Positions 1 to 64,000 of a stretch of 64,000 bases of DNA are shown piece after piece; positions within the stretch are counted from its first letter, which is position 1, and every line of letters begins with the position of its first letter. A model generated the notes under the pieces. It ran no database searches, was not told the DNA's origin, and was given only the letters and a program-made list of their open reading frames with translations. Both the position numbers and the translations under genes were made by a program. This stretch comes from Gamarada debralockiae (lineage: Eukaryota > Ascomycota > Leotiomycetes > Helotiales > Hyphodiscaceae), in contig NXFV01001601.1 of assembly GCA_002803225.1 (NCBI GenBank), forward strand, positions 62,001 through 126,000, read 5' to 3'.

Positions 1-107
1 GAAATGGCTTGTTCCCAGATGGCATCGCGGAGTTCTTTTGGGAGTCGAGGGAAATTGGGGAAGAGAGGGAGGCCGAGAAGTCCGGAGACGAGGCTCAAGT
101 GAGCCAT
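1..107 (-). CDS. 2EXR-domain protein, 5' end only (runs off the left edge)
   Basis: Reading leftwards from an ATG at 105-107, the frame is open to base 1 and gives about 35 residues. It contains the typical start of a 2EXR domain: a phenylalanine-rich stretch, then LPKELRDAIWEQA, which fits the family pattern of LP.ELR..IW. 2EXR proteins are common, highly duplicated and mostly uncharacterised in filamentous ascomycetes, so no function is claimed. The rest of the gene lies outside the window, and its promoter must lie in the bases just right of 107. Start choice rests on the position of the motif about 20 residues after the ATG. Confidence 0.6.
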   Translation of the reverse strand, partial: MAHLSLVSGLLGLPLFPNFPRLPKELRDAIWEQAI

Positions 108-1896
108 CGCGATCTGATGATTGAAGTTAGCAGAGTGGGACGGAGAGTAGCAGACAAATATAGGACGGAGAGAGGTGCCAGCCTTGCCAGCTGTATAAAC
201 GTGGCGCTGTCAGCTGGTGAAGGTAAGGCTAGGCTCCCATCCCGGCCCCCAACCGAAATCTGCCTCAATTCGGCTGATTCCCCAGCTTCTCAATTCCCTC
301 ATCGCTCCCACGATTAAGAGATGGGTTAGACGTTGAAAGCTAGAGGACATTGATGATGAAGGGCACGACGCGAAGAACTTGAATTCAGAGGGTCCGTGCG
401 CGATGTTCCTTTTCTTGGTCACCGTAAGCTCCGCTTTAACGGCACAGCGCAAGTGCATAAACAAGTTACCAGTTTCAGAAGCTCTTTCCCTATTATCCCA
501 GATGGGCCAGCTCGTGGTCAACGAAGCAGCAAAAGTTCCCGTCTCACGGTAATGCCTTCTCAATATTCGTGCATTCACCTGTATCTTGCAAATATCATAT
601 CAAGGCGTACTTATGAGGAGATGCAAGTTTCCGAGCGCTTCGATATGGCCTACGAGACTGTCTTCGAACTTGGGGTTGATTCCTTGCTGTGTTCCCTGTC
701 ACCTCGGTGAGATAGGCTGGGCATCTAAGAGATGCGATGAGTTGCGGAATTCGCCGACATAACAGGAAGCTTTGGTCCAAAATATCTGCCCTTCCTGTCC
801 CGGTAGAAGGAAGGTATGTATTCCAGGTTGGAAACGCCTGTCTGTCATGTTTATCGAGAAGAATTTATTATTGTTGAAACAAACCCCAGTGAGAAAGAAC
901 AAACATAGCACGTCTAGATGGACAAGAGCAGGGCATCCCCATCACTCTATCAACCAGTATAATTCGCCTGCTGAAAAGTTTCGACGAGATGCTAGGTCAT
1001 ACAGTAGAGCAACAGCCTCTAGATTGACGGATTAGAGGGAGGCCAAGGCTGGACAATGAATCGCCACATCTCCAAAAAGGGCAGATCACCATTGTAGTCA
1101 TGCGTCTCAAGTCCCTGGAGTCTCGTCGCTCGTATAAATTACAGGTCTTGCTACTTTGAGTATCTCCAAAAATCGCAATCATTGAAACAGTTTGAATGAT
1201 GGGAGGCAGCGTTGGGGCAGTGGCCCAGAGACGCTGCTACTCTTTGCCAAAATTTGCAAGAAAGTTCAAGGAGAAGATTCTACCAAGCCAGCGCTCTCTT
1301 CATCTTTTCAACCGGGGTTATTTTGCCATTAACAAGACTATTATTACTATCGGTTCCATCCTTTGTCGAGTTCACCCTCTTTTCGAGTCCCATCTTGCGG
1401 TCGACTTCTCGTGCGTCCAGCCTGGAGATGTGTCAGTGAAAGCCAGTTAATGCACATGCTATAAGAAAGGTGATGTAATCAAGAAGTAACAGGCGAGCCG
1501 ACTACATGCTTAAGCTGGGTACATTACAATGCATATGGTCACTTCCCTTTGTTCGTCTTTTCTGTCTTGGAGGTAGGAAAGAAGGGATGCAAAGAATCCT
1601 TTATAGCTGTATCAGCAAGCTACTGACCCTAACCTCACACCTTATTAACGTGGCGCAGCTGATAAATCTTTTTTATACAGTGAATGTAAAACCTGAGAGA
1701 CAATAGATTAGCAATTTTCAGTGAATGAGAAGTGTCCAGAATGATGATCCCAGGCACTTCTTGCACTTCTGGGAAGTGCGAATTCACTTGTGTGATTCCA
1801 AGAGTTTAGTTCTCTAAAGTCTCGTCCGACCTTGTTTATGTCCATGGAGGAAAGGAGAAGCCGAATTAATTTCATTGAAGTTGCAGCCGTCACGCC

Positions 1897-1902
1897 CACG
1901 TG
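1897..1902. promoter_or_regulatory. CACGTG box upstream of the phosphate permease
   Basis: A palindromic CACGTG lies 778 bases before the permease ATG, and a second copy is at 2106-2111. In Neurospora the bHLH factor NUC-1 (Pho4 homologue) binds CACGTG upstream of phosphate genes including pho-4. Assigning these boxes to that factor is inference from the target gene; the hexamer is also bound by other bHLH proteins. Confidence 0.35.
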
Positions 1903-2105
1903 CGAAAGTATTTTGGAGTTTCCCCTTCTCGCCTATGACACAATTTGTCGCCCCCACAGTAGGCGCAACTTTCGCATTTCACACTCACCATTCCGAAATT
2001 CTGGATCCGAGGGTGTCTTCTTGAAGTACGAACCCATGATCGCGTGCCAATAACGACATTTTCAAGATGTCGTTGAATCCATCCAATCGAGTCTTGAGTT
2101 TGCCC

Positions 2106-2111
2106 CACGTG
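2106..2111. promoter_or_regulatory. Second CACGTG box upstream of the phosphate permease
   Basis: Identical hexamer to the one at 1897, 574 bases before the permease start. Two boxes 209 bp apart make a phosphate-starvation element more plausible than one would, but the distance from the start codon is on the long side. Confidence 0.35.
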
Positions 2112-2679
2112 TATCAAGTCTTGGCGTGATGGTTGCGGCTCCAAGACCTTGGCGACATTGGGTGACAGAGCTCCCCTATGAACGTCAAAAGCTGAGCCCC
2201 GTACCAAGACGGGCGACTGTTCTCCAAGAATTCGATGGGGCAGCACCCAAGGAATCCAAGACCTACGAGTGTACGAATCTGACAACCACTATTCATCAGA
2301 CCAAGAAGCTCGAGAAAATTCTGTCGCTTCCAAGGAGATGAGGCCTGTTTTGGCCTCTTCTGAGAACCCTCACTGGACGAGCGCTCAGTGAGATCGAAGG
2401 CCAAGTCTGTACCATGGACCTTCTCTTGTATCCACGAGTCTGATGTTTGTATTACAATTGGTTGGATTAAATATGCTGTTAACCATGTCACTGAAGTAGG
2501 CGAAAAAGAAAGAAGGTGATATGCTTTAAATGTGGCAAATCAGCTACGCTTCACGATAAATACTTCAAGAGTTCCCAATCCAGGTGTTTGACTCAGAGCA
2601 AGCAAGCTTCTGGGGATCTTGACCAACTGACTTAAACTGAGTTTGAAGCAGACTTGTACCTCAGTGGTCTATCTTCACA

Positions 2680-4822
2680 ATGGCTGTTCTCCATCAGTTC
2701 GATTATATTTTTGCCATTGGCATGATCTTTGCATTCCTCGATGCTTGGAACATTGGTACGATCTGCCCTCGGTTTTGTAGACCCGTCTAACGTTCTGCAG
2801 GCGCAAACGATGTTGCAAACTCATTCGCGACCTCTGTATCGTCAAGATCTCTTACAATGAAGCAAGCTATGATGATAGCTACAGTCATGGAATTTTCGGG
2901 GGCAGTGGGTGTGGGGTAATATTCCTTGCCATCCATCTGGCAGTCGGTCCTAATATATCGCAGAGCCCGAGTCGCAGATACCATCCGCAGCAAAATTCTC
3001 AGCACAAAGGCATTCGAGGCTGAGCCAACTGTCCTCATGCTCGGAATGACCTGTGCTCTGGTTTCTTCGTCACTCTACCTGACTTTGGCGACTCGAATTG
3101 GATTGCCTGTTTCGACAACCCACAGTGTAAGTAAATTTTTGGAATAATTGGTTCCCTGTTTCGTGACTATTCACGAGTTCTACTCTGCAACGTGTCTCGG
3201 GTCTCTTTTCAGTAGAATGCTACCTCGGAGCTTTTGAAAGCTCTTTCGGCTCTTTCGTTCCTTTGTTTAGCATATACTAACACCAGAACTTTGCAGATCA
3301 TTGGTGGAGTTATTGGTGTTGGAATTGCAGCTCTCGGAACCTCAGGCGTCCAATGGGGTTGGAATGGAGTATCTCAAGTCTTCGCCGCTTGGGTTATCGC
3401 TCCCGGAATTGCAGGATATTTTGCTGCCATCATCTTCCTCGTCACCAAGTATGGAGTGATGAAGCGCAAGAATCCAGTCCGAGCTGCTTTCATCATGGTT
3501 CCCGTCTACTTCGCCATCACCAGCGGTATCTTGACCAGTAAGTCATTAGCGTCGTCTAAACCGCGGTGAGGACATTTATTAACACGATCATAGTGCTCAT
3601 CGTCTGGAAGGGAGCTGCTTCTGCTTCCACAGCTGTCAAGACATGGGGTCCCGGAGAGTACGTCGGCGTCATACTGGGGGTTGCATTTGGTGTCGCTCTT
3701 CTATCCATTATCTTCTTACTTCCATACCTCCACCGCAAATTGATCATGGACGATTGGGAAGTAAGATGGTACCACATCTTGCAAGGACCGCTCTTGCTCC
3801 GCCGTGGTGAGGTACCACCCAACCCTGACGGGCGCGAGGTCGTTCAAAACTACTACCGCGGCCACAAGACCAAGGAGGCGCTTGAAACAAATGGTTCGAG
3901 TTTAATGCACCCACCAACCGATGTGGAAACAAACACCAACAACAAAGACGCAAACGATGTGATTACCTCTGACACAAGCTCAGGTGACGCAGCTTCACGA
4001 GAAATCTCAAAGAACAAGCCAACAACCGCCCAAAACCCCATTGGTCCATGGTACACTCCAATGAATCTCTTCAGGCTTGCAAAGAAAGCGTTCTTCCATG
4101 GCGTTGAAGTCGATGTCGTTGCAGAGCAGAAGAAGTCCTCTATCCTTTGCGGAGACCTGGAGAAGATGCATGCGCGGGCCACACACTACGACAACAAAGC
4201 CGAGCACACCTACTCCTTCCTTCAAGTTCTGACTGCTGCCACTGCATCTTTCACTCATGGCGCAAATGATGTCTCCAAGTATGGCCTCTCATGATTCGTC
4301 TGCAGATATCTATACTGACATGAAAATAGTGCCGTCGGCCCTCTTGCTGCGATCTACCTCATTTGGCACACAGGGAAGCTCTCTTCTAAGTCGCCTGTTC
4401 CTGTCTGGGTTCTGTAAGTAAACCCCAAACTTCCACAATAATGACAATTCTAACAAATCATCAGCTGCTACGGAGCAGGAGCCCTCATCATCGGTCTCTG
4501 GACATACGGATACAACATCATGCGCAATCTCGGAAACCGCCTCACTCTTCACTCTCCTTCTCGTGGTTTCTCCATGGAGCTCGGCTCAGCAATTACTGTT
4601 GTGATGGCTACTCGCTTGGCGCTTCCAGTCTCCACTACCCAGTGCATTGTCGGCGCCACAGTGGGTGTTGGCTTATGCAATGGTGATGCCAAGGCGATCA
4701 ACTGGCGAATGGTCGCTTGGATTTATGGTGGATGGATCATCACGCTACCGGTTACTGGTATCATCAGTGGGTGCTTGATGGGTATTATTATTAATGCTCC
4801 GCAGTGGGGTAATGCGTTGTGA
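2680..4822 (+). CDS. pho-4: PiT-family sodium/phosphate symporter (PHO-4/PHO89 type)
   Basis: High-affinity inorganic phosphate permease of the plasma membrane, expected to use a cation gradient. Seven exons: 2680-2755, 2801-2915, 2964-3126, 3297-3537, 3594-4278, 4330-4413, 4465-4822. All junctions are GT-AG and all phases agree, giving 573 residues, the usual size for fungal members. The inverted PiT signature occurs twice: GANDVANSF near residue 27, right after the first membrane helix, and GANDVSNA after the central loop. Each repeat also has the LPVSTT(H/Q) motif. Hydrophobic helices flank a hydrophilic, Thr/Asn-rich cytoplasmic loop of about 170 residues, as in Neurospora PHO-4. The gene converges on the rvt gene, with 183 bp between the stop codons. 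CACGTG boxes upstream suggest phosphate regulation. Orthology to pho-4 rather than another PiT paralogue is inferred. Confidence 0.92.
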
Positions 4823-5005
4823 GGCGAGAGTTGAATGGGGAGAAGGGCATGGTATGGAGGGTGTTGCGTCTTGAGGCTACTAGTTGACTGCCGTGGGGTG
4901 ACGGCACGTGCATTGACCAGAAAATTTCAAACTTCACTAACCTTTATCAAGTTCTAAGAGCTTTTTAAAACCATAAGAACCGCTGCTACCCAAGTCAAAC
5001 GACAT

Positions 5006-7705
5006 TCACAGCACCATTTGCCACGAAACCTTCCTCTTCCTCAACATCGTCAAGACGCCCAAAGGCAAGAGCTTCCTGTCCACTACACTCAATTCCCCAC
5101 ACTTCTCTTTCAACTCCTTCGCATAGTACTCCAGCAACCACTTTGTCTCTTCATCCGTCCCAACTAACGCAGCACGCTTCAACTGCTCCTGCACTTCTTT
5201 CGAATAAACCATGTGTGTCTTGCGGGGCACTTGCATCAAGTCCTGATATGCCATACAGAGACTCGTGCTTTGCGCCTCACGCCACCTGGTGAACTCCTCA
5301 AAACTCATAAATGTATCCAACTGAGATTCAGGGATAACAGCCGTGCTATTAGCCGGTGCTTTGAGGATCCCGTATTTGTCCATGTAGATGGAGCGGAAGA
5401 TAGCACGTCTATCTTGTGGACTGCGCGCTTCGAATTCTTTCTTTGCATTTTCGTAACTCTCCTTTTCGTCTATGAAGAAGTCATCTAGGCGTTTGGAGAC
5501 ATTCTCATAGACGTTTTCGCGGACTAGGAAGCAAGAGATGAAGGGATTGCGCAGGCCGAGACCGCCCAGTGCTTCGGGCAAGAATATGAATGCATCGGGG
5601 ATATCGGTTATGCCAAAATGGGATGCGATGAGTGCTTTCAGATTTGAAACAAGGGTGTTTCCGCTTCCATCTTGTCCACTGAATAGAGTTCGTTGCATGT
5701 GCTGGTATGTTGCTAGGATGCTGTCGACGTGTTGCCGGCCGAAGCAATTCGCAGGCTCACCAAAGGTATGACTGAAAAATCGCCCGATGCAGCTGTTCCA
5801 GGTCTGAACCCAGGATAGAATGCTGCTACAGTTTGATAGCTGTTTTTGCAGCTGTGCGATGTGACGGGAGACTTCATCTTGGTCTATTACCCAATCGCCC
5901 GTGAGAGGATTAAGCGTTAGGAAACCGACTGAGACAGGCCCTGGCGGAAGACGGGTGGCGATCTCTGGATTCCGTGTGCTTGGAGTGGAGCTCAAGTAGA
6001 CTGAACCGGTCTTTGCTGGGTTGAATTGCAGTCCCATAATCTCAGCAAAATTTACCATGCTCTGCCAGCCTTTGGCACATTGTTCAGGGGTGCCACAAAT
6101 CCACAGATCGTCATGAAAACGATACAGCAGCATACCACCTTCCTTATTGACCGTGAGATCTAGGAAGAACAAGACCAGTTCGCCAAAGAACTTTTCGAGA
6201 GCGTGGGCCATCGGCACACCTCGCTTTCGAAGCCGAACTGGATGAGCTGCTGATGGATCATCGGAAACCGGACCCATATTTAACGGCGCTTCCAGGAATT
6301 TAGTGAAGAAGATAATCCAGTCTTCCGGAACGCCAACGAATCGAAGTACAGCGATGATGGTACTGTGTGGCAGAGCAGTACCGAACCACTGAAAGTCAGA
6401 CTGCACAATGGCTGCCTCTCCATCAAGCGCCCGACGAAGAAGGAGCTCGGTCGCAAGCTGTCGAAGCAACTGTTGCCTGATCTCTTTTGGCGATTTTCTT
6501 GAAAAGTCGTCATCGTCATAGACTTCATCGTCATCATAGCCGCCAGCACCTTCGTACTCGGTGGTCGGCAGTTGTGACAAACAAAAGTCATTTTGATAGA
6601 TCGTTTGGCGTTCCAGCTCGACCTTAGGTCCACCCTCCTGACGAAACCTATTGTCTCCAAGATAATAGTGGCGCCTATCCACCTCTTCTTGGGGTACAGG
6701 TGTATTCCGTTTCCAGACTCGTCCAGACCGAATAAGTCTTAAGAGAATACTCTTCATGTTCACCGACCAGCGAATCCCAATGTAGTGCAAAAAGATTGCC
6801 TCTAGCACATCCTCATCCATCATGATGCGGTATTTACCATTGAGCTGTCGGCGTGGCTCGATAGCGATGCCCTCATCTTGAGCTTCCCAATTCCAGTTCT
6901 TGATATCTGTCCACTTCATGTTCAGGACGTCACAGATCTCTGCTCGCGCTACGTCATCCTGCTGGATGTCCTGCAATGTCGCTTTTTTCTCCTCGCTGAG
7001 AAGCTCATTCGCCAGAAGCCCTTTCAGGCACCATCTCAGGACTCGCTCGTTGAACGGCCTCGAGCCACCGAGCCCGCGAGAATAGTCTTCTCCCAAATGT
7101 TCGACTCCATTCCGAAGTATAGCTAGGTCTTTGGCACCGTCGTCGCCATCGAACAGGCTTTCAAGGTAGTCGTGAATTTGGATCCGATCGGTCTCGAATG
7201 GATTGAATACAACAGACTCAAATTTCTCACGCAACATCTTGAGCCGATCTTTCTGAACGAATTCAAAACTGCCATCAAGACTTGCGCTCTCTTCCATCAG
7301 TACTTCTAAGTCTTTTGATTCACTTCCGGAACTCAGCCATTCCTTCAACAATTGCGAATAAAGATCCGCTAAATTAAGGCGTCGGGTCTGCACGTCGAGA
7401 AACGCCCTCAACTGACCCTCGAAATCGTCCAGCATCGATTCTGAAACCGAGTCATCAAATTTAGATTGTTCCAACCACTGTCGAATATTCCAGAGCTTAT
7501 TATAGGTGTTATCCAGTTCTAGATCCTCGACACCCTCCAGAAGCCGCGAGACCTTCTGGCGCTTGTCGGGGTTGGCTTCTTCGGCGTAACCGAGGATCGC
7601 GCGTTTACGGGACGAGAATGCAGTCCGTTCATTTTCAAGTGAGGCAAGTTTGGTGATGGTAATGGATTTAAGGGTTTTGGAGAGGGAGCCTGTAGTAGAC
7701 GCCAT
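5006..7705 (-). CDS. rvt: Reverse-transcriptase-related cellular gene (rvt)
   Basis: A single intronless reading frame of 899 residues. The N-terminal 100 residues are charged and helix-prone with coiled-coil character. The RT core can be followed in order: a motif A-like segment QSDFQWFGTALPHSTI near residue 437, a motif B-like RGVPMAHALEKFFGE near 497, the catalytic motif C as FHDD near 530, and a motif D-like GLQFNPAKTG near 558. About 330 more residues follow. No integrase, RNase H, endonuclease, gag or flanking repeat is visible. This fits the rvt class, a widespread, mostly single-copy and conserved RT-related gene family in fungi and some other taxa, which is not a transposon. The aspartates of the active site are present, so polymerase activity is plausible. 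Its cellular role is not established. The gene is convergent with the phosphate permease. Confidence 0.85.
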   Translation of the reverse strand: MASTTGSLSKTLKSITITKLASLENERTAFSSRKRAILGYAEEANPDKRQKVSRLLEGVEDLELDNTYNKLWNIRQWLEQSKFDDSVSESMLDDFEGQLRAFLDVQTRRLNLADLYSQLLKEWLSSGSESKDLEVLMEESASLDGSFEFVQKDRLKMLREKFESVVFNPFETDRIQIHDYLESLFDGDDGAKDLAILRNGVEHLGEDYSRGLGGSRPFNERVLRWCLKGLLANELLSEEKKATLQDIQQDDVARAEICDVLNMKWTDIKNWNWEAQDEGIAIEPRRQLNGKYRIMMDEDVLEAIFLHYIGIRWSVNMKSILLRLIRSGRVWKRNTPVPQEEVDRRHYYLGDNRFRQEGGPKVELERQTIYQNDFCLSQLPTTEYEGAGGYDDDEVYDDDDFSRKSPKEIRQQLLRQLATELLLRRALDGEAAIVQSDFQWFGTALPHSTIIAVLRFVGVPEDWIIFFTKFLEAPLNMGPVSDDPSAAHPVRLRKRGVPMAHALEKFFGELVLFFLDLTVNKEGGMLLYRFHDDLWICGTPEQCAKGWQSMVNFAEIMGLQFNPAKTGSVYLSSTPSTRNPEIATRLPPGPVSVGFLTLNPLTGDWVIDQDEVSRHIAQLQKQLSNCSSILSWVQTWNSCIGRFFSHTFGEPANCFGRQHVDSILATYQHMQRTLFSGQDGSGNTLVSNLKALIASHFGITDIPDAFIFLPEALGGLGLRNPFISCFLVRENVYENVSKRLDDFFIDEKESYENAKKEFEARSPQDRRAIFRSIYMDKYGILKAPANSTAVIPESQLDTFMSFEEFTRWREAQSTSLCMAYQDLMQVPRKTHMVYSKEVQEQLKRAALVGTDEETKWLLEYYAKELKEKCGELSVVDRKLLPLGVLTMLRKRKVSWQMVL

Positions 7706-8852
7706 GATGAATGCTTGCTGCGAACCGAAGTAGTGGTGCGGGGGAACTGAAATTGAATTGATAATGAGACGCAGCTTTCCATGATGAGATAGAGAATTTA
7801 TATCCAGAAACGCTTGGGTTTCTAGAGATGCTTAAATGATTCATTCGGTGAAGTTGTCGAAAATAACGCCCTTCAATTGACTTCAACTAATCATTCGATT
7901 CACCAGGAAACAGAAAGTAGGTGAAGCTGTCGAAAACAAGCCCTTCAATTGACACAATTAATCATTCGACTCATCAGGACAACAGAAGGCAACAGAATGA
8001 TATGCAATGGAAGAGGAGGGAAGAGGGGAGAAACAGAGACAGAGGAATGATCCAATAGAACGATCCAAAGGCGTTGAGCAGGCACCAGCCTGGAGGTGTG
8101 ACTAACAACCATGGATTATACTATTGTGTGATTGAATCTGCGGCGACGTTTTAAATTCTCGATGCGATGAATTAGCGGTATATCCTGAACATCGTATGAC
8201 AGAATGAGTCGAGAACAGGCCTAATGTCTGGTCTTTTAGATGAGGTTGTGAGTGGCGATGGAGATGTTGATGGTTCCAAACTTTAAGAGTCAATTCGCTT
8301 ATGAGAGCATGCACTCACGTGACCAAACCACGCTTCAGGTTGCTAGGTCATCTCATGGGTCGATTTTAAATTAAGTGGGCTTTTTTAACTCTTAAGCCAA
8401 TCATGATACACTATTTTAACAATCTCAAAAAGGATCTGAGAGTAAATAGTGCGAAAAATGCCCAAATTACACACCTTTTACAGTCAAATAATCTCACAAT
8501 GCTTTCACTTTAGAATTGCACTTTGTTACCTCAACTACTTTTATATATGATATAAATAAGTGCATTTGAAACTTTATTTAATACTCTATTCATTTTACTT
8601 AGTTTGATCAAGTTCCTAGTAATGGTCTCATACTCCGTAAAGGCCACAGATCCTTCTCATGAATTTCTACTTGATTGAGCACACTGACAGCAAAATAAAG
8701 CTCATATATCGTCATAATTCTCCCAGCTTATTTCCCACGTCCACTTTATAATTCGTCAATAAACTTTTCTGAGCAATAAACATACGTGAACGGTACCGGC
8801 GGCTTATATCCTCCTCCCCTCACGTCAACTAGATTCGAGTAGGCCAACATTC
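7706..8852. other. Intergenic region upstream of rvt
   Basis: No supported gene. The first 300 bp hold an imperfect tandem duplication, listed separately. From about 8360 to 8620 the sequence becomes AT-rich with many in-frame stops on both strands. Confidence 0.5.
7847..7990. repeat. Imperfect tandem duplication, two copies of about 72 bp
   Basis: Copies at 7847-7919 and 7920-7990 share long blocks, including GCCCTTCAATTGAC and AATCATTCGA, with scattered substitutions and small indels. The pair lies 140-285 bp upstream of the rvt start codon, so it sits in the promoter or 5' UTR of that gene. Confidence 0.7.
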
Positions 8853-9377
8853 TTAACTGCGGCGCCTCGTACTCCCAAACTTTCTCCCTGCGACGACTCC
8901 AATTGTTGAACTGAGGCTGCGAAGCGGGAGAATCATGTCAGGGAATGTATCAAAGTTATACGTGACGACATGCTCTTGAAAACATTCCTCCGGGAGGACC
9001 AAATGGCGAACGGTACTGAACCAAGTCGGAACGCAGTTGTCTAGTGAGAGTGATTCAGTGAAGTCATCCTCCACAATGATCTCGTTGTAATTTGTGATGT
9101 AGGCAACATCGTTGCCACCGAATCTCGTCGCGCCACGTCCATCTCTTTTTTTCTGCATTGCGAGTCGGCTACTCGTGGTAAGAAACTCAAACTCCCTGTC
9201 TCTTCTTTCCTCCTCGTAAAAACAGGTTCGCTTTCCCATCTGTGGTGTATGTGGCAAGTCCTTGATGAAGACGTCAGGATACTCCTTGCAAACACTCAAC
9301 AACGCGGCGGAGTTCAAATGCTTGAACTTGGTTCGTATTTTGACAGCTAGAACCATCCGTTCGAGAGAATAAAGCAC
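8853..9377 (-). CDS. Hypothetical protein, 2EXR-like C-terminal part
   Basis: An uninterrupted frame of 174 residues. I do not recognise it firmly. The segment LLSVCKEYPDVF near residue 27 resembles the L.VC+ES+.V motif of 2EXR proteins, and the later stretch with FGGNDVAYI and STVRHLVLPEECF resembles the second half of that domain, but the N-terminal LP.ELR..IW motif is absent and was not found in the 100 bp upstream. It could be a truncated 2EXR gene, a gene with an unrecognised first exon, or a chance ORF. Neighbouring DNA to the right (9400-9640) is AT-rich and looks degraded, which favours truncation. Confidence 0.35.
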   Translation of the reverse strand: MLYSLERMVLAVKIRTKFKHLNSAALLSVCKEYPDVFIKDLPHTPQMGKRTCFYEEERRDREFEFLTTSSRLAMQKKRDGRGATRFGGNDVAYITNYNEIIVEDDFTESLSLDNCVPTWFSTVRHLVLPEECFQEHVVTYNFDTFPDMILPLRSLSSTIGVVAGRKFGSTRRRS

Positions 9378-10744
9378 AGCCTCTGAATGACCGCAGACAC
9401 CATCACTTTACATGACTCGTTACTAATTTGTTTTGAAAACAAGGCATACGGTAGGCTCTAAGGTAAAAGAGGGTTAACCTTTTAAATTAAAATCCTGTGA
9501 TAGATATTAAACCCTCTTTTAAAGTAGAACTATATTTGTTTTAAATATATAATATAAACGATTAAAGATTATATATATATATATATTAAATTAACGGTAT
9601 TTTGCAACTTCTAGTCACATGTGACTAGCCCAGAAGAATCCAAAATAAACGCCGGAAAGAGATCTTGAACTCTCTCCAATTTTAGCCAGTAACAGTAGTT
9701 ATAACTGAGGAGTCGAAGTTCCCTGCCTCATCATTCAGGTCCCGTTCACTATTGCTTACCTGCTTCACTAAATCTTGCCAACAAAGCAGCCTACTCACCT
9801 TTACGAATAAAAACAGATTTCATTCAAGTTAGGATAAGTTTGATAACTGGATGTTATTGTTGCATTGATTCTCGTCGTCGTTATTCTTTTCGTTTTCATT
9901 CTTATTTCACGAGTTTACGCACACCTTTTGGTTCGTCGGAGGTCTCCAAGGATGGGGCTGAGGGCATATCGAAATCATGAAACAGGTTCCCAGTTTGTAT
10001 CGCGCTTCGCAGTAGCATCATGAAGAACTTGCCAATCTGAATATAATCATCCTATCAATGCACATCCATGATGTTGCCTAGTGTTCAAGGCGATAAATAT
10101 ATCCAGCAGTCTCGTGAGAAATTACACATTGATCATCCAGACTACTGGTACATTGGAATGGCTGAAGGTACTTGAACAATCATGAACAGTCAAACGAGGC
10201 CGGCCGTCCTAGTCTCCCCTCATTCAGGGTATTTACTCGGACTCCACATGGACTCAGAGTGGCTAATTGTAAGAAGCGGAGACCTTGCATACGGCTTGGT
10301 ATGAGACCTGGCCTACCATTTTTCATCCGGAGGTGACCATCGGTACCCGTCGACAACGACCCTAATCACCCGGTCGTCCCTACGTCCATGATGGACTCTC
10401 CAGGTAAACCTTCACGAAATCAAATCAATCATTGGAGCGATTATAACATCTGTTTAATTTAGGATTTCGGTAAAATACTGCTGCGAGCTACCCCAGGTTT
10501 ATGGGGTTCAGGGGATAGGCATTCAGGCTAAATCCACTCCTCGTGCCCGAGGCTATTAGCCACACTTTCGGAGTAAGGTTAAACCAACAACCTAGTTATT
10601 ATGTCAATCTGCATGTCTGCGCCTGGGGTTCTCAAAGTTGGGATGAAAGAAAGTGAGGTATAAGCAAGATGTTACCCCTCTCTGCCGAGATGACGTTCTC
10701 AGATTGCAAGAGACAGAGATATCGAAGTAAACATCGATTTCACG
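9378..10744. other. Intergenic region with AT-rich block, then beta-galactosidase promoter
   Basis: From 9470 to 9610 the sequence is strongly AT-rich with a (TA)n run near 9572-9586, typical of RIP-degraded DNA. No gene is supported. From about 10400 onward it is the upstream region of the beta-galactosidase gene. CTGGGG-type CreA-like motifs (SYGGRG) occur at 10491-10496 (reverse strand) and 10623-10628. Confidence 0.5.
10526..10532 (+). promoter_or_regulatory. XlnR-type site GGCTAAA
   Basis: A perfect GGCTAAA lies 213 bp before the start codon of the GH35 beta-galactosidase. This is the site recognised by the (hemi)cellulase activator XlnR, which controls lacA in Aspergillus niger. CreA-like motifs flank it. 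Function here is inferred from motif, position and target gene type. Confidence 0.45.
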
Positions 10745-13700
10745 ATGTTGATTTCTCGCCTAGTCACGGTTCTGGGTTTTCTCTGCTTTTGGCAGATAGC
10801 TGAGGGGCGCGCAGGAAGGAATGGAGTTGCACGTATCAAGCCATACAAACGAGAACTTCTGCAAGATTTGGTAATTAAAACCCCCCTAAACAAATGTGCT
10901 TACTGATACATCTTCAGGTAACATGGGATCAACACTCGATCTTCGTACGTGGAGAACGCATAATGTTCTTCTCAGGAGAATTCCATCCATTTCGACTCCC
11001 AGTCCCCGGCCTCTGGCTAGACATTTTCCAAAAGATCAAAGCAATGGGCTTCAGTGGAGTGTCTTTTTACACTGATTGGGGCATTCTCGAAGGTAATCCT
11101 GGTCATGTGTACACTGAAGGTGTTTTCAGTCTCGATGAATTCTTCAAAGCAGCATCTGAAGCTGGAATCTACCTCTTGGCACGGCCAGGGCCTTATATCA
11201 ACGCAGAGACAGCAGCAGGAGGAATGCCTGGATGGACACTCAAGCTGAAAGGAACGCTTCGCTCAACGGCTCCTGATTATCTCAATTCCACAACGACCTA
11301 CTGCGCAACTATGGGAAAGATCATTGCCGATGCCCAAATCACGAACGGCGGACCAGTCATCATGGTGCAGCCAGAGAACGAATATACAACTTGGCCAGGT
11401 GTGAATCTGACGAACTTTCCGGATGAGATGAACCGAGAATACATGGCATTTGTTGAGCAACAATTTCGCGATGCTGGCATTGTAGTCCCGTTTGTGATGA
11501 ATGACAATGAGGCGATGGGTGATTTTGCACCAGGAAGTGGATTGGGTGTTGTGGATCTTTACGGCATTGATGCTTACCCCATGCGATACGACTGTAAAGT
11601 TTCCAATCTCCATTCAAGAATCTCGCTAACTTGGTGTACAGGTGGAGATCCATATGTCTGGCCGACTTACAGATTTCCGAAAGCTTGGCAAACACTTCAC
11701 GAACAGGAAAGTCCGACAACCCCTTTTACAATTGCAGAGTTTGAAGCAGGAGCTGGTGACGGATGGTAATTTCTCCGCGCGCTTTTCTCAGTTGAAAGGG
11801 TGCTAATAGGTCGAAAGGGGAGGCGTCGGTGAAGACAAGTGTGCTATTCTCGTAAATGCGGAAGCTGTCCGAGTGTTCTACAAGAACAACTACAGTTTTG
11901 GAGTGGCAATATTTAATTCCTACATGGTAGATTCCTCGGCCAAAAGCCAGTGAATGATCAGCTGACAAACTTTCAAGATTTACGGAGGTACGAACTGGGG
12001 CAACTTGGGTTACCACGGAGGCTACACCTCCTACGACTACGGAGCAGCAATCACCGAAGACCGTCATATCTGGCGAGAGAAATACAGCGAGATGAAACTC
12101 GAAGCAACTTTTCTCAAGGCGACTCCAGCATACTTGACGGCAACCTCTGGTCTTGGAGTGAACGGTTCTTATGGCGCTCCTCCCGAGATTGCAGTCACCC
12201 CGCTTTTTGGAAACGGTACTAAGTCAAACTTCTATGTCGTGAGACACGCGGACTTTACCTCCACTCTGAATACTTATTACACCTTGAATGTATCGACGAG
12301 TGCGGGTAACGTGACAATACCACAGCTTGGTGGAACACTAGCATTAAACGGCCGAGATTCGAAGGTTCACGTTACGGACTATGATGTTGGCGGTATCAAT
12401 ATGGTGTATTCGTCCGCTGAAATATATACTTGGGCAAAGAGCGCCTCTGGAAAGGTCCTGGTGCTTTATGGTGGCGAGGGCGAAACCCACGAAGCCGTAT
12501 TTCCAAGTTCTCTTGGAGCGCCTACAATCTCCGAAGGATCAGGTGTTGTCATGCGCCAAGTTGGCTCTACCTGGGTGTTGCATTGGCAAGTGACTCAAGC
12601 TCGGAAAGTTGTCAAGATCGACAACCTCGAAATCTACCTTCTGTGGCGCAACCAAGCATATAATTATTGGGCTGTGGATCTCGAGGCACCAACGCCAATT
12701 GGGAACTTCACCTCTATGTCAAAGTCGACAGTCATTGTGAATGGTGGCTATCTAATTCGGAGCGCGGCCATTTCTGGGAATCAGTTGAGACTTACTGGGG
12801 ACGTGAATGCGACGACCGAGTTCGAAGTCATATCCACGCCAACGAATGGAGTGACGACTCTTTCTTTCAACGGGGAAACTTTGAAAACAGACAAATCAAA
12901 ACAAGGAAGACTTACGGCCACATTGAATTTCAAGGCCCCATCCGTCGCACTTCCTGATTTTTCTGGCCCCAAATGGAAGTACATCGACTCACTGCCCGAG
13001 ATTCAATCAACTTATGATGATTCTTTGTGGACTTCTCTTGATCATCCAACAACCAACAACCCTCGGAATTTGACTACTCCGACCTCGACGTACGCCAGCG
13101 ATTATGGGTACCACACCGGGTCACTCATTTACCGAGGCCACTTCACCTCGAACGGGAACGAATCCACATTCTTCGTCAATGTCACAGGCGGGGTTGGATT
13201 TGGTCATTCCATCTGGTTGAATGATACCTTCTTGATCTCCTGGGTTGGTAGTGGAAGCAACCAAACCTACTGGCAATCACCCACGCTCCCTTCTCTCACA
13301 AAGGGAAAGCCCTACGTGTTGACAGTCTTAATCGACCATACAGGCCAAGATGAAGAAGCGCCTGGTACAGATGCTGTGAAATTCCCCCGTGGTATCCTTG
13401 ACTATTCTCTAGCGGGTCATTCTCAATCTGATGTGAAATGGAAGATGACAGGCAATCTCGGCGGAGAACAATATCACGACCTGGCTAGAGGTCCTCGCAA
13501 CGAAGGTGCGATGTTTGCTGAACGTCAAGGGTTCCATCTTCCCAGTCCGCCGAGCTCAAAATGGGAAACTTCAAATCCTGTCGAGGATGGCATTTCAAAA
13601 GCTGGAATTGGTTTCTATACCACAAGCTTCGACTTGAGTGTTCCGGATGGATACGATGTCCCGATGAGCTTTGTGTTGAACCAGACTACCTCCGCAGGTA

Positions 13701-14048
13701 GTGTGACCAATGGCGCCGCGGGGAATTACCGATGTCAGCTTTTTGTGAATGGATATCAATTTGGGAAATATGGTACGGGCTACACCTTCCATATTTCGCT
13801 TGATAATTACTGATTACCGCTTCAAAACAGTCAACAACCTTGGCCCTCAAACCACCTTCCCAGTTCCGGAAGGTGTTCTCAACTACAACGGACAGAACTA
13901 TGTTGGACTCACGCTGTGGGCGTTGGATAAAAACGGAGCCAAACTTGGAGGTTTTGAGCTCGTTCCTCAGATGCCGGTTCTTTCGGGATATGAGAAGCCA
14001 GCTCTTGTACCGCAGCCCGGTTGGACATTGCGTGAAGGCGCTTATTAA
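10745..14048 (+). CDS. lacA: Secreted GH35 beta-galactosidase (LacA type)
   Basis: Hydrolyses terminal beta-galactosides outside the cell. Six exons: 10745-10870, 10918-11593, 11642-11765, 11818-11926, 11978-13772, 13831-14048. Phases agree throughout and give 1015 residues, the usual size of fungal LacA. The first 21 residues form a signal peptide (hydrophobic core [10 protein letters not shown]). The catalytic domain has the acid/base glutamate in QPENEY and the nucleophile in [11 protein letters not shown]. The [19 protein letters not shown] block that closes the barrel is intact. Beta-sandwich and jelly-roll domains with many N-x-S/T sites follow, ending in the conserved segment with [17 protein letters not shown]. 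The third intron must use the acceptor at 11816-11817; an AG eight bases earlier would shift the frame. An XlnR-like site and CreA-like motifs upstream suggest control by plant-polymer breakdown products and glucose. Confidence 0.93.
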
Positions 14049-14728
14049 GAAAGGAGGAATGCCAACTAAGCGATCTCAGCAATCTAGAGAGCAGACCATG
14101 GCCACCCCCAAGTAGTATGATGATTGGCATTGACAGCTTTGACGCTCACTGAATCATTTGACTACCAGCGGGAGACTTGGTTGACTCTTTGCCCTCAATA
14201 CTCGTCCCACGAGCTCCCGAAGTCTGTCTTTCGCGTTGTCATAAAGTATGTCGCTGTCGAATGCGTTGCCATTGTCATTCCACTTGGTAGATCGCAGCTC
14301 TTAAATATAGAATGAGGGGACGATCGAGCAAGACCGAGCAAGCTGCTAGACGCTCACCATGAATTATGGGTAATGGGAAATGGCTTCCCGTAAGCATAAC
14401 TTCATAGGGCCTCTCCACCATGGGATGGTATTCAGGATGCCGACCTTGTCTTGATTCTCATTCCTCTTGGAGAGCAATATATATCTCTAATCACGTGCCA
14501 AGACGCCCAGAAGGGGACCACAGGCATCTTGGATTCATCCGCACGAAGCAAACATAAAACACATGCAAGGTTGTTATATCGAAATGGGTTATGCATTGCA
14601 ATCTTATGCTTTTATGATACACGCAAAAATGCACCTGTTTACACGCCCCCCATAAAAACAAAAGTTTGATAAATCCGCAGATAATCACACCCCCATCCCA
14701 ACCCCAACCAGCCCATTAGATCTATCAT
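14049..14728. other. Intergenic region between convergent genes
   Basis: This stretch holds the 3' ends of the beta-galactosidase and BiP transcripts, which converge. No other feature is supported. Confidence 0.6.
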
Positions 14729-16909
14729 CTATAGCTCATCGTGGGTAGAAGGCTCATCATCTTCATCAGCACCACCTGCTTGGCTATACAGCTTGCTGGT
14801 AATGGGGTATGCGACATTCGAGAGCTTCTCCTTTTGTTCCTCGAAATCTTCGGTGGTGGCGGTGCCGGCGTTCTCTTCGAGCCAGTCCGTTGTTTCCTTG
14901 ACTGCTTCGAGAAGCTATTTCATTGTTAGTTGGTGATACTTAAAAGATTGGATTGGGTTTTGGCACTTACAGTCTCCTTGTCATCCTCGTCAATCTTGCC
15001 TCCAAGGCCCTCATCGTCATTGACTTGGTTCTTCAGAGAGAAAGCGTAGTTCTCAAGACCGTTTCGGGCCTCAATACGCTCCTTGGTAGCCTTATCCTCA
15101 TCAGCGTACTTCTCAGCCTCTTGAACCATGCGGTCGATCTCCTCTTGTGTGAGACGGCCCTTGTCGTTGGTGATGGTGATGGACTGAGTGTTTCCAGTGC
15201 CCTTGTCACCAGCTGTAACCTTGAGAATTCCGTTGGCGTCAAGCTCGAACGAGACTTCGATTTGAGGAACACCACGAGGCGCAGGAGGAATGCCGGTAAG
15301 CTCGAACTTTCCGAGTTGGTTGTTGTCCTTAGTCATGGTGCGCTCTCCCTCGTAGACTTGAATCAAGACTACTGGCTGGTTATCGGCGGCCGTAGAGAAA
15401 ATTTGGGACTTGCGGGTGGGAATGACGGTGTTCCTGGGGATCAGCTTGGTCATAACACCCCCGGTGGTCTCGATACCAAGGGTCAATGGGTTGACATCCA
15501 TGAGAACAATCTCGTCGGTTCCCTCCTCACCAGACAAGACGCCACCTTGAACGGCAGCACCAAAAGCAACAGCCTCGTCAGGGTTGATACCCTTGGATGC
15601 CTTCTTGCCTCCGAAGTACTCCTCGATCATTTCTTGAACCTTGGGAATACGGGTAGATCCACCGACCAATACAATATCATCGACCTCAGTCTTCTTGAGC
15701 TTGGCGTCCTTGAGAACTTGTTCAACTGGCTTGAGAGTCTTTCTGAACAAATCCATGTTGAGCTCCTCGAACTTGGCTCGGGTAAGAGTCTCAGAGAAAT
15801 CCTCGCCGTTGTGGAAAGCCTCGATTTCGATGCGGGTGGTCTTCTGAGAGGACAGAGTTCGCTTGGCCTTCTCAGCCTCACGCTTCAGCTTGCCCATGGT
15901 CTTGAGATCCTTAGTGATATCAACGTTCTTCTCCTTGTTGTATTTCTTGGCGAAGTAGTTGATGACTCGCTGATCGAAATCCTCACCTCCCAAGTGGGTG
16001 TCACCGGCGGTAGAAAGAACCTCAAAAACACCACGGTCGATAGAGAGGAGGGAGACATCGAAGGTTCCTCCACCGAGATCGTAGACAATTATTTGACGTT
16101 CTCCCTCAGTCTTGTCGAGACCGTAGGCAATGGCTGCCGCGGTAGGTTCGTTGACGATACGGAGGACGTTCAAGCCGGCGATGGTACCAGCATCCTTGGT
16201 AGCCTGTCTCTGGTTGTCGTTGAAGTAGGCGGGAACAGTGACGACGGCGTGGGTGACTTTCTTTCCCAGGTATGATTCGGCGACTTCCTTCATCTTTCCA
16301 AGAATCATGGCGGAAATCTCCTCAGGTGTGAAAGTCTTTGGGGAACCGTTCACATCAACTTTGACAGAGGGCTTGCCATCCTTCTCGACGACATCAAATG
16401 GGAAGTGCTTCATGTCACCTTGGACATCCTTATCCGAGAACTTGCGACCGATCATACGCCTGCGAACACCTGTCAGCTTGGAAAAGGCCACCTTTGAGGA
16501 AATGGCAGCTTACTTGACATCAAAGATAGTGTTCTTGGGGTTCGCCGCAGCCTGGTTCTTGGCTGCGTCTCCAACTAAACGTTCCTCATCGGTGAAAGCC
16601 ACATATGAAGGAGTGATTCGGTGTCCCTGGTCATTGACAAGAATTTCGACTTTGCCCTTCTGCATCACACCAACGCAGGAGTAGGTAGTTCCGAGATCGA
16701 TACCGATAACTGCATGGTAGACCTGTTAGCAGTTGCTCTTCATCTTCGCGGATAAGTTGCCACATACCAGTGCCATAGCTTTCTTGTAATGGGTCTTGGT
16801 CGCTTTGTGCGTGTGCTTGAGAAACAAGTGCCAAAGGAGAAAATAGAAGAATGAGGTAAAATAGAGCTGACAAGCCCATGTAAAATGAGCTGTTGTTTCC
16901 TCGCGCCAT
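14729..16909 (-). CDS. kar2: ER lumenal Hsp70 chaperone BiP/Kar2
   Basis: Folding and translocation chaperone of the endoplasmic reticulum. Four exons: 16909-16768, 16709-16514, 16459-14971, 14914-14729. Junctions are GT-AG with matching phases, giving 670 residues. A signal peptide with hydrophobic core [16 protein letters not shown] starts the protein. The ATPase domain has [14 protein letters not shown], the phosphate-2 motif [14 protein letters not shown] and the adenosine motif [11 protein letters not shown]. The substrate-binding domain is complete, and the tail is acidic and ends in the ER retrieval signal HDEL followed by TAG. The gene converges on the beta-galactosidase gene. Heat-shock-like GAA/TTC blocks lie about 290 bp upstream. 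Signal peptide and HDEL exclude a cytosolic Hsp70. Confidence 0.97.
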
Positions 16910-19250
16910 GATGATTCTTGATCACTGTGGTCGACTGAAAGGAAAGGTTGTGGTTGTGTCGAGAAAGAAAGTTGGAAGGAGAGAAATTCAGGAAGGCTGG
17001 CGACTTTATCTGGTGAGCTCCTGTGAATCTGGTAATCTGTTCAAATCGGGCACAAGACGCTATTGGCTCGGCTAAATTGGCGTCTACCGAAAGGTGTCCT
17101 CTTTGCGCCTCACCCAACTCTAAATTCGTCTGAAAAGGAGGCGAGAGTGGAAGGGGGCTGAATATTAATAATCCAATAAGGACACCTTTCAATGCGAACT
17201 TTCATGGAAGAGGCCATGTGTTGTGTCATGCTAATTGGGATATGTTTTAATATAAATTAATGCCAATTCCGGCCACGCAGTGATTTCATGGAAGAACTGT
17301 CTTCGCTCGAAGGAATGCCAAGGAAAGAGTCACGTGTGTGGCGATCAAATAAAGGCCAGAAAGCCAAGAAAGTACTTCCCCACATCCCGCCTTCGAGGAA
17401 ATATTTCTTTCGGTTTCTATGCCTTGCCGTATTCACTAAGTTTTCAACCTGACTGGAGACATTAATCAAGTTCCTGAAGTCATTGGAATTGGGCTTGTTA
17501 CACAAGGCGAGACGGCCAGAGGCCCAAAGTATCAAATATCTATTTGTACTGAGGAGTGTCTCAAAGAAGGAATTTCCAGAATTGTTTTCCGGTTTTTGAT
17601 TTGCTGAGAAGATGTAGGCGTTGGCTTCTTCATAGGATGTGTTTCAGACTCCCTTCCTCTTGGAGTAGAAAAGTGTTGGTGAAAGGAACAGTTAGGACCG
17701 ACATATCCTTGGGTCTGTCTGCAGATATCAATCCCTCGCTTCAAGGTGTGCAAATCATATACAGCTTTCTTGATGTGGAATTAAGGACATAATTGACCTG
17801 TTAAATTCACGAGTTTAGTGCCTCAATCGCTGTCATCAAATGAGCATTCCAAATGGAACACCTCTGGCTTTGGGCGATTAAAGGCAAAAGAGCCCAGCTC
17901 GAATCAAGTTTCAAATGTGTGCCTCAGAGAAACAGCAGAAGACAATCCATCTTGCTACTTGATCTCGTTTCTAGGTAGAGATTATCGCTGATTCTCCATC
18001 ACGTGACTGTATAGGCACCCGAGCACCTGAGTCGAGACAACTTGGCAAGAAATCCAATTGGAAGATAGAGAATACTCTCTGCGATGTGAGAAAGCCTCTG
18101 GATTTATTAACTAGCCATCTCTTGCTCAGATATTCCAACCAAACTTTTCACACGACACCACCTGCCCTGTCCGAAAGCGCTCTCTAGTCGCTACTAGATG
18201 ACAATTACTGTTGTCAATCATATTCTCACTGTCACAGACCCAACAGGAAATGAAAAATAAAAGGGCGGTTGGTAACAGTGATTCCAGTTAAGAGCACTAC
18301 TGCACCAGCAGACCTCGACAGCACTCCTCTCGCCATGAGTATTTATCAACAATAAGAGTTGGTGTCCGCAGGCCCCGAAGGCGGAGAAGTGAACTTGATC
18401 CTAATAAATGCAGGGAAATCTCGAATAAAAAATATGTAAATTCAGAGGCCGCTTCGCATTCTCCAGGATCTCCCAGCTGCAGACCTGCAAGGCGAGGGCG
18501 AGAGCTTCGATGACGAAAAATGATACGGAAATATCATTCCTTCGGTGACCATATTTTGAATAAGCTCTACGTACTGCAATAAATTCATTACTATTGTACT
18601 TAGATTAGGTTCGATAGCGGCTGTAGGGTGGATCAAGGTGGATTTTGAGATCCCAGCTGCCCATTGTGGAGAGATGTGAGCCCTTGACACTGGATTTGAG
18701 GAATGAGAATGGACTTAAAAGACGGCGTTTAAGAAAGAGGGAGAAACAGAATTTGGGGGGAAGACAGCGGAAAGTCTTGTCCGAGATAAGAGGTGGGCGA
18801 GTGAGGCGTAGCAAATCCAATTTGGGCCATATGCGGGGCACAGTATGACAGGGGAGCTGAAACTTGCTGCCGAAGTCAGCCCTATGAGTCTGCCTTCATT
18901 TCAGTGTCAGAGTCGGCACTTTGAGAAGCTTATTAGACCATATTACGTCCTGTGCAATTGCCTCACTTGCCTCATAATTCCTAAACCCAAACCCAGATTC
19001 AATGCTTCTAATGAACCTTTTTACGACTTTAACTTTTACTAAATTACACTCGTTTTAATTAAACATCTTACATCTGCGGTAACTAGAGATAGAATTGTTT
19101 AGCGAATCAAAAGTAAGCAGATAAGCTTCGTAAATCTTAATGAGCAAAGCATTTGCATAGAGTTAGCTCCGCTTAAACAACGAGCTTTGTATTCTAGTAC
19201 TTCCCCCTAGCTGACCACCTCTGTAACTTATAGAATGATACCGTTGTCGA
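16910..19250. other. Intergenic region, BiP promoter on the left, no gene seen
   Basis: Only short overlapping ORFs without recognisable domains occur. The left 400 bp are the BiP upstream region, with a CCAAT at 17172-17176 and a CACGTG at 17331-17336. The centre and right (17800-19200) show no coding signal that I can support; the last 250 bp are AT-rich. Confidence 0.5.
17196..17209 (-). promoter_or_regulatory. Possible heat-shock-type element upstream of BiP
   Basis: GAA and TTC blocks are arranged as GAA-2 nt-TTC-3 nt-GAA, one base off the ideal HSF spacing, 287 bp upstream of the BiP start. The 12-mer TTTCATGGAAGA recurs at about 17285-17296. Assignment to HSF is inferred from the target gene; the spacing error lowers confidence. 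Confidence 0.3.
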
Positions 19251-22200
19251 CTACGTCGACCACAGACAGAACCGCGACCAGACACTCCATGATCCGCGCT
19301 TGTTCCTATTACCATTTTGATGTTGATCCTGCTTGATCCGGCTCTTCTCATCTAGGGTTTCTAAAATGCGCTCAGAAAACCGAGGCGGAAACTTGTCGAT
19401 GACAACCTGCCTAGATAACGCTGCAGGATCCGCATCATGTGACAGCATCAAACAAATCACTTTAACTAAGAACTCCAACTCGACAACTTCTACAGAGCCA
19501 CGGGATAGTCCCTGGACATGCTGTACAAACTGCTTCCAGATGCTTTTGGATCGCCGTTGGCCATTCCGGAAGTTCGGGTCTGCGCCAGCACGGAGGAAAA
19601 CCTCAATTGTGTTGGGGTAGATAGACGCCGTGTGACGGGACAAATTCTGTCGAGTGGCTGCGAGCAGGAGACGGCCCCAGGCAGGATCGCTGCCACTCGC
19701 ATCAAAGTCTAGGTCCATGACATTCGCGTCTGCCCCCCGTGAGATGAGAAGTTCGATCAAATGATGGCGATGAAGCGCTGATGTGTGGCCGTCATCTGAA
19801 TCTCGTATATTCTCGAGCTCCTGCGCGTATAAATGCAGGAAACACCCCCAGACTGTGGAATCCGCGATCGTTTGATTAGGGTCAAAGCCTTGGTCTAAAA
19901 GAACCCGAACGACGTCCGTCAAGTCCGGCTGTCCGGCGGTATTGTTTGGACACATTCTCAAAGCGCAGTCGAGGAGTGGCGTTTTGATCCCTAGTGAACG
20001 AGCTCCTAAGCGGAGCTTTTCCTTGACGTAGAGGGCAAGTCCCTTTTGTATAGAAAATTCGAGGAAAGATCCACATGCTGGATAGCTGTTCTCATCGTTG
20101 TAATAGCTGGCGTCGTAGCATTTTCTGTACCAAGGAATCTTGCGGCCACTGGCTGCAGCAAAAATTTTAAGATTGTCATGGAGATCATCGAGGAGCTCGG
20201 TTTGCGGTTGGCCGGACTCAAGCTCCGCCTGCCGTGCAAAATAGAAGGCGTCCATAAGCATCTTAGACAATGTCCCGCCATCCTCGAAGTGCGTGCGTTG
20301 CAAGGGGATGCTTTTAACCAGCGCGACGTAAGCTCGCAAGATCGAAGTGTTGGGGCCGCATGTGGTATCATCCGTAGTCAGAAAATCGCTCATTTCCTTT
20401 GTCCGGAGAAAATCCCGGACGGTGCGATGGAGGAAGTCGACTTGGTGTCCTAGATAATACGGATCTAAGGAGGGGTTCCTGTAGACCTCTAAAAGGCCTT
20501 TACATCTCCCATTGAGCCGTCGGCGCATTTGCTCGTGTCGAAGTTCGATAACGTGGTCGGGCATTTGGCGGAAAGGCGCATTCAGCGCGAATTTCTCGTC
20601 TTCGAAGCCTTCGTCTAGGAAGGAGTATATCATGAGGGCCAGGGGGATGGGTGAGCACATGGCTACCTGAAATGTCCGAACCATCTGATCATGGTAAAAA
20701 GAATCGACAGAATTCAGCATATGCTTAAAGAACTGTTCCAAATCGGCCGGTAAGGTTCGAATTCTCCTTTGCAGATCAGCTAATGTATCACCGTTCGTAA
20801 GGCCTTCTTGGAGAGAGCGCATAACGAGGAAAACCCAAAGAAAAACTCCTTCGGCCTTTTTTGTAACTTCCTTTACAATATCCTTATATTGCGTGTCCTC
20901 TGAAGGTAATAGATCCCAATTTGGATGCTCTTCCAGTTTAGCTTTGACATAACACTTGATATCATTGCGCGTGAGGTCTTGGAGATAGAGTTTCCTCTTA
21001 GGGTTTCGCCCATAAGCATCCTCGAAGATGTTCCACGACCGACTTGAAAGACAGAGTTTGATATGCGACGACGTTGACAAGGTGCCCAGTATCCGTATGA
21101 CTTCTGCATGATCCCCGTCGTACTCATCTAGGCCATCGATGAAAAAGCAGAACTTGATACCGAAATTCTTACAGGCAGCCAATCTTTTTATGGCCTTGCG
21201 GAGTTCAGATAGAGTCCATGGCTCAGTATCTTTGCGGCCTTGTTGGGCAGCTACCCAACGATCTGGACAGATTTCTTCGATAACTATAGGACTTTGCTTA
21301 CAGATGTCGTAAAGAAGGGACCTGAGAAGACCCTCCTGTGATTTCTGCATCGGGGTGCCCACACTCCAGAAGAAGTGACTAGAAATAATGCACTTCCGTG
21401 GATACGCCCAAAGTGTGAGTGCCTCTTGTGCACGGACGTGATCGCAGAGGAACTTCATCAAGGTTGATTTTCCAGAGCCAGGCTTCCCAGAAACCCAATA
21501 AATGCCACCCTGAGCCTCAAGCCAATCGAGAAAGTAGACTCTGATGCCCCGTTTAGTGGCCTTTTCCGGCGACCTGAAAACCCAATTGAAGGTGTCCACG
21601 TATGCGTCTGCGATACTTTCGTGCCGTACTGTCATAGCTCTGAAGTGAAGGCTGCTAAGAATAACTTGCTCTGCTGCGATTTGACTTGCCATCGAAACCA
21701 AAATCAGGAGTCTTTCTGCCAGGTATCTAATATCTTTTAGATACAACTTCTCCTCTGGAGAAGGCTTGTCGTTGTTTTCCTTATCTAGACCAAGTCTGGA
21801 ATTCCTGTCATCGGTCGACGGCTCTTGATCTTCCGGTAATACGTCAACGGATGTGGCCCTGGAAGTCCTCAGATCCTTCTCCTGTCTAGTACTGGCATTG
21901 AGTCTTGAAATGTGGTTAGGGTCTCGTAATGCTGAATTACCATTCGGATCAGTCTCATCTTCGGAATCTGACTGGTGCTCCCAACTGAGAATGAGTTCGT
22001 TATCATTGTCATCACTAGTGTTAAGAAAAGGTATCTTAGGTTTCCCATTCGGAACACTCTTGCCGGCTGACCTCTTCAAGGATTTCGACGCCTTCGGGTC
22101 GTTCTCACTCTCTTGGGATCCTAAAATCTCATACTCCAGGGGAAAAGCATCGTTCTGAATCGCAATTCCATCCAAAGACACGTTGACCTTAGGGCTTTCC

Positions 22201-22850
22201 TTAGGCACAGGTTTCTCAAGTGGCATGCCCGAGATTTCTGTGAGGGAGTTGGAGACTTCTTCCAATTTTTTACTATGAGCATATTCTAGGAGCGTATTTT
22301 TCTCCTTAAGCTCCTGTAATTCTCGAAGAATGCTTGACTGATTGTCGCTGGGATGGGTCAGTTCCCAGGTGGGTTATAAGAGTTGGCAATGAGTAACTCA
22401 CTTGGAGATAGCCGCAAGATGAAGAGACAGATCAAGTTTGTATTTATTCAACTTTTGTTCTAAGCTCTTGACCTTGCCTTTTCCCCAAACGTTTCTCAGA
22501 GCTTGGCGGAAGCTGTTCAATTTCCTGTGAGGACCATCGTCCAAGGTCAACTTGCGCAGCGCAACCAAGAGTTCGTCTGCCATCTTCTTGCATGCCACTG
22601 CCATGCGCCTCAACGCCTCTTCGTTTTGGGATCGCCGGATGGTGTTGAATGTGGATTGTGCAGATGATTCGGCGAGGCTGGCACTCAGGCTGCTCAAGTT
22701 CACGTACACGTCTTCAAGTTCGGCGTGCTCAATAGTCGAACCCCGTGTCGATCTATAGATCTCAGAGCTTTCGGATATCAGTTTGGCTCCGAACTCGATG
22801 AACTGCGCCACGCTAGCAGCGAGGCTGAATGCGGAAAAAGGATCCATCAC
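19251..22850 (-). CDS. STAND/NLR-like protein: fungal N-terminal domain, NACHT NTPase, ankyrin-like tail
   Basis: Two exons, 22850-22402 and 22347-19251, with matching phase, giving 1181 residues (one less if the second ATG is used). The N-terminus, starting MDPFSAFSLAASVAQFIEFG, is the hydrophobic helix typical of fungal STAND effector-type N-terminal domains, followed by helices to about residue 150. A low-complexity charged linker comes next. The NACHT domain has a Walker A GKPGSGKSTL near residue 440 and a Walker B FFIDGLDEYD near 554. The helical region after it (about 650-800) resembles the domain usually found after NACHT in this subfamily. The tail has two or three degenerate ankyrin-like units, for example LLISRGADANV and FLRAGADPNF. 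Such proteins are candidate receptors for non-self or fungal programmed cell death. Ligand and output are unknown. Confidence 0.85.
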
Positions 22851-23998
22851 AATATTCCATCACTGAAAAGACTTGTGATGCTAAAATCACACCTCTAATG
22901 CTCTGAAATGACTTCAGATCAATAGCCAGCCTGGTTTCAAATCTCAAGATTAGAAGGAATGAGAAACGCGATAAGAGTGAGATGATCATTATAGAAATTT
23001 GAAGAATGCCTCAAGGCAGACATCACGAAGGAGCCTATTAGGTAATCTGTATTTCTGCAGGCTGTGCATTGCTGGCACCACTGATGAGAAAGTCACTCGG
23101 AAGCTACTGCCCAATGAGCAAAGCAAAACCACCACCATTGCACCGCCTCAATCAGGCGAACGGGGACAAGTCAAAATTTAGCCCTGCTATGTCCCAGGAC
23201 AGTCGCTTGCGAAACTGGCTTCCCCTTTTTTGCACAGCTGCTAGAACTTTTACCTTGCTCTTGACCAAGATCCCCGGACCAAACTAACCTAATATAGTTA
23301 AGCTTATGGTACCTAACCCTGTCACTTGTATTAGCTCTTGTTACTTGTATTATAAGATGCCCTATTTAAAAGCATCAAATGCATATAAGAATATGCATTT
23401 GTAATTATATTTGTAATATTGTAACAGCTACACGTAGCTGGAGGGCAGCAGGAGGGATCACAGTATATCAGAGAAGTAGCAGTAGGGGAAGAGAGACAAT
23501 AGTGGTTGTATTCCTGAGCATTCGTACGATTTGATTTCCGAAAAATACTCAAGCTTGCTCTTCTTTAAGGAGGGTTGACAAGCCTTACTTATACTTCACA
23601 TGGCAGCTGTACTGGCTGCTGACTCCGATTCCGAGCCTTCCGGGCTCCTGTACCTAGCCTGTTCCTTTAGGGCCTAGGCTCCTATTACAACTATAGTGTC
23701 TTGTCTTTATTGTTATAGCCTTTACCTTGTTCTATTTAAATACAATCTAATTTATAATATAGTACTTAATAAGAAGCTTAAGATTTATAAAATAGCTAAT
23801 GTTACTAGGTATAATAAGCGTTTCATTAAAGTAATATACTTAAACCTTTACTAATGTGGAGAAACGCGAAACCTACATTTTATTAATAACTGCCCCACTA
23901 TATAACTTAACGAAATCACCTCTAATTCAAGCCGCAGGTCACTCAAAACAATTACCTTGATTAGCTCTTTTAACTGATGTACGTATTTAGTATCTGCC
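22851..23998. other. Upstream region of the STAND gene, then AT-rich repeat-derived DNA
   Basis: The first 430 bp are the 5' flank of the STAND gene. From about 23290 to 23870 the sequence is AT-rich, full of stops and patchy in composition. It looks repeat-derived, but I could not define element ends. Confidence 0.4.
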
Positions 23999-24480
23999 AT
24001 GCCTACTCGACTTGTACCCGCGGTGGCCGACGCCTTAGGCCGTGATATCTGTGTAGCCCTTCCAAACCTCAATACAAGAACTATGTACATGATAGCTACG
24101 AATTATCACTGTAGCGAAGAGACTGTGAGAAATTATAAGGTTCGAATAGAGGCGGGCCCTGCCTAGGCTAGTACGTTCTGCGGGTCTAATTCGAGTGATA
24201 GATGATGAGATAGAGGCAGCGATTTATCACCTACTTGACAAGTTCCTATGATTTTACTAAGACGAGATTACAGATTTCCTCCGTGAGGTATTCGATATAG
24301 ACGTACGACAGCAGTCTATTTCTAAGGCCTTAGCACGTATTAAGATCACAAGAAAGGAAGCTGAAGGTAGAGGCTGCACAAAGGAATGAAGAGCTACAGC
24401 CACAATAGCGGGACCACGCTTGTCAAAAATACTGATTAATCCTTATTGATCAGGAATCGGTAAAGTATCAAGTTGTTCAA
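23999..24480 (+). mobile_element. Decayed Tc1/mariner-type transposase, N-terminal part
   Basis: An ATG at 23999 opens a frame of about 56 residues with a helix-turn-helix-like stretch (CSEETVRNYKVR). After a frame change the reading continues as VIDDEIEAAIYHLLDKFL, two stops, then DEITDFLREVFDIDVRQQS and ISKALARIKITRKEAEG. This is the pattern of the second HTH of fungal Tc1/mariner transposases (L..KP..Y.DE....L...F.I.VS..SISR.L). Further stops follow, and the DDE catalytic region is not visible. Terminal repeats were not found. The decay, with TAG/TGA/TAA in place of conserved codons, is consistent with RIP plus drift. Confidence 0.65.
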
Positions 24481-24891
24481 GTTTTTCGAATAACTAAATA
24501 GGAAATTCAAGAGCAGAACAGAACGAGAGAGAAAACCGCCAATTTTTCATCTCCTTTAGTTTCTTCCGAAAATTACTCACAAGGCAATGATTCGTGACAG
24601 CAAGCGTCTTACCAGGAGAAAATTGCAAGATGTTGAGGGAATATTGAACGATTAAAAGTCTTTCATTGTCGTGAAGGGTCGGAGAATGGTTGGTTGGTGG
24701 ACAGTTGCCGAACAGTGACTCATCTTGAGCGTTCAAAAAGGTTTGATAATCGCTCACTTGAACTGAGCGATTAAAGAAGTATCGTATTTTTATTCCATAC
24801 TCCAATGCCATGCCAATGTAATGTCCCCCCGATCTATCATATCTCGTGTTCTCATTTCGTCCAGCCTCAATGCCTGTCTAGGAGTCGGTGA
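24481..24891. other. Intergenic spacer downstream of HBS1
   Basis: One short minus-strand ORF (24494-24811) without recognisable domain; nothing else seen. The region also holds the 3' end of the HBS1 transcript. Confidence 0.4.
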
Positions 24892-27527
24892 CTATTCCAA
24901 CAACCCAGCACCAACAGTCTCTCCCCCAGCCCTCAACACCACCCGTCCTGGCGCTTCCAACGGAACAGCACTCTCCAACTCCACTATCACCCTCGCAATA
25001 GCACCCGGCTTCACAATCCGCGGCCTCTTCTTGCCGCCCACCACCGCACCAGTCCCCTTGTCCAACAACGCAACAATCTCCCTTATCCGTCCCGGCGTAT
25101 GCAAGCGTCCTCTATGAACATCAACCATCATCGGCGTCAAAAACTCAAACGCCAACACCTTCGCCGTAAACTCTTTAACATTGCTGATAGGGGAGCTCGG
25201 ACTACATAACACATCTCCGATCTTTAGATGTATAGGATCGATATCGGAGAGGTGCAGGGTGACATTTTGACCAGCTACAGCCCAGTCCGCGGCCTCGTTG
25301 TCGATTTCTAGGGACTTGATGAAGCATTTTTGACTTGCTGGTTGGGCAAGGAGGGCGTCGCCTGTTTGGAGGGAGCCGGATTCGATGCGGCCGGATATTG
25401 AGAGCGGGTTTTGGACGCCGCCGCGGAAGATATCGCCTATGGTAATTCGAAGCGGTTTGGTGAGGGCGCGGGTTATGGGTTCTGAGTTATCTAATTCTTC
25501 TACTATTGTAGGGCCGTTGTACCAGGCAGTAAGTTCGGGCTCGGTGGATTTGCGTACGATGTTGTCGCCGTGTAATCCGGAGCACGGGATGAATGTGATG
25601 TTCTTTGATAGGAAACCGGCCGCTGTGAGGAATGCGGAGATTTGTTGCGAGATCTCTGTAAAGCGGTCTTCAGACCAAGAAACTGTGTCTAACTTGTTGA
25701 CTGCAATGATGAGGCGCTGTACGCCCATACTTCGTACGAGCAAAGCATGTTCTTTAGTTTGGCCTTTCAGTCCTGATTCGAAGGAGCCGGTGCTGGCGTC
25801 GATTACAAGGACCGCGAAATCGGCTTGTGAAGCGCCGGCGATCATGTTTGGGATAAAATCTCGATGGCCTGGTGCATCGAGAATGGTGAAGTTCGTTTTT
25901 GAGGTTGAGAATTTATTAGTTGCGATATCGATCGTCACGCCGCGTGTGCGCTCTTCGGTGCCTTGATCGAGTACCCATGCCAGAGCGAAGGAGGACTTGC
26001 CCATTTTCTCGGCTTCAGAACGGTAGCGGTCGATAGTGCGCTGGTCAACGACTTTGAGGTCGTAGAGCAGGCGACCCATGAGGGTACTTTTCCCGGCATC
26101 CACGTGTCCTACAAATCCTTAGCAGAGCGCAAGAATGCGGGGGTCAGAGGGAGTATACCAATGACAACAAAATTTGCCTCATTCTTCTTCTCAACCCTTT
26201 CCCACTCCTTCAAAACATCCAAATTCTTACTCCTCGCCCTAGGCGTATCATCAACCTTTATAGCCTCAACCCCATTCGCAATTTGATCAACCTTCTTTCC
26301 AGCACCCGTCTTCGGCGGACCCTTTCCGCCTTTGCCGCTCGCTACTAAATATTAGTGGTCTATTTCTTGGGTTTTCCAGAGAGTGTCGGACCTTTCGATT
26401 GCGCAGCAATCACCACATCATCTGGACTAGGTCCTGCGAATGGGTCAGTGGTTGTTGTAGCGGTTGCGGTGTATGGCAGAGTGAAGAGGTTGGCGGAGGG
26501 AACTGAGGGTACGGGACTGCTGAACATGGTGCTGGCAAATGCTGAGGGCTCGGCTTGGTCGATTGGGGCAATCTCCATTTGAGTATCTGGATCGGCCATT
26601 TCTGTATCTTTCTTGGGCGATGGGGCTTTGGGTTGTTTTTCGTGCGGGTTTGAGTCCTTCCTCTTTCGTAAGGGAAATCTTCGTGAAGATGGCTTTGCCG
26701 TAGTATCCGTAGTGTTCTCCTCCTTAGGCCCCCCGTTGATGGAAAGGTCAGACATGGGTTTCTCCACCCCAGAGCTTCCAGATTTCTGCTCCTGAGCCTT
26801 CTTCTTCCTCGCGGCAGCCAAAGTCTGTAATTTGGACATCTTCGGCGCTCCATCCGACGAACCACCCCGTAGACCACCTCTTGGATACAACGGCTCCACG
26901 AATACCGTATGCCGATCGAGAGGAGTATTGAGCCATGGCATATCCTTGAAGAAGTCCGCGAAGGAGAAAAGTTTCGAGCAAGTCGCTGGTTCTGCCATCC
27001 ATCCCTCAGCCCCCCTCTTCAAATCCCTCTCCACTTTATCAAAAGAAACACAAAACCCACCTGTTTTCTTCGCCACAGTGTTCTTGTTCTCCTTCTTCGC
27101 TTTTGCGACATATGTATTCACTAGATATCCCACGCTCTTCTGCACGTCGTAGTAGTAATGCCATAACGCGTCTTGGATCTGCTTGTCTGTTATGTGCCCT
27201 GTATTGGCGGGTAATTCGACTCGTACTTCAATTGTGCCTAGTCGCAGTTGCTCTATGCAGATGTATTAGTTTGTGTGCACTTTGGGTGTTTGTATGCGGG
27301 GTATGAAGGGGCCGAGCAGGGACAGAAGTGGGAGGGAGGCACCTTTGTCGTCTTCTGTGAGGTCTGCAGATAGAAAATATTAGTATCTGTTATATATATA
27401 GCACGAAACTTCAGAAGGGGGCCGGCAAACCATCATCACCACCATTATCATCATAATCCTCTCCGCCATCAAAATCATCCAACTCATTATCCAGGTCCAT
27501 GTTCTTGATGATCTTGTGCCGTGACAT
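24892..27527 (-). CDS. hbs1: Hbs1-type translational GTPase (ribosome rescue)
   Basis: Partner of Dom34/Pelota; it recognises stalled ribosomes in no-go and nonstop decay. Five exons: 27527-27431, 27363-27343 (21 nt micro-exon), 27252-26392, 26344-26159, 26108-24892. All phases agree, giving 793 residues. The N-terminal acidic stretch and the region around HITDKQIQDALWHYYYDV match the Hbs1 N-terminal domain, followed by a long disordered linker. The EF1A-like GTPase core shows GHVDAGKST (G1), DAPGHRDFIPNMI (G3) and NKLD (G4), then two beta-barrel domains. The third intron uses a weak donor, GTCCGA. Without it the frame ends at a TAG at 26360, so this splice is required. Members of the eRF3/EF1A family differ in the N-terminus, and the HYYYDV region favours Hbs1. 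Confidence 0.9.
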
Positions 27528-28095
27528 CTTGTTTTTCTCTTCAAAGCTTTTCACACTAAACTCGTAGATGATTGTGGGTAAGTACTTGTTGATAAGTTAA
27601 GTCAGAAAAGTCTGTAGAATCTCGACGTGGACGTTGTGGATTTTCAGGCGCTGTAGTGGGGTTGGCGCAAGTGGAAATCGAAATCAAACAAATCGTCATT
27701 CGACACACTGCGGAAGCTAGGAGAAGAGTTATTCCGACACTTTTTTTGGGAGGGGTTTTCACGTGATACTCTCAAAATCACCAAATTTATCTTAAGGACT
27801 GGAGGAACATAGCCTTGTTCTTCAGTTCATGTGAATTCATAGCCGGAAGCGTCATTTAACAGTCATTAAGATAATAGTCACAGTTTGGGGGCAGACATCA
27901 GATGCTCAGGGGTATATTGGCTTTTGTTTATGCAGTAAACCATGCAAGAATGAAGCTCTCCAAGAGCATATTACACTGCAATGAATCCAAATGTCCATCC
28001 ATCCATCCATCCATCCCCATCAACTATGAAAGGATATGCACAGTTTCGAAAGAATCACATCCACCAACGCCATCGCTTGCTCATACTAATTTCCT
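27528..28095. other. Intergenic region between HBS1 and VPS27, with a CATC microsatellite
   Basis: This is the HBS1 upstream region and the VPS27 3' flank. A CCAT/CATC tetranucleotide run of about five units lies at 27994-28016. No gene is supported. Confidence 0.6.
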
Positions 28096-30658
28096 TCAAA
28101 GATCAATCAAACTCTCTTCCATTACCTTCTGCTGTGGCGAATGATGCGGTGCTGAAGGGAACGAATCTTGCTTGTAGCCATGGTAAGTTTGGCCTGGAGC
28201 TTGCCAGGTTTGCTGGGGAGCTTGATTTTGCCAATATGGAGGAGCTTGCTGCTGAGGTGGCGGTACCTGTTGGGGCGCTGGTCCTATTTGCTGTTTGACC
28301 GGTTGGTGATGGAATTGCTGAGGGGAGGTTTGCTGGGGAGGTATCGAGTGATACTGCTGGGGCGATTGCGTGGGTGGATATTGTGGTTGATTTTGCTCGG
28401 GAACTTGCTGTGGCGGAGGAGCCTGGGCAGCGTTGTTATATGGATGTTGAGGCTGACTCTGCTCCTGTGGCGGAGCCTGTCTGGCACTATTGAAATATAA
28501 TGCAGCATTTGGATCGGCAGACGGAGACATGACTGGTTGAGATGGAGCATTCCTTAATGGAGGTGCTTGTTGTTGTGCGTTTTCGGGCGCGTAGGTTGAG
28601 GCTAGGGTAGGGTAAGGACTAGCTGCGGGGTTGGCTGCTTGGTAGCTAGCGGTTCTCTGAGGCTGCTGTGGATGTGATTGTGGCGCGTACTGGTTGTAAG
28701 CATCATTTCGCTGGTCCGGAGTGGGATATCCAGGGTTTGCCGGCGTTGGTGTGGACGAAGGATCATTTGCTTGCCAGCTCCCTGTTCTTTGCTGTTGTTG
28801 TGGTTGGGGCGGGGCTTGAGCTTGTGGAGGATATTGGTTGTAGTCATTCCGTTGCTCAGGAGTTGGGTAACCCGGAGCGGCAATGGAAGTTCTCTTGTCG
28901 TACGAGGAATATTGTTGTTGAGGTGGAGCATAGTACGTTGATTGTGGTCGTCCATAAGATTCGGGTTGAGCATTGCCTGTATAGAAGCTCTCTGCCCCAC
29001 CAGTAGTATTCGGGACGTTCGATATTGAGGGGTACATGTTTGGTCCAGCTCTCTGTGGAGGAGGGAGGTTGTAACCACCAATTGTATGCTGATTGTACGT
29101 GTTAGACAACCGTTCCTCTAGCATACGATCATAATATCGTACAACCGTCGAGAGCTTAGCATGAAGGTCGAGCAGAGCATCTATGATGATTAGCCAAAGT
29201 ACGGCAAAGAAGGAAACCAAACTTACCATGTTTGCTCATGGTCTCTCCATACGTCCGGGCAAGTTTGGGTCGCAGAGCACCAATACTGTCGTACAACTCC
29301 TGTATTTGTGGTTCCCGAAGTATCGTTCCAGGGGGTTGTGTTTGTAGTCGGTCTACAAGCGTCGAAAAGAGGTTGATATTCTCTGCTTCGACCGGAGTGA
29401 GCTCATAATCATTCTTCGGCATTACAAATGCTCCCGCAGAGCTCTTTGCACCCGAGCTGGACTGTTCCTTGATCGTTGCTGCATGCTTCTTCTTCTGTTC
29501 TTCCATATCCGCAAGTGATGCCGCAATTGCCGCCTTCAAGTCATCATCTTCCTCCTCAGCATTCTTGCTCACAGAAGATTTGGAGGCACCGTTCGTCTGC
29601 TCCTGGGGTTTCGACGCCTGCTGAAGTTTTGCTTGTGGTACATACCCCGCACCCGAGTGTCCATTAACCTCCTCGAGACTCATAGCTAAAGCTCGTTTTA
29701 GGTCCTCATCAAATCCGTCATCTACTCTAGCGCTGCGAGGTTGCATCGACGCATGTGGCTTGGGCTTAGAAATGCTCGAAGATCTATCGTTCGCAAATGA
29801 TCCGCCTTTGCTTGACTTATCCGTCAACTTGATGTAACATCCATCATCGACTCGGACTGGTTGTAGAATTCCAAGGTGGGGGAGAGGCAAGGTTTTGCTC
29901 GAGCATTGCTGGTCAAAGACATTTCCACAGTTTCGACAGTGATGCTTTCGATTTGTGAAGGTGAAGGCCGTCCTGCATCGCATGCATACGTCGGAATCCG
30001 ACCATTCTGGTGGCTATATTGATGATTAGCACGTTCACCCGCCAGGGATATTTGGCACCTACGGCACTACTATCCAACATACTGCTTGCGACTGCAACCT
30101 TTGGTGGGAAGTGGAATCCGTCTCGTTGTAAGCCTCTGTATGTTTCGCCGATGTATGAGAGTTCGCTTCGTCCTTCTGTAGCTGTCGCCCAAGATTGTAT
30201 CAAATCCAATATCTTGTTCTTCACGTCCTCATTGACTGCCGCCCCTCCGTAAGCTTTGAGAAGGGAGACCAAGTTATCCATGAATTCTCGCGAGGCGATT
30301 TCGACCAGAAAGTGTGAGCCGCCATTTTTGACGCAGGTATCTGTGAGCTTCATCCATCCTATCAGCAGGTATATAAAATATATTCAGTAAAATCGTCGTA
30401 CATTGAGTGCGCTCAGCTGAGTATTGGGATTCTTGTTGCCTATGCGCCGTTTGAGGGAGCGCATAGCCTCCTTGGAATTGACGGTCTTGGATCGAATAAC
30501 ATCGGAAATCTCGAGGTTGAGGGCAATATTTTCTCTAGAATGCTATGAGTATATGAGACTGTAAGGAAGTGATGTGGAGGATCGTACAAGCTATCCTTAG
30601 TTGCCTCCTGGACCTGTTCTTCGATCTGCGAGGTGGACGCAAACCATCCCGCCATCAT
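28096..30658 (-). CDS. vps27: Vps27, ESCRT-0 subunit (VHS-FYVE-UIM)
   Basis: Endosomal sorting receptor for ubiquitinated membrane proteins. Five exons: 30658-30588, 30534-30402, 30347-30063, 30013-29227, 29180-28096. Phases agree and give 786 residues. The start MMAGWF fits the family start MAGWF; the second ATG (30655) is equally likely. The VHS domain covers about residues 10-150. A FYVE zinc finger follows, with the conserved RKHHCRNCG core. Two ubiquitin-interacting motifs are clear: [14 protein letters not shown] and [15 protein letters not shown] helical region that should bind Hse1 comes next. The C-terminal 300 residues are Pro/Gln-rich and end in LIDL, which looks like a clathrin box. 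The gene is divergent from a Doa4-type deubiquitinase, which works in the same pathway. Confidence 0.95.
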
Positions 30659-31312
30659 TTTCTTAGGCGCGTCAGCGACACAACTGCAGAAGGCGATGGT
30701 GTTTATAGGCAAATCCTGTTATTCGAGATCGAAATGATGTCGACCGCTGAATTACTGATGGCAAATTTTGGAAAGTTGGGAGTTGGGGCGATGGTGGGAA
30801 TATTCTGTCTGTAGGCATCGAACTTTGGGAAAGCTTCGTCTGTCCATGCGGCAAGAAGCGGACGAGGTCAACAGTCAGCCACTTAGCTTCTCAGACCCCT
30901 GTATCAGAATGACGAACGCTGCAAGCACGGCCACAGTGAAAGGACAAAAGTTGCGTGCCAGCAACCTCAATTCAAAATATCTTCAAAGAATGTATCCTGC
31001 TCAAAGGACTGCACGAATAAAGACAACAACATTCCCTTCATCGCGACCCTCTATTACCTCCTCTCCTTCTTCGAAACACCCCAACAATAAGATTATCCTT
31101 CCTCCATCAATCGAATCGCCCGCCCTCCTCCTCCTCGAATCCAAGTCAAGGCCACTCGACTCGCGCGCATTCTACCCCGGACACGAATAAATTCTAGGGA
31201 CGCGCAAATCGGCACCACTTTCACCTCCTCATCTCCTCACGACCTTCGTGAGCAGCCTCTTCAGAGTCGATCGCGACATGCTTCAGTCTAGAATCCAACC
31301 ACGACGACCGGC
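30659..31312. promoter_or_regulatory. Shared 654-bp region between divergent VPS27 and deubiquitinase genes
   Basis: The two start codons face away from each other with 654 bp between them, so both promoters and 5' UTRs must fit here. A 140-residue plus-strand ORF (30768-31190) is low in complexity and shows no domain, so I read it as chance or an upstream leader. No clear TATA box is seen. Confidence 0.6.
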
Positions 31313-34300
31313 ATGAGCCCTGTTGCAGCGGCTGGTCCTCCTCATACTCGATCGACTTTCGTCAATGGAGGAGGACCTGTGAGTACAATAAACGATTCGA
31401 AGGCTGGCGGCATGGATGGCAGCAAGGGAACAGGCCGCGTCTTTGCTCATCTCGACGATCTGACGTCCGTCAAGCCGGATATCGATATCAATTCGCCCAT
31501 TCGAAAGATACTTCAAGATGCAGAACTGTTGGCAAAACAAGCCGATACACACCTCGATTTTCGTCGTCCGGATATTGCTCTACAAGAGTTCATAAAGGCC
31601 TATATTCTCGCCACAGAGATCATTCCTCGCCACAAGGAATACCCGTCTCTGTCGAGCAGCCAGAGCGAGATCAACCGTTCGTATATGGGCTTACTCAAAC
31701 GGATCAAGACGCAGCAAGGACGATTTGAAGAGGCGAAAAGGGCCATTCGAGAGGATAATGAGAGAAGTGGCGTGCGGCCTATCTCAATCGGAGGAGACAC
31801 CGGTCATACTCAATCTACGAAAGGCTCCACAACTACGACAAATGGCATTCAAAATGGCGACCATGCCGATGGTGCTATTACCTCTGGCCTTCCCAATAGT
31901 TCTACGAATGGGCCAGCAACTCGAAAGAAACCCCCCATCCATCCCAAGCCGGACGCTCTCCATGGCAAGGCTCTTCAGCCTCCAAGTACCACCAGTTCTA
32001 CATCAGACCAGAGTGATTTGGCAAGCAGATTTGCTCGTTTACGCAGCCCAGTGACGACCATGCCTCAGCAAGACCCTCGGATTCGAACTCAGCCGATTGC
32101 CATTCCCGAACAGCCTGAATATACCACCAAGTCTTCAACTGCACCTAAGCCAGCCACATACCCAACCACAGTTAGACCGTTAGGACCGAGAGAGATGCCT
32201 TCGGTTCCAACAACAGCCCTTCGAATGGATAGAACGCCATTAGACACCCAAGTACCTGGAATGCCAAAGCCGCCAGATGCCATATACAGCCCCTCTCGCA
32301 ATCCAGATACAGCAGCCACTATCAACTTTCCATCAAGCATCCCACGCGGTTCCTCCTACATTGGCAACGGAAAAAATGCTGCTCCTCCGGTTTCAACAGT
32401 AGGGCGCACCCCCAGCTTTGACGGACGAGTAGAGTATTTCTCGCCAGCTCATAAGATGAGTAATAATAGTCCCTCGAGGCAGGATCCCATTCTTCCGAAC
32501 TCAACAACTGTCAGTGCCAATGACCTTACAAATTATCTTCGAATGGGATCGCAGATTCTACGCATTCTACTAGTGGATGTCCGAAGTCGTGAAGAATTCG
32601 ATGAAGGTCATATCATGTCACCGTCCATTATTTGCATCGAACCTGTCACGTTACGCGATGGAATATCATCTGAAGAGCTTATGGAGAGCCTTGTTCTGTC
32701 TCCTGATTCCGAGATGAGGCTGTACGAGGAAAGACATGAATTTGACTTGGTCGTATTTTATGATCAGTGCTCGTTCTCACTCAAAGGCACCAACAGTCAG
32801 GCCAACGATTCGTCCTATCTACAAAACTTTGCCAAAGCCATGTTCGATTATGGTTACGATAAACAATTGAAGAGGCGTCCAATGCTACTTGTCGGAGGTT
32901 TGGATGCTTGGACTGACCTTATGGGCCCGAACTCGCTGCAAAGCTCATCCACAGGTTCTTTGTCTTCTAAAATGCCCCATGGGAACGGTATCAAATCTGC
33001 TCGCCCCCTAGGTCGGGTTCCGATGGCACGCGACACTTATAGATTCCCTGTTGTACGGAGGAGGACCTACGAGTCTAGACCCTTGTCAAAAGAAGAGGAA
33101 AGCAAATGGGATGAAACACTAAAAGAGCATCCCACAAATGGTCGCCCCACTGCTATGGAACAAGATGGTTCCGATGAGCTCTCATATGTCAGAACCACAG
33201 AAGACTTTTTCCGGCGATATCCAGAGCTTCCACCAATTCAGGAATCTATGATCAGCCCTCGACCCACTCCCCAAAGAGCCGCCTACCGCAACGAACTAGT
33301 CAATTCTGTCCCAGAACCCCCAGCTCGTCCCGCTCCTGCCTTGCCACGGCAAAGATCCAGCGGTGTGGTAGAAAAGACGCGCGTTGCCGGGTACGCAATG
33401 AGTTCCGGAATTGAGACCGGAATATCGAATGTTCCACCAAGAGCTGGCCTTTGCGGTCTTCAGAATAGCGGAGTTACTTGTTACGCTCTTTCTATCATAC
33501 AATGTCTTAGTGCCACTGGGCGACTTCGAGATTATTTGATAAATTTCAGGCCCGGCCCCAATACGAAAGTACCTAGGAAGCCCGGGGAAACTACAGATCC
33601 GCCTCAATTACTAGTAAGGAATCTTGGGAATCTTTTAGGCCATATGTGGTCAGGTCAATACGATTATGTTGTACCAAGCACCTTTATGGTAAGCACAAGT
33701 CTTTATGTATCCATTCTAGCTTTTCCCTGATAAAAGTTTAGGCCTATGTCAATGCAATTCATATTGCACATATGCCACGCAAGACGCCCAAAAATCAAGC
33801 TTTCGGTGGTTCGGCTCGTCAGCATGATGCGTCTGAGTTTCTCACGTACCTGATGGGCGTCTTGGACGACGAGCTGAATAACAAGCGGGACAAGCCAGAT
33901 TATCAAGCTCAACTGCGGGCGCTGCTACCCAGTCACCTTACAGAAAAAGAGAAGGACGACTGGGATACTGGGGAGCACACAAGTTTTCTCAACACTCAAG
34001 TCGCAATGCGCCAAGAATGGCAACGACAACTGAATGGCGATAACTCTGAAATCTTCAAAGTCTTTCACGGGCAAGAAGCTTGGATGATGCGGTGCACGAA
34101 GTCTGATTGCGGATTTGTCCGGAAACGATTTCGACCGTTCCCTTGTATTCAGCTCAACTTTCCATACGATTACATTACAGGTAAAGCTTCAAGCACTTCC
34201 ATCTCCATGATGACAATGTTTCGGACCGAACTCAACACGGTCGGTGGACACATCATAGAAGGACACGTATGCTATAAATGCAAGAGAGAATCGACTTGTA

Positions 34301-34746
34301 TCCAGGACCGAGCCATAACTTATATGCCGGAGCATTTGATCGTCGAATTTTTACGATTCGGAGTCCAGTTCGACCCGGCGGACGTCCCTCCGGGTACCGA
34401 AGCTCAAACGGACAAGCTCACAACGCAAGTACAATTTCCCGAGACTATCGATTTAGGACCCCTCTTCATTCCGCTTGATCCCCCGCCTCCTGAGGGAATA
34501 AAATTGGAACACGGACAAACAGGTCCCTTTATTTACGACTGCTATGCTGTCAATATGCACCGTGGCAGAGATCTTCAATCCGGCCATTATATTGCCATGG
34601 CTAGAAGTCTTGACAAGCCCAATCTTGAAGCAAGCAAATGGCACCGATTCAACGACCAGGTCGTGACAGAAACTGTCTTTGAGGAGTGCCAACGACCCGG
34701 TACAACTGTAACACAAATATTTCTGAAGCGGAGGAAGCCGGCTTAG
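31313..34746 (+). CDS. Ubiquitin-specific protease of the Doa4/Ubp5 type (MIT-like, rhodanese, USP)
   Basis: Removes ubiquitin from cargo at endosomes, by analogy with yeast Doa4. Two exons, 31313-33688 and 33742-34746, give 1126 residues. Residues 45-150 are helical and resemble the USP8-dimer/MIT-like N-terminal region. Disordered Ser/Pro-rich sequence follows. A rhodanese-like domain begins at LLVDVRSREEFDEGH near residue 419 and lacks an obvious active cysteine, as in Doa4. The USP domain starts near 705. Its Cys box is unusual, NSGVTCYALSIIQCL, but keeps the oxyanion Asn five residues before the catalytic Cys (about 722). The His box is GHYIAM near 1073, followed by FNDQVV with the third catalytic residue. 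Zinc-binding CxxC pairs are present in the fingers. The pairing with VPS27 supports an endosomal role. Confidence 0.88.
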
Positions 34747-36337
34747 CGGATTTCGGCTCAGTAAAGTCTGGTTTTAGACACGGGCTGTTTGGGCACAGGT
34801 ACAGATGAGGATGCATTCGAAAAGAGGTGCGGCGTTTGGAAAGTTCGGCGAATGGATACCGCGGGATCTGATGAGGCATGGGATTCTTCTCGATTGTATG
34901 GAGATGTTGCTTTCGTCTTTTGACAGGTTACGCTTGGTATTTAACACTGTGGAGTTGGGATACCTTCACACGGGCTGCATGTCATCTCCAGCTACGAAAT
35001 GACCAACTTAATAATTACGCCCAGACTAGACAATTCCATCGCCCTCTTGGTTCTCCTTGACTTCAACCCCTATCAATCCTCTCTACCCTTTGTCCCATCA
35101 TCTCGAACCAGCAGCATGAACGCTTTTACCGCTCTCTCTCAATTAGCCTTCAACTCCTAATGTGGACCTCAACATTATTGACTCCCTCATTTTTTCTCGC
35201 TTCTTCTGACCCTTCCCTTTCAACATCGGTTTACCAGCATAGACAGGCTTAAGATTTCTTTTCGCTGATTCCGTTTTAGGCTCTGGGCGTGAGCTACTGC
35301 ATTTTTAACCTGAGCTGCCGGTGAGCAAGCCTGAATACTCCCTGACCAAGGCCTGGACACTCAGTGAGCTAGCCTGAGCACGCATTGAGGGGCCGTTCCT
35401 GCCCCTTGGAAATGTCGTTTTAGCTCCTGTTCTGGCTCCTTGAACACTCGGTTATAGTTTCCTCGTAATTTCTCTACTAAGTTTTTGCCAAGCCTCTTCC
35501 CCTTGTTTATCACCCCTTTTTTACGTTTTTGGTAATGTATTTACTATACTCCGCTTTCGGCTGACTCTAAAGACATCCACACATATCTAACTTTAACTCT
35601 TAAAAGCCTCGTTAAGTATAGTGATTTCCGAACACCTCAGAAAACTCATATAAACTTTCTAATTTTATATCTCCTTTACCTGATAATTTGAAAGTTTTTG
35701 CTCTTTTTCAGGTTTACTTCTTGCAAGATAACTCTAGTGTAGAGGGCAGGGTAGAAGGTAAGAACGGATTTCATGTAGAGACCCTCACTATATAGCGCTA
35801 AGAAGAAACAGGATTTTGTATGCGCATTACGTAAGGTCAAATTGGACACTATCAAATAGGTCTGTGAAAAACTTTGGAACACTTCCTTCTCGATAGCAGC
35901 TTGGGACACGCGAGACGCCCTGTCAAAATTTACTGTCATACAATCTCTTTCAGAGGCCCTTGCACGCTCTGGAAATGAAGAGTGCAAAAAGAAGTCTATC
36001 TTTTGCCGCACATCTAGTGTGTTGGAGACACTACGATTTAGTCAAAGACGCTGCATTAAATAGAAGAGGTTTACTGAACGGCAGGTTGGAAATATCGCTA
36101 GAGTGCGTCATGGTGTGGTGACCGATGGGCTCGCAGAAGGGGTGCGGCGGGGTAGGATGACAAAAAATTGCAATAAAAGTGTAAGAATAGCTCTATACTG
36201 GACTAAATCCAAGTCTCCAAGCACCTTGCTGAGAAACGACTCTCGCAAATCTTTTGATGCCACCAAACCATATAGACAACACCTCGGACAATTTCAGAGC
36301 TTAGACTAACAACAAAGATCCGAGGAATGCATGTGCA
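34747..36337. other. Intergenic region between convergent genes
   Basis: 1.6 kb without a supported gene. Around 35280-35470 there are loose repeats of CCTGA/GAGC motifs, and 35500-35700 is AT-rich. It looks like old repeat-derived DNA, but no element can be named. Confidence 0.45.
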
Positions 36338-39300
36338 TTACCTAGTACCTGGGATGAAAGCTGCTGCAATAGAGATTTGTCCTCTTCCTTGTACTTCACC
36401 GCCAGCTGGGTATCGCGCCTCCCATCTCATGTTACGTTCGCTTACAATCATGACTAGTTCATACTCAACCTTATAGTGTCTTCTTGCTTTGACGCCTTCT
36501 TCTGGCTCTACTGGCTGGATGAGGTTGCACTCCTTAAGAAAAGTCATATCAACCTCAATTACCCCAACAATTGCAGCTCCTACATTGTCAAATTATCAGC
36601 TAGAGGTCTCACTGTGGCTATTACCCTATTGTCCCTTACGCACCTTTGTTTCTCTTATGATTTCTCCGATAGTGGGATTCCATTGTATCATCTGAAACAA
36701 ACAGGACTTCCTTGCATTTGAAGGGCGTGCCTTCTTCTGCGTCAAAAATATAGAAGACTTGTATGGGATACTCTTGCTCAGTTGGGATCTCATCTCCCTA
36801 CAAAGATAGTAAGTAACAATCCTAAGGGTCTAGTTTTGATGTAGACTATAATACTAACCTTATTGATAAGCCACCAAATAGTATTCTTCACATACTTTCT
36901 ACCGTCCAAAGGCTCAGTAAACGGGCGGATTCCCCTGTGAGCAGGGAATACGTCTGGTTGATGTTCTTCAGTACACAAGAACCCGTAGCTAGAGCGGCTA
37001 ATACGTTTCGGACCGTCTTTCTTATTGAGAGCTCGAAGGACTGCTCCGGAAGAGACAGCAGTTTCGCTGCTATAGTAAGTCTCAATAGCAGGCAGATTGT
37101 TCTTGAGCACCTACGCAGTTTTGGGGACAATTAATGTGATATTATCTCTTTGATAGTTCCGCATCTTTGCGAGTTCTCTTGCCAAATATGACCGGAGTGA
37201 AGGAGAGTTGGCAAAGCCTCCAATGAGAATCACTTTCTACGTAACATTAGAGGCTTCGGATTGCTTCTTATAGATGGAGCTGGTGACAAACCTTCACATT
37301 TATCCCCTTCTCCTTTGCAAGCTCTAGTTGGAGTCTCATAAGAACGGCAACCCTCTCCAAGGTTGGGAGGAAGATTTCCTCCAGGTCAGAGCTATATTAA
37401 ATTTGTTAGTAAAGCCTTATTATCTGTGCCACTAGATATATCAGATTACTAACTGTTCAATCCTGACTCTATTATTAAGAAATCGCTTTTTGGGACTTAA
37501 GTTGGCCCGTAAGCCTGGTATGTAGATGATCTCAGATAGAATATTGGGTGCGACCACATCGAGAGATCTTTTCATTTCGTTTTCGAAAGCGATTACCTGG
37601 GAATCTATAATGCTTTCAATAGTTAAGCCGTTTACTTCGAGGTAGTCTTCACCCTCCAACCTAGCACGTAGATGCCTCCGAAATGCCTCGTTGAGATAGC
37701 TAGAACCGCAAAGACTGCCTTGGTCCATTTAGCATATTACGGAGCGATCAAGGAGGAGGTGAAACTTACCTCTTGCTTCGATACCCCCTGCTTGTAGTCT
37801 GAGGGGATAAGTTTTATCGACAGTATAGGTTATAGCGTCAACAGTACCTCCACCCGCATCAATAAGCACAAATGTTTCCTTGGGCTGCAAAGGTTAATGT
37901 TATACTTACGTTTTTACAGCAAGAGATTAGGAACTTACCAAAACTGAAGTAGTGCTTGCAAGTACATATGCTGCTGCAGCTTCGGGCTCCGAGACGATGA
38001 AGAGATTATTCACGCTACCGTTTTCTACACTACCGAACCCCGATTTATAGATAGCTCTTTCTATGTTTGTTTGCATTATTCGGCCGGCCTTTGGTGTCCA
38101 TATAGGCGGTACACAGAGGACAAACTCAACCGGGCAGGCGTCTAAGAAGTCGTGGAATTTTATAAGCTCGTCTTTGGCATGAGAAAAAAGATACTTGAGG
38201 TAGTCTGCAATGACGTCTTCGTTATATTTGATAATCTTCTCGCGCTTTAGTTCTTTATAGTTTGATTCGAGGTCGACTCTAACTTGTTGCGTATGATAAC
38301 TCTCGTCCAAGAGCAGCTTGAACTTCGACATGCGTCTGTTTGGATTGCGATTTGTATCTGGGAATCGTAGTTGTCTTTGGACTTTATAACCCCAGAAAGT
38401 ATCCTTGTTCTCTTCATCGTCGGCATCTTCACTAGTCTCCATGTCCGGGTCTTCATCTGGATCCTGATCTCTATTATGCATCCGATCGTCATCTAAATCA
38501 TCTATTATGATATCGCTTGGTCGGTTCCTCGCTTCCAAGAGTGAATGATCCAGATATACTTTCTTTGGATACCAAATCTCAGTAGGCACCTCCTTTCTCT
38601 TGCCCCCAAGTCCGAAACACGGCTCGTTGGGATAGTTGATAATGCTCTGGATTTGATCCAGGTAAATATGGGCATTTGGCTGGTCGTCTGTCCCAGTGTC
38701 TCTGGGGAGAGCGATAAACGACACCGAGGAATAAGTCGTTCCAAAATCAATAGCGACGATGAAGCGTTTGTCGCTTGTTAGCCCTCCTGGTGGCGTTCCT
38801 GCATCAGACATCTCAATATCCGCTGATGACCCGCGGACAGTGGAACCTCCTCGTACAGTTGGCGTTGATCCTGTTCTGAATCCTTTGGGACTGTTGAGCT
38901 TATCATTCTTTATAAACCCCCATAATCTGATTTTGTCATCGAATAGCTTCTTCCTATGAAAAGTCTTAGCTGATTTCTAACGGCGAGGACCAAGAAAGTC
39001 ATTGGGGAAAGATTCAAAGCATACGTTATCGAAAAGTGATATCGATTTTTGAGAATATTCGCAACATCGTGAAAAGTTTTGTTTTCGTCGATATACAAGC
39101 GCAGTATGATAGGCTTTATCCGTTCCCATTCCTGAGCAGGAATTCGCTGCATGTACTTTCTGGTTGGTGAAGTTGACAGGATCCAATTATTCCCTATGAG
39201 GATCGGATCGGTGATTGAAGTCGCCTGAAGTGAATCGTTGTGCGGCGATATTGAGGCGGGCGCTCCAACATACTCATCGTCATGTTTTCCTTCGCTGTTA

Positions 39301-41082
39301 AAATCAAACACTCGGGGGTTGCCTTCAAAATCGTCGATTTTGTCATCACATGATGTCTCAGATTCAGTCCCCCATTTACCCCTGGTCTCCGTGTGTTTCG
39401 TGTTAGTCGGGCTCAATGTGTCTGAGCCACGGATATCAGGGTCATGCTTTACAGAAGATTGAAACGGGAAACTTTGCTTTACTTTCACATCACTCTCCAC
39501 TGATTCCTGCTTGATATGCTTGGCTGCAAGCAGATTAGGCGAAGCGACTCGGCCGAGCGGGATGATAGCGGGGTCATCAGGGAGATAAGTCCAGACAGAA
39601 ATCGGCAGTGAGACTAGAAGAAGGGTAGAGTCGCATTTGAACGCTGCCTCGACATGCACCGATGCAATATCCGCAGGCATTGTTCGCAGCCAGTCGACGA
39701 ATAAACCAGGTGACAATTCGTTGTAATGTATGTCTTCCGTGAGTCTGACTGCTAGAAGCATCCTGGGAGCATCTGATTCCCAACACGGATCCTGCTCTTT
39801 AGGCCAGTGTGGAATAGATGAAGGAATACTGTGAGCAGTGGCTTCCGTCTTTTCTTCCTGCCTTTTATGAAGCCCTTGGCCCGCAATTGTGTCTTGGTTG
39901 GAGGAGAAATCACCTTCCAACGCCCTTGATGACGATAAATTAGATGATTCGACTGGATATTGAGAGTCTTTACCAAGACGTGGATGCTTGCTTAACGGCA
40001 CTGGTGAGTCGCCTGTTGAAGGCCGTTTCCGATTAGCCGACAAAACTTCAGGATGCAGGCCCTGGGACACCCCAATCTCCTCGGCTGGATCTTTCGTTGA
40101 AGAAGTTCTGTTGGTAGTAAGCTGTATGCCTCTCGGGAAGTTTTTGTCTGATCTCAGAGAAAGGTGAGTAGGTGGCGGATACTGTTCATTGGCGACACCT
40201 TGAGATATATAGGATTGGCTTCTTCGGAACATGCCGGCATAGAGCTCCCCAATGGAAAAGGACTTTCTGTGGCTGGACTCTATCTGCCGCGCCATTTCCC
40301 TCAATTGAATAATCAAGGAGTTTGTGAATGAATATTGCCCGACGCCATTGGCCTTATTAGCCCAGGGACAAGCTGCTAAGAGTTCAGTCACACCATTACC
40401 TTCTCCCCCGTCGACGGTGCCGGCGTGGCAGCAATCCAGTAGTATCAAAGCATCGCTCTGGGCTTGTTGGAGAACTGCTTGTATGGCTGTCCAGGTCACC
40501 GATGCACATTTATCGTTTGTCTCCGAAGCCCTAAAAACGCAGTAAATATCAGAAGACATGGTTACTGCGGAACATAATTGATGGCACATACCTAGCCCAT
40601 ACAACCTCTTTTGCCTGCGACAATCTTGCGTGCCCTCCATAATATACAATCTTCAGATCTGCCGGGTCATCGTTATTCATCTCAATGAACTCTATGATCT
40701 TGGTGTTGACTTTAATATGACTTCTTTCATCCGGAATCTTGAATTCTTCTACATTGTAGTGATAGAGGTCCTCTAAGACTCTCCGCAGGCCTGAGATTTC
40801 GGAATCAACAGGTAGTCTCTCGTCCCCGCTAGCCCACGAAAACATCAAGACGTAAACATTCGTATATCTCGAGTGGTTCGGGGAAGGAAATGCCGTCTTC
40901 ACTGCTCTCTGGAGTTGCTTCCCAAAATTCTGCATGTTTGTATGTTTGAGCGTCCGCGATAACTCTTCGGGTCGAGGAGGAGGAGAGGGTGAGGAGAATG
41001 AAGTCGAAGAGCTTCGCATTTCGTCAAATCCGGAATCGTTCGTGCCCGAGTCGCCATCTTCTTCCACGTTGCTAATAGACAT
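36338..41082 (-). CDS. Caspase-Clr5-Hsp70 fusion protein
   Basis: One gene of ten exons: 41082-40592, 40530-39025, 38953-37939, 37884-37770, 37718-37454, 37391-37292, 37236-37115, 37069-36859, 36797-36644, 36579-36338. All junctions are GT-AG and all phases agree, giving 1406 residues. Residues 70-330 are a caspase-fold (C14) domain with the His in YYGGHA (about 151) and the Cys in LLDCCHAG (about 198). A linker includes a small folded segment (WTYLPDDPA). A Clr5 domain follows (about 632-682); its second half lies beyond an intron (39024-38954), and F to W spacing across the splice is the expected 14 residues. The last 690 residues are an Hsp70/actin-type ATPase: DFGTTYSSV, LIDAGGGTVDA and VILIGGFANSPSL. 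Two shorter genes could be predicted, because the Clr5 exon reads through its intron to a stop at 38910 and an internal ATG exists at 38811. The role is unknown; a proteolytic switch coupled to a chaperone-like sensor is speculation. Confidence 0.82.
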
Positions 41083-41979
41083 CCCTGTGCCTTTCTCCCC
41101 GGTTACGTTCAGCGTCGCACTGTCGATTTATCATTAGCAGATAGAAATAGGGTGAAGCGGAGGTGGCACCTCTGCAGACTTCCACAATTCCCTGGAAGCA
41201 GACATCCATCGGTCTTATCATCCATCGAGAATTCCCTTTCATCTGCTGCCACCTTCGCAAGGCAGGTAAAATCGCCTTTGATGCCTTTGATGTCGAAGAG
41301 AAGCTTCAGATGTTATGATGTACTCGTACAGATGAAATGCGAAATAGCAATTTTATCATGAGAAATTTTAGCAAAAGGAAAAAGAGATATTCGAAGGTGG
41401 AAATGATGTTGAGGCAGAGAAAGAGTCAGCCTCGTCTTGGCAATTCGGTGACGGAAGGGGACACGTCCACACTAGTGATTAATTAGCGACCAATTATACC
41501 TAGACATGAACCATTCCTGCATTTAAATTCCAATAAGACTACGAATGTGCGGTGACAGGATTATTCATTCATCAAATCCTACAACTCCTCGGACATTGAT
41601 ATTTGTCGTAGAGGTTGTTCATCATAGCAGATGTAGGCCTCATCACCCAACTTGAGAAGTAGAGGAATCTTGCTCAAGCGTTTTCTTGACTTGGGTTCCC
41701 GAAAATGGAGTGGTATGCTTTGTCACTCATCTTGGAACTCCATGGAGATTGAACAGGGTAGATTTTGGGGGATTGGGGGCCGGAGATGCTGATTGGAGGT
41801 GGAGTGCAGGGCGAAGCCACAGGTACAGAGAGCAACTAAGCGAGGCAGACACCTAGCTCCGCTACGACACCTTTTTCTTGACAAAAACTGATCTCCTTCT
41901 CTTTGAGACATGATCGTTTGCTTTTACATTATTTAAACCACCCGTGCTATGCCCCCACCACGGCGGAGTAATAGGTGCC
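41083..41979. other. Intergenic region upstream of the caspase fusion gene
   Basis: Only short ORFs occur. It is the 5' flank of the fusion gene on one side and of a decayed gene on the other. No feature can be named. Confidence 0.5.
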
Positions 41980-44264
41980 ATGTCCAGCATTACTGGAATT
42001 CTCGGTTCGCAGGTCAAATAAATACCGGCATCACAAGGCTGAACGACATCTTCCAAGATTGCCGGTCTGCAACCGAGACAGTCGACCGTTTTCTACCTGA
42101 ACTGGAGTCTCTCAAATAGACAACTAATCATGTCGAAGTAATTTAGACGGCACTGGGCGATCGCAACAGTTCTGCAATGCAGGAACCTTGGCATCCTTAC
42201 AAATCTATTTGGAGGATTGCAAAAATGATGTAGAGGATTGGGTCGATCAAGCTCAGAGAAGCCGTTCGACTTTTGGTAGAGGCGCACAATTGGCATTCAA
42301 GGAATGCCTAGTTGCTGTTAATAAATAGAGCGTCAAGGGCATCTTTACTGAGATCGCCATGCACAGAGACAACATCTCCCTCAAGCTGTCGATCATAGGC
42401 AGGTAATTGCTCGAACTTAGTTACTATGTACTATACTTACAGAAAGTCAACCGATATCAAGGAATCGAACACTCAGTCATTTCCACCGAATTGAAGTCGA
42501 AGCTTGATGAAGTAGCCGATTCCAGCGAGGCGGATGACCAATTGACCACCGAGAGCTTGCAACGTCTCCAGAGTCGGATGGATCAGTTCTTCGTCCAGCA
42601 GAGACTTAGCTTTTGTAGCTTGGAGAGGCGTGCTTCAAGAATCGAGTCTTTGGTCTCGTTCGGTGGTGGCTCCCATTGAGTTTCAAGAGGAGGTAGCCCT
42701 CTCCTCGAGAGACGGGATTCATTATCGTTTCACCCGAGGAGGGCGTACCTGAGCTGTGGAGAGAACAGACCGTCCTCTTTACCAAGTCTAACCCATCATA
42801 CTCAAAAGAAAGCCATCGTATTTCATCCCGCCAACCTCCATGGATCCTTCTCGTCGCTGTATTCTGGAAGAGCCTCCCCTATTTTCACAGCAAGACAGCC
42901 TAGGCGGTCCACTTTATCTCAGTACAGACTACGAAGGTATCAGGCCTTTACAACTTTTGAATGGCTAAGAATATTTCTCCACTTCATTATTGGCGGGGCT
43001 GTCAACTGGAAGTTCAAGTTCATCAAAATCCCCTCCACAATGCAACCTCAGCCCACCGCCAGCTTTCGTATCATACTCTGCTCTATCAACACTCCATCGT
43101 CCGGTAGCGGAACCCCCCCACTCCCATAACAGCGTGTTTTTGTGAATTTTGTTCGAGACCTCGAACTTTTCCGACTATGATTGGTTTAAATAAGATGAAA
43201 GGGCACTCTGCCTCATCAATGATAACTAATTCCCTGGACAGGAAGCATGAATCGAAGACGAAATACAACTGCAACTACTGTCAGAAACAGATTCAGACAT
43301 AGGCTGAGGTAAAATGTCATCAAAGCCGTCTTCATCTTAGATCGTAGTCGTGTGGCAGGCTTCTGGACGTTTATTCGGCTTCGAAGTTCAACAGTTCAGC
43401 ATCCGCCTTTCATGTAGAGCCAGGGGACCTGGATTCTTGCGTTTGTGGGTACTGCGGGGAGCGATTCAAGTTTGCTATTGACGAAATAAATCTGGAAATT
43501 CGTGCGGCCCACCTCCGCCAACTGCACCGTTTTGGTGAATGTAGTTCTGTCGAGAAGCTCTATCGAGTAGATCACTTTCGACACCATCTGAACCATAGCC
43601 ACAACGTAAGAAGTAGGAAATGGAGAAACATGTTGGAGAATGCATGCATGGCAGATGAACTTCTATATGCAGATACACAGAAATAGGTGACACAATCCGC
43701 TTTCAAAGCAGCCGAGGCAATTTTCGAGACTATCGCTGCAGAGTATTCAGATGACTTTGCTGAGTATATCAAGGTATCTCAAATGGTTCAGAGACTGCGA
43801 AATTATTCCGAGATAACTTAGTCTCTTCAAAACATAGGGTGTTTATGCCCTCGAGAACTTGAACTAAGATCTATACTCGGGTGGGTCACAGCGAGCCTCG
43901 AGGCGAAAGGCTTCGCCTGAGAAACGTGGCATGGGACAGAGGTCGCAGCCTGGATGACATAGACGAGATGTTGGAAGGCCATAAGTCTGAGAGGCAAGGT
44001 CCTCAAAAGGAGCATCCAGAAGAAGGAATCTTCCTGCTCTGGGGAAAGAAGCCACCGCCGTCCGAGGCTCGAGCATGGCGTACGCAAACGGATCGCATCA
44101 ACGCATGGCTGTTGCAATGTTTAGAATCCTCCAAAGAGCAAGCCGCTCTCCATCCCTCATATCTACCTGACCACTCGGAGTTAGATGATGGCCAATGGAC
44201 TCTTCAAGTGCTGAAGTTCTGGTCTCTGGACGGAGCAGCGATGTGGGCTGGGGACAGAGTCTGA
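41980..44264 (+). pseudogene. Decayed fungal protein gene: helical N-terminal domain plus C2H2 finger
   Basis: Coding traces follow one another on the plus strand. A start at 41980 (MSSITGI) meets a stop within 15 codons. In a shifted frame, TRLNDIFQDCRSATETVDRF runs to a TAG at 42118-42120. After that, TLASLQIYLEDCKNDVEDWV and FKECLVAVNK run to another TAG and then on to about 42400. A segment at 42430-42679 is a helical coiled stretch. From 43416 to 43686 an open frame encodes a C2H2-like unit (CGYCGERF, then CSSVEKLYRVDHFRHHLNHSH, written here as two adjacent pieces). An ORF at 43881-44264, with DRINAWLLQCLESSKEQ, looks like the C-terminal end. The repeated interruptions make an active gene unlikely. 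Family members of this style are putative transcription or signalling proteins of unknown role. Confidence 0.55.
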
Positions 44265-44683
44265 ACTACAACGGCGCTGTTGACAGCGAGGGGGCCGTGC
44301 ATTCTCAAAGGGCCTTTCTGTAAAACGAGAGCCGATCTGTGAGATGGCAACAAAGCATGCGGAGTTGGCGGACTCGTAGGTTGATATACAGCGCCGGAAC
44401 AGTGTTGCACGTGATCAGGAGCCACGATGCTTAAGTATAATCATGCTTTTTATGTATTAACTCGAAGTAGGGATATTTCGGATTCTAATGACCACAATCC
44501 GAGCTACGACTGTAATTCGAGACGACCAAAATTCAGCGAAGACTTGGCATGACAGTGAGAGTGGACTCCCTTTCACTTGCAGAGTAGTAGACGAGAGCTG
44601 ACGACGAAGTGAATGAGATACAGGCGAATATCTCATCGAGAACCGATTCTAGAGTATACAGGCACGCCTCTCCCCCACTCCTT
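44265..44683. other. Intergenic spacer between the decayed gene and the HeLo-like/C2H2 gene
   Basis: 419 bp without a supported feature; it contains the 3' flank of the minus-strand gene that ends at 44684. Confidence 0.5.
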
Positions 44684-47600
44684 TTAGAAAATAGCAGCTT
44701 TCATATCATCAAAACACACCTCATCCGAGTCAGCATGTACTTCTGTTCCTATCTCTGTGGAGTCAGAGTCGTCATCCTCATTGTCAGAAGATACATCCTC
44801 CACCTTTCTCCTCACGCGTTCGCTTTTCTCTGCACTCACAATCGTAACATTGAATCCTCGACAAGCGAAATCAGCGTCCCTAATCTTGGCCATCAAAGCT
44901 TCTAATCTCTGTTCATGAGGCTTGTGATCAAACAAGGGAAGACGAGATAGTACCAAATCGAGGTATCTGAGCACCTGTTCGCAAAGCTCAATGAGAGACT
45001 TCTCGTAATTCTCTTCCAGGCTCATACTATGCCATTGCTGATACATACTCTCCAGTACATTATATCTAGCCACTAAAGCCGCTACTTCAGATAACTCCTC
45101 GAGGGTTTGGCTGTCTCTCACTATCTCATAAGTCGATCGACTTTCCAACAATTTCTAAATCTGCCAGTGAGCATGATGGGAGGTCGCTGGTGGGATTTCC
45201 CCGTACCTGTTCGGTGTAGCATAAACATGTCCACACGAAGGCACAGGTCTTGAAATTTAGCGTCTCCTGCATGACCTTCAGAATCTCGTGATAGCGGCCG
45301 ATTAACGAAACAGTTGAAGTCGTGGTTGCAATTGGAGTTTCAAGTAGTTGCATTCGTGCCTTCCCTATAACGAGTCGCAGTCTAGTCGCGGCCAGACGTG
45401 CCACTGTATCTTCCGAGGCGCCTAGGGAGACATGTAGATTTTCATGAGCTTCTGTCCAAGCTTTGGATAAATTTTTGGAGTTTTCGAGGTCACCAGCTCG
45501 GAGTTGTGCGAAAGCTCGCATCCAAAGATCCTTGTTCTGCACGTTGGAAGGGAAGTCTTTGTGTATCTGACGGTTGACTTGCTCTTCATTCTCGGGTGAA
45601 CTCTTCCCATACGGGATGTTTGCAAGCTCCTTGTTCGGACTGTTCTCTGACCATTGTCTCCAACCTGAGAACAAAGGCTGGTCTTGGCTTCGTGCTAGAG
45701 GGAGACTCTGTCCATCTTGCATGAAAGACACTGGCTCAAAGATGCGAGTTGGACTGGCGTTGATATCACTAGGAGCAGGCTTGATCTCTGAATTACTAAA
45801 ATTGGGTTCAGTGGTGAATTTTAACTCTGTCTCAGTCTTTGGGGGGTCTCCTGATGGTCGATTGCCTGCCATGTCAGATGACTCCGTGGCGAACTTTGCG
45901 GGATGGGCGCAATCAGAACCAGAGCAATCCCTTCGTGAATCCCATTGGAAGGAAGGAAACGGTGGTACATCGGTCTCAGCCTCTGGGATCCTCAAGATAG
46001 GGGGGGTTCCAGGATCAAGAAGATCGAAGGAGACGTTACTCCTGCCATCGGACGATGCTCCAGTAACGTCGGGTGAATCTGTAGGGCGAACCTTGACAGT
46101 ATCCGCTACATTTGTTCCTACCGGTACTGTTATGCCTCCAGAGCGTTGTAAAGGAAGAGGTATGGAATCGTTAACCCCAGGACGAGAACCATCATATGAG
46201 TATGAGTAATATGACTCTTCACTCCATCCTTCTTCGCCGTACTCTTGTATCGACATGTTGTCTCCGGTGTACGTGGGATAAGCAGTATAAGCATTCGAAT
46301 CAGTGGGCGAAGAAGTCTGATAAGTGGTCGCTTGATAGTATGCCGTAGGCCAAGTCGTGGAACCTTGAGGCGGATATTGCGTCGGATTGTTGACAGGAAT
46401 GCTCGGTGCGTAGACAGTTTGACTCCAAGAACTAGAGGCTGCTGCTGATGTACTGTCCACTGCCCCAAGTCATCAGTATTTTATGCCTTGAGCAATGAGG
46501 TACGAGACTAACCGATGACTTCGGGATGTTTGGTTTTCATATGGGCTTTGAGTCTTGATGCCCGTTTGGTGCCTTCGTAGTCGCAGCCAGGCTGAGAACA
46601 GAACTTCACTTCTCCATGTCTCTCCTCCTCATGCCTCGTGAGGTCTCCCTTGCGTCCAATGCTGACATTGCACCCAGGGACAGAACAGTGAAGACGATTT
46701 CGAGTCCTTTGCCGAGTATTCATTTGGCTAGGTAGAGTTGTGCTGGCTTTGCGGTATGTTGGAAACTCCTCGCCCCTCAAAGGCAGAAGAGAGGAAGTTC
46801 TTGCATCTTTATATGCGATAGACTCCGGGGGCGGAAAGGGCGATAGCGAAAGATGCCGTTCTTCACCCTCTTCACTCCCTCTCTCCAGCTCCAGATTGTT
46901 CAGATCAGGCAGAGGCAATATAGAAGCCCAAGATTCAGCGGCTGCACGATTCATATTGAATCTTTTCATAGCTGTTTCCACCATCTCAGCTCTCCATTCT
47001 GCGATAATCGGATTCGGCTGCGCTAGAGAACGATCTGTGGTGTCATTTGAGAGCAGCTCTGAAGATTTGTTCGATAGCACTGTCTGACTACCTCGCAATG
47101 CACTCTGTCGACCGGCTAATATCCCAGTAGTGTATTTTGGAAGCGGCTTATCGTAGGGCTCGCTAGGATACAATTCTTTGTTCTCTGATTGAACATTTGA
47201 GCAGGCGTGAGGTTGCCCTCGTTCGGGCTGATGGTTAATCCCGTCAGACAGAGTAGACCCCTCATACTCGAGAGTTTCCTCGCTAATGCGGTTGCTGCTA
47301 CTCTCTGTACTTTGGGGATGCTGGTCGTCCTCCAAATAAAGGCCTGTAAGTTCCGGATCATTGACATCTTGTCTTGAAAAGGGTACTATAGAAGGACTCA
47401 ACGGACTCCATAGCTTGAGGAATTTGCGTGAAGATATTGGACTTTGGCAAGGCAATGGCGGAAATAAATAGGGAAGCACTAGGCTGTTCCACCTCCCTTG
47501 ATGTGGTCCTAATAGGACTTTGGGTGGCGCAATGTAGTGAGGTTGTTGATGACGATAATGATCGCGAGGCATCGGGTGGCTCTGCCGCCTTTTCAGAAGA

Positions 47601-48254
47601 ATCCAAGCTTCTCTGAGTCTCCACACTGGTTTGAGTGACCCAGGGAACAAGAGTGTTCCCAGACTCTGTCGACGATAGACATGATTCAGAACTCTGGCCC
47701 GCTGAGATACCCGCCAGCTTCCTCCTCGCCTCCTCCATCTCCTCCGCAGTCTCTTTCGAAAGCTGTTCATCCTTCGGTCCCTTCAGCAAACTCGGATTAA
47801 CCACGCCCATTGAATCCATCATATGGTCAGCTTTGAGAGCGCTCAACAAGCTCAGCGTTCCCATGAGGCTCAATTTCAAATCCCTCAGCCTCGCCAACAA
47901 CTTCATGATCTCTTTCTCCTTGAACACCCATTTTACTCGGGCCAGGAAGCTCCTGCTCCTTAACTTTCGTAGAATACGGTCGATTTTGACGCATATTGAT
48001 GCACAATCACCAATGATTTTTGCTGTGAGTCGGTACACTCGGTCCGAGTAGCGATGTGTCTTGTCGTTGAGGAGGCTTGACAGGAGATGCAGCTCTTCTG
48101 AGAATGTCTCAAGGTCCCTTGCCAGGTCCTTGATATCTGATGGAGCATTGGATAGAGCATCTCCGACCTCATAAAGCGTCTTTGAAATGGAGTAAACGGT
48201 CGCTGCTAGCTGCAGTACACTCGCGACAGATCCGATCACCTCGAGGCCCGACAT
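44684..48254 (-). CDS. Protein with HeLo-like N-terminal domain and two C2H2 zinc fingers
   Basis: Four exons: 48254-47387, 47343-46513, 46459-45207, 45154-44684, giving 1140 residues. The first junction is the least certain: I place a 43-nt intron at 47344-47386 because it links the two frames in phase, but a slightly longer intron there would also fit. The start, MSGLEVIGSVASVLQLAATV, is the hydrophobic helix of the fungal N-terminal (HeLo/STAND-type) family and is followed by about 130 helical residues. After a disordered stretch come two C2H2 fingers, CSVPGCNVSIGRKGDLTRH and CSQPGCDYEGTKRASRLKAH. A long disordered region and a C-terminal all-helical domain (about residues 830-1100) follow, ending in an acidic tail. 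HeLo-type domains are known membrane-active cell-death effectors in fungi; joined to DNA-binding fingers the role is unknown. A decayed gene of similar style lies next door. Confidence 0.78.
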
Positions 48255-48527
48255 CGTGGCTCATGAAAATTTGGCAGTCGTTCAATCCACGGCCCGGGGT
48301 GAATCATGCGCATCAAACCGCGCCATCGCTGGTATAGATTGCTCTCAGAGAGACATTTAAGAATACACGCATTTTCATAGAGGCCGAATTTATGTGCGCA
48401 GAGGAGTTGTCGAAGTGGATGAAAATTCGCAAGGCTGATCGCGGCGCAGCCCGTGCGTTGGGCTATAGAGGTACATAAATGGACTGTTTTTTTCTGGATG
48501 GACTAAGTAACATTTGAACACTCGAAG

Positions 48528-48669
48528 ATTGGTAAGGATGGGCACCCTCAAGCGTCCTGGATTCTCACTTGAGGCCGGGTCGTTGAGAAAGCTCCAATAT
48601 TGGTAAGGATGGGCACCCTCAAGCGTCCTGGATTCTCACTTGAGGCCGGGTCGTTGAGAAAGCTCCAAT
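48528..48669. repeat. Perfect 71-bp tandem duplication
   Basis: Copies at 48528-48598 and 48599-48669 are identical base for base. Each contains a near-palindromic segment (CCTCAAG ... CTTGAGG), so each copy could form a hairpin. The identity points to a recent event. It lies 274 bp upstream of the HeLo-like/C2H2 gene. Confidence 0.9.
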
Positions 48670-48671
48670 AT

Positions 48672-48836
48672 CACGTGATTACTATGTGACATGGCCCACG
48701 TGATTCTACCCGGTTCGTAAACATGTTTCAGTTTTCAACGAATGAAATAGTACGGCAGTAGAGATTCATGAGACCCAGTTCGTAATGATGATCTCTTTCT
48801 TATGATACAGTACCGTCAAATCAGAAATATCACGTG
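48672..48836. promoter_or_regulatory. Cluster of three CACGTG boxes
   Basis: CACGTG occurs at 48672-48677, 48697-48702 and 48831-48836. The first two are 25 bp apart in the context ATCACGTGAT and CCACGTGATT; TCACGTGA is the preferred context of Cbf1/CpcA-like bHLH factors. The factor and the gene controlled (left or right neighbour) are not known. Confidence 0.35.
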
Positions 48837-49689
48837 GTGCTCCCTTGCTTGTGCAATGCGGCGGGGTAAGAATGACAAGGGACATACCAAAAATGGCTAG
48901 GCCCAAAGAGGAATAGAGAATCTACTCCGGTACGAAGAGAGGTTGTGTTTTTCGATCTCGTCATGGCTTCAACTCTTGTCGTTGGATTCGCCGATTTATT
49001 TTGCTCGGAGACAACCTCGTGAACCAAAGTCTAAAAAATTCCTTTGAAGCTTCGAGACAAGATTCGAGTGATCGCGATGGTGCCTTCTAAATTTAAAAGT
49101 TTCGTCCCGTGTAATCTTCAATTTGCCGGCATTGACCCCACCACTACGTTTTCTATCAATCAATATGCGGCCGTGCCCGTCGGAAAAGATCCTACCGGTT
49201 CTGCGACTTCGTCCCTTTTCCAAAGGATGAAGTTCGTGCAGAGATATCAGCCAATAGAAACCTGCTCGTAGTGGTACCTCCCACCCAAATCGGGTCAACG
49301 CCTCGAAAGAATCTTCTCATTTCCACTCATAAGGAAGGGTATATGAATGCGCTCTTTCCCCGTCCCATCGCTGGGTTTGTTTTTGAGGTTTTCCCCATCT
49401 ATTCGCGCTGGGACATGTCTGAGGCACCAGTACGTTGGATCTTGAGGATGGGACAAATGGGTAACGCGTTGTTTGTGCGGAAAATGCGCCTTTTGTGCGG
49501 TGAATCGCCACATCAAATTCAATCGGCAATCCACAATGACAACATCGATTTTTCTCCCATGTGAGTATATTAGCATAGATTCCCCCTCGTAAGTTCTCGG
49601 AATGTTTGTTTCTTTCCCATATTAAATTTCGCCTTTTCCTCTTCTTTTTCGCGATCACAAGGCAACAACAGCACTCGCAAGTAGCGATC

Positions 49690-52600
49690 ATGACCTCAAC
49701 AACAAATGAGGGGAAAGAGATGGACGTGTCAACGACAACGACAAATATGGCCCAACCCAGTCGCTCACATGTGTTGACACATTCATTCTTACTGGCTAAC
49801 CTCCACTGTCCCTCCTGCGTGTCACATATCCAAGACGTCCTTTCTAGGCTACATCCCGCTCCCATTTCCATATCTCCGTCGCTCCTCTCGTCCTGGGTGA
49901 CGGTCGAACATGAGAAGTATTTACCCGTCAGAGACATCCGAGAGGCCCTCGAAGATGCAGGATTCGATGTTTGCGATGTTTCACCAGACGATGGAGTCGG
50001 GAAGAACCGGTCGCCGTTGGGGTACGATGGCGACATCGGTTACCTCGATCGTTTTATAGATAGATTGGACTTGTGCAAAAACGGCAGAAGCAGTACCAAA
50101 TCCGGACCTTCGAATATACACCTCCAGAATTGCAAAGCTTGTCGTTTGGAGAGAGACGCAAAGAACGGCTCTTCCTCTAACACACATTCACTGACCCCGC
50201 TTGCGTCCCCCGCGAGTATGGCTGCGGCTATGGGGATCGAGTCTGACAGCAAATCGGAGACAACGGTGGTTGTGGAATCAGCAGACTCTCAAGATATATG
50301 CAGAGCATCACTAGCAGTCGGCGGGATGACATGCGCGGCATGTGTCAACACGATCAGTGAAGAGCTCCAGAAGAAGAATTGGATCAAGAAAGTCACGATT
50401 AATCTCATTTCGAACAGCGCGACTATCGACTTCGTTGGGAAACAACACCAAGGCGACATCGTCGAGGCTATTGAAGATATTGGATATGATGCAGCGATCG
50501 ACAGCGTTGTCGATCTCAAGGCCCTTCAGAATGCCGCGTCACCTGGCCAGAACACTGTCAGACATGTCGAAATTCTGGTCGACGGGATGTTCTGTGACCA
50601 CTGCCCTCCTCGGATACTGGCTTCATTCAAACAATTCGGGGATCGCGTCAAAGTCGAAAAGCCTTTAAGCCTGGTTGATCCTACACTGTACATCAGCTAC
50701 ACACCTCAAGCTCCCGATTTCACCATCCGAAATATTATGAGAGCTATCTCCGAAGCGTCAACAGGTGAGGATGAATCTCTCAAGGCCTCAATCTATCATC
50801 CACCCACGCTTGAAGAGCGATCACGTCTAATCCTTCAACGTGAGAGACGGCGAATCTTCATCCGAGTCCTTGTCACCCTGGTCATTGCCATTCCTACCTT
50901 CATCATTGGCATAGTCTACATGAGTCTAGTCCCAACCAGCAATCCAGGACAACAGTTTCTCATGGAACCACTACGAGCGGGTATAAGTCGTGCACAATGG
51001 GCTCTATTCATTATGGCGACCCCAGTCTACTTTTTCTGCGCCGATGTCTTCCATGTTCGTGCTCTGAAGGAAATCAGAGCAATGTGGCGACGTGGAAACA
51101 CGACCCCGTTACTCCAGAGATTCTATCGATTTGGCAGCATGAACATGCTGATGTCTCTTGGCACTTCCATCGCTTACATCTCATCCGTCGCTCAGTTGAT
51201 CGCTGCTGGCGTTCACCCACCACTCGTCCCTGATAACAACTCTTTCTACTTCGACTCGGTTGTCTTTCTTACCCTTTTTCTGCTCATCGGTCGTCTGATC
51301 GAAGCATACAGCAAGTCAAAAACAGGAGATGCGGTATTGATGCTTGGGAAGCTGCGGCCAACAGAGGCACTCCTAGTAGAATCAGGGAACTCGAGTCAGG
51401 AGACCATCACGGGAGAGGAAATTGTCAATGGAAATTGTGGGGATTATCTTAAGAGCGTAAGTGTCGACCTTCTTGAGTACGGAGACACCGTGAAGGTCCT
51501 GCATGGTGGGTCTCCTCCTTGTGATGGAACGATCGTTCAAGGGGAGACCAAATTTGACGAATCGAGTCTTACTGGTGAATCGAAACTCATCAACAAGAGT
51601 GTCGGCGACGAGGTGTTTTCGGGAACAGTCAACAAGGACTCTCCAATTTCGATCAAAATAACAGGGGTTGCCGGGTCATCAATGCTCGATCAAATTGTCA
51701 AGGCTGTTCGCGAGGGACAAACTCGACGTGCACCAATGGAACGAATCGCAGACACGTTGACAGGATATTTCGTTCCCTTTGTCACGCTCATAGCAATCAT
51801 CACGTGGATCATTTGGCTTGCACTTGGTTACTCAGGCACACTTCCTCGAGATTATCTTGGGCATGATTCTGGCAGCTGGGTGGCATGGTCCTTGCAGTTC
51901 GCAATTGCTGTCTTCGTCGTCGCCTGCCCATGCGGATTGGCTTTGGCGGCTCCCACTGCACTGTTTGTCGGTGGTGGCCTAGCAGCTCACCATGGCATTC
52001 TGGTGAAGGGAGGTGGTGAAGCATTTGAGAAGGCTAGTCGGCTGGACTGCATAGTATTCGACAAAACTGGAACGCTCACACTCGGCGAACGGCCTGCAGT
52101 GACGAACTCCCAGCAGTTCCCACTCGATATCAAATTCGGCAATGACACCCAGGATTCGGTGAAGACGGTCCTTGGGATGATCAGAGCGATTGAAAGCAAT
52201 AGTAGCCATCCGATTGCAACCGCCATTCGCTCATATTGTGAGGATGATTACGTCAAGGATATGGATCCGGATACCGTGGAAGAGATCGCGGGCAAGGGGA
52301 TGAGCGGCAGCTTTACAATCGCTGAAATAGGCTGGGAGATTCAGATCGGCAACGAAAGTCTCATGGCGGATAGTCACGTACCGATCTCTCCCAATGTGCA
52401 AGCTACGCTGAACAATTGGAAATCCGAGGGCAAGTCCGTCGCCCTGGCCGCTGTCCGCTCAAATCCTTCACTCGAGATGAGCAAATCAGAATCCAATCCT
52501 TCATCCAAAATAAACAATCCAAATACCGGCTGTTCGTCCTGGTTTCTCGCAGCGCTGTTCGCGATATCCGATCCCATCAGACCGGAGTCGCCCAAAATTA

Positions 52601-53241
52601 TTGAACAATTGAAAAAACGTGGACTCCAGGTCTGGATGCTCTCTGGCGACAACCAAATTACAGCAAATGCAATCGGTGCTCAGGTCGGTATACCCACAGA
52701 CAACATCATCGCAGGCGTTCTGCCAAGTGAGAAGGCAGAGAAGATTCAGTACCTCCAAAAATCACTCAAATCGCGTCACGGATTCGAATCCAGGAGTGAG
52801 CACGCCCAAAAGCGAGCCCTTATTGCGATGGTTGGGGACGGCATCAATGACTCTCCTGCCCTCACGACCGCGGATGTTGGTATCGCTATTGGCTCGGGCT
52901 CGGATATTGCGATCTCGTCCGCCGAGTTCGTTCTGGTGTCCAGCAACCTCAATGCCCTCATCACGTTACTGGATCTGAGCATCGTCGTCTTCCGGAGAAT
53001 CAAGTTCAACTTCGCCTGGGCTTTGGTGTATAATCTCATTGCCTTGCCCGTTGCAGCAGGTGTCCTATATCCGATTGTCAATAACGGGAGCCACGTGAGA
53101 CTCGATCCGGTTTGGGCAAGCTTGGCTATGGCGGCGAGTAGTATCAGTGTTGTTTGCAGCAGTCTAGCGTTGAGGAGCAAGCTTCCATGGGTAGGGTTCA
53201 AGGCTAGGGAACCAGTGGTGGAGGATGATGGTGGTGCTTGA
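49690..53241 (+). CDS. Copper-transporting P1B-type ATPase (CrpA-like)
   Basis: Pumps Cu(I) across membranes. The frame is a single exon. I start at 49690 (1183 residues) because ACC context is good there; an upstream ATG at 49606 adds 28 residues that look like leader sequence. Three metal-binding domains are seen: NLHCPSCVSH near residue 40, GGMTCAACVN near 212, and DGMFCDHCPP near 300. An extra CKACRLER lies between the first two. The core has TGES (about 628), the CPC motif in ACPCGLAL (about 746), DKTGTLT with the phosphorylated Asp (about 791), SSHP (about 838) and GDGINDSPAL (about 1048). The degenerate first and third HMA domains are typical of the CrpA (copper resistance, plasma membrane) branch rather than the Ccc2 branch. 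That sub-assignment is from memory of family features. Confidence 0.9.
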   Translation: MTSTTNEGKEMDVSTTTTNMAQPSRSHVLTHSFLLANLHCPSCVSHIQDVLSRLHPAPISISPSLLSSWVTVEHEKYLPVRDIREALEDAGFDVCDVSPDDGVGKNRSPLGYDGDIGYLDRFIDRLDLCKNGRSSTKSGPSNIHLQNCKACRLERDAKNGSSSNTHSLTPLASPASMAAAMGIESDSKSETTVVVESADSQDICRASLAVGGMTCAACVNTISEELQKKNWIKKVTINLISNSATIDFVGKQHQGDIVEAIEDIGYDAAIDSVVDLKALQNAASPGQNTVRHVEILVDGMFCDHCPPRILASFKQFGDRVKVEKPLSLVDPTLYISYTPQAPDFTIRNIMRAISEASTGEDESLKASIYHPPTLEERSRLILQRERRRIFIRVLVTLVIAIPTFIIGIVYMSLVPTSNPGQQFLMEPLRAGISRAQWALFIMATPVYFFCADVFHVRALKEIRAMWRRGNTTPLLQRFYRFGSMNMLMSLGTSIAYISSVAQLIAAGVHPPLVPDNNSFYFDSVVFLTLFLLIGRLIEAYSKSKTGDAVLMLGKLRPTEALLVESGNSSQETITGEEIVNGNCGDYLKSVSVDLLEYGDTVKVLHGGSPPCDGTIVQGETKFDESSLTGESKLINKSVGDEVFSGTVNKDSPISIKITGVAGSSMLDQIVKAVREGQTRRAPMERIADTLTGYFVPFVTLIAIITWIIWLALGYSGTLPRDYLGHDSGSWVAWSLQFAIAVFVVACPCGLALAAPTALFVGGGLAAHHGILVKGGGEAFEKASRLDCIVFDKTGTLTLGERPAVTNSQQFPLDIKFGNDTQDSVKTVLGMIRAIESNSSHPIATAIRSYCEDDYVKDMDPDTVEEIAGKGMSGSFTIAEIGWEIQIGNESLMADSHVPISPNVQATLNNWKSEGKSVALAAVRSNPSLEMSKSESNPSSKINNPNTGCSSWFLAALFAISDPIRPESPKIIEQLKKRGLQVWMLSGDNQITANAIGAQVGIPTDNIIAGVLPSEKAEKIQYLQKSLKSRHGFESRSEHAQKRALIAMVGDGINDSPALTTADVGIAIGSGSDIAISSAEFVLVSSNLNALITLLDLSIVVFRRIKFNFAWALVYNLIALPVAAGVLYPIVNNGSHVRLDPVWASLAMAASSISVVCSSLALRSKLPWVGFKAREPVVEDDGGA

Positions 53242-53507
53242 GGGGATTTTCTGAATCGTTAGGGCGGTTTGAGGGATTGAGAGGCATTGGTTTATTAAAG
53301 TATCCTGTTTTCCTTTAGCAATAAAATACTCTTGAGAACCAAATCGTTCAATTTACTTAAATGATTAGATATCAATCGCATTAGTTTTTAAATCTTCCTA
53401 CGAACCTAACGCAGGGAACTCTCACTCATGTCTGTCATTCTGCCACTGGCTCAACCATCTGTTCGTCTCCCGGTTTCGCTTCTCCTGCCTCGCTCTCTAC
53501 CTCGTTC

Positions 53508-54336
53508 TCACAGCAAAGTCACGCCCATCCCCGCCAACACAACCATAAATCCGACCCCACCCAATCCCTCAAATCCTTTGCCTCCTAGTCTCTCAGCCCC
53601 ACTTTTCACACCAATCACCTCATCCAACGCACTCTGCATGGCTGTCTCCTGCGCATTAATCATATTCTTCCACTGCCACTCACGCTAGTCTGATACCAAC
53701 TCTGCGCAACAATCGCATCCCAACCATATCCGTTGATAGCTAGCGACAGCCTGAAAATTAGTGGAGTCAGTATTTGAAATATGGCTTGGCATGCAAAGCA
53801 ATATTGATACAAAGGGGTTCACTCACTGGGCATCAGTCGGTGCAAGCAAGGTAGACTTCGCTTCCAAGGAGCTTGTATGAGAGGACAGAGATCCATGTTG
53901 CTTAGACGCAACCGAGGGCGGACATGATGGCGGTGGTTGGGAGGAGGGATCGGGGTGGTTGGGTAGGTGGATAGGAAGTGTGTGCATGTTGAGTTGGCGG
54001 TTGAGATTTCGAGGGTTGGTGTTGGGGTTGGTGTTGGGGTTGGTGTTCAAAAGAGGGGGGGTGTTAGGATGAAGAGAAATGAGGGCGAGGAAAGATCGCT
54101 GGGAGGCGGGGGAGGACTTACGGGTATGATGTGAGGGCTCTGGAGAGGTGCGCTAGAAGTATGAGAATAGATCTGGAGTTTATCTTCGCAGTTGATTCAG
54201 AGGGCAGTCGAGAACAGATAGGGATGTGAAGTAATAGCAATTCAAGCATTTGAGGTTGTGTTAGTCTTGTCTTAAGAGTGGCTTGAAGGTCCAACGGCAA
54301 GTGAAATACCAAGTCAAGGGAAGGTGAAATGGCCAA
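53508..54336 (-). CDS. Small hypothetical protein with a probable frameshift
   Basis: On the minus strand a Ser/Pro-rich frame ending at STLLAPTDAQ is joined by a good GT-AG intron (53761-53827 or close) to LSLAINGYGWDAIVAQSWYQTS. Two bases out of frame, a further 60 residues follow: WKNMINAQETAMQSALDEVI and then a hydrophobic glycine-rich C-terminus ending MVVLAGMGVTLL, stop at 53508-53510. No intron of normal size can join the last two parts, so an indel near 53683-53695 or a sequence error is likely. The ATG at 54334-54336 opens a further possible first exon ending at a GTAAGT donor, but its link to the next part is not settled. I do not recognise the family. Confidence 0.4.
54014..54047. 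repeat. 12-bp minisatellite, almost three copies
   Basis: GGTTGGTGTTGG is repeated with period 12. On the minus strand it lies in the Asn/Pro-rich 5' part of the small hypothetical gene, and it may be intronic or leader sequence. Confidence 0.75.
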
Positions 54337-54622
54337 GAGAGACTCGTCTAGACAAGTTCTTTCCGTAAACTTGACAAACTGTTCACCTCTTCACCGATCC
54401 CAACAGTTCACTTTCTCATGTGCGGCCCCGCCTCCTTGAAGACAAGTCGATCGAAACCAAAGTCGTGGCACATGTACCTTCAATGCCGTACAACGATAAT
54501 AAAGTCGTGACATTAAGCCCGCGTGGGTCTCCGGGTTTGTGACCATGCGAGCTGCCGTACTGGGGCGCACAAAATGTCCAGTCTCTCCAGTAAAGAAGCC
54601 AGACTCAGAGAAGTTTCGCGAA

Positions 54623-54728
54623 AAAGGTGCAATCGTGGAGCCGAGGATGCAGGTTCATGTCTGAATCGGGACTTTGCGGGTAAAAGTGCAGTCGTGAAAC
54701 CGAGGATCCAGGTTCATGTCCAAATCGG
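54623..54728. repeat. Imperfect direct repeat, period 59 bp
   Basis: Two copies of about 47 bp, at 54623-54669 and 54682-54728, share GTGCA.TCGTG..(A/G)CCGAGGAT.CAGGTTCATGTC with a few substitutions. The function is unknown. Confidence 0.6.
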
Positions 54729-54787
54729 CACGAACCAAAGGAAACATGAAGGCCAAAGCAAACATATGGATTCATTCACTTACGATC

Positions 54788-55034
54788 TTATGGAACGGGC
54801 TCGACGTACTCAATATATCGACGCAAGTCGAACATTTCCCAGAGAATTGAAGACCTGCTAACCTCGTCCCACCTCAAACATTGACTCCCCGCACAGAGTC
54901 CCCCCCTCCTTCTCTTAAAATGCAACGCCTTCTGCCACCAATCACACCGCGCATTATCCGTATCATCCTTAACGGCCTTAACCGCCGTGACATTCAAATC
55001 TAACATCGCACTCCCCTCCCTATAAACTGGAAAC
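54788..55034 (-). pseudogene. Gene fragment cut off at the LTR border
   Basis: The minus-strand frame is open from the LTR edge at 55034 down to a stop at 54788-54790. It reads through VYREGSAMLDLNVTAVKAV and NARCDWWQKALHFKRRRGG. It has no start codon at the border (the first ATG is at 55006) and has the look of a C-terminal coding piece. I do not recognise the protein. The simplest reading is an older gene broken by insertion of the LTR element. Confidence 0.35.
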
Positions 55035-55212
55035 TGTTGGATATTGAAGTGACTAGAAGCTTCTAGTATAAAGTTACCAAATACAGTAGCAAATAAGAAT
55101 TACTAGAGCCTTTAGTATAAGTTACACCAGGTGACAAATATTGGACTCCAAGTGTATATATAGAGCACTTCCTACTGTAGAATTAATATACCATCACTGA
55201 GAAAAACCAACA
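55035..55212. mobile_element. Solo LTR, Copia-like
   Basis: A 178-bp block starts with TGTTGG and ends with CCAACA, a perfect six-base inverted terminus of the TG...CA type. Inside it are repeated CTAGTATAA/TTAGTATAA motifs and a TATATATAG box followed by a short transcribed-type stretch, as in Copia LTRs. The five flanking bases (GAAAC on the left, CTATC on the right) do not match, so there is no visible target-site duplication. It ends three bases before the stop codon triplet of the HET gene on the other strand. Confidence 0.65.
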
Positions 55213-55215
55213 CTA

Positions 55216-57318
55216 TCACCGGATTTCGAACTCGTCCGAAATTCGTTCCTCGAAGTTCAGCCCATCCATCACTTCACCATGCATAATTCCATGAACATAG
55301 CATGTCCCAATGAACTCATACCAAGTTTCTTCAGACTCATGTTGGCGTAACAAGACCGGAGCACTGCAATTGACCAAAACCGCCACGACATCCCCAGCTT
55401 TGGCGTCCAGTGGGACTAGGCACAGATACCCCTTTTCAGTCGTTGCCAACATCCTGTACCCGACGGCAATCGTGAACGCAGTCTTAAAATGCGCAAGTGC
55501 TTCGTCCTGGTTTGGGACTTGCTCGGACGTGTAGGGTTGTCGTTCTTTTGCGATTTCCTCCAGTGTAGAGCCACAGATTTTGAAGTGTTTGCTTTGTATC
55601 CACCATCGCTGGAGGAAAGAAGGATTGGATGGACACACTGGACGCGCCAAGTAGTTGTAGAATATGTCTCTCCAGTGAGAAGGAGCCTTTCGTCCGTCAG
55701 TAGGTGCACGGTTGAGGACTAGAGTCTTCCACAGGACATCCGCTGGATGTTCACGAGTCGGATATTCTGGACGCTCATGCTGCGCAGAATCCATGGGCGT
55801 TTGATCTTCAGAATGTTCGACCAGGGGCCCCTGAGCAGAGTGGACGGAATTGACCTCTTGGACTGAATCAACTTTTCGCCCTCTGGCCCAGAGCAGTCCT
55901 TTTTCCCGGATAGAATACGTGGTCTTGTTGAGAGAATGGGCACCACCCGGGGCATTTTGAAGAGCAAGGCCTCTGAGTTCTTTGGTGGGAGAGTGCCAAT
56001 ACAATAGCGGAGAAGCCCCCGGGGCATTGATAGGAACGAGATCTTTGTTTTTCTTGGTAGCAAGCTGCCAATACAGCAGAGGGGAAGCCCGGCTTTGAGT
56101 GACGCTCCAATCAGGTACCCATGAAGGCATTTTGGAATTTCTTGGCAGTCCAGCGCAGTCGAGAAAGTCCAGTGGTGGGTGGCGTTGCTCCTTCGTGAGT
56201 GACTCGCATGCCAATGTGTAGACATCTCCCACTGTCTTGGACTTATCGTAGGGATTATCGATTGCCTTGCCTCTGTTAGACTCGGACGCTAATGTGGAGG
56301 CAATACCCACTGTCTTGGAGTTGGTCGTCGGATGATCTTCATTGTCTCCCTTAGCAAGGCCAGCTAAGGCTATATACTTATCCTTTTCATTTGTTGCCCC
56401 TGTAGATCGGTGGTTTGATAACAAAGACAACAACGAATCTCGCATTTCAATACTTAAACTCTTCTGGAAATCGTATCGAACGCTCTGGATGGACAAGATG
56501 CGTTGAATGCCGCCTAGGACGCCGCGGAATGGATTTCGTTCATGGCGCCAGCTGTGAATAGTTCTAGACTCGACTTGAGCATTCAAGAGATAAGCCGTGA
56601 AAAGCAGTGATTCCCAAAAGAATTTGCGTCGGCCACAGAATAATATCAAGTGCTTCGACAGAGCAATTTCTTGCACAACCCAAACGCGGTACCAGTAATC
56701 CCTAGACAAGAAATGGTCCAAAGCAACAAGCTTGTCCTCGAGTCCGCGGGACATCAGTGATCCCCAGCGTGTCTTGTCTGCAAATTCTGGGCTCATATCA
56801 CCTTCTCTGCAAGAGTTTCGATAGACATGCGACAAATCGTTGACCAGATCAACAGCATTGCTGCTTTCGTCTGCTTCAGAACCAAGCCAGATCCAAGTTT
56901 CTTTCGCTCCTGAGAAGATACTCTGCATAAGTTGGACTTGCTCACCCTTTTCGCTGTCATGATTTTGGTTTATGCAGATTGCGTCGACCCAGAGCGCAGG
57001 AATAGGATCCTGGGTGTTGCGAAAGTGTTCCAGAGCAGCTTTGAGATTCCTCGTTGCTTTGAAAATTTTCTCATTGACTACTATATCACGCCTATCTTTG
57101 TCGTGGCCCCATGTGTATGACAAGGTTGTGTATGCTGGCGACGGCTGGTCATCAAGAAGAACTGTCTTGAGAATGCATCGAAGTGGCGCATCATCGTTTT
57201 CGTCGTCCTTTTTCGGTAGGATTGTAAGAAGTCGAATCTGACCAGAATTGAGAGTCTGGTTCTCGTAAATGGTGTGCTCGATATCGTCCGCGACCTTGTC
57301 TCTGGCTGTCGCCGCCAT
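55216..57318 (-). CDS. Heterokaryon-incompatibility (HET) domain protein
   Basis: A single-exon frame of 700 residues. The HET domain spans about residues 60-220 with the family blocks TTLSYTWG, ALWVDAICINQ and IWLG, then DYWYRVWVVQEIALSKH. The middle part has the usual GLAKGD and MPSWVPDWSV segments. The C-terminal 150 residues contain the region around YRMLATTEKGYLCLVPLDAK and AGDVVAVL, and the normal FEIR-type end, so the protein is full length. HET proteins trigger cell death on contact with incompatible partners. Two internal duplications are present: a 24-residue unit at 55946-56089 and a 44-bp unit repeated at 56201-56244 and 56279-56322. A solo LTR lies directly after the stop. Confidence 0.92.
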   Translation of the reverse strand: MAATARDKVADDIEHTIYENQTLNSGQIRLLTILPKKDDENDDAPLRCILKTVLLDDQPSPAYTTLSYTWGHDKDRRDIVVNEKIFKATRNLKAALEHFRNTQDPIPALWVDAICINQNHDSEKGEQVQLMQSIFSGAKETWIWLGSEADESSNAVDLVNDLSHVYRNSCREGDMSPEFADKTRWGSLMSRGLEDKLVALDHFLSRDYWYRVWVVQEIALSKHLILFCGRRKFFWESLLFTAYLLNAQVESRTIHSWRHERNPFRGVLGGIQRILSIQSVRYDFQKSLSIEMRDSLLSLLSNHRSTGATNEKDKYIALAGLAKGDNEDHPTTNSKTVGIASTLASESNRGKAIDNPYDKSKTVGDVYTLACESLTKEQRHPPLDFLDCAGLPRNSKMPSWVPDWSVTQSRASPLLYWQLATKKNKDLVPINAPGASPLLYWHSPTKELRGLALQNAPGGAHSLNKTTYSIREKGLLWARGRKVDSVQEVNSVHSAQGPLVEHSEDQTPMDSAQHERPEYPTREHPADVLWKTLVLNRAPTDGRKAPSHWRDIFYNYLARPVCPSNPSFLQRWWIQSKHFKICGSTLEEIAKERQPYTSEQVPNQDEALAHFKTAFTIAVGYRMLATTEKGYLCLVPLDAKAGDVVAVLVNCSAPVLLRQHESEETWYEFIGTCYVHGIMHGEVMDGLNFEERISDEFEIR

Positions 57319-58595
57319 TTGTGCGGCTCATTCTCCGTTGCGGATGCCCTCGATAGTTCACCGTATCGGAAGATGATTGATTGGCCACCCTCAATCATGC
57401 GGTCATCGTAGGCTCCCCAGGGTGGCTCGTCTCAGTAGGAAGTCGATGCGGTCTACAATTGTGGCCTAAATTGTACTCAAGAGTTGTGTGCCAAGGAGAA
57501 GATGGTGGGATGAGACCGATGTTGACAAGGGAGCCTGTTTCTTCCAAACCCCGTTTAGAGCCTGAGCCCGGGAACTTGCACTGTCAGCCCTAAGGTCGAC
57601 TGTTTTTGGGGGCCGAAAGCTCTTATCTCTCTCCATACTTTCGTGGTTGTGATAGGTCGGTGTCCTAACGCTGGTGATAAATCATTGTTACACAGCAGGA
57701 TGAGAGAGCCAAGCAGGTCTTCTGTCCACCGATTGGCGCCCATCCTTGTTCTTTGTCTCAGTCCGCGTTTGGAGGCTTCTGTGAGCTGACCTGCGCCGCA
57801 TGCACAGTCGTGCGCTAAGGACACCATCTGGCCTTTCCCTGTAGGAATGCATTGATCCGCAGCAAGTTCTGGCGACCTTCCTGCAACGCGTCGGAGTAGT
57901 TGCTGGCGCGCTGAGAACCCACGTGTGGAGTAGGGCAGCGCGATTTAGCATTATATAATTGAACTTGCTTTGAGCATTATATTATAATCAGGTCGCCATT
58001 ATATATTGCATAAAAGTTGTACTTAATATTAGCATAATTATGCATAAAAAGTAGCCTAGAGAGGGATAAATGAAGCATAAATTGAGTATAAAAGCATAAC
58101 TTTATACCCCACCCCTTAGATAACCTTTTCCTTATTGGGTTAGCGCTATACTTTAATTTATAATCAGCTTTTTATCGGATTATATGATTATATATATTCA
58201 GGTCGGGATTATATATAATTGCCCCTAGTGTGGAGGCGGCTCAGATCCTTTAAAACATCGTCACTCCACTTCATCCCCCTTTCGTCCCAACTCTGCCACC
58301 ATATGCCAGAGCCTTGTCGCTCACTTTCGATTTCCATCTCAATCACTCTACGAGAGTCTTGGATTGCTGTCGGTTGACACTACAAGACGCTTAAGCTTCG
58401 AGCTGTTCGGCTTCGCCGCTCGGCTAGGCCCAACTCACCCGACCGCGGAAGGGAAATGCCTGCAGCCTTTCACGTCGAAGCTCGAAATTGATAATTGAAG
58501 CTTTTATCAATAATCGCGAAGATCCGGTATAGGTCCTTTCGTTTCTTCCGGCAGCTCGCGAGATACCATTTTCGTTTCATCAAATCCTGACCAAA
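57319..58595. other. Intergenic region with an AT-rich block
   Basis: This is the upstream region of the HET gene on the left and of the next gene on the right. From about 57945 to 58222 the sequence is very AT-rich, begins with GCATTATATAATTG and ends with ATTATATATAATTGCC, and carries TCAGGTCG twice. It could be a small decayed transposon, but ends and target duplication are not clear. No gene is supported. Confidence 0.45.
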
Positions 58596-60582
58596 ATGCC
58601 GTTCGATTACGAAAAATACCAAGAGAAATGCAATGGCATGACCACGGAGCAGCTTCAGTTGGAATGGGAGAACTACACTCGGCAGATGTCGGCCGGCGCG
58701 ACCTCGACAGCGACATCCATACTGTTCATGCCGCTGACAGCTGGAATATCTGCTGTCGGCATCGGTCTCTCTGCCCCACGGATACATAATGCGCGCAAGA
58801 AGAGGGAGATCATAGAGGCTGGTCTCAAAGCTAGAGGGACAACCCATCATACTCGCACAGGGGATGTACTTGCCCCCATGGCGGTTTCTGGAATCATCGG
58901 CGGCTTGACCCTTGGTCTTGTACCACCTGGGGTTGACACAGTTGCAGGATTAGCAGCTGCGCGTGGGATTGAAATCGCTATGACTAATACGGCCCTGAAT
59001 GCTACGGAAGCTGTTGTTGTTAACAATGCCAGGAAGAAGGCGGATAACGTGACAAACGCTCAGAACCAGGAGCATACTGCAAAGTACGGGACCATGGCCA
59101 CGCCGTTCCTTAATGATGAAGCGGTGTTGGCGGCGTTTCAACAACAACAACTTGATCAACCACCTGTCCAATCGTATACTACGGCATACGGAGTTGAGGT
59201 ACCGGCTGCTGTCGATCAGGCTTCGCACTTGTCACTAGGAGAGACCTGTGCCCATGCTTCCATGACACCTCAGAATAATCAGGGTCCAAGTGTCTCCTTG
59301 TCTTTGTCATCCCTTTCTATTCAATCGTCCGCCGACCCGCAAATGCAAAATATATATGACCAGCCTCAACCAACAACCTCGGATGCAGCTCTCTTTGCTT
59401 CTATTCCATCGCACAAGTAAGTTTCAGCTTCATAGATTGGAGAACTTCAAACATGAATCTTGGTACTGACTCAACATCAACAGTCTTGATCTTTCTGATC
59501 TTCTCGCTGTTGACGAAGAGGCCATGCTGAGAATGCATGCATTGGTACTAGCAGCGGAGAAACGTGAAGCAGAACAGCAACCCCCAGACCTAGCACCTAC
59601 TCAAATTCAACCTCAACAATCAACACAAGGACATACAGGGGAGGTTGAAACTCCTCAGTTCTTAACTCAAAGCAAGCTTCAGCCACTAGGAAGCATCGAG
59701 GAGAATCAAGTCCACTTGGACGAAACTGCCACACCCAAAGTGTCGGATCAACCGCAAGAGCAGCAACCAGCACTTCCACCTCGTCAAGGTCCTCGTGCAG
59801 CCACTCTCCCTGCTAGACTATACTCACCAGAGACTGCTTCATCTAGCCGTCAAGACACTCAAAACTCTCAATACCCACTGCAGCCGCTGCCACCTTACCA
59901 ACCTCAATATTTCTCCTCGTCACAGCAGGTTGCCGAACCGCAACAATATTATCCACCCCCGCCTCCACCGCAGCAAAGACATGATAGTGGATATGGTTCC
60001 ATACACTCGACTCCTTCGATCGGCAGTGCCTCCCCGCAACAATATTATCCACCCCCGCCTCCACCGCAGCGAAGATATGATAGTGGATATGGTTCCATGC
60101 ACTCGACTCCTTCGATCGGCAGTGCCTCCCCGCAGACTTACGCACCTCCCCCAAACTTCATCTCTCGACATTCTTCTATACCACAAGCCTACCCACCTCA
60201 GTCAACATCCTTCTATTCTCCGCAAATGCAGGCCCATCAAGGACACCACAGCTCCGAGTCCTCACTCTACCCTATGACCCCACCACCTCCATATTATCCG
60301 CCACCACCTGGTGTGAGCGCACCTCCAGGTGCAGGAAAAGAGAACGACTACTTCAACCACAGCGCTGGACCGCCTCCACTACCCACGCATACAAACTCAT
60401 CATATCTCCCCTTCAACCCCTTGCTCGAACAATCCCAAAAGCTAGTAGACGGGATGAATAAAGGGTGGCAATGGGCCAGGCATACTGCTTTACCGATAAA
60501 GATGCCCGTGGATTCGAAAAAGATTGGGGAGCCTGATTACGGGCCGCCGCCTCCTGTGCCTGCTGAATGGAGAGGATCATGA
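58596..60582 (+). CDS. Conserved fungal protein of unknown function: glycine-rich hydrophobic domain, proline-rich tail
   Basis: Two exons, 58596-59416 and 59484-60582, give 639 residues. The first 60 residues are a charged helical segment (EKYQEKCNGMTTEQLQLEWE). It is followed by two hydrophobic, glycine-rich stretches, ILFMPLTAGISAVGIGLSAP and VSGIIGGLTLGLVPPGVD, separated by a basic NARKKREIIEAGLKARGTTH segment. This could be a membrane hairpin with glycine-zipper spacing. The remaining 450 residues are disordered and rich in Gln, Pro and Tyr, including two tandem 32-residue copies with QYYPPPPPPQ and DSGYGS. I recognise the N-terminal pattern as recurring in filamentous ascomycetes, but know no function. 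A C-terminal PxxP/PPxY-type tail suggests SH3 or WW partners; this is inference. Confidence 0.75.
59941..60132 (+). repeat. Coding tandem repeat, two units of 96 bp
   Basis: Copies at 59941-60036 and 60037-60132 differ at only a few bases and keep the reading frame (32 codons each). They encode a proline-rich run followed by DSGYGS and HSTPSIGSASP. The high identity suggests recent or homogenised duplication. Confidence 0.9.
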
Positions 60583-61862
60583 TCACGAGTGACGGTTGAG
60601 TATGGCGTTTGGAGGAGTGCAACGATGCATGTGTATGATATATGAAGGTAATATGCCAAATGAGCAATGATAATGCTATGATGTGAGGTTCTTGTAGTGT
60701 ATCAGTCATCACATAATATACGTACTTTCACGTAAGACCATCCGTCTATCGCACTGCCTCGCCTGGTAGCCTTTATAAAAATAACAATATCATTAGGGAT
60801 GAGACACCACGGAAGCCATGTGGGATTCCGAGCGTATGAGAGAGGCCCACCAGCAACATCTCAAAGATAGGCAGGCAGCTCAGAGAAATGGAGAGAAGAC
60901 TTGAAGGAACTAGCTGCTGAGAAGTTCTGGTGGTGACAGGGACTCTTTATACAAGGTCCTGCGGTTTTGAATTTGAAAGTTGTGAAGGTGAATAGATGAG
61001 GAAATCTCGTGTGGGACTATGGAAAGAGTCTGATGCTACATTTCTCTTTGGTTCACATTTCATGTGCGTAACTTCCATGTCAGGGAGGGAATGTGTGATC
61101 AAGAACCGGAGAAGCTGGAATGGAGCTGGGAAGATAACTCGGACATGGAAAAAGACGATTTTCCTATGAATTATTCCAAGCGGCTTAATAGCTTAGAGTC
61201 CACGAATTCATCAGCCTTTTACGAAGCTGCACGAAAGCAACGAACCAATCATCCAAGACTCGCACTTTCCTGGCCTCCTGTCAACATCAACATCAACTTT
61301 ACAACCTCATCAAAACACAAATGTATATCGTGTCACCTTATTATCAAATCTCGTTGAAAATTTCAGATGTCTCAAGCAGCATCACAGCCGCACAGGAAGC
61401 TTCTATTGAGACCATGTTCGCTAGCACTGATAAAATCCCATCAATCCGCGACAGAATTGCCAAGGTCGTTTGAATCGCAGAAACCAAAAAGAGCACAGAA
61501 TTCGAGGCTTGGAAGGTAAGAATAACGGAAGTTGTTCTAGACTGTGATCAGAAGTAAAGATATTTGTCCCGACTTGGATTCCTTGAAAATGACAGCAAAA
61601 CCGCAGCTGACAACACGGCCAACACCCACACCCAGTTTCACTTTCGCCCCCTTAAAAACTCGACAATCTCCACCATCGGACCATCTATCTTTAGCAGTTC
61701 CCATTAGCCCCAGAATTGCAATATAAGATTCCCACTAGCAGCCAAATACCACTAGTCATTTTCCTCCTCGAGTTGTTTTTGCTCATGAACTACTTCCCGT
61801 CATACACGTGACTTTTATACTACGTCCCTGAACTCCATTGTCGGAACAAGGGTGAAGGAGGA
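60583..61862. other. Intergenic region with traces of decayed coding sequence
   Basis: No intact gene. At about 61367-61515 an open stretch reads SITAAQEASIETMFASTDKI and AETKKSTEFEAWK with one stop between; it looks like a remnant of a gene I cannot name. Confidence 0.4.
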
Positions 61863-62213
61863 TTGGTTGAAGAGTGTAGAGGAGTGAAGAGCGATGCGCC
61901 TATGTTCTTGGCCCTTACTTCATCTATCGGTTCGATCGGTGATATGGAGTCGCCTCCTGTGCCGTTCTTTGGATATGGTCTCAGCAAGGCCGCAGCCAAC
62001 TATCTTGTTGAGAAGTTGCACTTCGAGAATCCTAACTTGACGAGCATGGTTTCAACCCCGGGGTTCAGACGGATATGGGGAAATAGTGCTGCCGCGAGTG
62101 TAGGGATGAAGCAGGCGCCTATGGCGATTGAGGAGAGTGTGAAGAACTTGGTTAGACTTTTCGGTGGTGCGAAACAGGGAGAAGTCGGGTACTTTCACAG
62201 CTTCCACTGGTGA
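61863..62213 (+). pseudogene. Short-chain dehydrogenase/reductase remnant (C-terminal half)
   Basis: A 116-residue frame matches the second half of a classical SDR: the strand with FLALTSSIGSIGDM, the catalytic YGLSKAAANYLV (YxxxK motif), and STPGF after it. The Rossmann nucleotide-binding half with its TGxxxGIG motif is missing, and the upstream 400 bp have stops in all frames. The family resembles nor1-like ketoreductases. Loss of the N-terminal half makes enzymatic activity unlikely. Confidence 0.6.
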
Positions 62214-63652
62214 GCCTATTGTGTGGTAGATCAAGTCTTAGGGCCGGGTTTCGATCATACACTTGTGGGGAGGAATTGAGAGAAGTGAGGTGATTCAGAT
62301 CACGCTTAGCTTCTGGAGAGGAATGGAAGAGTAATAAGAGGAGCGAATTGAAAAGTAGAAATAGGGGACGAGGAGAAGTATAGACTTTCCTTAAGCCGCC
62401 GTTCTTGTGTATTTGTGCAGTGGTCATCGACCAAACCATGGATTTATCCATTTTTCTACTATGAAACATCCGCAGATAAATGGCATCCTCCCTCCCCATT
62501 CAAATCTCCGCCCTCTCTAGGATCCACATTGGGTGTCGCTCGGGCGGAAAGGACCCTTTCAGAGCCAAGAGATATATATGTGTTTGGGTCGACAGTTATC
62601 ATTCTCAAGGATTTAATCTTTGTTAAAACCAGTTTCCGTAGTGGTCAAACCCGATAAATCAGAGGAGACAGAGGCGTTGAGGACACAAAGGAGGAAGAGG
62701 TGCAGTCTCCAAGGTCGTCGGGTGCCGTTCAATGGCACTTGTAATTTTTGGCGACCCCGCCAATTAGAATCTATTCCCTAGAACCTAAGGTAAAGTTGGA
62801 GCCGTCGCATTTACAAAGGTTCACAGCTCAGGGTCCTCGGTCTGCCAGATCGCAATATCCACGCATGAGCATCGACAAAAAAAGAATCTTCCTCCCCATC
62901 CCCTCTTCAACCCCCACCCCATACCCTGTGGCTCGTACCCTCGTACCATATTACGTCCTTTCCTTCAGCTCACCAATCCAATCCCACCAATTACCATCCC
63001 CATTCCGGAATCTTCTCAGCCCGAAGCAGGAAAATCAGCCACCACCAGCCACTGCTGAAAGTAAGCTTATCTTAAGCGCCACCAGTCACCGTCATTTACT
63101 GTCAGCAATCCATCCAAATTTGGATTAGCGGTTGATCTATTTTGCAGCCCATTTCCCGGGATTTGGTCTTCCGACGCTTCTTCAACACTATCGATATCCG
63201 GTGCTGTCAATCTCAAAACATGGGGCCTCCTTATATTACCGCCCGCGCACCTTTTTGCTGCGCGACTTGATTCTCCTTTCTTCGGTTATGGTTAATTGGG
63301 CCGTCAATTGATTCGAAGAAGAATTGATGGTAGTGGGTTGACTTGAGGGGAACCAATGCGAATGTGAAACCCTTTCGCGACACCACAGAACGGGATAGAG
63401 GAGAACCTCGGACGAACGCAACGCACGATCTACAGCAAGCGAACGGGACGCAGGGTTTGAAACAAGAGATTGGGAAGAGGGAACGTCATTTTTCTGCAGA
63501 GGTTTATTTCTCTGCTTTCCTTCTTTTTTCCAAAACGAAGAAAGTTGATTGACTTTACGGAGCCGTCTTCCGCATCCATCCCGAAGTCGACTTCGCCAAT
63601 AATCATCACCATCATAACCAACCGCCGAAGAGGAGGATAATAAGGAGCAACG
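62214..63652. other. Intergenic region, no supported gene
   Basis: Several short ORFs on both strands, none with a domain. The 510-base minus-strand ORF at 63236-63745 overlaps the start of the membrane protein gene and is basic and low in complexity, so I do not count it as a gene. Confidence 0.45.
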
Positions 63653-64000
63653 ATGCTCTGCAGCAACCGCCCAGAAGGCTTCGTACGTTCCTCTCCTCCC
63701 ACCCATCGCGATCAAAACTAATGCCTCATTCTCCAGGGCCCACATTCCACTCTCTCCTCCTCAATCCCAACAACCTGCTTCGTTGACACTATCCTAATTC
63801 CCCTCCCAATTTGGCTCGCCCTCTTCCTCCTCCCCCTCTTCTTCGCTCTCTCCTTGCACCACCGAAAAGTAAACTACAACCCTTCAACCGCACACCTCCG
63901 CTCTCGTCCCCTCCGATCCTGCCTTTACACAACTACCGCTTCTATCTACTACATCCTCATTGTCTGCAACATCTTGATGCAGACCCTCGAAATCGTTCGG
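63653..64000 (+). CDS. Integral membrane protein, N-terminal part (cut by the right edge)
   Basis: Exon 1 at 63653-63682 encodes ten residues (MLCSNRPEGF). A 54-nt intron (GTACGT...CTCCAG) leads to exon 2 at 63737, which stays open to the window end. It encodes two hydrophobic helices: one around TILIPLPIWLALFLLPLFFA and one around TASIYYILIVCNILMQTLEI, with a short basic loop between. The gene continues beyond the window. The protein family is not certain; the pattern resembles the N-terminus of fungal multispanning membrane proteins, including the leading membrane domain of some ABCC-type transporters. Confidence 0.5.

Follow-up and report, generated by a model that had tools for sequence, protein, structure and literature searches.

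A caspase-like protease, a Clr5 domain and an Hsp70-type ATPase are encoded on one strand of the 64,000-nucleotide stretch of Gamarada debralockiae DNA analysed here (hereafter the window), which raises the question of whether they belong to a single protein and, if so, what such a protein might do. A gene model made from the sequence joins ten in-phase exons at window positions 41082-36338 (minus strand) into a protein of 1406 residues followed by a stop codon (Table 1), in agreement with the exon number, phase and length proposed in the first-pass annotation. Each of the nine introns is of the GT-AG type and 45-71 nt long, and phase is kept throughout.

Table 1. Positions of gene-model features and neighbouring open reading frames (ORFs) in the window; cut-offs are those of Pfam.
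Feature	Position	Strand	Content
Exon 1	40592..41082	(-)	Residues 1-163, phase 2; N-terminal caspase part, His151 at 40632-40630
Exon 2	39025..40530	(-)	One open frame: Cys198 (40430-40428), remaining caspase, CTD, first half of Clr5 (39137-39025)
CTD	39522..39779 (about)	(-)	About 85 conserved residues after the caspase; common to the family
Intron 2	38954..39024	(-)	GTATGC...TCATAG, 71 nt, phase 2; within Clr5, 11 residues ahead of Trp
Exon 3	37939..38953	(-)	Second half of Clr5 (38953-38908), linker, Hsp70 start (PHOS1 at about 38757)
Exon 4	37884-37770	(-)	Hsp70 part; gene model
Exon 5	37718-37454	(-)	Hsp70 part; gene model
Exon 6	37391-37292	(-)	Hsp70 part; gene model
Exon 7	37236-37115	(-)	Hsp70 part; gene model
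Exon 8	37069-36859	(-)	Hsp70 part; gene model
Exon 9	36797-36644	(-)	Hsp70 part; gene model
Exon 10	36579-36338	(-)	Hsp70 end; stop at 36340-36338
Exons 4-10 together	36338..37884	(-)	PHOS2 and ADENO motifs of the Hsp70 part
SesA-type ORF	22859-22398	(-)	Above cut-off; adjoins the NPHP3_N/NACHT-type ORF
NPHP3_N/NACHT-type ORF	22373-19251	(-)	With ankyrin match
PigL_N-type ORF	48260-47358	(-)	Below cut-off
HET ORF	57327-55216	(-)	E 4.3e-31

Whether the caspase and Hsp70 parts are joined turns on intron 2. Unspliced, the Clr5 match covers profile positions 2-39 at 45.6 bits; with the intron removed it is complete (residues 629-681, E 1.3e-15, 57.7 bits, profile 2-54 of 54; Pfam), and the characteristic F and W lie 14 residues apart, both as previously annotated. 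In six of eight Clr5 relatives of the Gamarada genome, scored against a hand-typed Clr5 consensus, the best-scoring splice likewise falls in phase 2 and lies 11 residues ahead of the Trp, and intron 2 has the same phase and place; the best split of the remaining two (L004 and L005) is in phase 0. Two caspase genes with Clr5-like ends, C109 and C647 (43 kb), also have a findable phase-2 intron with the Trp at equal distance. Their joined Clr5 pieces score 26.2 bits (C109, above the Pfam cut-off of 22.3) and 18.5 bits (C647, below it); a random control found such introns in 1.65% of 2000 cases, a figure that serves only as a guide since its donor range was narrower than that of the scan. The intron 2 splice is therefore strongly implied, and a chance frame is ruled out by the Clr5 E value together with the exons remaining in phase. 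The window protein has a complete Clr5 with the intron usual among Clr5 proteins, but carries it mid-chain between caspase and Hsp70, whereas the similar relative C571 reads, by eye, as a repeat protein that begins with Clr5.

Two adjoining genes, a caspase ending near 38910 and an Hsp70 starting at an ATG near 38811, would account for the stop of the unspliced frame at 38910, for the in-frame Met ahead of the Hsp70 part and for the lack of a caspase in most of the Hsp70 homologues found. Such a split, however, would divide Clr5 exactly at its family's usual intron, and the stretch before the Hsp70 part (DAGTPPGGLTSDKRF) resembles, by eye, that of a Hyaloscypha caspase-Hsp70 protein, so that we regard the two-gene reading as very unlikely. 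The in-phase exons, the complete Clr5 and the family-typical intron position make a single caspase-Clr5-Hsp70 gene, the central proposal of the first-pass annotation, a well-supported prediction. Homologues consistently encoded as two genes would have spoken against it, but the homologues did not show that pattern: the Hyaloscypha protein (P0001) is also annotated with caspase and Hsp70 together, though most Hsp70 homologues found have no caspase.

The N-terminal part matches Peptidase_C14 narrowly (residues 95-205, E 1.6e-4; 21.9 bits where the cut-off is 21.4; a partial match to positions 25-134 of the 233-position profile), and the catalytic pair is intact as annotated, with His151 in YYGGHA and Cys198 in DCCHAG. 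For the caspase fold, profile A2 gave no match to solved structures at E 0.1. The CTD matched no Pfam family. Within the Hsp70 part, PHOS1, CONNECT, PHOS2 and ADENO motifs were located at residues 732, 987, 1013 and 1167 by pattern search. Built without the window protein, a 15-homologue profile headed by P0001 (alignment A3) matches the nucleotide-binding domains of DnaK and mitochondrial Stress-70 (E 1.2e-9 and 1.4e-9). The earlier description of a full Hsp70-type ATPase needs correcting in that the part is divergent and falls under the Pfam HSP70 cut-off (13.4 against 20.6 bits); by the motifs and the DnaK match it is still a relative of Hsp70 type, HSPA12-like. Pfam showed no NB-ARC, NACHT or LRR in the window protein (at E 1 for NB-ARC and NACHT) and no CHAT match at E 1.

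The caspase-CTD unit is repeated in the Gamarada genome. Searches that scored the best candidates only gave at least 103 matches to the first 502 residues, counted exon by exon, and at least 35 to the CTD, window included; C689 and C935 have caspase matches without a CTD match. Past the CTD the same frame continues for at least 60 residues in 29 of 33 measured genes and for at least 100 in 23 (C133 belongs to this measurement and lies outside the tail scan). Twelve of the 35 scanned genes, again with the window, have a tail domain above the Pfam cut-off, drawn from 11 families: Clr5 (window and C109), Methyltransf_23 (C348), HLH (C1104) and Vts1 (C671), both in tails that run off the locus, CBFB_NFYA (C1019), DUF7514 (C933), Myb (C689, marginal at 24.7 against 24.4), Zn_clus (Zn2Cys6; C271), DUF2838 (C403), bZIP_1 (C743, marginal at 27.7 against 27.6) and WD40 (C762). 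Five more tails match below cut-off: WD40 and Clr5 in C647, C2H2 in C702 (45 kb) and C793, Zn_clus in C988 minus and Myb in C44. The other 18 have no recognised tail domain; C1087 (11 kb) is counted here, its sole match being a sub-threshold zinc-knuckle overlying the CTD. Outside the survey are C226, C884, C313, C494, C106, C336, C842 and C353.

Related caspase modules thus bear many unrelated tails, in this genome and in other fungi, which suggests that Hsp70 is one exchangeable tail among others and that a clamp is too specific a description. The earlier proposal, in which an Hsp70 sensor or clamp of its own controls the executioner, accordingly finds no specific support.

Such a collection might consist of by-products of duplication and recombination, chimeras of which some are decaying and whose pairings have no selected function. 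In-frame stops occur in the CTD of C762, and another interrupts the caspase match of C689, where it may reflect an intron or decay; those of other members may be introns. Many genes also have no recognised tail. Against this, all 20 own-genome genes surveyed retain the Cys, as do all 24 public proteins (of 55) aligned over it, while the His is kept in 19 of the 20 (C1087 has a gap) and in all 15 public proteins aligned over that position. This conservation argues for selection on a protease function in most family members. The frames are also long and open, and both the caspase-homeobox-rhodanese and the caspase-Hsp70 (P0001) pairings recur. We consider an origin as mere by-products decidedly improbable.

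Several tail domains have further copies in the same genome. NF-YA has at least three (C138, C515 and the caspase fusion C1019), DUF2838 at least two (C594 and the fusion C403) and Vts1 at least three, one of them in the fusion C671, and DUF7514 matches lie on at least four contigs, the fusion C933 among them. Fused and free versions are 85% identical over 93 columns for NF-YA and 67.5% over 317 columns for DUF2838, and these two tails are plainly copied from free genes that the genome also holds. The dN and dS (0.19 and 0.85 for NF-YA, 0.25 and 2.07 for DUF2838) are pairwise values and cannot assign constraint to either copy. Upstream of the NF-YA copy of C515, on the strand that it shares, is a stretch that resembles PigL_N (E 3.5e-4) and SesA (E 0.007), neither match reaching its cut-off; this is only suggestive of a second NF-YA capture by another death-type module.

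The Hsp70 tail has a different record. No close free copy of it was found in the Gamarada genome, where the best match is 46% identical over the first part (C31); of the 12 contigs on which matches were listed, the window's own is the sole one that appears among the caspase matches too. Strong public matches are about 29-68% identical, and most have no caspase: fungal HSPA12-like Hsp70s share the sequence family, but the window protein and P0001 carry a caspase as well. The latter, a deposited prediction of 1028 residues from Hyaloscypha variabilis, combines a Cys-containing caspase half with a CTD and an Hsp70, and a Clr5 was not found. Its Hsp70 is 67-68% identical to that of the window protein, whereas its caspase and CTD are only 32% and 37% identical to the window's, reach up to 68% identity with Gamarada paralogues over short stretches, and belong, as regards the caspase, to another subgroup. 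Three other public proteins (P0002, P0007 and P0013) have a caspase part 52-59% identical to the window's and different tails. Because P0001 is close to the window protein in its Hsp70 and not in its caspase and CTD, the two lineages have changed partners, or else they became paired on two separate occasions.

The reading we prefer, at a probability a little under one half (about 0.45), is that a constant caspase-CTD unit is the executioner and an exchangeable, often host-derived tail its bait or docking site. The N-terminal unit would consist of a caspase-like protease with its His-Cys pair and the CTD; the interchangeable C-terminal part would serve within the chain as bait or as a place for docking, and in several members it is a host-type domain or the duplicate of a host protein. 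Once a damaged partner, or a factor of foreign or non-self origin, engaged the tail, the caspase would be switched on and would cut a substrate, with regulated cell death or a local inactivation as the outcome. In the window member the trigger would depend on ATP binding by Hsp70 and on a contact made through Clr5. A role in cell death or immunity is a plausible proposal. The reading starts from the gene structure, the modularity of the family, the conserved catalytic residues, the apparent re-pairing and the descent of two tails from genes of the same genome, all described above; protease activity, its substrates and switching by the tail are predicted. Weighing against the sensor-executioner reading are the 18 scanned genes without a recognised tail domain and the five with sub-threshold matches only, the want of a close free copy of the window Hsp70, and the paralogue C1087, which has no His.

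The caspase-CTD family extends to other fungi, with at least 26 public proteins found by profile search; the protein searches scored about 8000 candidates with most shared words, so that these counts are lower bounds. At least eight public rhodanese proteins share the caspase module of the window protein with a different tail: seven have homeodomain and rhodanese (P0033, P0038-P0042 and P0044) and one rhodanese only (P0035), the domains of P0033 and P0035 coming from our own Pfam scan and the others from precomputed annotation. Named sources include Achaetomium, Thermothelomyces, Rhypophila, Nemania, Xylaria and Podospora appendiculata. Further tails are HET (P0013), RasGEF (P0045, Coleophoma), methyltransferase (P0047) and GMC oxidoreductase (P0051). 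Assembly chimerism was rejected as a general cause, since the caspase and homeobox-rhodanese combination recurs in public proteins of several genera. Homeobox-rhodanese proteins are a known class that includes M. oryzae HOX4, P. anserina pah7 and N. crassa NCU00100, and its genes have roles in the size of conidia and the distribution of perithecia (PMC5666362). The words caspase and peptidase are absent from the main text of three papers on such genes, PMC5666362 included. No description of the caspase-CTD family was found in the portions searched of the open PMC literature (subscription journals and preprints lay outside the scope), and the family is apparently undescribed so far.

Given these developmental roles (PMC5666362) and the recurrence of the fusion in eight public proteins, regulation fits the homeobox-rhodanese members better than a decoy does. 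A guided protease might apply more generally: the tail would be an address to a complex or chromosomal site (the NF-Y complex, Hsp70 clients, promoters) where partners are trimmed as ordinary regulation. Several tails (HLH, NF-YA, bZIP, Zn_clus, Myb and Clr5) are domains of DNA-binding or partner-binding kinds, and the fusion with homeobox-rhodanese turns up repeatedly in different Sordariomycete genera. However, the wide spread of tails among paralogues and the caspase/Hsp70 re-pairing are more suggestive of shuffling within a repertoire than of stable regulators, and we hold this explanation doubtful, though a serious one. The proteins read also have long low-complexity linkers between CTD and tail, and many tails are DNA-binding domains, as might be expected if the caspase senses a signal, cleaves its own linker and frees a C-terminal transcription factor, enzyme or Hsp70. 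Yet a cleavage site in the linker is hypothetical, and tails such as DUF2838, by eye a many-helix membrane domain, are not obvious soluble effectors; such a latent effector seems improbable.

Plant NLRs with integrated decoys join a constant immune module to changing host-derived domains. The caspase-CTD family is similar in having a constant module and changing host-type domains, some of them copies of same-genome genes, but differs in that the window protein has none of the NLR domains sought and has a candidate executioner caspase in the same chain; any immune function of the family is putative. The window protein may work like an integrated-domain NLR (on these see PMC4246468) without being a member of that group. 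Fungal NLRs swap N-terminal domains (PMC4986451), and some include CHAT proteases, a caspase-related protease within the receptor (PMC10197012). They resemble the present family in being fungal, modular and re-paired in their domains, and in the caspase-related protease of some, but have CHAT, NOD and repeats where the caspase-CTD proteins have a C14-type protease, the CTD and a single host-type domain as tail. Bacterial conflict systems with an Hsp70 component (PMC7159879) are a distant precedent. Tentatively, and with less confidence than the sensor-executioner reading itself, we suggest a distinct eukaryotic class of single-chain sensor-executioner caspases without an NLR core, each of which would use a different domain borrowed from host transcription factors, a chaperone or enzymes as bait, in a reshuffled surveillance repertoire of ascomycetes.

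If the sensor-executioner reading is true, fungi would have a set of caspases whose own chains include host-derived domains for sensing or targeting. These would correspond to the plant integrated-decoy receptors, except that a single chain would include the executioner and an NLR core would be lacking. Fungal caspase-like proteins would then have defined inputs, the tails would mark host processes that are possibly attacked or regulated (NF-Y, the DUF2838 membrane protein, Vts1, Hsp70), and homeobox-rhodanese regulators, or some of them at least, would be recast as caspase fusions.

A tRNA scan of the window found none. The surroundings of the gene within 20 kb are, by the domain matches in Table 1, rich in incompatibility-type genes.

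Besides the copy fused to a caspase (contig C1019), the genome carries another extra copy of NF-YA, at locus L081 (C515:10700-13600). The fused copy and the C515 copy are 79% identical across 82 columns, and comparison of the C515 copy with the free NF-YA gave 78% identity over 294 codons. At L081 NF-YA is preceded by a PigL_N/SesA-like stretch in the same orientation, from which introns or gaps separate it, an arrangement suggestive of the capture of this NF-YA by another module. Within the window, a PigL_N-like ORF that lies ahead of, and overlaps, an ORF with C2H2-like finger residues could perhaps represent a death-type N-terminal part joined to a DNA-binding tail.

The free DUF2838 gene (position 18279) and the best free match to Vts1 (42118) lie approximately 24 kb apart on a single contig, C594, although the fused copies of these two tails are on separate contigs. 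The sharing of C594 by the free genes may be due to chance.

Other genes surround the caspase-Clr5-Hsp70 fusion gene in the window. The SesA match in the ORF preceding the NPHP3_N/DUF7791/ankyrin ORF scored 31.2 bits (cut-off, 26.3), and the two ORFs probably constitute a single fungal NLR-type gene. A canonical Hsp70 gene is located 20 kb away from the divergent Hsp70 of the fusion gene.

Features of the window other than the fusion gene
Feature	Position	Strand	Evidence
Canonical Hsp70 gene	14926-16509	minus	205-aa piece vs Pfam HSP70, E 8e-93
SesA-type ORF, then ORF with NPHP3_N + DUF7791 + ankyrin match	19251-22859	minus	domain matches
PigL_N-like ORF, then ORF with C2H2-like finger residues	46508-48260	minus	both matches below cut-off
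HET (heterokaryon incompatibility) domain ORF	55216-57327	minus	E 4.3e-31

Among public Hsp70-type relatives, the Fusarium proteins P0008 and P0014 have long N-terminal parts with a precomputed match to PF26082. P0028 from Talaromyces stipitatus, of the same family, is annotated as a single chain with an adenosine deaminase; this is either a further fusion or the product of two gene models having been merged.
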